Assembly (NCBI GenBank): GCA_022729795.1
Contig: DZBD01000009.1
Span: forward strand, 1 to 34,385
DNA: 34,385 nucleotides
Direction of reading: 5' to 3'
DNA from: Sulfuricurvum sp.
GTDB lineage: Bacteria > Campylobacterota > Campylobacteria > Campylobacterales > Sulfurimonadaceae
Part shown: positions 1-34,385 of the stretch, piece by piece
How positions within the stretch are numbered: the first letter of the stretch is position 1
How the letters are laid out: every line of letters begins with the position of its first letter
Position numbers and translations under genes: made by a program
The notes under the pieces: model-generated
Told to the model about the DNA's origin: nothing
Seen by the model: only the letters and a program-made list of their open reading frames with translations
Databases searched by the model: none

Positions 1-21
1 TAATATAATTAAGGAAAAGTA

Positions 22-1023
22 ATGTTAAGAAAACTGATTCATACGGCAGCGGCACTTTCATTGGCAGCGACTATGGTTTTTGGAGCGCAGGGGGTGATGT
101 TTAATGTTGTCAAGGGTGATGCAGAAAAGCAGTACAATACTATGATTAATAAAAAAATATCGAGTATTGAATTTTCACTCTCTGACCCGCATGAAAGAAT
201 AAATGATGCATATGCAAAGAAATATGGAACCAAAACTTTAGAAGACGGCAAGCCAAATCCCGGATATGATCCGGCATGGAAACAAAATTTAGACAACCTT
301 GGTTTCTTTTCTATCGCGAATGATAAAAAACTTCGTGAATTACTGATTAAGGCTCCTGAACTTGGTGGATTTTCCCCTTTTAACCTTCATATATATAAAA
401 ATATGAACGAAGATAAAAGTTATGTCGGACATATTATGCCAGAGACTATGCTTGATATCGTAGGTGTGAAAGATGAAGCTACAAGAAAAGAGTTTGTAGC
501 AATTTTCCCTCCACTTGATGCATTGGTTCAGGCAGAGATAGGGGGGAAAGTAGAGGTAAGTGAATACAAAGCACTCCCGCAAAAGCCTATGATGAAATTT
601 GAGATTACTTTTGAGAGACCGGAAGATTTATCTGAATATATTGACGAATTTCAAGAGAAGTTTGAAGCTGCTTTTGAAAAAAATCAATATATCATTGCCG
701 GATATAAAAACTTCAAAGAGTCTTATGATGATTTAGAGCTTGATTTTGCACAATATGATGCTTATTTTGTATATTCATTGTGCCATTTTTCTTTCTCTTA
801 TAATATATTTAACAAAGGGCGTCCTGATGCAGGTGCATTCGCTCCGTGCTCTATGTATATGTATGTAAAAGCAGGAACCAACACATTGGTTGTCGGTATG
901 CCTCGTCTTGCGAACTGGACGGCTGTTTTAAATATTAAAGATGCTGTTATGCAAAAATTGGTAATTGACTTAGATAAAGAGATTACAACTATTATGATTG
1001 GATTGGGAGCAAAAGAGATATGA
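22..1023 (+). CDS. Exported protein of unknown function, possible DUF302-like C-terminal domain
   Basis: A 333-residue protein with a clear Sec signal peptide (basic MLRK, a hydrophobic stretch to about residue 20, then small residues), so it is likely periplasmic. AAGGA lies about 6 bases before the ATG and supports this start. I do not recognise the family with certainty. The C-terminal third (about residues 240-333: a Tyr/Phe-rich segment with SLCHFSFSY, then VGMPRLANW) vaguely recalls the DUF302 fold, whose members end with a similar 'GxPxxxx' segment; this is a weak guess. It overlaps the next gene by ATGA, so the two are translationally coupled and probably act together. Both are exported, and the second also has a C-terminal half of similar layout. 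The upstream promoter lies mostly outside the window. Confidence 0.8.
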   Translation: MLRKLIHTAAALSLAATMVFGAQGVMFNVVKGDAEKQYNTMINKKISSIEFSLSDPHERINDAYAKKYGTKTLEDGKPNPGYDPAWKQNLDNLGFFSIANDKKLRELLIKAPELGGFSPFNLHIYKNMNEDKSYVGHIMPETMLDIVGVKDEATRKEFVAIFPPLDALVQAEIGGKVEVSEYKALPQKPMMKFEITFERPEDLSEYIDEFQEKFEAAFEKNQYIIAGYKNFKESYDDLELDFAQYDAYFVYSLCHFSFSYNIFNKGRPDAGAFAPCSMYMYVKAGTNTLVVGMPRLANWTAVLNIKDAVMQKLVIDLDKEITTIMIGLGAKEI

Positions 1024-1868
1024 AAAAATTATTAACAATTGTTGCTTCGGCTTTTATTCTTACATTATGCGGCTGTGCAGGAAAGAGCACGGCAGTAGCA
1101 TCCGATATAGATATGAAAGGAAAAGATGTCAGTACCTATCTTGTCGGTGAGTACCTTGATGTTAAAACATCGCAAAGCAAACTAGAAGAAGCAGGATTTG
1201 AAGTAATCGCTGCCTATAAATCAGTTGAGCAGGGAACAACTATAGTATTTACAAATGAAGCTTTAAAAGCAGAAGGTGCGAAACCTCGAAGAGCATATGC
1301 AAGTATCCTTCGCCTTTTTGTAGATGAAAAAGAGAAAATGATTAGCATCACCAACCCTATATATTTTGGTAGAGCTTATATGCAAGAAGAGTATAATAAC
1401 AAAGTATTCTCTGCACAGCTAGAAGCAATCAATAAAGCATTTTCAGGACTAAAACCATCAGTGGATAAGTTGAATTTTGATGATTTGGCACATTACAGAT
1501 ACACTATAATGAACCCTTACTATGAAGGTGTTTTGGAGCTTGGAAAAGGGGAACAAAGTACTCTTGTCGAAAAAGCACGAAACTATAAAAAAGGAAAACT
1601 TCTTCTGTTTGAGCTGAAGCTCTCAGAGACAAGTACACTTATGGGATATGATTTAGATAAAAGAACGAAAAAGTTTGTAGAAAAAATCGGTAGAGCGAAC
1701 GGTGCTGTTTTGCCATATTGTATATCAATAGAAAATGGTGCAGCAACCGCTTTACACGGAGAATATTATTTGGCGCTTAGCTATCCATTGCTTAGTATGG
1801 GAACATTTATGACGATAGCAACTGTTCCGGGAGCTATAAAAAAAGATTTAGAAAAACCTTTTAAATAG
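1020..1868 (+). CDS. Lipoprotein of unknown function, partner of the preceding exported protein
   Basis: A 282-residue protein with a lipoprotein signal: MKKLL, a hydrophobic core, then the lipobox LCGC, with the lipidated cysteine near residue 19. The mature protein would be membrane-anchored and face the periplasm. Residues about 40-150 (AGFEVIAAYKSVEQG, then a Tyr-rich YFGRAYMQEEY) and 165-282 (a charged helix, then VLPYCISIENG and LALSYPLLSMG) look like two alpha/beta domains. Either may be related to DUF302, but this is not certain. The start overlaps the stop of the upstream gene (ATGA), giving a two-gene operon. It ends 8 bases before the repeat-pair hairpin shared with purM. No enzymatic motif was found. 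Confidence 0.8.
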   Translation: MKKLLTIVASAFILTLCGCAGKSTAVASDIDMKGKDVSTYLVGEYLDVKTSQSKLEEAGFEVIAAYKSVEQGTTIVFTNEALKAEGAKPRRAYASILRLFVDEKEKMISITNPIYFGRAYMQEEYNNKVFSAQLEAINKAFSGLKPSVDKLNFDDLAHYRYTIMNPYYEGVLELGKGEQSTLVEKARNYKKGKLLLFELKLSETSTLMGYDLDKRTKKFVEKIGRANGAVLPYCISIENGAATALHGEYYLALSYPLLSMGTFMTIATVPGAIKKDLEKPFK

Positions 1869-1875
1869 ATTCTTC

Positions 1876-1905
1876 TTGGCATGTGGATTTATTTCCACAT
1901 GCCAA
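1876..1905. terminator. Bidirectional hairpin made of an inverted pair of the TCCACATGCC repeat
   Basis: The arms TTGGCATGTGGA (1876-1887) and TCCACATGCCAA (1894-1905) are perfectly complementary over 12 bp with a 6-base loop. The hairpin fills the short gap between two convergent genes (the lipoprotein gene ends at 1868, purM at 1910) and can act in both directions. The stem is built from two oppositely oriented copies of the window-wide 10-mer (1878-1887 and 1894-1903). There is no long T-run beyond the stem, so termination strength is uncertain. Confidence 0.7.
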
Positions 1906-1909
1906 ACTT

Positions 1910-2905
1910 TTAAATCATTACAGCTTCCCTTTTTCCTTCAACGATTTCACCGATTAGATAACCATCCGTTTGTGATAAAACAGCTTCTACATTTTTAGCT
2001 TCTACAACCAGAATCATTCCGACACCCATATTGAATGCTCTGTACATTTCATTGATTTCCACATGCTCCGCAATAAGTTCAAAAATCGGCAAAACTCTGA
2101 TAGCATCTTTTTTTACTTCCGCTTTTAAATGTTCCGGCAATACGCGAGGTAAATTTTCAACGATTCCTCCGCCTGTGATGTGTGCCATTGCAACTATCTC
2201 ATTCTTGAGTGCTTTAAATGTTTTTACATAGATTTTTGTAGGCTCAAGCAAAGTTTCGATGAGAGGCTTTCCGTTGAAATCATCTTCGAATTTCATACCC
2301 ATTTTTTCAAATAAAACTTTTCTTGCTAGTGAAAAGCCGTTAGAATGAAGCCCTGAACTTGGAAGTGCGATAAGTTTGTGTCCTGCTCTTACTAATGCTA
2401 CTCTATCCATTTCACTTTTTTCGGCAACGCCCACGGCAAAACCTGCCAAGTCATAATCATCATGTGAATACATCCCCGGCATCTCAGCAGTCTCTCCGCC
2501 GATAAGTGCACATTCTGCTCGGATACAGCCCTCTGCAATACCTGCTACTACGCTTGTAGCTGTTTTTACATCAAGTTTCCCTGTTGCATAATAATCAAGA
2601 AAAAATGAAGGAGTACCGAAATTACAAAGAAGATCATTCACACACATTGCAACTAAATCAATTCCGACAGTTGAATGTATTCCTGAGTCAATAGCAAGTT
2701 TAAGTTTAGTGCCGACACCATCCGTGGCCGCAAGCATGACAGGCTCTTTAAACCCTTTTGGAAGTTCAAAAGCACCTGCAAATGAACCTATCCCACCGAT
2801 TACACCGGGAATCTTAGTAGATTTTACTAAAGGTTTGATATTTTCAACGAAACTATTCCCTGCGTCAATGTCGACACCGGCATCTTTGTAGCTAATTTGG
2901 CTCAT
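1910..2905 (-). CDS. purM: Phosphoribosylformylglycinamidine cyclo-ligase (AIR synthetase)
   Basis: PurM converts FGAM plus ATP to aminoimidazole ribotide, the fifth step of cytosolic de novo purine synthesis. The family signature is plain: SYKDAGVDIDAGN at the N-terminus, the GGIGSFAG loop, DGVGTKLKLA, then MCVNDLLCNFGTPSFFLDYYATG, GGETAEMPGMY, LPSSGLHSNGFSLAR and AHITGGGIVENLPRVLP. The length (331 aa) is normal. The ORF track begins four codons earlier at 2917, but that ATG has no ribosome-binding site. The ATG at 2905 has GGAG 7 bases upstream and gives the family-typical MSQISYKDAG start. A one-mismatch relative of the repeat (TCCACATGCT) lies inside at 2058-2067. PurM is transcribed alone, and its end faces the lipoprotein gene. 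Confidence 0.96.
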   Translation of the reverse strand: MSQISYKDAGVDIDAGNSFVENIKPLVKSTKIPGVIGGIGSFAGAFELPKGFKEPVMLAATDGVGTKLKLAIDSGIHSTVGIDLVAMCVNDLLCNFGTPSFFLDYYATGKLDVKTATSVVAGIAEGCIRAECALIGGETAEMPGMYSHDDYDLAGFAVGVAEKSEMDRVALVRAGHKLIALPSSGLHSNGFSLARKVLFEKMGMKFEDDFNGKPLIETLLEPTKIYVKTFKALKNEIVAMAHITGGGIVENLPRVLPEHLKAEVKKDAIRVLPIFELIAEHVEINEMYRAFNMGVGMILVVEAKNVEAVLSQTDGYLIGEIVEGKREAVMI

Positions 2906-2931
2906 GAGAGACTCCATATAAAAAGTGTGAA

Positions 2932-2937
2932 ATTATA
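2932..2937 (-). promoter_or_regulatory. Probable -10 element of purM
   Basis: On the minus strand a perfect TATAAT lies 26 bases before the purM ATG. No convincing -35 is visible, which is normal for sigma-70 promoters in Campylobacterota. The call rests on the hexamer match and position. Confidence 0.5.
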
Positions 2938-3007
2938 CCTTATGTGAGTTGAGAGTAGTATTAGAAGGTTATGCTGTATTGTTCGCGTGCTTAGGAGGTT
3001 GCAGAGC

Positions 3008-3038
3008 TTTAAATCCCAAAGGTGTTTTGGGATTTAAA
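3008..3038 (-). terminator. 13-bp stem-loop downstream of the DUF2892 gene
   Basis: TTTAAATCCCAAA (3008-3020) pairs perfectly with TTTGGGATTTAAA (3026-3038) around a 5-base loop. The hairpin begins about 21 bases after the stop of the small minus-strand gene at 3060 and precedes the purM promoter. It is most likely the terminator of that gene. No clear T-run follows on the minus strand, so it could instead be a processing or regulatory hairpin. Confidence 0.5.
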
Positions 3039-3059
3039 ATTGTATTGCTTAATCTATTT

Positions 3060-3245
3060 TTACTTTGGTAAATCACATTTTTTAGTAATCATACAAAGTG
3101 GACAGAAATTAAGAACACCTGCAAGAAGAGGCAAGACACCTAAATAAAACCAGTAAACCCCAGTAATTAAACCAGCGATAATGAGTGCTAAACCTATTAT
3201 TATACGAAAAAATCTACAGAAAGATCGAATTTTATTAAAATTCAT
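3060..3245 (-). CDS. Small DUF2892-type inner-membrane protein
   Basis: A 61-residue protein with two hydrophobic helices (about residues 12-28 and 32-48) followed by the FCPLCMI segment. This matches DUF2892 proteins, which end in a similar hydrophobic-FCPLY-like motif and are short two-helix inner-membrane proteins, sometimes fused to rhodanese domains (YgaP) or encoded near sulfur genes. Here it is monocistronic, followed by a hairpin. AAGGA about 6 bases before the ATG supports the start. The two cysteines at the C-terminal end (CPLC) are conspicuous, but their role is unknown. Confidence 0.75.
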   Translation of the reverse strand: MNFNKIRSFCRFFRIIIGLALIIAGLITGVYWFYLGVLPLLAGVLNFCPLCMITKKCDLPK

Positions 3246-3370
3246 TTTGAATCCTTTTTAAAAAATATGAGCGATATTATAACCATTATTTTTCAAGCTT
3301 ATATATAATTATCAATTAAGCCTTAAAGATATGTAAAGTTTAAGCTTTTTAAAGCTTTTTAATCCAAATA

Positions 3371-3379
3371 TGCTAAAAT
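3371..3379 (+). promoter_or_regulatory. Extended -10 promoter of the speE-like/coaE/dapF operon
   Basis: TGCTAAAAT matches the extended -10 form TGN-TAtAAT with one deviation and lies about 45 bases before the first ATG of the operon. The 179-base gap upstream is otherwise AT-rich, with a direct repeat of AAGCTTTTTA near 3341-3360. A small hairpin (TGGG/CCCA, 3395-3408) lies in the predicted leader. The same TGNTAAAAT element stands before glmM. Confidence 0.5.
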
Positions 3380-3424
3380 CGTTTTAAAATTACATGGGAT
3401 GAAACCCAGCCAGGAATATTATAA

Positions 3425-3970
3425 ATGAAAGCTTTTGTTTATCCGGAGATGATGGTACATGTGCCGCTTTGTGTCAATAAAGATCCAAAAAATGTTTTGA
3501 TAGTAAGTGAAAATGCTGAACTTTTAGCCGAGGAGATTCAAAAACATGATGCAATCGGTTTTGAAATTATCGGATGCGATTTGGATCTGCTTCGTGCCTT
3601 AAAAGATGCTACCTATGATGTCGTAATCAACGAAATGAGCGGGGATGCCGTGGTATTAGCGCATATCAATCGTGTTTTAAAAGAAGATGGACAGTTGGTA
3701 ACCACTCATCCTTCTTTGGATCAATTTGATAAAAATAGCGCTCTTATGCAAATCCTTGGAAATTATTTTAAAGTAATTATGCCTTACAATCTTGGAACCG
3801 GTGAAACTGCGATTTTGGCTTCAAAAGCATACCACCCGACTGCAGATATAATTCTTCAACGTGCCGATATGATTGATAATCTTGAGTATTATAACTGCGA
3901 TATTCATCCTGCATCTTTTGCGATGCCAAATTATATTAAAAAACAATACTTAGGGATTATCAAAAACTAA
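3425..3970 (+). CDS. Short, degenerate spermidine synthase homologue (SpeE family)
   Basis: A 181-residue protein that aligns by eye with the methyltransferase-like half of Campylobacterota SpeE: YPEMMVHVPL corresponds to the usual YHEMLVHVPL, and the tail EYYNCDIHPASFAMP corresponds to the conserved YYNxDIHxAxFALP. Typical SpeE proteins are about 260-290 residues; the N-terminal beta domain is missing. The nucleotide-binding signature GGGDGG is replaced by VSENAEL, and the aspartate-rich catalytic segment reads VVINEMSGD. Family membership is therefore fairly clear, but spermidine synthase activity is doubtful. Its TAA overlaps the coaE ATG (TAATG), so it is coupled to coaE. The speE-coaE adjacency is, as I recall, conserved in Helicobacter pylori. 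Confidence 0.75.
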   Translation: MKAFVYPEMMVHVPLCVNKDPKNVLIVSENAELLAEEIQKHDAIGFEIIGCDLDLLRALKDATYDVVINEMSGDAVVLAHINRVLKEDGQLVTTHPSLDQFDKNSALMQILGNYFKVIMPYNLGTGETAILASKAYHPTADIILQRADMIDNLEYYNCDIHPASFAMPNYIKKQYLGIIKN

Positions 3971-4572
3971 TGGCATTTCGCTATGCTATCGCTCTCACGG
4001 GAGGGATTGCTACCGGCAAAAGTACGGTGGCATCTTTACTCTTACTTAACGGTATGCGGGTTATTGATGCAGATGGCATCTCACATGAAATTTTAGATGC
4101 TTCTTTTGAATGGGTAAGAGATACTTTTGGTGAAGAATATCTTAATGGTTCTAAAGTGAATAGAAAAAAGTTAGGTTCATTAATTTTTTCGGATGAAAAG
4201 TCTAAAAAAATTTTAGAAGATTTTTTACATCCCAAAATCAGAGAAGAAATTTTAAAAAGAAGTGAGAAACAAGATAGTTTTCAATTTCCATATCTAATAG
4301 ATATACCTCTATTTTTTGAAAAAAATGGCTACGATATAAAGGAAAGTGTAGTTGTATATACGCCGCCGGAGATTCAACTTGAAAGATTTATGAAACGAAA
4401 CGGCTATTCCAAAGAAGAGTCATTAAGAAGAATAAATTCTCAAATGCCGATAGAAGAGAAGAAAAAAAGAGCAACATGGGTGATTGATAATTCCAAAAAT
4501 CTTAAGCATTTGCAGGCTGAATGTGAAATGTTTGTTCAGAAAATAAAACAAAAATATTTAGAGGAGAAATGA
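3970..4572 (+). CDS. coaE: Dephospho-CoA kinase
   Basis: CoaE phosphorylates the 3'-hydroxyl of dephospho-CoA, the last step of cytosolic coenzyme A synthesis. The Walker A loop GGIATGKST is at residues 11-19, followed by the family-typical VIDADGISHEIL, the HPKIREEI segment, LIDIPLFFE, and a lid region RFMKRNGYSKEESLRRINSQMP. At 200 aa it is of normal length. The ATG overlaps the stop of the speE-like gene, and its own TGA overlaps the dapF start, so the three genes form one tightly coupled operon. Confidence 0.95.
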   Translation: MAFRYAIALTGGIATGKSTVASLLLLNGMRVIDADGISHEILDASFEWVRDTFGEEYLNGSKVNRKKLGSLIFSDEKSKKILEDFLHPKIREEILKRSEKQDSFQFPYLIDIPLFFEKNGYDIKESVVVYTPPEIQLERFMKRNGYSKEESLRRINSQMPIEEKKKRATWVIDNSKNLKHLQAECEMFVQKIKQKYLEEK

Positions 4573-5315
4573 TGGTAGTGACGAAGTATAGTGCAAATGG
4601 AAATGATTTTGTGATTTATCACACATTTGTCAAAGAAGATAGAAGTGATTTAGCAAAGCTGCTTTGTAATAGACAAACTGGTGTAGGTGCGGATGGACTG
4701 ATTGTTTTGATTCCACATGCCAAGTATGATTTTGAATGGCAGTTTTATAATTCAGACGCAAGCGAAGCAGAGATGTGCGGCAATGGAAGCAGAGCGTGTG
4801 CGCACTATGCTTTTTTGAATAAATTAGCACCAGCAAATATGACTTTTTTAACATTAGCAGGAGTGATTCGTGCTGAAGTAGAGGGGGATATGGTCCTCAG
4901 TGAGTTGACTCCTCCTAAAATACTTGACGAAAATATTGAACACAATGGTAAAATTTGGTGGAAAATTAACACAGGTGTCCCGCATTTGGTGAGTTTCACG
5001 GATAATATTGAGGAATTTGATATTCATGAAGCAAGGGAATTGCGATACAAATATAATGCCAATGTAAATATAGCCTTCATAGACGGTGAAAACTTAAAAG
5101 TGAGAACTTATGAGCGTGGTGTTGAAGATGAAACCTTGGCATGTGGAACCGGAATGGCTGCATGTTTTTACAGAGCACTTGAAGAAAAAAAAGTGGGTGA
5201 TAACATCAAAGTATTTCCAAAAAGCGGTGATACATTGTATTTGGGTGTCAACGAGAGAGCGATTACTTTCAAGGGTGAAGTAAAAAAAGTTTTTACAACA
5301 CAATTTGATTTCTAG
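4572..5315 (+). CDS. dapF: Diaminopimelate epimerase
   Basis: DapF interconverts LL- and meso-diaminopimelate for lysine and peptidoglycan synthesis. Both catalytic cysteines are present: MCGNGSRAC (about C69) and LACGTGMAA (about C191). The N-terminal KYSANGNDFV and the central NVNIAFI are also typical. At 247 aa it is slightly shorter than the E. coli enzyme, as is usual in this phylum. The ORF track starts at 4569, but the second ATG at 4572 is 5 bases after GAGGAG, whereas 4569 is only 2 bases after it, so I prefer 4572. Two copies of the TCCACATGCC word lie inside (4712 and 5138). The second encodes the catalytic LACGT itself, so the repeat coincides with active-site codons. Confidence 0.96.
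   Translation: MVVTKYSANGNDFVIYHTFVKEDRSDLAKLLCNRQTGVGADGLIVLIPHAKYDFEWQFYNSDASEAEMCGNGSRACAHYAFLNKLAPANMTFLTLAGVIRAEVEGDMVLSELTPPKILDENIEHNGKIWWKINTGVPHLVSFTDNIEEFDIHEARELRYKYNANVNIAFIDGENLKVRTYERGVEDETLACGTGMAACFYRALEEKKVGDNIKVFPKSGDTLYLGVNERAITFKGEVKKVFTTQFDF
4712..4721 (+). repeat. TCCACATGCC uptake-like repeat, copy in dapF
   Basis: An exact 10-mer followed by AAG, so it fits the extended consensus. It reads in frame as I-P-H-A-K. Confidence 0.85.
5138..5147 (-). repeat. TCCACATGCC uptake-like repeat (reverse), copy in dapF
   Basis: An exact 10-mer on the minus strand with a TT 5' flank and an AAGG 3' flank. On the coding strand it spells the catalytic L-A-C-G-T codons of DapF. Confidence 0.85.
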
Positions 5316-5325
5316 TAGATATAAG

Positions 5326-5351
5326 TTTCCACATGCCATGGCATGTGGAAA
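5326..5351. terminator. Bidirectional palindrome made of a back-to-back repeat pair
   Basis: TTTCCACATGCCA is followed immediately by its exact reverse complement, TGGCATGTGGAAA, giving a perfect 26-base palindrome with no spacer. It contains two opposed copies of the repeated 10-mer (5328-5337 and 5340-5349). It fills the gap between the convergent genes dapF (ends 5315) and prfA (ends 5360). It is probably a shared terminator; the loop must open a few base pairs. Confidence 0.7.
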
Positions 5352-5359
5352 TGAATTTT

Positions 5360-6427
5360 TTATAAACCTGCAGCTTCTACTATTTTTGCCTGATGATCAG
5401 CAATAAGAGGCTCAATAATCTCATCAAGAAGACCGCCTCCCATAATTTCAGCGAGTCTATAGAGTGTGAGAGTTATTCTGTGGTCAGAAATACGGTTTTG
5501 CGGATAATTGTATGTTCTGATTCTTCCGCTTCTATCACCCGTTCCCACCTGAGCAGACCGGTTTGCACTATCTTTAGCAAGAGCTTCTTGCATCTCAAGG
5601 TCGTAAAGTCTAGCTTTGAGAACTTTCATCGCTTTATCTTTATTTTTATGTTGTGATTTTTGATCCTGATTTGTGACAACGATGCCTGAGGGCAAGTGCG
5701 TTATACGAACGGCTGAGTCGGTAGTGTTAACACTTTGTCCCCCGCATCCGCTTGAGCGCATAACGTCTATCTTTAAATCATTTTCATTAATTTGTACTTC
5801 TACGTCATCAACTTCCGCCATAACTGCAACGGTAATTGCCGACGTGTGAACACGACCTTGCGATTCTGTAGCCGGAACACGTTGTACACGGTGTGTCCCG
5901 CCTTCATACTTCAACCTGCTATAAACCTGATCACCTTTTATAAGGGCAATAACCTCTTTATATCCGCCTGCGTCTGATGGAGATGTGCTCATGAGCTCAA
6001 TTTTCCACCCTTTGAGCTCGGCGTAGCGAGTATAAGCATCAAAAAGATCACCGACAAATATGGCAGCTTCATCACCGCCTGCTCCCGCACGAAGTTCCAC
6101 GATGATGTTTCTATCATCATTTGGATCTTTTGGTAGCAATAAAAGTTTTATATCTTCTTTAAGCTTAGGAATTTTCGGTTCAAGTTCTTTAAGTTCTTCT
6201 TTTGCCATTTCAAACATTTCAGGATCGCTGAGCATAGCTTTTGAGTCTGCTATTTCTGCTAACACGGATTTGAATTCTTGTGCTTTTTCTACGATAGGTA
6301 AAAGTGAAGATTGTTCTTTTGAGAGTGCCGTCATTCTTTTGATATCGGAAGTTATATCAGGAGAACTCAGCAATTTGCTAAGTTCATTATAGCGGTTGAT
6401 AAACGGGGTGAGTTTATCGGCTAACAT
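5360..6427 (-). CDS. prfA: Peptide chain release factor 1
   Basis: RF1 recognises UAA and UAG stop codons in the ribosomal A site and triggers peptide release. The GGQ motif is present in [18 protein letters not shown], and the stop-codon-reading PxT tripeptide is present as [14 protein letters not shown], which marks RF1 rather than RF2. At 355 aa it is full length. It lies 12 bases downstream of rpsT on the minus strand, so the two are probably cotranscribed. The rpsT-prfA adjacency, with glmM-lspA on the other strand, is the order I recall from H. pylori. Confidence 0.97.
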
Positions 6428-6439
6428 TAACTGTTAACC

Positions 6440-6700
6440 TTATAGAGCATTTACAGCTTTATGAAGACGGCTAACTTTTCTTGCAGCAGTCGCTTTTTTC
6501 AAGATACCTTTGCTTACAAATTTGTGAATTTGTTTGTTAGCAACTTTAAATGCTGTTGTTGCTTCTTCTTTGTTCCCTGCTTCAACAGCAGTACTTACAT
6601 CTTTTACAATGTTTTTAAGACGAGTTCTATAGAAACGATTTCGCTCTGCACGAACGAGAGTCTGGCGAATTCTCTTAATTGATGACTTATGATTTGCCAT
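6440..6700 (-). CDS. rpsT: 30S ribosomal protein S20
   Basis: An 86-residue basic protein, [14 protein letters not shown]..., characteristic of S20, which binds 16S rRNA early in 30S assembly. The ORF track extends it to 6847, but the first 49 residues of that frame are hydrophobic filler. The ATG at 6700 has AAGGA 8 bases upstream on the minus strand and gives the canonical MANHKS start. It is divergent from glmM and heads the rpsT-prfA unit. Confidence 0.97.
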
Positions 6701-6816
6701 GTATGAGTCCTTCTCATGAAAATTTAGTGCGAATCTTAGCTTAAATATAATTAAAATTAAGTTAAAGACAAGGTAAAAGTAAATTATTTCCAAAACTTTA
6801 TCGTTAATGGGGAATA

Positions 6817-6825
6817 TGTTAAAAT
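6817..6825 (+). promoter_or_regulatory. Extended -10 promoter of glmM-lspA
   Basis: TGTTAAAAT (TGN plus TAAAAT) lies 26 bases before the corrected glmM ATG at 6852. It has the same form as the element before the speE-like gene. No -35 is recognisable. The rest of the 151-base divergent region is AT-rich and must also hold the rpsT promoter, which I could not pin down. Confidence 0.5.
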
Positions 6826-6851
6826 GCCGCACTTTAATATGGGACAATACA

Positions 6852-8192
6852 ATGAAACTATTTGGAACTGATGGAGTTAGAGGGGAAGCCGGCTCTTTTT
6901 TAAGTGCCGAACTTGCTATGAAAGTTGCTATGGCTGCAGGAATTTACTTCAAGGCACATTCCACTACAAATAAAATTTTAGTCGGAAAAGATACAAGAAT
7001 AAGTGGATACATGATTGAAAATGCCATAGTCAGCGGTCTTACGGCTATCGGTTACGATGTTATACAAATTGGTCCTATGCCGACTCCGGCAATCGCTTTT
7101 TTGACTGAAAATATGCGATGCGATGCAGGTATAATGATTAGTGCTTCACATAACTCTTTTGAAGATAACGGGATAAAGTTTTTCGATGCTTCGGGAGATA
7201 AACTGCCGGCAGAAGTTGAAAAAGAGATAGAAGATATTTACAATAATAGAGAAATGATCCACGAAGCACAGGCTACGGCTAAAGATATAGGCAAAGCCAA
7301 AAGAATTGACGATGTTATCGGGCGCTATATCATTCAGTTGAAAAATTCTTTCCCTAGAGAGATTACGCTTAAAGGGATGCGAATCGTTTTAGATGCTGCT
7401 AACGGCGCGGGATACAAAGTCGGACCGACTGTTTTTGAAGAACTAGGTGCGGAAATTATCGTGTTACATGATGAGCCGAACGGTTTTAATATCAATGAGG
7501 GTTGCGGCGCTTTACACACGAAAGATTTGTGTGATAATGTTATTAAATTTAGAGCAGATTTGGGAATAGCGCTTGACGGCGATGCCGACAGACTTGTCGT
7601 TGTTGATGAAAAAGGGGAAGTGATTGACGGTGATCAGCTTTTGGGCTCACTCGCTTCTTATATGAATGACAGAGGTGTTTTAAAAGGTGGAGCAATTGTT
7701 GCCACTGTGATGAGCAACCAAGGTCTCGAAGACTTTATGCGTCAAAAAGGTTTAAAATTATTCCGTTCCGATGTCGGGGATAAAAATGTATTAGAGATAA
7801 TGAAAAAAGAGGGAATTAACTTTGGAGGAGAGCAGAGCGGTCATGTTATTATTAGTGACTTTGCAAAAACAGGAGATGGGCTTGTGAGTGCTTTGCAGAC
7901 ATTAGCGCTCTTGATTGCTACAAAGAAAAAAGCTTCAGAGATTCTTCGCCCGTTTAAGCTTTATCCGCAAAAATTGGTAAATATCAATATTAAAGCCAAA
8001 AAACCTCTCAGTGAAATCCAAGGACTTCCTGAAAAATTAAAAGAACTTAATGCTGAAAAAATTCGTCATCTTATTCGTTATTCCGGTACGGAAAACAAAT
8101 TGAGAGTTTTACTTGAGGGTAAAGACAGTAAAAAAATGAATCTTAGAATGGATGAAATGATAGAGTTTTTCAAAAAAGCGTTAAATGACTAG
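6852..8192 (+). CDS. glmM: Phosphoglucosamine mutase
   Basis: GlmM converts glucosamine-6-phosphate to glucosamine-1-phosphate on the way to UDP-GlcNAc for peptidoglycan and LPS. The N-terminus [11 protein letters not shown], the phosphoserine loop MISASHN (Ser about 99), the metal-binding DGDADR (about 242-247), the sugar-binding GGEQSGH and the C-terminal [12 protein letters not shown] are all present. At 446 aa the length is normal. The ORF track begins at 6807; I start at 6852, where the conserved MKLFGTDG begins, although the upstream GGGA is a weak ribosome site. It overlaps lspA by 8 bases. Confidence 0.96.
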
Positions 8193-8658
8193 TAGTAATT
8201 ATCCTGATCATAGGTTGCGAGTTAGTGCCATTTTACTTTTTGCCATGGTTGGCGTTTTTATTGTTGATCAAAATATTAAGATGCTGTTTGTAGATGGCTT
8301 TCGTTATTATACGGATTGCATTGATTTGATTTTAGTTTACAATAAAGGGGTGGCATTCTCTATGTTCGCCTTCTTAGAAGAATCACTTAAGTACATTCAA
8401 CTTGGAATAGTCGGCGTTTTTTTAGGCTATGTTATTTATCTGAAAAAACTTTATTACGCACTACCTTCGGGTCTTATGTTAGGTGCTGCCGTTTCAAATA
8501 TATATGATAGATTTATTCACGGCGGTGTAGTAGATATGGTTTATTGGCATTGCGGATTTGATTTTGCCATATTTAATTTTGCGGATGTCGTGATTGATAT
8601 TGCAGTAGTGTGGATATTAATTCTTAATTTTAAACCTAATTTTTTGAAAGCTAATTAA
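8185..8658 (+). CDS. lspA: Lipoprotein signal peptidase (signal peptidase II)
   Basis: LspA is the inner-membrane aspartyl protease that cleaves prolipoprotein signal peptides after lipidation. It has four predicted transmembrane helices, an early [16 protein letters not shown], and the two catalytic aspartates in [15 protein letters not shown] and FNFADVVID. At 157 aa the length is typical. It overlaps the end of glmM and is translationally coupled to it. The likely lipoprotein substrates in this window are the products at 1020 and 17487. Confidence 0.95.
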
Positions 8659-8690
8659 AAGCACACTTTAGGTAATATTGCCAAAAATAA

Positions 8691-8707
8691 TAGTTAAATT
8701 TTAACTA
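8691..8707. other. AT-rich 17-base palindrome in the tig upstream region
   Basis: TAGTTAAA and TTTAACTA flank a single central base about 30 bases before the tig ATG. It could be an operator or simply promoter-like AT sequence; nothing else supports a function. Confidence 0.3.
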
Positions 8708-8733
8708 ATTGAACAACATAATAAAGGAAATTG

Positions 8734-10035
8734 ATGGAAATCAAATCAAACAAAATCAATAGCGCAAATGCTGAAATTAAAGCTACAATCCCAAAAGAGG
8801 TGATTGACGCTAATATTCAAAGTATTGCAAAAAAGCTCACTAAAACTGCTAAAATAGATGGTTTTCGCAAAGGAAAAGTTCCTACGTCGGCGGTAATCAA
8901 GCAATACGGTGAGCGTTTAGTTCAAGATGCCGAAGCAGAAGCACTTCGTGAAATTTTAAGCAAGGGCTTAGAAGATTTAAATATTGCCAATGATTCACTT
9001 ATAGGTGAGCCTAATATTTTTCAGTTTGAGAAATCTGAAGGTAAAATTGAAGTGACGGTAAAAGTTGCTATGCGTCCGGAAATTAATATGGGTGATTATG
9101 CTTCACTTGTAAAAGAGTTCACTAAGCCGGTTGTGACTGAAGAAGATATTGACGCTAGAATCAAAGATTTAGCACAGGCACAGGCTCCTTATGTAGACGT
9201 TGCAGAAGACCGTGCTCTTGTTGGCGGAGATACTGCTTTGATCGATTTTGAGGGCTCTGTAGATGGTGTATTATTTGATGGCGGAACTGCAAAAGATTTT
9301 TCTTTACGTTTAGGTTCAGGTCAGTTTATTCCCGGTTTTGAAGAGCAAGTAATCGGAATGAAAAAAGGTGAAGAAAAAATCGTAAAAGTTACTTTTCCTG
9401 CAAACTACGGCGGTGAAAAATTAGCCGGTAAAGATGCTGAGTTTAAAGTAACCGTGAACGGAATTCAGACAAAGGGTGAAGTTGCAATTGATGAAGAACT
9501 TGCAAAAAAAATGCTTCTGGGACAAGAAGATGCATCTTTAGAAAATTTAAAAGAGCAAGTGAAGATTCAAATAGAAAACGAAGAATTATCTAAACTTTAT
9601 AATGATGAACTAAAACCTGCACTTTTAGAGAGTTTTGTAGAAGCTTTCAATTTTGATTTACCTGAATTTGTGGTAGAGCAAGAAATAGATATGGCTCTCA
9701 ATAAAAAAGCGCAATCAATGAGCGAAGAAGAGATAGAAGAAGTTCGTAACAGTGAAGAAAAACTGAATGAACTCCGCGAAACTTTTCGTGAGGACGCACA
9801 AAGAAGTGTAAGAGCAACATTTATTATTGATGCTTTGGCGCAAGCTGAAAAAATTAAAGTAGATGAGCAAGAAGTGATGCAGACAATATATTTTGAGGCG
9901 ATGCAGATGGGGCAAGATCCTCAAAAAGCGTATGAGCAGTATAAAAATTCAGGATATATTCCTGCGATTCAGATGTCAATGGTTGAGGATAAAGTTCTCA
10001 GCAAACTTCTTAATGCGAAGATGAAAGAAGCATAA
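8734..10035 (+). CDS. tig: Trigger factor, ribosome-associated chaperone and prolyl isomerase
   Basis: Trigger factor binds ribosomal protein L23 at the exit tunnel and shelters nascent chains. The N-terminal ribosome-binding signature GFRKGKVP is near residue 45, an FKBP-type isomerase domain spans roughly residues 150-240 ([32 protein letters not shown]), and a long helical C-terminal chaperone domain follows. At 433 aa it is standard. The track begins at a TTG (8731); the ATG at 8734 is 5 bases after AAAGGA and is the better start. It heads a run tig-clpP-GGDEF-def; tig-clpP-def-comM is an order I recall from H. pylori. Confidence 0.96.
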
Positions 10036-10039
10036 TCAG

Positions 10040-10630
10040 ATGAGTTATATCCCTTATGTAGTAGAAAAAACAGGACGCGGCGAGCGTTCTTATGATATTT
10101 ACTCACGTCTTTTAAAAGATAGAATCGTTATGTTAAGCGGAGAGGTAAATGACCAAGTTGCTTCTTCGATAGTTGCACAATTTTTATTTCTTGAAGCAGA
10201 GGATCCGGAAAAAGATATCTATTTCTATATTAATTCCCCCGGCGGAGTTGTAACGGCGGGTATGGCTATTTATGATACAATGAACTATATTCGTCCCCAT
10301 GTTGCCACAATATGTATAGGTCAAGCCGCATCAATGGGAGCTTTTTTACTCTCAAGCGGAGAAAAAGGGAAACGTTACGCACTTCCACATGCCAGAATTA
10401 TGATTCATCAACCCCTTGGCGGCGCACAAGGGCAAGCTACGGATATTGCAATTCAGGCAAAAGAAATTCTTCGCATGAAAGAAGAGTTGAATGCAATTTT
10501 GGCAAAAAATACAGGTCAAAGTATTGAAACAGTTGAAAAAGATACGGATAGAGATAATTATATGAGCGCTAAAGAATCTCAAATATACGGGCTTATAGAC
10601 GAAGTTTTAGTAAAAAACGACAAAGAATAA
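10040..10630 (+). CDS. clpP: ATP-dependent Clp protease proteolytic subunit
   Basis: ClpP forms the tetradecameric serine protease chamber fed by ClpA/ClpX. The catalytic triad is visible: Ser98 in GQAASMGAF, His123 in MIHQPLGG, and Asp172 in TDRDNYMSA. The N-terminal [23 protein letters not shown] and the handle-helix region are canonical, and 196 aa is the usual length. It starts 4 bases after the tig stop, so it is cotranscribed with the chaperone. A repeat copy at 10384 encodes L-P-H-A-R just before the catalytic His segment. Confidence 0.97.
10384..10393 (+). repeat. TCCACATGCC uptake-like repeat, copy in clpP
   Basis: An exact 10-mer in the coding sense, read as P-H-A. The TT 5' flank fits the consensus. 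Confidence 0.85.
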
Positions 10631-10640
10631 GGATTAAAAT

Positions 10641-11693
10641 ATGGCGGGCGTATTAAGAAGTAGAAGCATTAACGCTGATAATGACGGAAAAGTTTTATCT
10701 ATGCATACACTTAATATGGACGAGCCTTCGAGTGATATAGAGATATATGCTAAAGAAGTATTAAATGCCCTTATTTCCGATAATTTGCCGCCTACCCCGA
10801 ATAATTTTTCACTCTACTTTGACAGACTCTTGGAGGACAAGAGTGAAAACCTTCGTAAGCAGATTGTCTCTATGCTTGAGCTTGAAGAAAACAATGACGA
10901 TGAAAATACTATTTTGCTTGAACAGAGCCTGAAACAGGGATTTGCATCTATTAAAAATGTTCTTGGAATAACGGCAAACTTATATAAAAATATGGCTCTT
11001 ATGACAAAAATTCTTGAAAGAAGAAAAAAAGAACTTCATGAAAATCCTATAATTCAAGCTGCACTAGGTGTTATTTCTACCTTAGAAGGGGATGTTTCTA
11101 AATTAAACACCATTCTTCTCAAGCAAAGTTCACAAATGAAACTTCTTTATGAAGAGACAGCTGCAATTATAAAAAATGTAGAAAATGAGACTATCTTTGA
11201 TAATCAATTCGGTGTTTACAATAAACGAAATCTTCTCCTGAAAATTGAGCAAGAGATGGGATTGATAAAAGAATTTAAGCATAAAAGCTCACTAATAATG
11301 ATAGAACTTTCTCGAGATTTGGTAAAGAGCGTGCAAAATGAAAAAGCAATCATTCTTATGACAAGAACTATTGCCAGACTTTTGCTTAAAACATCAAGAA
11401 GAAGCGATACGGTTGCGCATTACGGAAACGGTGTTTTTGCAATGCTCTTAAAGCATACCGATATTGAGAGTGCAAAAAAAGCAAGCGAGAGACTTTGTGA
11501 TTTAGTTTCAAACAGTAACTTTTTTATGGGAGACCGCGAAATACAGCTTAAAATATCTATCGGAGTTACAAACGTAGATGCAGAGTATTCCGTCGAAGAG
11601 ATAGTGGTCAGTGCGATGAATGCGATTGAAAAAGCTTATACACAATCCGGTGTTGATTACGCTGTTTCACTTAGGTCAAATAATAATTTATGA
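10641..11693 (+). CDS. Degenerate GGDEF-domain protein, probable c-di-GMP receptor rather than cyclase
   Basis: A 350-residue cytosolic protein (no signal or membrane helix) with a helical N-terminal region of about 180 residues, then a GGDEF fold from about 185 to 345 (IFDNQFGVYNKRNLL corresponds to the usual DxLTGLxNRR; ISIGVTN is the conserved late strand). The active-site motif reads GNGVF (262-266) instead of GGDEF, losing the catalytic acidic residue, so cyclase activity is unlikely. The inhibitory-site motif RxxD is kept as RRSD (253-256) exactly five residues upstream. In PelD and PopA this combination gives a c-di-GMP binding effector; that role here is inference. It sits between clpP and def, within 15 bases of each, in the same operon. 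Confidence 0.85.
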   Translation: MAGVLRSRSINADNDGKVLSMHTLNMDEPSSDIEIYAKEVLNALISDNLPPTPNNFSLYFDRLLEDKSENLRKQIVSMLELEENNDDENTILLEQSLKQGFASIKNVLGITANLYKNMALMTKILERRKKELHENPIIQAALGVISTLEGDVSKLNTILLKQSSQMKLLYEETAAIIKNVENETIFDNQFGVYNKRNLLLKIEQEMGLIKEFKHKSSLIMIELSRDLVKSVQNEKAIILMTRTIARLLLKTSRRSDTVAHYGNGVFAMLLKHTDIESAKKASERLCDLVSNSNFFMGDREIQLKISIGVTNVDAEYSVEEIVVSAMNAIEKAYTQSGVDYAVSLRSNNNL

Positions 11694-11707
11694 AAGTATA
11701 GAGACAA

Positions 11708-12229
11708 ATGAAATTAATTATCGTTGAATATCCGGATAAAAGACTCAAGGAAAAATCCATAAGAGTTGAGAAATTTGATGCAAATTTGCATGAACTTTTA
11801 GATGCAATGTATAGGATTATGATAGAATCTAACGGGATAGGATTAGCTGCAATCCAAGTTGGATATGCCAAAGAAGTCTTGATTTTAAATATCCCCAATG
11901 AAGAGGGTGAACAGCTGAATGATGCTCTTATAGAGATGATAAATCCATTGATTGCATCAAAAAACGGGCAAACAAGTTATCAAGAGGGATGTTTGAGTGT
12001 TCCGAGTTTTTATGAAGATATTATAAGGCATGAAACAATCAGCGTAAATTACCAAGATAGAGACGGAAATACCAAAACTATAGATGCAGAGGGACTTTTG
12101 AGTGTTGCTATTCAGCATGAAATGGATCACTTGAACGGGATTTTATTTATAGATAAACTTTCCTATTCACGAAGAAAAAAATTTGAAAAAGAGTTCAAAA
12201 GAGTTCAAAAAGAGAAAAAACGCTCTTAA
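11708..12229 (+). CDS. def: Peptide deformylase
   Basis: Def removes the formyl group from the N-terminal methionine of nascent proteins. All three motifs are present: GIGLAAIQVG (43-52), EGCLSVP with metal-ligand Cys95, and QHEMDHLNG with His137, Glu138 and His141. At 173 aa it is standard. It starts 14 bases after the GGDEF gene and closes the tig-clpP-GGDEF-def run, grouping nascent-chain maturation and quality control. A hairpin follows the stop. Confidence 0.97.
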   Translation: MKLIIVEYPDKRLKEKSIRVEKFDANLHELLDAMYRIMIESNGIGLAAIQVGYAKEVLILNIPNEEGEQLNDALIEMINPLIASKNGQTSYQEGCLSVPSFYEDIIRHETISVNYQDRDGNTKTIDAEGLLSVAIQHEMDHLNGILFIDKLSYSRRKKFEKEFKRVQKEKKRS

Positions 12230-12251
12230 AATATGACGTTTTGTCATATTT
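12229..12251 (+). terminator. Stem-loop after def
   Basis: AAATATGAC (12229-12237) and GTCATATTT (12243-12251) pair over 9 bp around a 5-base loop starting at the def stop codon. The stem is AT-rich and the following T-run is poor, so it is a weak terminator at best. Confidence 0.45.
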
Positions 12252-12274
12252 ATATCTTAAGAAGAAGAATCAGA

Positions 12275-12280
12275 TACAAT
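12275..12280 (+). promoter_or_regulatory. Possible -10 element of comM
   Basis: TACAAT lies 30 bases before the comM ATG, after the def hairpin. It matches the consensus in five of six positions; no -35 is seen. Confidence 0.3.
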
Positions 12281-12310
12281 ATAGGCTAACTATTCGATAG
12301 AGGTTATTGT

Positions 12311-13819
12311 ATGAAAATGGTCGCCTGTGCTACTTATGAAGGGCTAGATGCAAAAGTCGTGTATGTAGAATCTACCTTGACAAAAGGGCTTCCCTCTTTT
12401 TCTATTGTAGGCATCGCCTCTACTGCTATCAATGAAGCCAAAGAAAGAGTAAAATCTGCCCTTCTTAGTAATGAATTTTCATTTCCTCCAAAGAGAATCA
12501 CTATCAATTTAGCACCGAGTGATGTTAAAAAAGAGGGATCACAGTTTGATTTAAGTATAGCACTTCTCATCGCCTTGGATAGTATTCAAGAAGATATAAG
12601 CGACTGGTTTGTGTTTGGAGAGCTTGGACTTGATGGAAACGTAAAAGAAAACATCCAACTCTATCCGCTTATTCTTTCCCTTGCTAACCAGCGATTACTA
12701 TCAAAAGCTATTGTTCCACATGCCAGCCTTGATAAATTATCTAAAATCCCGAATGTAGAATTTTATGGAGTAAAAACACTCCAAGAAGCGATTGATTTGT
12801 TAAAAAATCAAGAAACTGCACAGCCTAGTGTAAAACAAAGTGAAATTGCTTACCCGTTTTATGAGATAGAGGGTGAAAAATACTATTATACCAAAGAGTA
12901 TGATGAAGATTTTACGGATGTTAAAGGGCAAGAAATTGCAAAAAGAGCTTCTCTCATTGCAGCCGCAGGTTTTCATAATATCCTTTTTGAAGGGAGTCCA
13001 GGGTGTGGAAAAAGTATGATAGCAAAAAGAATGCGGTATATATTGCCTCCTATGAATATAGAAGAGATACTTGATATTGCAAAGCTTCAAGCACTTGAAT
13101 TGCAAGAGCCGACTTTTAAGCCTCATAGAAATATGCGTAGCCCGCACCACTCTTCCACCCTTGCCAGTGTCTTTGGAGGAGGTTCTCACAAAGCTCAAAT
13201 CGGAGAGGTCGGATTGGCACATCGGGGAATTTTATTTTTTGATGAACTTCCCCACTTTTCAAAAAACGTATTAGAAGCGCTGAGAGAGCCTATGCAAGAT
13301 AATAAAATAAGGATATCACGCGTGAATTCCAAAGTGGAATATTCAAGCGATTTTTTGTTTGTCGGTGCGATGAACCCTTGCCCATGCGGAAATCTTCTTG
13401 ATCAAGCAAGAGAGTGTAGATGTAGTGAGCTTGAAATCCAAAGATACAAAAATAGACTTTCAGACCCTTTTTTAGACAGAATAGATATAAATGTCGTGAT
13501 GCAAAATGTTAAATCGGAGGACAAAACTAGCTTTAGCTCCAAAGAACTTCATAAAAAAGTAGTAGAAGCGTATATATTTGCAAAAAATAGAGGACAAAAC
13601 AGTTTTAATGCAAAACTCAGCGACAATGATATAGAGAAGTTCTGTTTGCTTAGCGATGAAGCAAGGATAATTTTAGATATGGCAATCGAGAGATTTTCTT
13701 TGACATTTAGAAGTATTAAAAAAGTTCAGAAAGTTTCCCGCACAATTGCGGATTTAGACAAAAGTGAAATAATCCAAAAAAGTCATATTTTAGAAGCTTT
13801 AAGTTATAGGCGAAGATAG
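12311..13819 (+). CDS. comM: YifB/ComM family Mg-chelatase-like AAA+ ATPase
   Basis: ComM is a hexameric helicase that drives branch migration during natural transformation (shown in Vibrio cholerae; first found in Haemophilus). Domain order: an N-terminal Lon-like ChlI domain (about 1-170, beginning ATYEGLDAKVVYVES), the AAA+ Mg-chelatase core (about 200-410) with Walker A GSPGCGKS (228-235) and Walker B ILFFDE (307-312), the NPCPCGN cysteine motif, and the C-terminal Mg-chelatase domain. At 502 aa it is complete. GAGG before the ATG supports the start. It carries a TCCACATGCC copy (12715, V-P-H-A) and ends at a repeat-pair hairpin. Its presence shows that a transformation function may exist in this genome. 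Confidence 0.93.
   Translation: MKMVACATYEGLDAKVVYVESTLTKGLPSFSIVGIASTAINEAKERVKSALLSNEFSFPPKRITINLAPSDVKKEGSQFDLSIALLIALDSIQEDISDWFVFGELGLDGNVKENIQLYPLILSLANQRLLSKAIVPHASLDKLSKIPNVEFYGVKTLQEAIDLLKNQETAQPSVKQSEIAYPFYEIEGEKYYYTKEYDEDFTDVKGQEIAKRASLIAAAGFHNILFEGSPGCGKSMIAKRMRYILPPMNIEEILDIAKLQALELQEPTFKPHRNMRSPHHSSTLASVFGGGSHKAQIGEVGLAHRGILFFDELPHFSKNVLEALREPMQDNKIRISRVNSKVEYSSDFLFVGAMNPCPCGNLLDQARECRCSELEIQRYKNRLSDPFLDRIDINVVMQNVKSEDKTSFSSKELHKKVVEAYIFAKNRGQNSFNAKLSDNDIEKFCLLSDEARIILDMAIERFSLTFRSIKKVQKVSRTIADLDKSEIIQKSHILEALSYRRR
12715..12724 (+). repeat. TCCACATGCC uptake-like repeat, copy in comM
   Basis: An exact 10-mer in the coding sense with a TT 5' flank; it reads V-P-H-A-S. Confidence 0.85.
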
Positions 13820-13821
13820 TT

Positions 13822-13851
13822 CTTGGCATGTGGATATTTCCACATGCCAAG
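13822..13851. terminator. Bidirectional hairpin made of an inverted repeat pair
   Basis: CTTGGCATGTGGA (13822-13834) and TCCACATGCCAAG (13839-13851) are perfect 13-bp complements with a 4-base loop. Two opposed 10-mer copies (13825-13834, 13839-13848) make up the stem. It lies between the convergent genes comM (ends 13819) and metH (ends 13862) and is the best-formed of the four pair hairpins. Confidence 0.75.
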
Positions 13852-13861
13852 ATATTGCTGT

Positions 13862-16800
13862 TTAGACATTGTAGTATGTAGCACTTGGATGATACACAAC
13901 CAAGGCTGAGGTAGATTGTTCGGGGTGTATCTGGAAAGTCTCACTGAGTTCAATTCCAAACTCTTCAGGTTTTAACAAATCAAAGAGTGGACGGTTGAGC
14001 TCTAAATCGGGGCAGGCTGCATAACCAAAAGAGTATCTAGCCCCTTGGTATTTGTTCATTTGAACATCTGCTAAGGTATTTCCCTCCCCCTCAGAAATAT
14101 TTAAATCTAGTCGTATCTGTTTGTGCACCATCTCGGCGAGTGCCTCAGCTAGTTCGACTCCAAGACCGTGAAACTGATAATACTCCGTATAGTTTCCCGT
14201 CTCAAAAATTTCTCTTTCGATTTCACTTATTTTACTTCCCGCACTCACGCAGGTCAGTGCAATAACGTCATGTCTATCGGAGTGAAAAAAATCACTCAAA
14301 GCACGGTGGGGCTTTCGTCTTTGTCTTGGAAAAGTAAATTGTGCCGTAGCTCTGCCTATCACATGTTCCAAATGTTCACGGTTGATCTCATCCTCAGAGT
14401 TATACCCCTCGCTTTCATCAAAAATTAAAAGCGTATTGTCATCACTTCTGCAAGGCCAATAGCCATAAACGATGGTCGGTTCAAAGAGTTTTTCCTCTAA
14501 AAATCTGCGTTTAAGTTTTTCATATGCCGGCCATACCACTTGGCTCAGTTGTTTTTCATAGGCTTCATTCGTCATCCCTTTTGAGCTATAACCCCAGCGA
14601 GATTTAAAAAGTATTTTATGATTTATCCATTCAAATGCCATCTCTATTTGAGATTCTGTGAGCTTCATCTCTCTTCTTCCCCAAAATGGGGGAGTCGGAA
14701 CCTTCACATCACGTGCCGGCATTTTGATTTGTGCAAAAGGAGGGATAATAAACTCCTCTTTTACTAGAAGAGGTTTTTCTATCCCATCCTTGGCGTGCAA
14801 ATCTGTATCGAAATTCCCCTTTTCTATTCTGCTCATTGCCGTTACTCCGTCAAACGCATCCTTGCAGTAAAAAATAGGTCCATCGTAAAAAGGTCGGCAA
14901 AAATCATCTATAAATGCACGGGTAAGTGCCGCTCCACCTAAAAGGATAGGGATTTTTATCCCCTCTTTTTGAAGTGCTTCGAGATTATCTTTCATCACTT
15001 GTGTAGATTTCACTAAAAGCCCACTCATCCCCAAAGCGCTTGCCTTAGACTCTTTGAGAGTTTTTACAAACGATTCAAGATCTACTTTTATCCCAAGATT
15101 AATTACTTTGAATCCGTTATTGGAGAGGATAATATCTACAAGATTTTTGCCGACATCGTGCACATCTCCTTTTACGGTTCCCAAAATAAGGGTCGTATCT
15201 ACCTCTTTGTCTACTTTAGGAAGATAAGGGTTGAGGTAGTCCACTGTTTTTTTCATAGTTTCTGCACTTTGGAGTACAAATGGGAGCTGCATCTGCCCTG
15301 AACCAAAAAGTTCCCCGACTGTTTTCATCGCATCAATGAGAATCTCATTGACTATTTTCTCAGGTGCAATTGTGTGACGTGCCTCTTCTACAAGAGGAAT
15401 CATCCGTTCTTTGTCCCCATCCATCAGAAGTTTGGCAATTTTTTCTTCGGTATTCATAGCGAGATACGCCGCATCTTGGATATCGTTGTCCACAGCTTCT
15501 TTGGTGCTAAAGTGCTCTATAAAAGTGAAAAGTGCTTCTCCGTTTGGCTTACGGTTGAAAATAAGATCATTACAGATTTCTTGATCTTGTTCACTGATTT
15601 TATTCAGCGGGATGATGTGCTGTACATTGATGATAACACTTGTGAGTCCAGCCTCAATACAGTGGTGTAAAAACATAGAGTTAAGATAAGGTCTAGCATC
15701 TTTATCAAGTCCGAAAGAGATGTTTGAGAGTCCCAAAACGGCGCCCACTTCAGGGTGACGCAGGCGTAATAATCGAATTGCTTCGATGGTATTTATTCCG
15801 GCATCTCTATATTCTTCGTCCCCGCTTCCAAGAGTAAATGTAAGTAAATCAAACACCAAATCTTCGGGATTGATGCCGTGCTTTTTTATTGCGAGTTCAT
15901 AAATACGCTCGGCAATTTCAAGTTTACGCTCGAGTGTTTTTGCCATCCCAATTTCATCTATAGTTAGACAAACAAGAGCTGCTCCAAATTTTTTTGCAAG
16001 CTGACAAACAGTGTCGAATTTTTCTATCCCGTCTTCAAGATTGACAGAGTTTATAATAGCTTTTCCACCGATGAGTTTGAGTGCTTCTTCAAGGGCAGGG
16101 GTCTGAGTAGAATCGGGCATCATAGGAAGTGCAATTTTTTGAGCGTACAAAGAGATAACTTTGTTCATATCTTTTGTTTCATCGCGACCTGCAAAACCGA
16201 CGCTCACATCCAATGCATGTGCCCCGACGCGTACTTGTTGTTGCGCGACGCTGAGAGTTCCCTCGTAATCTTCTATGAGTAAAAGTTCTCTAAAAGCTTT
16301 AGAACCCGTTGCATTGCTACGTTCACCTATAAGAAGCGGTGCAGGTTCTTGCATAAGAGCAACAGTTCCAAAAAGAGATGCCAAGGCATTAGGCTGATTT
16401 CCACATGCCGGCTTAGGTGTTTTACTGCTCACACGATTAACAAGTGCGCGTATATGTTGTGGAGTCGTGCCGCAACATCCACCCAAAAAGCTAACTCCCT
16501 CAAAGGCTAAAAAGGCTTCTTGTTTGTCTGCAAACTCATCGGGTCCCATAGGGTAATAGGTATAGCCTCCGCGATTTTGAGGCAATCCTGCATTGGCGTG
16601 CACGCTGATTGGTTTGCCCCAAAGTTCACTAAGTGTACGTACATGTTTGAGCACTTGTTCAGGTCCGGTCCCGCAGTTAAAGCCTAAGCTCAAAATATCA
16701 AAAGGTTCCAAAATAGTCGCAATAGTTCCTGCATCCGTGCCTATAAGCATTGTACCACTGAGTTCAATTGTAACGGAAACCATAATGGGGATTTGTACTT

Positions 16801-17353
16801 CTCTTTGACGGTTCGCTTCCTCACAGGCATGGAGTGCGGCTTTGATTTGAAGCGGGTCTTGGCAGGTCTCAAGCAAGAAAACATCCACGCCGCCATCAAT
16901 AAGCGCTAAACAAAATTCAGTATAGCCTTTGTACATTTCATCATAATGGATATGCCCCAAAGAGGGGAGTTTCGTACCTGGACCTATAGAGCCAAGAACA
17001 AAACGGGGATGCTCATGGGTAGAGAACCTTGCACACTCTTTTTTTACAAGCTCCGCGCCGGCTTTGGTAAGCTCATACGCACGATGCCCAATTTGGTATT
17101 CATCCAAAACCCAAGAGAAGGAGCCAAAAGTATTTGTAGTAATAAAATCGGCTCCGGCAGTTAAATAAGCATGAAAAATTTCACTCAAAATTTCAGGGCA
17201 GGTAACATTTAAAAGTTCATTACAACCCTCGTTTCCCTCCCATGCGGCATGTGGAATCTTCTCATCCCTCTGTTGGAGCTGTGTGCCCATCGCTCCGTCT
17301 ATAATAAGAGGGCGTTTTTTTATTGTTTCTAAAATATAATTTTTTGTGTTCAT
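13862..17353 (-). CDS. metH: Cobalamin-dependent methionine synthase
   Basis: MetH transfers a methyl group from methyltetrahydrofolate through methylcobalamin to homocysteine, giving methionine. All four modules are present: the homocysteine domain (about 1-320) with zinc cysteines in FNCGTG and GGCCGTTPQHI; the folate domain (about 335-600) with ERSNATGSKAF; the cobalamin domain with DVHDVG (about 730), whose His is the cobalt ligand; and the AdoMet reactivation domain ending near RYSFGYAACP (about 1111). At 1163 aa it is complete. I saw no cobalamin riboswitch in the 133-base upstream gap and no strong ribosome site. Two repeat copies lie inside (16400 and 17247). It is a single-gene unit, divergent from the lipoprotein at 17487. 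Confidence 0.97.
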   Translation of the reverse strand: MNTKNYILETIKKRPLIIDGAMGTQLQQRDEKIPHAAWEGNEGCNELLNVTCPEILSEIFHAYLTAGADFITTNTFGSFSWVLDEYQIGHRAYELTKAGAELVKKECARFSTHEHPRFVLGSIGPGTKLPSLGHIHYDEMYKGYTEFCLALIDGGVDVFLLETCQDPLQIKAALHACEEANRQREVQIPIMVSVTIELSGTMLIGTDAGTIATILEPFDILSLGFNCGTGPEQVLKHVRTLSELWGKPISVHANAGLPQNRGGYTYYPMGPDEFADKQEAFLAFEGVSFLGGCCGTTPQHIRALVNRVSSKTPKPACGNQPNALASLFGTVALMQEPAPLLIGERSNATGSKAFRELLLIEDYEGTLSVAQQQVRVGAHALDVSVGFAGRDETKDMNKVISLYAQKIALPMMPDSTQTPALEEALKLIGGKAIINSVNLEDGIEKFDTVCQLAKKFGAALVCLTIDEIGMAKTLERKLEIAERIYELAIKKHGINPEDLVFDLLTFTLGSGDEEYRDAGINTIEAIRLLRLRHPEVGAVLGLSNISFGLDKDARPYLNSMFLHHCIEAGLTSVIINVQHIIPLNKISEQDQEICNDLIFNRKPNGEALFTFIEHFSTKEAVDNDIQDAAYLAMNTEEKIAKLLMDGDKERMIPLVEEARHTIAPEKIVNEILIDAMKTVGELFGSGQMQLPFVLQSAETMKKTVDYLNPYLPKVDKEVDTTLILGTVKGDVHDVGKNLVDIILSNNGFKVINLGIKVDLESFVKTLKESKASALGMSGLLVKSTQVMKDNLEALQKEGIKIPILLGGAALTRAFIDDFCRPFYDGPIFYCKDAFDGVTAMSRIEKGNFDTDLHAKDGIEKPLLVKEEFIIPPFAQIKMPARDVKVPTPPFWGRREMKLTESQIEMAFEWINHKILFKSRWGYSSKGMTNEAYEKQLSQVVWPAYEKLKRRFLEEKLFEPTIVYGYWPCRSDDNTLLIFDESEGYNSEDEINREHLEHVIGRATAQFTFPRQRRKPHRALSDFFHSDRHDVIALTCVSAGSKISEIEREIFETGNYTEYYQFHGLGVELAEALAEMVHKQIRLDLNISEGEGNTLADVQMNKYQGARYSFGYAACPDLELNRPLFDLLKPEEFGIELSETFQIHPEQSTSALVVYHPSATYYNV
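16400..16409 (+). repeat. TCCACATGCC uptake-like repeat, copy in metH
   Basis: An exact 10-mer, antisense to metH; the coding strand reads P-A-C-G-N in the linker between the homocysteine and folate domains. The 3' flank is GG rather than AA. Confidence 0.85.
17247..17256 (-). repeat. TCCACATGCC uptake-like repeat (reverse), copy in metH
   Basis: An exact 10-mer on the metH coding strand near its 5' end; it reads I-P-H-A-A. Confidence 0.85.
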
Positions 17354-17452
17354 TGCATTTATGTCTTTTTAGTGTTATTTTAGCAAAGAAGAGCATAAAG
17401 AAGACTTTGTGATTTTTATTGCAGGAGAATCAAAAGCTATAGAATAAACATG

Positions 17453-17461
17453 TGCTATAAT
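17453..17461 (+). promoter_or_regulatory. Extended -10 promoter of the lipoprotein/TraF-like operon
   Basis: TGCTATAAT is a perfect extended -10 (TGN-TATAAT) 25 bases before the GTG start. It is followed by an A-rich leader with AAGGGAG. No clear -35 is present. Confidence 0.65.
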
Positions 17462-17486
17462 TAAAAAAAAATAAAGGGAGTGGATT

Positions 17487-18524
17487 GTGATTAAAAATAT
17501 ATTGAATGTTTCATTATTAACTGCAATATTGCTGTTAAGCGGGTGCGGGGAAGACAGTGAGGGCGTGAGTCAATTAGAGACACAGCAAATGCTAGACGAA
17601 GGAGATTTTGCCGGTGTTATAGCAAAGCTTGAAAATGGTGCAGACTCTAATTCAAATAATTTAGCTTTAGGTGCGGCTTATATGGGTAAGGCGGGTCTTG
17701 CTTTGCCCTCTTTAATTGAAATTATCGATAAAAGCGGAGATTCGTCGGATAATGCTTTTGGAACATTTATTCAGGATGTTGATACTAAAAAGAGTGCAAC
17801 GGCTTTGAACGACTTGGAAAAAGCATCAGGTTATTATAAGAAAGTAATCGGAGATGTCTGTGATGAAACGCATAGCACTACTCTCAATAGTGAGAGTAAA
17901 GATATTTGTCTTTTTCTAGGACTCTCCCAAACACTCAAAGCTGCAACAACGATTACTTATATAGCGGATGATATTGCAAGTTTTGGCGAAGAAGGTGCCA
18001 CAGAAGATCCTAAACTTAAAGCTTCTACCTGCGCAATGCAGTATGCAGCAGGTGGGAGCGTAGATTCAAAATGTAGTGTTGTTTCACAAGGTAATATTGC
18101 TTTTGCCAACGGTAGAACGTATGAAGAGATAGCTATGACGACAAGTGATGAAACTTTTAATTATTTAGTTATAAATCAGACAACAGCCGTAACTAACGGT
18201 TTTTGTCCGGCTAATGATTTCTCTTCAAGAGTCGTTCCGGAAAAAAATGTACCATATACTCCGCCTACCGGTTTTCATGTATGTCCGCTCGCAGAAACAA
18301 ATGCAACCAAAGAACTTACTACGGCTGAGGTACTCGTACAGGCCTTAAACGAGGGAACAGACTCTATCGGTGTGACTTCCAATAAAGATATACAAGATTC
18401 CGTCGATGAATTTAAGTGCGAAGTTTTGGGCGGAAACTATTCCAATAATCAATGTACAGGTGCAGACTTAGCAGATAAAGTTACTGACGACCAAGTCATA
18501 CAATATATTAACGATAAAAACTAA
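17487..18524 (+). CDS. Lipoprotein of unknown function
   Basis: A 345-residue protein with an evident lipobox (LLLSGC, Cys at about residue 20), so it is membrane-anchored and periplasm-facing. I do not recognise a family. The first part of the mature protein (DEGDFAGVIAKLENGAD, then LALGAAYMGKAGLALPSLIEII) resembles a TPR-like helical pair, and six further cysteines are scattered downstream (CDETH, ICLFLG, STCAMQ, SKCS, GFCPA, HVCPL), suggesting disulfides. The start is GTG; AAGGGAG lies 6 bases upstream. It is followed after 11 bases by an outer-membrane protein gene, so the two probably work together at the cell envelope. Confidence 0.8.
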   Translation: MIKNILNVSLLTAILLLSGCGEDSEGVSQLETQQMLDEGDFAGVIAKLENGADSNSNNLALGAAYMGKAGLALPSLIEIIDKSGDSSDNAFGTFIQDVDTKKSATALNDLEKASGYYKKVIGDVCDETHSTTLNSESKDICLFLGLSQTLKAATTITYIADDIASFGEEGATEDPKLKASTCAMQYAAGGSVDSKCSVVSQGNIAFANGRTYEEIAMTTSDETFNYLVINQTTAVTNGFCPANDFSSRVVPEKNVPYTPPTGFHVCPLAETNATKELTTAEVLVQALNEGTDSIGVTSNKDIQDSVDEFKCEVLGGNYSNNQCTGADLADKVTDDQVIQYINDKN

Positions 18525-18535
18525 GAGGGTTTAAT

Positions 18536-19717
18536 ATGAAAAAAATAATATCACTAGCACTTTTAGGCGCTACAACTTCCTTGATGGCTATGTATGCCGA
18601 ACATGCGTATCTTTATAAAGACCCTCGTATTATGGGAATGGGTGGAGCTAACGTTGCCGTGGGTTCTTATTCAACTTCCGTTTTTTCAAACCCTGCAGGA
18701 CTGGCAAGCATCAAAAAAGAGCATGGCTTTGAAGTGGATTTACTCGGTATCGGTGTGTCAGTATCGGAAAAATCGCAAGAATTTATGGATGATATCAATA
18801 ACGTAGATTCTGAAGATAGTGCTGCAATGACGGCAATTTTAAATAAATATTCCGGAAAACATTTTCATGTAGGCGTAGATAATTATACGGCATTGTCAAA
18901 AAATTCTGAAGCATTTGCTTGGAGTATCGGGATGTTGGCGGCTGCCGACGTTAATTTTATGGCACATGGAAACGGAAGCCTCACGGGCGGACTTTTAGAG
19001 ACAAGTTCAAGAGGATACGGAGGTCTTGTTCTTGGCGGAGCTATCCCGTATGATACGGAGATTGGGCGCGTAGATATCGGGGTAGGTTTAAAATATATTA
19101 ATCTAACTTCTTACGAAGGAACATTGGGCGTTACGGATTTGACAAATACGGATGATGATGCAACAAAAATACTTCAAGACAAATATGAGAAAACAGCTAC
19201 GGGGATAGGAATGGATTTGGGTGCTACTTTGCACCCTTTTGCCGAAAATATTTGGCATCCTGCCGTTGGTATGAGCATTTTAAATATAGGTGCTATGAGT
19301 ATGGACGACAACTACGGAGGACAACCGATGAGTGTTAATCTTGGTGCTAGCGTAACTCCGGAAGTTCCCTATTTTGATAAACTAGTCTTCGCCGTAGATT
19401 ATGTAGATTTATTTAATGCCAACAAACTACGCATATATAATTATAATAGCGTAGGTGAGACGGTGGGATATTCAGATTATGCAGACACTGATTTTATGAA
19501 AAGATTACGCTTAGGTGCCGGTTTAGGTCTAGTCGATAGTACTTATTTTTCCTCAGCCGTCAATGTAGGTATCTACCAAAGTGCTTATACGGCAGGCTTG
19601 AATATGGAAGTGACTATATTAAAATTAAATTTCACCACTTATCAGGAGCAAATAGGATCAGGAAGTGTGGATATATCTGATAGAAGATATATGGCACAAA
19701 TCGGTCTCGGCTGGTAA
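18536..19717 (+). CDS. Outer-membrane beta-barrel protein, TraF_2/FadL-like
   Basis: A 393-residue protein with a Sec signal peptide (MKKIISLALLGATTSLMA). The mature N-terminus contains DPRIMGMGGANVAVGSYSTSVFSNPAGLA, the hallmark of the PorV/TraF_2/FadL-type outer-membrane proteins ('RxMGMGGA...NPAxLA'). Alternating beta-strand segments follow, and the chain ends in an aromatic residue (IGLGW), as barrel proteins do for BAM recognition. Despite the Pfam name 'conjugal transfer TraF', such proteins are common chromosomal barrels with no link to conjugation. It is cotranscribed with the upstream lipoprotein. The substrate is unknown. Confidence 0.8.
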   Translation: MKKIISLALLGATTSLMAMYAEHAYLYKDPRIMGMGGANVAVGSYSTSVFSNPAGLASIKKEHGFEVDLLGIGVSVSEKSQEFMDDINNVDSEDSAAMTAILNKYSGKHFHVGVDNYTALSKNSEAFAWSIGMLAAADVNFMAHGNGSLTGGLLETSSRGYGGLVLGGAIPYDTEIGRVDIGVGLKYINLTSYEGTLGVTDLTNTDDDATKILQDKYEKTATGIGMDLGATLHPFAENIWHPAVGMSILNIGAMSMDDNYGGQPMSVNLGASVTPEVPYFDKLVFAVDYVDLFNANKLRIYNYNSVGETVGYSDYADTDFMKRLRLGAGLGLVDSTYFSSAVNVGIYQSAYTAGLNMEVTILKLNFTTYQEQIGSGSVDISDRRYMAQIGLGW

Positions 19718-19736
19718 TTTTTTTAGGCTCTGTAAT

Positions 19737-19746
19737 TCCACATGCC
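19737..19746 (+). repeat. TCCACATGCC uptake-like repeat, single intergenic copy
   Basis: An exact 10-mer followed by AAGA, the full extended consensus, 20 bases after the TraF-like gene stop. No inverted partner is visible nearby. The sequence downstream, up to the next promoter, is AT-rich with only weak hairpins (for example 19758-19773). Confidence 0.85.
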
Positions 19747-19845
19747 AAGATATCCGTGAATATTTATATATTCTCTCGGGTGTCTTCGGATAAAACTTAT
19801 AAAAATCATAATATTTACTAACTTTGACGAAATAAATGAAAATTA

Positions 19846-19866
19846 TATTGACTTAATGCGTCAATA
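19846..19866. promoter_or_regulatory. Inverted repeat overlapping the -35, probable operator
   Basis: TATTGAC (19846-19852) and GTCAATA (19860-19866) form a 7-bp inverted repeat with a 7-base spacer. It covers the -35 hexamer and part of the spacer of the promoter before the recombinase-like gene. This is the position expected for a repressor site. Related TGACG words occur at 19825 and 19877. Autoregulation by the downstream HTH protein is the simplest reading but is inference. Confidence 0.5.
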
Positions 19867-19877
19867 AGTTGTACAAT
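19848..19877 (+). promoter_or_regulatory. Sigma-70 promoter of the recombinase-like gene and ccoG
   Basis: TTGACT and TACAAT are separated by 18 bases, each one mismatch from consensus. This is the only promoter in the window with a convincing -35 box. The -10 ends 41 bases before the ATG at 19919. Confidence 0.65.
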
Positions 19878-19918
19878 GACGACGAAACTAAAAAATAAAG
19901 AGGAGTTTTATCGTTATT

Positions 19919-20554
19919 ATGGTAATCGCATATATTCGTCCTGATAAACATTTTGATGCTGCTCATGATCAGTTACAACAAATAAATTCGTATGCAATAT
20001 CAAAAGAGATTATTATAGACGATGAATTTATTGACCAAATCTCACAGAATAAACGGCTTGAAGAACGCACCCATGTTACTGAATATTTTAGAAGTAAAAC
20101 GGGAGCAACTCTTTTGGTTTACGATGTCTGGGTTTTGAGTACAAATATGGAAGATCTTATTCAGATGTTTAGTTGCTTGCTCAAAAATAAGTTCAGCGTT
20201 CATTTCATTAAGCAGTCTGTAATAATATCGGAACAAAGTAGTGTTATGTTGGTGCTAGGTTTGATGGATCAGCTTCGTCAACAAATCCAAAGCGAATCCA
20301 AAAGAGTGATTGGGCGACCAATCGGAAGTAAATCAAATTCAAAATTTGATAGATATATTAATGAGATAATTGTTTATCTCAAAGAGAAAAAAAGTGTCAG
20401 TGAAATGGCACGGCTTATGAATGTAAGTAGAAGTTCACTCAAAGACTATATCGAGTCAAGAGAATTGAAGCAAGTTGCTTTTGGTTCCCTTTTGCCTCAG
20501 GCACCGGAAAACGCGGAAGAACAGGTAATAAATACTATTATCTGTCCAGATTAA
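19919..20554 (+). CDS. Catalytically inactive serine-recombinase-like DNA-binding protein
   Basis: A 211-residue protein with resolvase/invertase architecture: an N-terminal resolvase-like fold (AYIRPDKHFDAAHDQLQQINSYA, then VHFIKQSVIIS), a long helix, the hinge GRPIGSKSNSKFD (132-144), and a helix-turn-helix KKSVSEMARLMNVSRSSLKDYI (157-178). The catalytic serine of the YxRVS motif is replaced (YIRPD), and the DRLGRD segment reads DVWVLS, losing both active-site arginines. It therefore cannot recombine DNA in the usual way and is probably a transcription factor. AGGAG is 13 bases before the ATG, an unusually long spacing, and no better start codon is present. ccoG begins 26 bases after it, so control of a respiratory-assembly gene is plausible. 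Confidence 0.8.
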   Translation: MVIAYIRPDKHFDAAHDQLQQINSYAISKEIIIDDEFIDQISQNKRLEERTHVTEYFRSKTGATLLVYDVWVLSTNMEDLIQMFSCLLKNKFSVHFIKQSVIISEQSSVMLVLGLMDQLRQQIQSESKRVIGRPIGSKSNSKFDRYINEIIVYLKEKKSVSEMARLMNVSRSSLKDYIESRELKQVAFGSLLPQAPENAEEQVINTIICPD

Positions 20555-20580
20555 TTTAAATTTACATCGGGAGAAAAATT

Positions 20581-22014
20581 ATGAGTACACAGAACAAAGG
20601 CTTAGAGATACCTACACCTTGGAGAATAAAACGGTATTATTTTTATGCAATTATTACAATAATATCGTTGGTATTACCTTGGATAACAGTGGATGGGAAT
20701 CATTTTTTCCTTTTAAGTTTTGACAAACTTAAATTACACCTTGCATTTATTCAATTTGATATGCAAGAGCTTTATTTGATGCCGTTTTTACTCATGATTA
20801 TGTTTTTGGGCATCTTCGGGATGACGGTTATGGGTGGTCGTGTTTTTTGTGGATGGGTTTGCCCACAGACTGTTTTTCGTGTCATTTACCGAGATCTTAT
20901 CGAGACGAAAATATTAGGTCTTCGTAAAAGAATTAAAAACAAACAGCAAGAACCGGATATGAGCAAAACTGAAAACAAAGTGAAAAAAGTGATTGCTATA
21001 TTATTATGGACGGTTTTAGCTTTAGTCGCCGCCGCAGACTTTTTGTGGTACTTTGTTCCACCGGAAGATTTTATTGCCTATATTGCAAATCCTATGGAAC
21101 ATACGACGCTTCTTACTTTTCTTTTTGGGGTGGCTGTATTTTTGATTTATGACGTAATCTTTTTAAAAGAAAACTTTTGTGTTTATGTGTGTCCTTATTC
21201 AAGAATCCAATCTGTTCTTTATGACGACCATACGGTAATGGCACTTTACAATCCTCACCGCGGTGGCGATATTTATAACGAAGATCATACAAAACAATTT
21301 ACAAAACAAAAAGAGCTTCAGGCTTTTGAGCCCTCAGCCGAGTGTACGACATGCGAAAGCTGTGTAACTGTTTGTCCGACACATATCGATATCCGTAAAG
21401 GTCTTCAGTTAGAGTGCATCAACTGTCTTGAATGTGTGGATGCCTGTACTACGGTTATGGGCAAGCTTGGCAAAGAATCTCTTGTTACATGGTCAAGTGA
21501 TTATGAAATTATTGATCAAAAAGGCAAAACAAGATATTTTCGCCCTAAAATAGTAGCGTATATTGTTCTTTTAGTCGGAATTTCGATTATTCTTGGAATG
21601 ATGGGAAGCACCAAAGAGCATATGCTTTTAAACATTAACAAAGAAAATCGTCTTTATTCTGTACAAAAGATGCCCGACGGAACAGTTAAAGTAGACAATG
21701 CTTATGAGTTTTTACTCCAAAATACACAAAACGAGAAGTTAGAATATTTCTTTGAAGTGATTCCGCCAAAAGGGATGGAAGGTAAAATTATAATTTCAAA
21801 ACCTAATGCACCTTTTATGGCAGTTCCGGGAATTAAAAAGAAAAAAATAGTAGTTCTTAGTACGAACGCAATGCTTGTAGATGATGAGAGAAAAGATACC
21901 GTTATCCCTATCACCATCAAAGCTTATGCTTTAGGGCATGAAGATAAAATAGTAGTCTTGAGACATTCAACCTTCACATTTCCAAGAGCAGATATCATTA
22001 AAGCTGCCAAATAG
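20581..22014 (+). CDS. ccoG: Cytochrome c oxidase accessory protein CcoG (FixG/RdxA family)
   Basis: CcoG is an inner-membrane ferredoxin-like protein that helps supply copper(I) for cbb3-type oxidase assembly. It has five predicted membrane helices, the cysteine motifs FCGWVCPQ and CVYVCPYSR within membrane segments, a two-cluster 4Fe-4S domain (CTTCESCVTVCP and CINCLECVDAC) and a C-terminal Ig-like periplasmic domain (about 360-477). At 477 aa the length is normal. It lies downstream of the dead-recombinase regulator and is closed by a GC-rich hairpin; no ccoNOP or other cbb3 genes are adjacent. CGGGAG before the ATG supports the start. Confidence 0.95.
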   Translation: MSTQNKGLEIPTPWRIKRYYFYAIITIISLVLPWITVDGNHFFLLSFDKLKLHLAFIQFDMQELYLMPFLLMIMFLGIFGMTVMGGRVFCGWVCPQTVFRVIYRDLIETKILGLRKRIKNKQQEPDMSKTENKVKKVIAILLWTVLALVAAADFLWYFVPPEDFIAYIANPMEHTTLLTFLFGVAVFLIYDVIFLKENFCVYVCPYSRIQSVLYDDHTVMALYNPHRGGDIYNEDHTKQFTKQKELQAFEPSAECTTCESCVTVCPTHIDIRKGLQLECINCLECVDACTTVMGKLGKESLVTWSSDYEIIDQKGKTRYFRPKIVAYIVLLVGISIILGMMGSTKEHMLLNINKENRLYSVQKMPDGTVKVDNAYEFLLQNTQNEKLEYFFEVIPPKGMEGKIIISKPNAPFMAVPGIKKKKIVVLSTNAMLVDDERKDTVIPITIKAYALGHEDKIVVLRHSTFTFPRADIIKAAK

Positions 22015-22019
22015 TGAGC

Positions 22020-22037
22020 ATCCGGCTTCTGCCGGAT
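22020..22037 (+). terminator. Rho-independent terminator after ccoG
   Basis: ATCCGGC and GCCGGAT form a GC-rich 7-bp stem with a TTCT loop, 5 bases after the ccoG stop and followed by ATTTC. This is the only classical GC-rich hairpin in the window that is not built from the repeat. Confidence 0.7.
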
Positions 22038-22065
22038 ATTTCACACAATAATCACAATAAATCTT

Positions 22066-22075
22066 GGCATGTGGA
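22066..22075 (-). repeat. TCCACATGCC uptake-like repeat, intergenic copy with a decayed partner
   Basis: An exact 10-mer on the minus strand with the full AAGA flank. About five bases beyond it, TTCCCTCACGCTAA resembles a degraded second arm (TTCC and GCTAA are kept), so this may once have been an inverted pair. Confidence 0.8.
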
Positions 22076-22142
22076 AATTCCCTCACGCTAATACTCTTTT
22101 AAAAATTAATAGGATAAACTCTAAGCTCTAAAAATTATATTG

Positions 22143-25100
22143 ATGAGGTTTATTTTGTTGAAAAAAGTTCAAAAAATCATACTTTACCTTTTGGTTTTCT
22201 ATGCTGTTTTAGGCTTTTTAGTCCTTCCTTTTGTCATAAAATCCCAAATTGTAAAAATAGTTGAAAAAGAAACTTATGCAAAACTCAGCGTTGAAAGTGT
22301 TATTTTTAACCCTTTTACTTTCAAACTCAAAATAAAAGGGGTGCAGCTCAGCACTTTGGAAAACAAACCGCTTGTATCTTTACAAGCATTTATAGTAGAT
22401 GCGGAACTTTATTCACTCCTACAATCCGCTTTGCATCTCAAAACATTTGTTTTAGTGAATCCAAAAATATCCTTGGTTGTGAATGCCGATAAATCGATAA
22501 ATTTTGCATCTCTTCTCAAAAAGAGTCAAGATAAAGAGGATGAAAATGGCACCGCTTTTCAAATCCCGCGAATTATTTTAGACAGAGTTGCTATTGTTAA
22601 CGGAGTAGTAAATTATGAGGATTACACACATCCAAGTAAGTTTGATTTCTTTTTTTCTAAAATTGGGCTTGAACTCAAAAATGTAGATACAAACGATTTT
22701 GATTCAAGTGATGCTACCTTGCAATTGCATTCCCTTTTGAGTGATGGAAGTTTTGTGGATTTTAAAAGTGAAATTCTTGGATTCAAGCCCTTGCAAATAA
22801 GAGGAAGTTTGGACTTTCAAGCAAGCAAACTTTATACTCCATGGCGATACATCCAAGACACTCTGAATGTAGAAGTAGCCGATGGCAAGATATCCTTATA
22901 CACAAATTATTATCTCAACCTTGAAGATCTTAATGCAACTACTTTTTATGATACAAATGTTTCTTTGAATAATTTGAGGATAAAGCCAAAAGGAAAACGT
23001 AAAGATATCTTCCAATTGGGAGCTTTATATCTCAAAGACGGATCCATAAAGCCGATGACGCAGGAAGTGTATCTAAAAGAGATAGGACTCGATACGCTGT
23101 ATTTCAAGGCAAAAAGGGATGTAGCAGGTAATGTAGACTGGAAAAAATATCTCCAAATAAAGAACAACTCTTCTTCTAAAGAATCAAGTAATACAAAACA
23201 AAAGAAAGATTCTGCTCCATGGAATCTGGATATAGATTCTCTAGCATTGCAAAAAATAAAAGTTGATTTTGAAGATAAAGGTATAAACCCACCGGTAAAT
23301 ACAAGGGTGAATGAATGGAACATGTATCTACAAAATTTTACTTTGAACGGGGCAGAACCGTTTAAATATCAGATAGACACGAAGATAAATGATACATGCC
23401 GATGCAATTTTGACGGAGATATTAAACTCAGTACCTTAGACGTGCATACTTCCTTGAAATGCAATAGTTTTGATGTAACGCATTACAACTCCTATATTGA
23501 GAATACGGCACAAAAAGAATTGAGTGTCTTTGATATACGGCTTGCAAATGCTTTTGTAAATTTGGCTGCGAATGTAGATGTAAAAAAGAAAAACTCACAG
23601 ATGCTTGTAAAAGTAGAAGATGCAAGCATGAAGATAGACAAACTGGCTATTAACAAAAAAAGTACGGCGGAAAAATTACTTGGGTTTGATAATTTTTTAG
23701 TACATGGAATACGTTTAGACACAGACAATAAAAATCTAAGTATAGAAAAAATGGCGCTCAACTCCTTGTCTTTGTTCGCCATAAGAGATGCAAAGGGAAA
23801 TATAAATATACAAAATCTTATTGTGCCAAAACTAAACAAAAGTGACGAGGCAAAAAAAGAAGAAGCAAATAAAAAAGAAAAAGAGTATAGAATTTTACTC
23901 AAGCATTTTGCACTCAACTCCGCAAAGTTTAGCTTTGATGATAAAATATTTTCCCCTAGTGTTACAAGTATTATAGATAAAATAAATTTCAGTGCTTCGA
24001 ACATTGATTCTCAAGAAAAGAGTTGGCTTCAATACAATCTATCGCTTCGCGTGAACGGAGATGGGTATACAAAGGCAAGCGGAAGTCTCAGCCACACCCC
24101 GCTGATGCAAAAGGGAACTTTGGAACTGAATAAGATATCCCTTAAAAAAATAACCCCTTATGTAGAACAAAAAGCATTTATAAAAGTGGACGACGGATAT
24201 TTTACTATGAAAGGCAATACAAAATATTCCAAGTCAACAACTGTACCCGACCTAAGGATTGACGGTTCATTCAATCTTGAGGAGTTCTTTGTAAGCGACA
24301 GTAGAAATAATATACCTTTAGCCTCAGTCAGCGAAGTAGGTCTTAAATCATTTACGCTGGAGATGTTTCCCAATAGACTTTTTATTGACGAGGTAAACGT
24401 CAATTCTTTTTATGTCAACGCTATTATAGATAAAAACAAAAATATCAATTTTTCAACATTAGTAAAAAAGAGCGATAGCAATCAGACAGTTGTACAAAGT
24501 GCGGATACGAACAAGACGCAAGAGCCTTTCACGGTAAAAATTGCAAAGCTCAACGTTGCTATGGGAAGTGCAAGATTTATTGATTTGTCTTTACCTCTGA
24601 AATTTAAAACTTATATTCATGATTTAAATGGAGTCGTATATGCGCTATCAAACCTTAAAGAAGATACCAGCTATGTGGATATTACGGGAGAAATAGATCA
24701 ATACGGATCTACGAAACTAAAAGGAAGTATCAACAGCGGAAATCCAAAAGCGTATACGGATTTAGATTTTAACTTTAAAAATCTCGAACTGAGTTCTTTG
24801 AGCGGCTATAGTGCCTCTTTTGCAGGGCATAAAATCAATAAAGGAAAGCTCTATCTTGATTTAGGATACAAGGTTTTAGATTCAGAACTTGTCGGGAAAA
24901 ACAGTATTCTTATCAAAAATATTGAAGTTGGAGAAGAGGTTAAAACGAAGAACGGCAACTCCCTCCCTTTGAGTCTTGTGATAGGTCTTCTTGAAGACAA
25001 CGAGGGAGTTATAGATATCCACATGCCGGTGGAGGGGAACGTAGATAAGCCTAATTTTAAATACGGAAAACTTATGCGGGACACCTTAAGTAATCTGATT

Positions 25101-25721
25101 TTAAAAGCGGCAACTTCCCCTTTTAAATTTTTAGGTTCTATGCTTGGTGAAGGTAATTCCGATGCATTGGAATATATAGAATTTGAACCCGCAAAAGGAG
25201 ATATTCTTCCACCGGAGAAAGAGAAACTTGATAATATAACAAAAATTATGATGCAAAGACCGAAAATATCTTTATTTATTGCTGGAAGTTATAATGAAAA
25301 TTTGGACAAAACAGCACTTCAAAAAGAAAAGCTTCTTTCTTTGGCTGTTAAAAAAAGCGGAAGCATAAATCAAGAAAATCGTGAGAGTGCAATGAATATC
25401 GATTTGCTTGAAGAGATTTACAAAGAATTAAAGAGTGACCGTAAACTTGAGGCTATTAAAAGTGAATTAAAAACGAAATATAAAGCCGATGTTTTTGAAA
25501 GGATTTATTTGAGCACATTGATTGAAGAGTGCACGAAAATACAAATTATTCCTGTGGATATACTAAGGAAGCTAGCTTCTAAAAGAGCAAGGGCAATACA
25601 AGAATATCTGATTGGGCAAAGAGGTGTTGAGAGTTCACGAGTACAACTCAAAGAGATTGGCACAGCTGAAAAAGAAGATGATAAGTTTGTAAAAACTCAA
25701 CTGGCAATAGAAGTAAAATGA
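22143..25721 (+). CDS. AsmA-like DUF748 protein, large inner-membrane-anchored periplasmic protein
   Basis: A protein of about 1190 residues with one N-terminal membrane helix (about 8-32) and a long, beta-rich periplasmic body with repeated 'F-x-I-P-R/K-x-x-L-D' and 'L-x-L-x-x-L-x-L' strands. DUF748 features are visible (VESVIFNPFTFKLKIKGVQL near the start, IHMPVEGNVDKPNFKYGKL near residue 965). DUF748 belongs to the AsmA/TamB/YhdP-like superfamily, several members of which bridge the periplasm and move phospholipids; that role here is inferred from family membership. The C-terminal 200 residues resemble an OmpA-like or charged helical tail. Start: ATG at 22143 has no ribosome site; TTG at 22155 is 6 bases after GAGG and may be the real start. 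A repeat copy lies at 25018. Confidence 0.85.
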   Translation: MRFILLKKVQKIILYLLVFYAVLGFLVLPFVIKSQIVKIVEKETYAKLSVESVIFNPFTFKLKIKGVQLSTLENKPLVSLQAFIVDAELYSLLQSALHLKTFVLVNPKISLVVNADKSINFASLLKKSQDKEDENGTAFQIPRIILDRVAIVNGVVNYEDYTHPSKFDFFFSKIGLELKNVDTNDFDSSDATLQLHSLLSDGSFVDFKSEILGFKPLQIRGSLDFQASKLYTPWRYIQDTLNVEVADGKISLYTNYYLNLEDLNATTFYDTNVSLNNLRIKPKGKRKDIFQLGALYLKDGSIKPMTQEVYLKEIGLDTLYFKAKRDVAGNVDWKKYLQIKNNSSSKESSNTKQKKDSAPWNLDIDSLALQKIKVDFEDKGINPPVNTRVNEWNMYLQNFTLNGAEPFKYQIDTKINDTCRCNFDGDIKLSTLDVHTSLKCNSFDVTHYNSYIENTAQKELSVFDIRLANAFVNLAANVDVKKKNSQMLVKVEDASMKIDKLAINKKSTAEKLLGFDNFLVHGIRLDTDNKNLSIEKMALNSLSLFAIRDAKGNINIQNLIVPKLNKSDEAKKEEANKKEKEYRILLKHFALNSAKFSFDDKIFSPSVTSIIDKINFSASNIDSQEKSWLQYNLSLRVNGDGYTKASGSLSHTPLMQKGTLELNKISLKKITPYVEQKAFIKVDDGYFTMKGNTKYSKSTTVPDLRIDGSFNLEEFFVSDSRNNIPLASVSEVGLKSFTLEMFPNRLFIDEVNVNSFYVNAIIDKNKNINFSTLVKKSDSNQTVVQSADTNKTQEPFTVKIAKLNVAMGSARFIDLSLPLKFKTYIHDLNGVVYALSNLKEDTSYVDITGEIDQYGSTKLKGSINSGNPKAYTDLDFNFKNLELSSLSGYSASFAGHKINKGKLYLDLGYKVLDSELVGKNSILIKNIEVGEEVKTKNGNSLPLSLVIGLLEDNEGVIDIHMPVEGNVDKPNFKYGKLMRDTLSNLILKAATSPFKFLGSMLGEGNSDALEYIEFEPAKGDILPPEKEKLDNITKIMMQRPKISLFIAGSYNENLDKTALQKEKLLSLAVKKSGSINQENRESAMNIDLLEEIYKELKSDRKLEAIKSELKTKYKADVFERIYLSTLIEECTKIQIIPVDILRKLASKRARAIQEYLIGQRGVESSRVQLKEIGTAEKEDDKFVKTQLAIEVK
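25018..25027 (+). repeat. TCCACATGCC uptake-like repeat, copy in the DUF748 gene
   Basis: An exact 10-mer in the coding sense, but in a different frame from the P-H-A copies: it reads I-H-M-P. The flanks are AT and GG. Confidence 0.85.
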
Positions 25722-25727
25722 TAAGTT

Positions 25728-25736
25728 TGATATAAT
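25728..25736 (+). promoter_or_regulatory. Extended -10 promoter of the yeiH-like gene
   Basis: TGATATAAT is a perfect extended -10, seven bases after the DUF748 stop and 25 before the next ATG. It indicates that the transporter gene is transcribed independently. Confidence 0.65.
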
Positions 25737-25761
25737 TCACTTTTTATTATAAAGGATACAT

Positions 25762-26826
25762 ATGGCATTTTCAGCCCAAAAACGCAAAGGCACTGTAAGC
25801 GGTATATTTTTTGTTGCTATATTTGCGGCGGCGGCTACGATGGTAGCGGACATAAATTTTGTAAAATCATTAGGCATTTCCCCTTTGGTTATCGGTATTG
25901 TGATGGGTATCTTTTATGCAAATACGCTTCATAATCATATCCCGAGCGAGTGGGGAACGGGTATTACATTTTCAGGCAAAAAGATTTTACGATTTGCGAT
26001 TGTTTTTTACGGTTTTCGTATAACTTTTCAGCAGATAGCCGAGGTGGGTATGAGCGGTTTTATGGTCTCCCTTATCATGTTGAGCACTACTTTTTTATTA
26101 GGGACGTATTTAGGTATCAAAATTTTTAAAATGGACAGAGACACTTCTATGCTTACGGCTTCGGGCGCCGCAGTGTGTGGGGCCGCAGCGGTTTTAGCGA
26201 CTGAGCCTGTTTTAAAAGCAGAGGGTCATAAGACAGCAGTAGCAGTTTCTATGGTTGTTTTATTTGGAACGATTTCTATGTTTATGTACCCTGTTTTATA
26301 CGCTTCTATCATAGAACCTGCCGTAGGATTTTTACATATGACGCCTCAAGAGTTTGGTATTTATGTCGGTGGAACCATTCATGAAGTGGCTCAAGTCGTC
26401 GCAGTTCCGGCTTCCATTATGGGCGCTCCGACTGAAATGGCGAACTCTGCCGTCATTGTAAAAATGACACGCGTTATCATGATAGCGCCTATGCTTATCG
26501 TTCTTGGCATTTACCTCTCCTACACAGCTAAAAAAACGGGTGCTGCCGGTGGCGGAGTAAGTCTTGTCATCCCATGGTTTGCCGTTTATTTTATCGGTAT
26601 GGCGGGGTTTAATTCTTTAGGACTTGTGCCTCAAAATATAGTAGATATCATCAATGAAATAGATACGTTTTTGCTCACCATGGCAATGACGGCACTTGGT
26701 ATGGGAACAATTTTCGCAAAGTTTAAAGGCTTGGGTCTTGCTCCGATATATACTGCCCTTGGTATGTTTGTTTGGCTTGTCGTCGGCGGATTTTTAGTAA
26801 CTAAGGTTATTGTAGAAGTGTTTTAG
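25762..26826 (+). CDS. YeiH/UPF0324 family membrane transporter (putative sulfate exporter family)
   Basis: A 354-residue polytopic membrane protein with about ten predicted helices. Family motifs are present: SPLVIGIVMGIFYANT, LRFAIVFYGFRITFQQI, the glycine-rich TASGAAVCGAAAVLATEPV, and GGTIHEVAQVVA. The family is annotated as putative sulfate exporters; direct evidence is thin, and taurine or sulfoacetate metabolism genes accompany it elsewhere. In a sulfur-oxidising bacterium, export of sulfate or another oxyanion is plausible but inferred. AAAGGA 7 bases upstream supports the start. It has its own promoter. Confidence 0.88.
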   Translation: MAFSAQKRKGTVSGIFFVAIFAAAATMVADINFVKSLGISPLVIGIVMGIFYANTLHNHIPSEWGTGITFSGKKILRFAIVFYGFRITFQQIAEVGMSGFMVSLIMLSTTFLLGTYLGIKIFKMDRDTSMLTASGAAVCGAAAVLATEPVLKAEGHKTAVAVSMVVLFGTISMFMYPVLYASIIEPAVGFLHMTPQEFGIYVGGTIHEVAQVVAVPASIMGAPTEMANSAVIVKMTRVIMIAPMLIVLGIYLSYTAKKTGAAGGGVSLVIPWFAVYFIGMAGFNSLGLVPQNIVDIINEIDTFLLTMAMTALGMGTIFAKFKGLGLAPIYTALGMFVWLVVGGFLVTKVIVEVF

Positions 26827-26885
26827 CACTTTTTATTAATAAAAATTTTTACAATCGGGAAATTTCAAAAAAGGGGTCAAAGTTT

Positions 26886-27353
26886 ATGTCTTATTTACCA
26901 AATACATTGAACTCTTTTTGGCTTTGGAGAGAAGTTTCTTCCAAGCTCGGTGTCTCAAATCCCTTGTATAAATATTGGAAAGAGACCCCTAATCTTAAGC
27001 TCAACAATAAGTATATTTTTGTAGAAAAAAATAAACTCCCTTCAAAATATGAATATATTGAGCCAATTCTCACCGATTTGTCGGGTCACCTTCCTATTAA
27101 GTTTGCCTCTGACAGACTCCATGTAAACGAACACATATTTTCTTATGAAAAAATGAAACTTTATAAAGAATTTGAATACAAGTTTGTTGAAGATGTCAAG
27201 TTTGTCAACATAAAAAAATTTTTTAGAGAAAACGGTATCAGTGTTCATAAAAATTCCATCATTCAACTCGGTAAAATCAAAGATCTTGACATAAGCCACA
27301 GTGCCACATTTTATAATCTCAAGAATGATTACGGCATTGTAGTATATGGGTAA
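26886..27353 (+). CDS. Conserved-looking protein of unknown function
   Basis: A 155-residue soluble protein with no signal peptide or membrane helix. It is rich in Lys, Tyr and Asn, with a dense basic and aromatic N-terminal half (FWLWREVSSKLG, YKYWKETPNLKLNNKYIF). No known motif was found. AAGGGG about 9 bases before the ATG and a TACAAT at 26850-26855 suggest expression from its own promoter. It ends only 3 bases before the LapB-like gene, so the two are probably in one operon. It could be a partner of that protein, but nothing in the sequence shows this. Confidence 0.7.
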   Translation: MSYLPNTLNSFWLWREVSSKLGVSNPLYKYWKETPNLKLNNKYIFVEKNKLPSKYEYIEPILTDLSGHLPIKFASDRLHVNEHIFSYEKMKLYKEFEYKFVEDVKFVNIKKFFRENGISVHKNSIIQLGKIKDLDISHSATFYNLKNDYGIVVYG

Positions 27354-27356
27354 ATT

Positions 27357-28403
27357 ATGAATACTTTTTTTATAGAATTTCGAGATCCGCTCTTTAGCAT
27401 TATTATATTTTTTGTTTTGATATTTGTTATTACTTTTTTCTCTTATTGGTGGGGAAGATATAAGAGTAAAGAAGACTTTAAACATCTTGACCGGTTTTTA
27501 AAACAATTTCGTTCGCTCCCGAGTCAAAACGAATTAAAAGTACTTATTTCAAGTGGAGAGCTTTCTGAAAAATCATGGTTGTTGCTTGCGCAATCTTATT
27601 CAAAAAACGGTGATTATGAAAAAAGTATAGATATTTACAATGAAATTTTAAAAGTAGGCGACAAGTCTAGATATAAAGAAAATCTTTTTTTATTAGGCAA
27701 GACATATTATAAAGCCGGTTTTTTAGAGCGCTCAAAGCAGATTTTTTTGGAGATACTAAAAAATAATCCACGAACACCTCAGGCACTGCACTATTTGCTT
27801 TTGGTGTATGAAACTATGAGAGATTACGCTTCTGCCTTAGAGGTCTTAGAATCCTTAGGTGAACTAGAAAAAGATATTACAATTGAGTATGCATACTTGA
27901 AATCTCTTGCACTTTTAAATGATGCAAGTCTTGGCGTAAACACTAAAGCAGAAAAATTACTTGAGATTTATATAAAAACGCACCAATTAACCTATTTTGT
28001 TTTTGAATATCTTTTTAAGGTAAATCCAAAACTGGCATGGGAAAATTTTGACAGTTCTAAAAGTGAACTGCTTTGTGATGTTTTATGGCATGTGGATAAA
28101 AAAGATTTGGATTTTGATATAATTACGGCCAATGGCTATTTAAGGGAACTTTATACGGCTCGCGGAGATCTAAATTTGGCAACAAAAAGCTCAGTTTTTG
28201 AGTTTGACGTATTGATAAATTTAAATGATAAGTCAAGCGCTACGCTGAGTTTTGAATATATGTGCGACAATTGCAAGCAGATGTATCCTTTTGCCTTTCA
28301 TCGTTGTAGCAGCTGCCATACTCTTGATACTTCTCGGGTAGAATTTAGTCTATGCAAAAATTATCATAGGGATTTTAGTGAAGAAAATAACTCTTTTCAG
28401 TGA
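27357..28403 (+). CDS. LapB-like protein: membrane anchor, TPR repeats and C-terminal zinc ribbon
   Basis: A 348-residue protein with an N-terminal membrane helix (about residues 12-31), several TPR units (SWLLLAQSYSKNGDYEKSIDIYNEIL, LFLLGKTYYKAGFLERSKQIFLEIL and LHYLLLVYETMRDYASALEVLESL are clear), and a rubredoxin-like four-cysteine knuckle C303-x2-C306...C317-x2-C320. This is the architecture of E. coli LapB/YciM, which controls LpxC degradation by FtsH and hence LPS synthesis. A LapB-equivalent role is inference from architecture. A repeat copy at 28087 reads W-H-V-D. The last 26 bases overlap rnhA. A similar gene sits before rnhA in Helicobacter and Campylobacter as I recall. Confidence 0.8.
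   Translation: MNTFFIEFRDPLFSIIIFFVLIFVITFFSYWWGRYKSKEDFKHLDRFLKQFRSLPSQNELKVLISSGELSEKSWLLLAQSYSKNGDYEKSIDIYNEILKVGDKSRYKENLFLLGKTYYKAGFLERSKQIFLEILKNNPRTPQALHYLLLVYETMRDYASALEVLESLGELEKDITIEYAYLKSLALLNDASLGVNTKAEKLLEIYIKTHQLTYFVFEYLFKVNPKLAWENFDSSKSELLCDVLWHVDKKDLDFDIITANGYLRELYTARGDLNLATKSSVFEFDVLINLNDKSSATLSFEYMCDNCKQMYPFAFHRCSSCHTLDTSRVEFSLCKNYHRDFSEENNSFQ
28087..28096 (-). repeat. TCCACATGCC uptake-like repeat (reverse), copy in the LapB-like gene
   Basis: An exact 10-mer on the minus strand; the coding strand reads W-H-V-D. The flanks are AT (5') and ATAA (3'). Confidence 0.85.
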
Positions 28404-28806
28404 TGGAAGCGCCTTGGGAAATCCGGGTCCTGGAGGATTCGGAACCATTTTAAAATATGCGGATAAAGAGAAAATTATTACAGGTTCAGAGGTGCATACA
28501 ACCAATAATAGGATGGAGCTTTTGGGTGTAATTGAGGGTCTGTTTGCTCTTAAGGAGCCTTGCGAGGTGGAAGTGATTTCAGATTCTTCCTATGTAGTCA
28601 AGGGGATTAACGAGTGGCTAAGCGCATGGATTCAGAGAGATTTCAAAAAAGTAAAAAATCCTGATTTGTGGCGGAGATATATCGAAGTATCCCAGCTTCA
28701 CAAAATAAATGCCGTTTGGGTACGCGGGCATGATGGGCATGTGGAAAATGAACGTTGTGATAAACTTGCACGCGATGAAGCGCAAAAAGAAAAAGATTTA
28801 TTGTAA
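28378..28806 (+). CDS. rnhA: Ribonuclease HI
   Basis: RNase HI cleaves the RNA strand of RNA-DNA hybrids such as primers and R-loops. The four catalytic acidic residues are present: Asp9 in FSDGSALGNPGPGG, Glu47 in NNRMELLG, Asp69 in ISDSSYVV and Asp133 in CDKLARDEA. At 142 aa it is slightly shorter than the E. coli enzyme. The start is GTG, overlapping the upstream gene by 26 bases, with AGGG about 7 bases before it. A repeat copy at 28736 encodes the GHVE segment of GHDGHVENERCD; most homologues have GHPENE here, so the repeat may have been accommodated at this site. Confidence 0.95.
   Translation: MKKITLFSDGSALGNPGPGGFGTILKYADKEKIITGSEVHTTNNRMELLGVIEGLFALKEPCEVEVISDSSYVVKGINEWLSAWIQRDFKKVKNPDLWRRYIEVSQLHKINAVWVRGHDGHVENERCDKLARDEAQKEKDLL
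28736..28745 (-). repeat. TCCACATGCC uptake-like repeat (reverse), copy in rnhA
   Basis: An exact 10-mer on the minus strand; the coding strand reads G-H-V-E. This is the only copy with C directly 3' of the core. Confidence 0.85.
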
Positions 28807-28826
28807 AAATAGTAAAAGAGGAAATA

Positions 28827-29510
28827 ATGAGTAAAGAAATAAATATCCTAGAAGATCTTTTAGGTTACACATTTAAAGATAAGAAGCTCCTTATTGAAGC
28901 GCTGACACATAAAAGCTATAAGCAGCCCTACGATAATGAGCGACTTGAATTTTTAGGAGATGCCGTTTTAGATTTGATTGTCGGCGAGTATCTGTATAGA
29001 AAATTCTCCAAATCAGACGAGGGGAAGCTTTCTAAAATTAGAGCTTCGCTTGTTAATGAAAACGGCTTTGATAAATTGGCACGCTCTCTCAATCTAGGAG
29101 ACTTTATTTTTCTCTCAAATGCGGAAGAAAATAATGGAGGGAGGGAAAAAGCATCCTTGTTATCTAACGCTTTTGAGGCGGTTATGGGTGCTATCTATCT
29201 TGAAGCAGGACTTAAAACAGTCAATGATGTTGCTATTACTCTTATAGAAGCAAATCATAAAGAGATATCCTTGGACTCACTTTTTAGAGATTTCAAAACA
29301 TCTCTTCAGGAGTTGACACAGGCAAGATACGGAATTACACCGGAGTATAAAGTGATTGCAAGCCGTGGACCCGACCATAAAAAAGAGTTTGAAGTGGCAG
29401 TAGTTATCGAAGATAAAGAATATTCTAGAGCCGTAGGAAAAAGCAAGAAAATAGCACAACAAGAATCTGCTAAACTGGCACTAGAACTTTTAAAAAAGGA
29501 AAATGCATGA
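28827..29510 (+). CDS. rnc: Ribonuclease III
   Basis: RNase III cuts double-stranded RNA in rRNA and mRNA processing. The signature ERLEFLGDAVLDL (38-50) and the second metal-binding segment FEAVMGAIYLEAG are present, followed by a double-stranded RNA binding domain (about 153-224) with the GKSKKIAQQESAKLALELL helix. At 227 aa it is typical. GAGGAAATA before the ATG supports the start. It follows rnhA by 20 bases and overlaps aroC by ATGA, an rnhA-rnc-aroC order that I recall as conserved in Campylobacter and Helicobacter. Confidence 0.97.
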   Translation: MSKEINILEDLLGYTFKDKKLLIEALTHKSYKQPYDNERLEFLGDAVLDLIVGEYLYRKFSKSDEGKLSKIRASLVNENGFDKLARSLNLGDFIFLSNAEENNGGREKASLLSNAFEAVMGAIYLEAGLKTVNDVAITLIEANHKEISLDSLFRDFKTSLQELTQARYGITPEYKVIASRGPDHKKEFEVAVVIEDKEYSRAVGKSKKIAQQESAKLALELLKKENA

Positions 29511-30580
29511 ACAGTTTCGGACAAAAACTTCAGTTTAGTACTTTTGGCGAATCGCATGGAACCGCAATAGGATGTTTATTGGATGGCTTGCCTGCAGGGC
29601 TAGAGATTGATGAAAGATATATCCAAAGTGAGCTTGACAGAAGAAAACCCGGAAAAAGTGAGTTTGAGACGGCAAGAAAAGAGGAAGATAGAGTTGAGAT
29701 ATTAAGCGGTGTGTTTGAGGGGAAAAGTACGGGTAGTCCCATCGCTATGATTATTTACAATACGGACCAAAAATCAAAAGATTATTCAAACATCAAAGAG
29801 ATCTTTCGCCCCGGTCATGCAGATTTTACCTATTTTCATAAATATGGAATTCGGGATTATAGAGGCGGCGGACGCTCCTCTGCAAGAGAAACTGCGGCTA
29901 GAGTTGCGGCAGGTGCCGTGGCAAAACTTATGCTTGATACTTTAAATATCTCTATTCTAAGCGGTATAAGCGAAGTGGCGGGGATAAAATCTCAAAAGTT
30001 TGATTATCCACATGCCAAGAATAGTATTATTTATGCCCTAGATGCAGACAAAGAAGAGGCACAAAAAGAGGCAATACTTCAAGCCAAGAATAGTCATGAC
30101 TCGGTTGGAGGAGTTTCCCGTGTATGCATCCAAGGTGTGCCGATAGGTCTTGGACAGCCCCTTTATTATAAACTTGATGCAGTTTTAGCGGATGCAATGA
30201 TGGGGATTAATGCAGTCAAAGCCGTTGAGATTGGAGACGGTGTTTTAAGTGCCTCAATGCACGGCTCCCAAAATAATGATGAAATTAGAAACAACGGCTT
30301 TATAAGCAACCACGCCGGTGGAATATTAGGGGGAATTAGCAATGGCGATGCTATAATCATGAATGTATATTTCAAGCCCACGCCTTCTATATTTAAGCCT
30401 CAACGTACGATAACTACATTGAATGAGGAAGTGGAATTTTCATTAAAAGGGAGACATGACCCCTGCGTTGCCATAAGAGGAAGTGTTGTTTGTGAGGCAA
30501 TGGCTGCTTTAGTAATTGCAGATATGTTGCTACTGAATATGGGTTCCACTATGAGTGGATTGAGTAAATATTATAGATAA
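29507..30580 (+). CDS. aroC: Chorismate synthase
   Basis: AroC eliminates phosphate from EPSP to make chorismate, the branch point for aromatic amino acids, folate and quinones; it needs reduced FMN. The family segments are clear: FSTFGESHG at the N-terminus, LDRRKPGKSEFETARKEEDRVEILSGVFEGKSTGSPI, RPGHADFTY, GGGRSSARETAARVAAGAVA, and the C-terminal GRHDPC near residue 325. At 357 aa it is normal. The start overlaps the rnc stop (ATGA). A repeat copy at 30007 reads Y-P-H-A-K. Confidence 0.97.
   Translation: MNSFGQKLQFSTFGESHGTAIGCLLDGLPAGLEIDERYIQSELDRRKPGKSEFETARKEEDRVEILSGVFEGKSTGSPIAMIIYNTDQKSKDYSNIKEIFRPGHADFTYFHKYGIRDYRGGGRSSARETAARVAAGAVAKLMLDTLNISILSGISEVAGIKSQKFDYPHAKNSIIYALDADKEEAQKEAILQAKNSHDSVGGVSRVCIQGVPIGLGQPLYYKLDAVLADAMMGINAVKAVEIGDGVLSASMHGSQNNDEIRNNGFISNHAGGILGGISNGDAIIMNVYFKPTPSIFKPQRTITTLNEEVEFSLKGRHDPCVAIRGSVVCEAMAALVIADMLLLNMGSTMSGLSKYYR
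30007..30016 (+). repeat. TCCACATGCC uptake-like repeat, copy in aroC
   Basis: An exact 10-mer in the coding sense followed by AAGA, the full extended consensus; it reads Y-P-H-A-K. Confidence 0.85.
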
Positions 30581-30589
30581 GGGGATGGT

Positions 30590-31006
30590 ATGTCAATAGT
30601 TCATAAAGATGATAATTCAAACGAGTGGTTTTTCCTAGCGGATCAATATATTTTAAGTGAAACTGATTCTAAAGGAATTATACTTTATGCCAATGATTTA
30701 TTTTGTCAAATGGCAGGATATAGCCTCAATGAGCTTATAGGTGAAGCTCACAATATAGTACGGCATCCCGATATGCCGAGGATAGCCTTCAAAGGTTTGT
30801 GGGATGATTTGAGGGAGAAAGGATTTTGGACGGGAATCGTCAAAAATCTTAGAAGAGACGGCGGGTATTATTGGGTGCATGCCACTGCTCTGCGTAAGCT
30901 TCAAAGCAATGGTGAGGTGACATATTTATCTATAAGGACTGTTCCAAAAAGAAGTGATGTTGAAGCTTGTATTAAGCTTTATGCAAAACTTAAACAAGAA
31001 GAATAG
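30590..31006 (+). CDS. Stand-alone PAS-domain protein, Aer/CetB-like
   Basis: A 138-residue single PAS domain with the Aer-type features: ETDSKGIILYANDLFCQMAGYSLNELIG, NIVRHPDMPRIAFKGLWDDL and the late FWTGIVKNLRRDGGYYWVHATA. In E. coli Aer and Campylobacter CetB this subfamily binds FAD and senses redox state for energy taxis; FAD binding here is inference. There is no membrane segment or signalling domain, so it would have to act through a partner, such as a CetA-like transducer encoded elsewhere. AAGGGG 6 bases before the ATG supports the start. It follows aroC by 9 bases and ends at a repeat-pair hairpin. Confidence 0.88.
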   Translation: MSIVHKDDNSNEWFFLADQYILSETDSKGIILYANDLFCQMAGYSLNELIGEAHNIVRHPDMPRIAFKGLWDDLREKGFWTGIVKNLRRDGGYYWVHATALRKLQSNGEVTYLSIRTVPKRSDVEACIKLYAKLKQEE

Positions 31007-31012
31007 CGTTAG

Positions 31013-31046
31013 TTCCACATGCCGGAGTAATCCTTGGCATGTGGAA
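31013..31046. terminator. Bidirectional hairpin made of an inverted repeat pair
   Basis: TTCCACATGCC (31013-31023) pairs with GGCATGTGGAA (31036-31046) over 11 bp. The 12-base interior can add a short GGA/TCC pairing. Two opposed 10-mer copies (31014-31023, 31036-31045) form the stem. It sits between the convergent PAS gene (ends 31006) and mrp (ends 31052). Here the arms point outward relative to the 1876 and 13822 pairs, i.e. TCCACATGCC comes first. Confidence 0.7.
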
Positions 31047-31051
31047 ACGGT

Positions 31052-32092
31052 TTATAAATTAAAATTTGAATTTTTAAATATGTTTTCTACGATATCTTGA
31101 AAGTATTTTTTTTGTGTATCATTGCCGAGTGTTACAGGCGGTTCCCCTTTATCGGAAGCTTCTCTAATTTGTATATCCAGAGGAATTGCTCCAAGAAACG
31201 GTATTTCATATTTTTTAGCAATCCGCTCTCCGCCTCCTATCCCAAAAATATCGTAACGGATTTGAGTATCGGGTGCTACAAAATAACTCATATTCTCAAC
31301 CACTCCTGCCATCTTGACATGAATATCTTTAAACATCATAATTGCACGACTGACATCATCCGTTGCCACAATCTGTGGAGTGGTCACAAGTACAGCCGCA
31401 CTAATCGGTAGTTCTTGCGCGATGGTAAGCTGAACATCTCCTGTTCCCGGAGGCATATCAATCACCATAAAATCCAGTTCACCCCAAGCAACATCTTCTA
31501 AAAATTGGATGAGAGCATTGACTGCTACGGAACTTCTCCAAACCAAGGGCGTATCCATAGTCGGAGTAGTAAGAGCGACACTCATGATTTTGATACCGTA
31601 GTTTTGCGCAGGGATGATTTTATTATTATCATCCCACGCTATCCTTTGGAGATCGGTATTTGTAAGGCGGGGAATATTAGGACCGTAAACATCGGCATCC
31701 AATATGCCTACTTTATACCCTTTTTGTGCAAGAGCGATAGCAATATTTACGCTTACGGTACTCTTGCCGACTCCTCCCTTGCCGCTTGTAACGGCAATAA
31801 TATTTTTGGCATAAGGAGCTCTATTATTTGGGGTTGCACTATTTCCGTAGTTCATATCTTTTTTTGCAGTGTTTCTTTTTGTAATATTGAGAGCATCAAA
31901 ATCGGTGCTAAAATTGTCTTCTATAATTTTTTTTACATTCAAATACGATTCGTCACTTACTGTTAAAAGTTCAATAGTTGCCGTATTGTTTACAACTTTA
32001 ATCTCTCCAAGAAGTTTGAGTTCCCCTATGGTTCTCTCTACTCCCGGATACTTGAGCGATTGGAGTGCATTTTTGAGCTCATTGCTATTCAT
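31052..32092 (-). CDS. mrp: Mrp/ApbC family P-loop ATPase lacking all cysteines
   Basis: Mrp/ApbC proteins are deviant-Walker P-loop ATPases that usually carry and deliver 4Fe-4S clusters. The sequence has an N-terminal MIP18-like domain (about 1-75), the P-loop SGKGGVGKST (103-112), DADVYGPNIPRL, and MPPGTGDVQLT. In most bacterial homologues a CxxC follows VENMS; here that stretch reads VENMSYFVAPDTQIRYDIFG. I find no cysteine anywhere in the 346 residues, so a cysteine-ligated cluster is impossible in this chain. AAGGA before the ATG supports the start. It overlaps the end of the upstream gene by 8 bases and is the last gene of a three-gene minus-strand unit. Confidence 0.93.
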   Translation of the reverse strand: MNSNELKNALQSLKYPGVERTIGELKLLGEIKVVNNTATIELLTVSDESYLNVKKIIEDNFSTDFDALNITKRNTAKKDMNYGNSATPNNRAPYAKNIIAVTSGKGGVGKSTVSVNIAIALAQKGYKVGILDADVYGPNIPRLTNTDLQRIAWDDNNKIIPAQNYGIKIMSVALTTPTMDTPLVWRSSVAVNALIQFLEDVAWGELDFMVIDMPPGTGDVQLTIAQELPISAAVLVTTPQIVATDDVSRAIMMFKDIHVKMAGVVENMSYFVAPDTQIRYDIFGIGGGERIAKKYEIPFLGAIPLDIQIREASDKGEPPVTLGNDTQKKYFQDIVENIFKNSNFNL

Positions 32093-32453
32093 AAGGATTC
32101 CTTTGAGATTCTCTTGCCAGAAGAGACTTTGTCGCAGTCGCTTTTTGAGCCAATTTGGATAACATCTCCGTTGCGCCGGGATAATTGATTCCCAAAGAGC
32201 TATACTTGTATATTCTTCCTTGTATTAAAGTGTTGAGTAGTTCTACGCATTGGTGAATCGTGCCGTTTTCATCACTTTTATTGAGTAGCTCTTTTATAAG
32301 GAGTTCTCTTGAATTCATTCCGAGTTTGATTCCGACTTTGGCACCTATTTCAATAAATTCTTTAGCCGTGATATAAATTCCGGAAAAAAAAGTATTTAAA
32401 AAGTGATTTTCAAGTGCCGTAAACTTACTTTGGATACTTTGCCTGTTTTTCAT
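32085..32453 (-). CDS. Small helical protein of unknown function
   Basis: A 122-residue soluble, apparently all-helical protein without signal peptide or cysteine-rich motif; it has one cysteine, in HQCVELLN. No family was recognised. Its ATG overlaps the stop of the LRV gene (ATGA on the minus strand), and its own end overlaps the mrp start by 8 bases, so all three are translationally coupled. The tight coupling suggests a shared process with Mrp, but the sequence does not show which. Confidence 0.75.
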   Translation of the reverse strand: MKNRQSIQSKFTALENHFLNTFFSGIYITAKEFIEIGAKVGIKLGMNSRELLIKELLNKSDENGTIHQCVELLNTLIQGRIYKYSSLGINYPGATEMLSKLAQKATATKSLLARESQRNPYE

Positions 32454-33055
32454 GCCTTATTCTCTCTATTGGTCTGTGCAGCTTTTGCAACATTTTCATC
32501 ACTGTCATTCGAGAGTTCTTCCAATATTTCGATAGGTGCACCTTTATTTTCAGCTAAACGCATTCTGACCATTTTATCTGCATCATTCACTAATATTTTT
32601 AGAATTTTAATCGGTGTACTTGGATTTCCGGACAGCCCGTCTCTGACAATTTTTTCATCATTAAAAAACTTTTCTAAAACAGAGGGTGGTGTTTTTGGAT
32701 TCGTAGCAACTAAAGCACGAACAAGATTTACGCTATCACCGGCAAGATTTTTTAAAACATCCGAGGGTGTGTGCGGATTCTTTGCAACAGCCCACCTTGC
32801 CCCCATATCCGCTTCATTGATTGCCAAATCTCTGAGGAGCTCTACCATAGTATCGCTATATTCCAATTCTCTGTCATACACAGAGGTTCGCAGGCTCAAA
32901 TTCATAGCTACTTGAGAGACAATCTCTTTATTCTCTCTAAAAGGGAAATATATTTTTTTTATAAATTCTATATTGAGAGTTTTATCATCTAAAACCTCCA
33001 ATAAATATTCTTCGTTTTTTGCGTCAATGGCATTTTGTAAATCAATTTCTAACAC
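32450..33055 (-). CDS. LRV-repeat (leucine-rich repeat variant) protein
   Basis: A 201-residue protein whose residues about 86-196 consist of four to five tandem repeats of about 25 residues with the form 'VRxxLAxNPxTPxxxLxxLxxDxx' (AKNPHTPSDVLKNLAGD, ATNPKTPPSVLEKFFND, SGNPSTPIKILKILVND, AENKGAPIEILEELSND). This is the LRV alpha/3-10 solenoid first described in an Azotobacter vinelandii protein encoded near nif genes, there with an N-terminal 4Fe-4S cluster. The cysteine cluster is absent here. It is probably a protein-binding scaffold. It is the first gene of the coupled LRV, 122-aa, mrp unit; the upstream 358 bases contain its promoter. Confidence 0.78.
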   Translation of the reverse strand: MLEIDLQNAIDAKNEEYLLEVLDDKTLNIEFIKKIYFPFRENKEIVSQVAMNLSLRTSVYDRELEYSDTMVELLRDLAINEADMGARWAVAKNPHTPSDVLKNLAGDSVNLVRALVATNPKTPPSVLEKFFNDEKIVRDGLSGNPSTPIKILKILVNDADKMVRMRLAENKGAPIEILEELSNDSDENVAKAAQTNRENKA

Positions 33056-33413
33056 GACTACCTACTTATTTTGATATTGTGAGAATATAGCTAAGTATTG
33101 CTTTTTGTACTCTAAAAATTGATTCTAATTGGTAAATTTAAGTGTGTTCAATATTAAAAAAAATAATATGTATTTTACCAATTTATACAATATATACGTT
33201 TGAATTATGAAGGATGAGGAGAGGAGTAAAACAATTGCCAATGTGTTTCATTTAGTAATGTAAATTCTGTGATATTATTGTGATTTAATCATTACGTAAG
33301 AGTGCAAGTCCTATAATTTGCAGTTATTCCGTTGAACTATATTTTAATTTACGTGAGTTATAGTTGTTGCTTATGGGAATTATTGTAATATAAAATAAAA
33401 AGAAGGAGCACGG
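33056..33413. other. 358-base AT-rich divergent intergenic region
   Basis: No gene was found. It lies between the minus-strand LRV-mrp unit and the plus-strand rhodanese and must hold both promoters. AATTGGTAAA (33127-33136) and TTTACCAATT (33174-33183) form a 10-bp inverted repeat separated by 37 bases. Candidate plus-strand -10 elements are TGATATTAT (33270-33278) and TATAAT (33312-33317). A 5' leader of about 100 bases or more would precede the rhodanese. The AAGGAG at about 33402 is the rhodanese ribosome site. No repeat copy, tRNA or riboswitch is recognisable. Confidence 0.5.
33127..33183. repeat. 10-bp inverted repeat in the rhodanese/LRV divergent region
   Basis: AATTGGTAAA and TTTACCAATT are exact complements spaced by 37 AT-rich bases. 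It could be a pair of operator half-sites or a long-looped hairpin. It is closer to the LRV gene than to the rhodanese. Confidence 0.4.
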
Positions 33414-34385
33414 ATGAAAAAATTGCTTAAGACATTAGTTTTTGCTGCAACATTGACATTTACCCCTCTTATGGCCTCAGATGAATATGCAGACAAAAGC
33501 ATTCTTATTTCTGCTGAAGACGCTATTAAGTTAATAGGTAAAAAAGATGTTATGTTTGTTTCGGGAGATGATGAGGATATATATAAACTAGGACATATTA
33601 AAGGTTCTGTTGAGATGTATGCGCACCATTTGCACCATTCAGATATGACAGGAGATATGCACTGTGCACCGCTTTATCGTTGTGTAGATGATGCAGAGAA
33701 GTATATTGGTTCTAAAGGTATTGACAACAATACTTTGGTAATAGCGTATGATGACTTCAAAGGTCCAAATGCGACAGGTGTGTATTCTTTTTTCACAAGT
33801 TACGGACATCAAAATGTAAAAATCCTCAATGGCGGACGTAATGCTATCATGGAAGTTGATCCTGCACAGATAAAGTTTAATGTCATTAAAGATGAACTAA
33901 AAACTGCAAGAGAAAAGGGTAAATCTGCAGAAAAAACACTCAAAGCAGATAAAAAAGCGAATAAATTGACTCCTGCTGAAAAATCGGCACTTGAGGCTAC
34001 GGTAGCAGAAAGTAAAAAAGCACAAAAAGAGATTCAAGCCAAGCTCAATGCTGCGGAGAAAGACTTGCTGGTTGTAAAAGGCGAAGAAGTTGTTGTTCCA
34101 AAAGTGTTCAAAATAGATACAAACAAGTTAGATTTATCAAATATAGCTGAAAAAAATGAAGTAAAACATGCTGTGGATGATATTCTTAAAAATGGAAAAA
34201 ATTCTAAGTTTGTGATTATTGATGCGCGCGGTATGGCAGAAATTATCGGTGAGAGAGTTATGGATAACGTGGCTCGCGGCGGACATATTCCCGGTTCTAC
34301 ATTTGTAGAATGGAATAAGGTTTCCGATATGGACAAGAAAAAATCATTTAAACCGGCTGCAGATTTAAAAGCGCTCTATGAGAGA
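33414..34385 (+). CDS. Secreted two-domain rhodanese (sulfurtransferase), 5' part only
   Basis: An open frame of 324 codons from the ATG with AAGGAG 6 bases upstream to the window edge; it is absent from the ORF track because no stop is reached. A Sec signal peptide (about 1-22) is followed by a first rhodanese-like domain (about 30-150: HIKGSVEM, LVIAYDDF, VKILNGGRNA), a Lys/Ala/Glu-rich helical insert (about 158-222) and a second domain (VIIDARGMAEIIGE, ARGGHIPGS). The catalytic cysteine of two-domain rhodaneses lies near the C-terminus, beyond the window. A periplasmic thiosulfate or polysulfide sulfurtransferase role is plausible in a sulfur oxidiser. The charged insert between domains and the HHLHH cluster at 71-75 are unusual. 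Confidence 0.85.
   Translation, partial: MKKLLKTLVFAATLTFTPLMASDEYADKSILISAEDAIKLIGKKDVMFVSGDDEDIYKLGHIKGSVEMYAHHLHHSDMTGDMHCAPLYRCVDDAEKYIGSKGIDNNTLVIAYDDFKGPNATGVYSFFTSYGHQNVKILNGGRNAIMEVDPAQIKFNVIKDELKTAREKGKSAEKTLKADKKANKLTPAEKSALEATVAESKKAQKEIQAKLNAAEKDLLVVKGEEVVVPKVFKIDTNKLDLSNIAEKNEVKHAVDDILKNGKNSKFVIIDARGMAEIIGERVMDNVARGGHIPGSTFVEWNKVSDMDKKKSFKPAADLKALYER

Follow-up and report, generated by a model that had tools for sequence, protein, structure and literature searches.

What role does a gene resembling those of serine recombinases play when it stands directly before ccoG, which encodes an accessory protein of the cytochrome cbb3 oxidase? The question arose from a 34,385-nucleotide stretch of Sulfuricurvum DNA, here called the window, for which it had been predicted from the sequence alone that a dead recombinase regulates both itself and ccoG. 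The host genome (2.25 Mb over 140 contigs) holds this gene in single copy. As the original prediction stated, ccoG starts 26 bases beyond its end (Table 1), and the two genes probably form one operon. Our answer, which we regard as probable on comparative grounds, is that the gene product is a domesticated, catalytically dead resolvase that would repress its own ccoG operon.

Table 1. Coordinates in the window of the regulator gene, its neighbour and associated features
Feature	Position	Strand	Description	Basis
Operator 1	19825..19863	+	TGACGAAATAA-N17-TTAATGCGTCA; inverted half-sites (TGACG-N29-CGTCA) across the -35 box	predicted
7-bp inverted repeat	19846..19866	+	TATTGAC/GTCAATA, overlapping the -35 box and the proximal half-site	distinct from the conserved unit
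-35 box	19848..19853	+	TTGACT	promoter comparison
-10 box	19872..19877	+	TACAAT; 18 bp spacer with CGTCA half-site at spacer offset 5	promoter comparison
Operator 2	19877..19916	+	TGACGACGAAA...TTTTATCGTTA, between the -10 box and the start codon	predicted
Regulator gene	19919..20554	+	catalytically dead serine-recombinase-like regulator, 211 aa	ORF, domain, family alignment, predicted fold
Codon 9	19943..19945	+	Asp at the catalytic Ser position	alignment
Codons 71-75	20129..20143	+	WVLST, replacing the D/S-R-L-G-R active-site loop	alignment
Cys86	20174..20176	+	conserved cysteine	108/108 orthologues
Hinge	20312..20335	+	GRPIGSKS (family GRPKGSxS), expected minor-groove arm	alignment
Helix-turn-helix	20396..20461	+	residues 160-181 (VSEMARLMNVSRSSLKDYIESR)	nearly invariant in family
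Cys209	20543..20545	+	conserved cysteine of the C-terminal tail (IICPD)	107/108 orthologues
ccoG	20581..22014	+	cytochrome cbb3 oxidase accessory protein (cupric reductase family)	TIGR02745, E 3e-136

A serine recombinase homologue without its catalytic residues

The regulator is a homologue of serine recombinases. It contains the Resolvase domain (PF00239, E 2.3e-7, above the Pfam gathering cut-off), and a profile search with the family matches Sin and the gamma-delta and Tn3 resolvases. These were reached by the profile; a phmmer search of the PDB with the single sequence returned only a designed repeat protein. The score against the Mpi invertase equivalog, 42 bits, is far below the cut-off of 272 bits. 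The AlphaFold2 monomer model (pLDDT 85.5) comprises a resolvase domain, a helix E spanning residues 109-128 and a small helix-turn-helix domain, and its top Foldseek matches are the gamma-delta, Tn3 and Sin resolvases (probability 1.00). The resolvase-like N-terminal domain, the hinge and the helix-turn-helix that had been recognised from the sequence are thus all present.

Catalytic competence was assessed through an alignment of 108 non-redundant orthologues with 11 intact resolvases from Campylobacterota. The position of the nucleophile Ser10, occupied by Ser in 10 of the 11 intact enzymes, holds Asp9 in the window protein and Asp, Lys, Met, Arg or other residues among the orthologues. At the positions of Arg68 and Arg71, where the intact enzymes have Arg (or, once, Lys), the window protein has Val72 and Thr75; the family has V, T or I (mostly Val or Thr) at the former and mostly Thr, Ser or Asn at the latter. 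Asp67 is replaced by Trp71, although intact Mpi-type enzymes themselves carry Ser at this position (S-R-L, not D-R-L). The loss of the catalytic Ser and of two active-site Arg residues, originally read from the window protein, is therefore matched by catalytic losses in every orthologue, none of which is intact. Helix E is also about 14 alignment columns shorter after residue 124 than in the intact resolvases, and the family lacks the full-length form of this helix on which the synaptic tetramer and subunit rotation depend.

Other parts of the ancestral protein are retained. The active-site residues Arg7, Gln18 and Arg50, equivalent to Arg8, Gln19 and Arg45 of gamma-delta resolvase, are kept in 91, 108 and 108 of the 108 orthologues, respectively. 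Almost no variation is seen in the hinge, GRPKGSxSxSKFD, or in the recognition region, SRSSLKDYIxSR.

Distribution, linkage to ccoG and descent

Of the 397 Campylobacterota genomes sampled, 98, spread over nine families, have a clear relative (E ≤3e-23); beneath these matches lies a gap down to 6e-9, from where other recombinases follow. The named matches are Sulfurimonas and its relatives, the cultured S. indica NW8N among them. Synteny was compared at 114 loci, comprising 90 of the 98 genomes with flanking sequence and 24 named loci. In all 114, ccoG is the next gene downstream on the same strand, so that the linkage to ccoG proposed for the window holds in every relative compared and chance synteny is rejected. 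At one locus, L070, the ccoG in this position is a divergent paralogue with about 30% identity. Gene coordinates for five of the remaining eight of the 98 genomes give the same order of regulator and ccoG. Several genomes of two families (f8 and f11; G013, G029, G036 and G074) have two distant ccoG copies with near-equal scores, and a single regulator gene was found in each.

The family forms a single clade in the tree (support 100/99), apart from the 11 intact resolvases, and its branching broadly tracks family-level taxonomy. Pairwise identities of the regulator and of CcoG are correlated (r 0.71), and no relative of the family occurs among 72,556 plasmid or 50,697 phage records. Taken together, these observations fit vertical inheritance of a domesticated gene. 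A recent mobile element is rejected by the absence of matches in the plasmid and phage records, and a pseudogene by the long open frames, the invariant residues and the conserved promoter.

A second family of degenerate serine recombinases (DLNVFGRT..., GKPKGTIQKSKFD...) is encoded at another locus in f7 genomes (L115, L117-L120, L122, L124, L125 and L130; for example, L119, minus strand, 1961-2605). Its genes lie near ubiX-coaD-tmk and, at two of three loci inspected, also near rplI-hslV-hslU. The proteins form a separate clade (100/100) and the genes have TAACATTTTGTATAA-like repeats upstream. This is perhaps a second domesticated regulator, a case which would suggest that dead recombinases have repeatedly given rise to regulators in Campylobacterota.

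Candidate operators and their loss with the gene

The promoter of the regulator gene is conserved in 100 of the 108 orthologues, with a -35 box of the TTGAC/TTGAT type and a TANNNT -10 box, 17-18 bp apart, in 99. Half-sites of the form TGACGAWWAAA are common to the upstream regions across the phylum. The strict arrangement TGACG-N29-CGTCA is present in 51 of the 108 (at most one in shuffles, at any spacing); when common variants and gaps of 28-30 nt are allowed, paired half-sites are present in 100 (at most two in shuffles), a recognisable paired operator being missing from eight loci. In 99 of 108 the -35/-10 spacer contains the proximal half-site. The 7-bp inverted repeat to which attention had first been drawn does exist and does overlap the -35 box, but it is a composite of that box and one half-site; what has been conserved throughout the phylum is the larger Operator 1, accompanied by a second at Operator 2. 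Nor could we uphold the description of this promoter as the only well-formed one in the window, since seven sites within 10 kb score at least 10/12, and weak matches are as numerous as in shuffles. The gap within Operator 2 is 30 in the window and 29 in most relatives, and in all 21 relatives with both operators the second is offset from the first by exactly 52 bp, which would correspond to some five helical turns. The order, orientation and spacing of the operators are alike in relatives, by which an inverting DNA element is rejected.

Further targets were sought with an operator model, R1, built from 44 sites that included Operator 1 and a site upstream of a NifX-like gene. In the genome of the window's host, Operator 1 scores best (E 3.6e-8), followed by the NifX-like site (1.4e-5) and Operator 2 (0.018), with background thereafter; the first two had already been matched by a plain pattern before R1 existed. 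The NifX-like site (C39:19542-19580 in this genome; L139, 4043-4081) precedes the gene of a small His-rich Nitro_FeMo-Co protein (L139, 4176-4544), which, judged by this site, is likely to be an extra member of the regulon.

Across 60 genomes of the genus the exact operator pattern gave 38 sites, against four with the reversed control. Inspection of 25 of these loci placed 20 at the regulator-ccoG promoter, three before a pair of genes encoding EPTL and an M48 peptidase, and two before SLAC1-DUF302. Eleven genomes share the EPTL-M48 site (L145, L146, L151, L218, L230-L232, L234, L237, L249 and L261). EPTL is a predicted one-helix membrane protein of 67-69 aa that belongs to no Pfam family (EPTL...DYxTLKGEKKxxVWAVxLAGL...PVK). 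SLAC1-DUF302 and an SQR-like flavoprotein are among the putative extra targets that occur in single genomes or genome pairs. In most of the genomes tested from families f10, f4, f8 and f11 the regulator-ccoG promoter is the only match or the only strong one, and two of the 22 searched have no match at all. Among the Sulfurimonas relatives the regulator appears from these matches to have a few extra targets.

Gene and operator are lost together. The best operator matches range from 6e-9 to 7.5e-4 in 12 Sulfurimonas-genus genomes with the gene and from 0.04 to 0.2, the level of chance, in six without it, and the paired TGACG operator was not found in the ccoG promoters of 18 genomes that lack the regulator gene. 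Autoregulation by a recombinase-derived factor, part of the original prediction, is thus strongly supported, at the level of sequence, by an operator that is found on the gene's own promoter across the phylum and is absent without the gene. Thirteen of the 18 ccoG promoters without the regulator (L166-L183, from the same genus and family) bear the palindrome TTATAATNATTATAA with at most one mismatch upstream of ccoG, compared with three of 900 shuffles. The palindrome resembles the PerR box known from Bacillus; no report of PerR boxes in Campylobacter emerged from a literature search. Control of ccoG may have switched from one regulator to another.

Mode of action, signal and known systems

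From these data we infer binding of the protein to its operators, repression rather than activation, and a signal that relieves it. Dimers would occupy the inverted pairs of TGACGAWWAAA half-sites in the manner of known resolvases: the helix-turn-helix would contact TGACG from the major groove, while the GRPKGS arm would follow the A-rich minor groove. Dimer binding would obstruct the -35/-10 region at Operator 1 and the leader at Operator 2. Repression by default is likely since the two operators cover both regions of a near-consensus promoter. A signal received at Cys86 and Cys209, for which Cu(I), sulfane sulfur and thiol oxidation are the likeliest candidates, would then free the DNA and allow more CcoG to be made when assembly of the cbb3 oxidase requires it. 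On the simplest form of this model, the family would have retained only the autoregulation typical of a Tn3-like resolvase.

The two cysteines are the only ones in 65 of the 108 orthologues, and the 11 intact resolvases lack both. The most divergent orthologue (L107, 3326-3913, genome G167), the only member from family f2, stops short of the C-terminal Cys and may be decaying or sensing differently. The cysteine pair is probably a sensor of Cu(I), sulfane sulfur or redox state. Cu(I) is suggested by the presence of two conserved cysteines in a regulator adjoining a cupric reductase homologue. Reactive sulfur is suggested by the apparent links of some extra targets to sulfur metabolism and by the sulfane-sulfur repressors of the SqrR/SoxR type, which likewise have two conserved cysteines (PMC10451225). 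It is quite possible, and compatible with repression as outlined above, that reactive sulfur or oxidative stress, not copper, is the signal, ccoG then being one target of a general thiol-stress response. The SLAC1-DUF302 and SQR-like targets and the PerR-box-like palindrome before ccoG in related species without the gene lend weight to this, and the extra targets in the Sulfurimonas family do not point to copper alone; however, most families pair the regulator only with ccoG, the cupric reductase homologue.

That the protein acts on the same sites as an activator, for example by MerR-like bending of the DNA at Operator 1, with ccoG on only when the factor is bound and loaded with signal, seems to us unlikely. 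The proximal half-site does lie within the -35/-10 spacer, where MerR-type activators bind, many of the promoters have an 18 bp spacer, and the EPTL-M48 operator is upstream of a less obvious promoter. Repression is nevertheless the likelier mode because the promoter is near consensus: hexamers of this quality at 17-18 bp would need no activator. Operator 2, moreover, lies between the -10 box and the start codon, both in the window and in the 21 relatives with both operators, a position suited to blocking transcription.

That a promoter site is conserved does not tell which protein binds it, and the TGACG operator might serve some other, unlinked regulator, the recombinase-like protein being architectural or a partner of CcoG and merely encoded beneath the site. 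This we consider very improbable, given that the site vanishes along with the gene, that its outer helix-turn-helix box, inner A-tract and inverted pairing are the layout that a resolvase dimer would read, and that most f10, f4, f8 and f11 genomes have no strong site other than the one at the gene's own promoter. A recombinase of unusual chemistry, still inverting or resolving DNA at paired sites near ccoG, is scarcely credible, for all the resolvase fold, hinge, helix-turn-helix and conserved Arg7, Gln18 and Arg50, since it is largely refuted by the loss of the Ser nucleophile, R68 and R71 and the shortened helix E, and is opposed by the constant order, spacing and orientation of the operators in relatives and by the lack of any mobile-element relative.

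The repressor preferred here would work like an autoregulating resolvase while standing outside the active recombinases, and possibly represents a new transcription-factor family. A more ambitious reading, on which our opinion is evenly balanced, is that this is an undescribed, phylum-wide family of one-component transcription factors derived from a serine recombinase, in which the recombinase domain would serve as a thiol sensor for Cu(I) or sulfane sulfur, the DNA-pairing geometry of resolvases would have been kept for repressing a copper-reductase operon at paired operators with long gaps, and the f7 proteins would represent a second domestication. We found no description in the open-access literature of a ccoG-linked recombinase or of a dead serine recombinase acting as a regulator, and a review on respiratory regulation in Campylobacterota (PMC6682613) mentions neither ccoG nor resolvases nor recombinases. 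In Campylobacter jejuni the loss of CcoG roughly halves activity, in support of a role in oxidase assembly (PMC8267372), and the present family offers a specific candidate regulator for ccoG, and hence for cbb3 oxidase maturation, in Campylobacterota. It would also be a clear case of a DNA-rearranging enzyme long kept by vertical descent as a pure regulator, forming a single clade over nine families with fixed synteny and a co-lost operator. Genome pipelines would tend to label the protein a recombinase, masking its likely role.

Among known systems, the closest parallel is with the Tn3/gamma-delta family resolvases (TnpR), which repress their own gene, tnpR, and tnpA by binding at res (PMC7157771). 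The regulator shares with them its fold, domain order, helix-turn-helix and hinge, the inverted half-sites over its own promoter and, as predicted from these, autoregulation. It differs from them in having lost the nucleophile, R68, R71 and a portion of helix E, in its two conserved cysteines, in being chromosomal, vertically inherited and fixed beside ccoG, in the 28-30 nt between its half-sites and in having no recombination substrate. The Sin recombinase (Tn552 bin3) and the Mpi-type invertases provide its best full-length profile matches and strong fold matches but, unlike the regulator, are active enzymes.

CsoR and CueR are Cu(I)-responsive DNA-binding regulators with two conserved cysteines and small regulons. 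SqrR, SoxR and BigR are thiol-based regulators that respond to sulfane sulfur, SqrR and SoxR again having two conserved cysteines and small regulons (PMC10451225). The folds of all these proteins (ArsR, CsoR and MerR) are unrelated to that of the regulator described here, whose cysteine pair, unlike theirs, is carried by a recombinase domain and a C-terminal tail. Mobile elements have also given rise to co-opted transcription factors, Ner/SfsB and antitoxins among them (reviewed in PMC8987985), and the passages of that review consulted here do not name serine recombinases in this role. Like Ner/SfsB and the antitoxins, the ccoG-linked family would be a DNA-binding protein of mobile elements turned host regulator.
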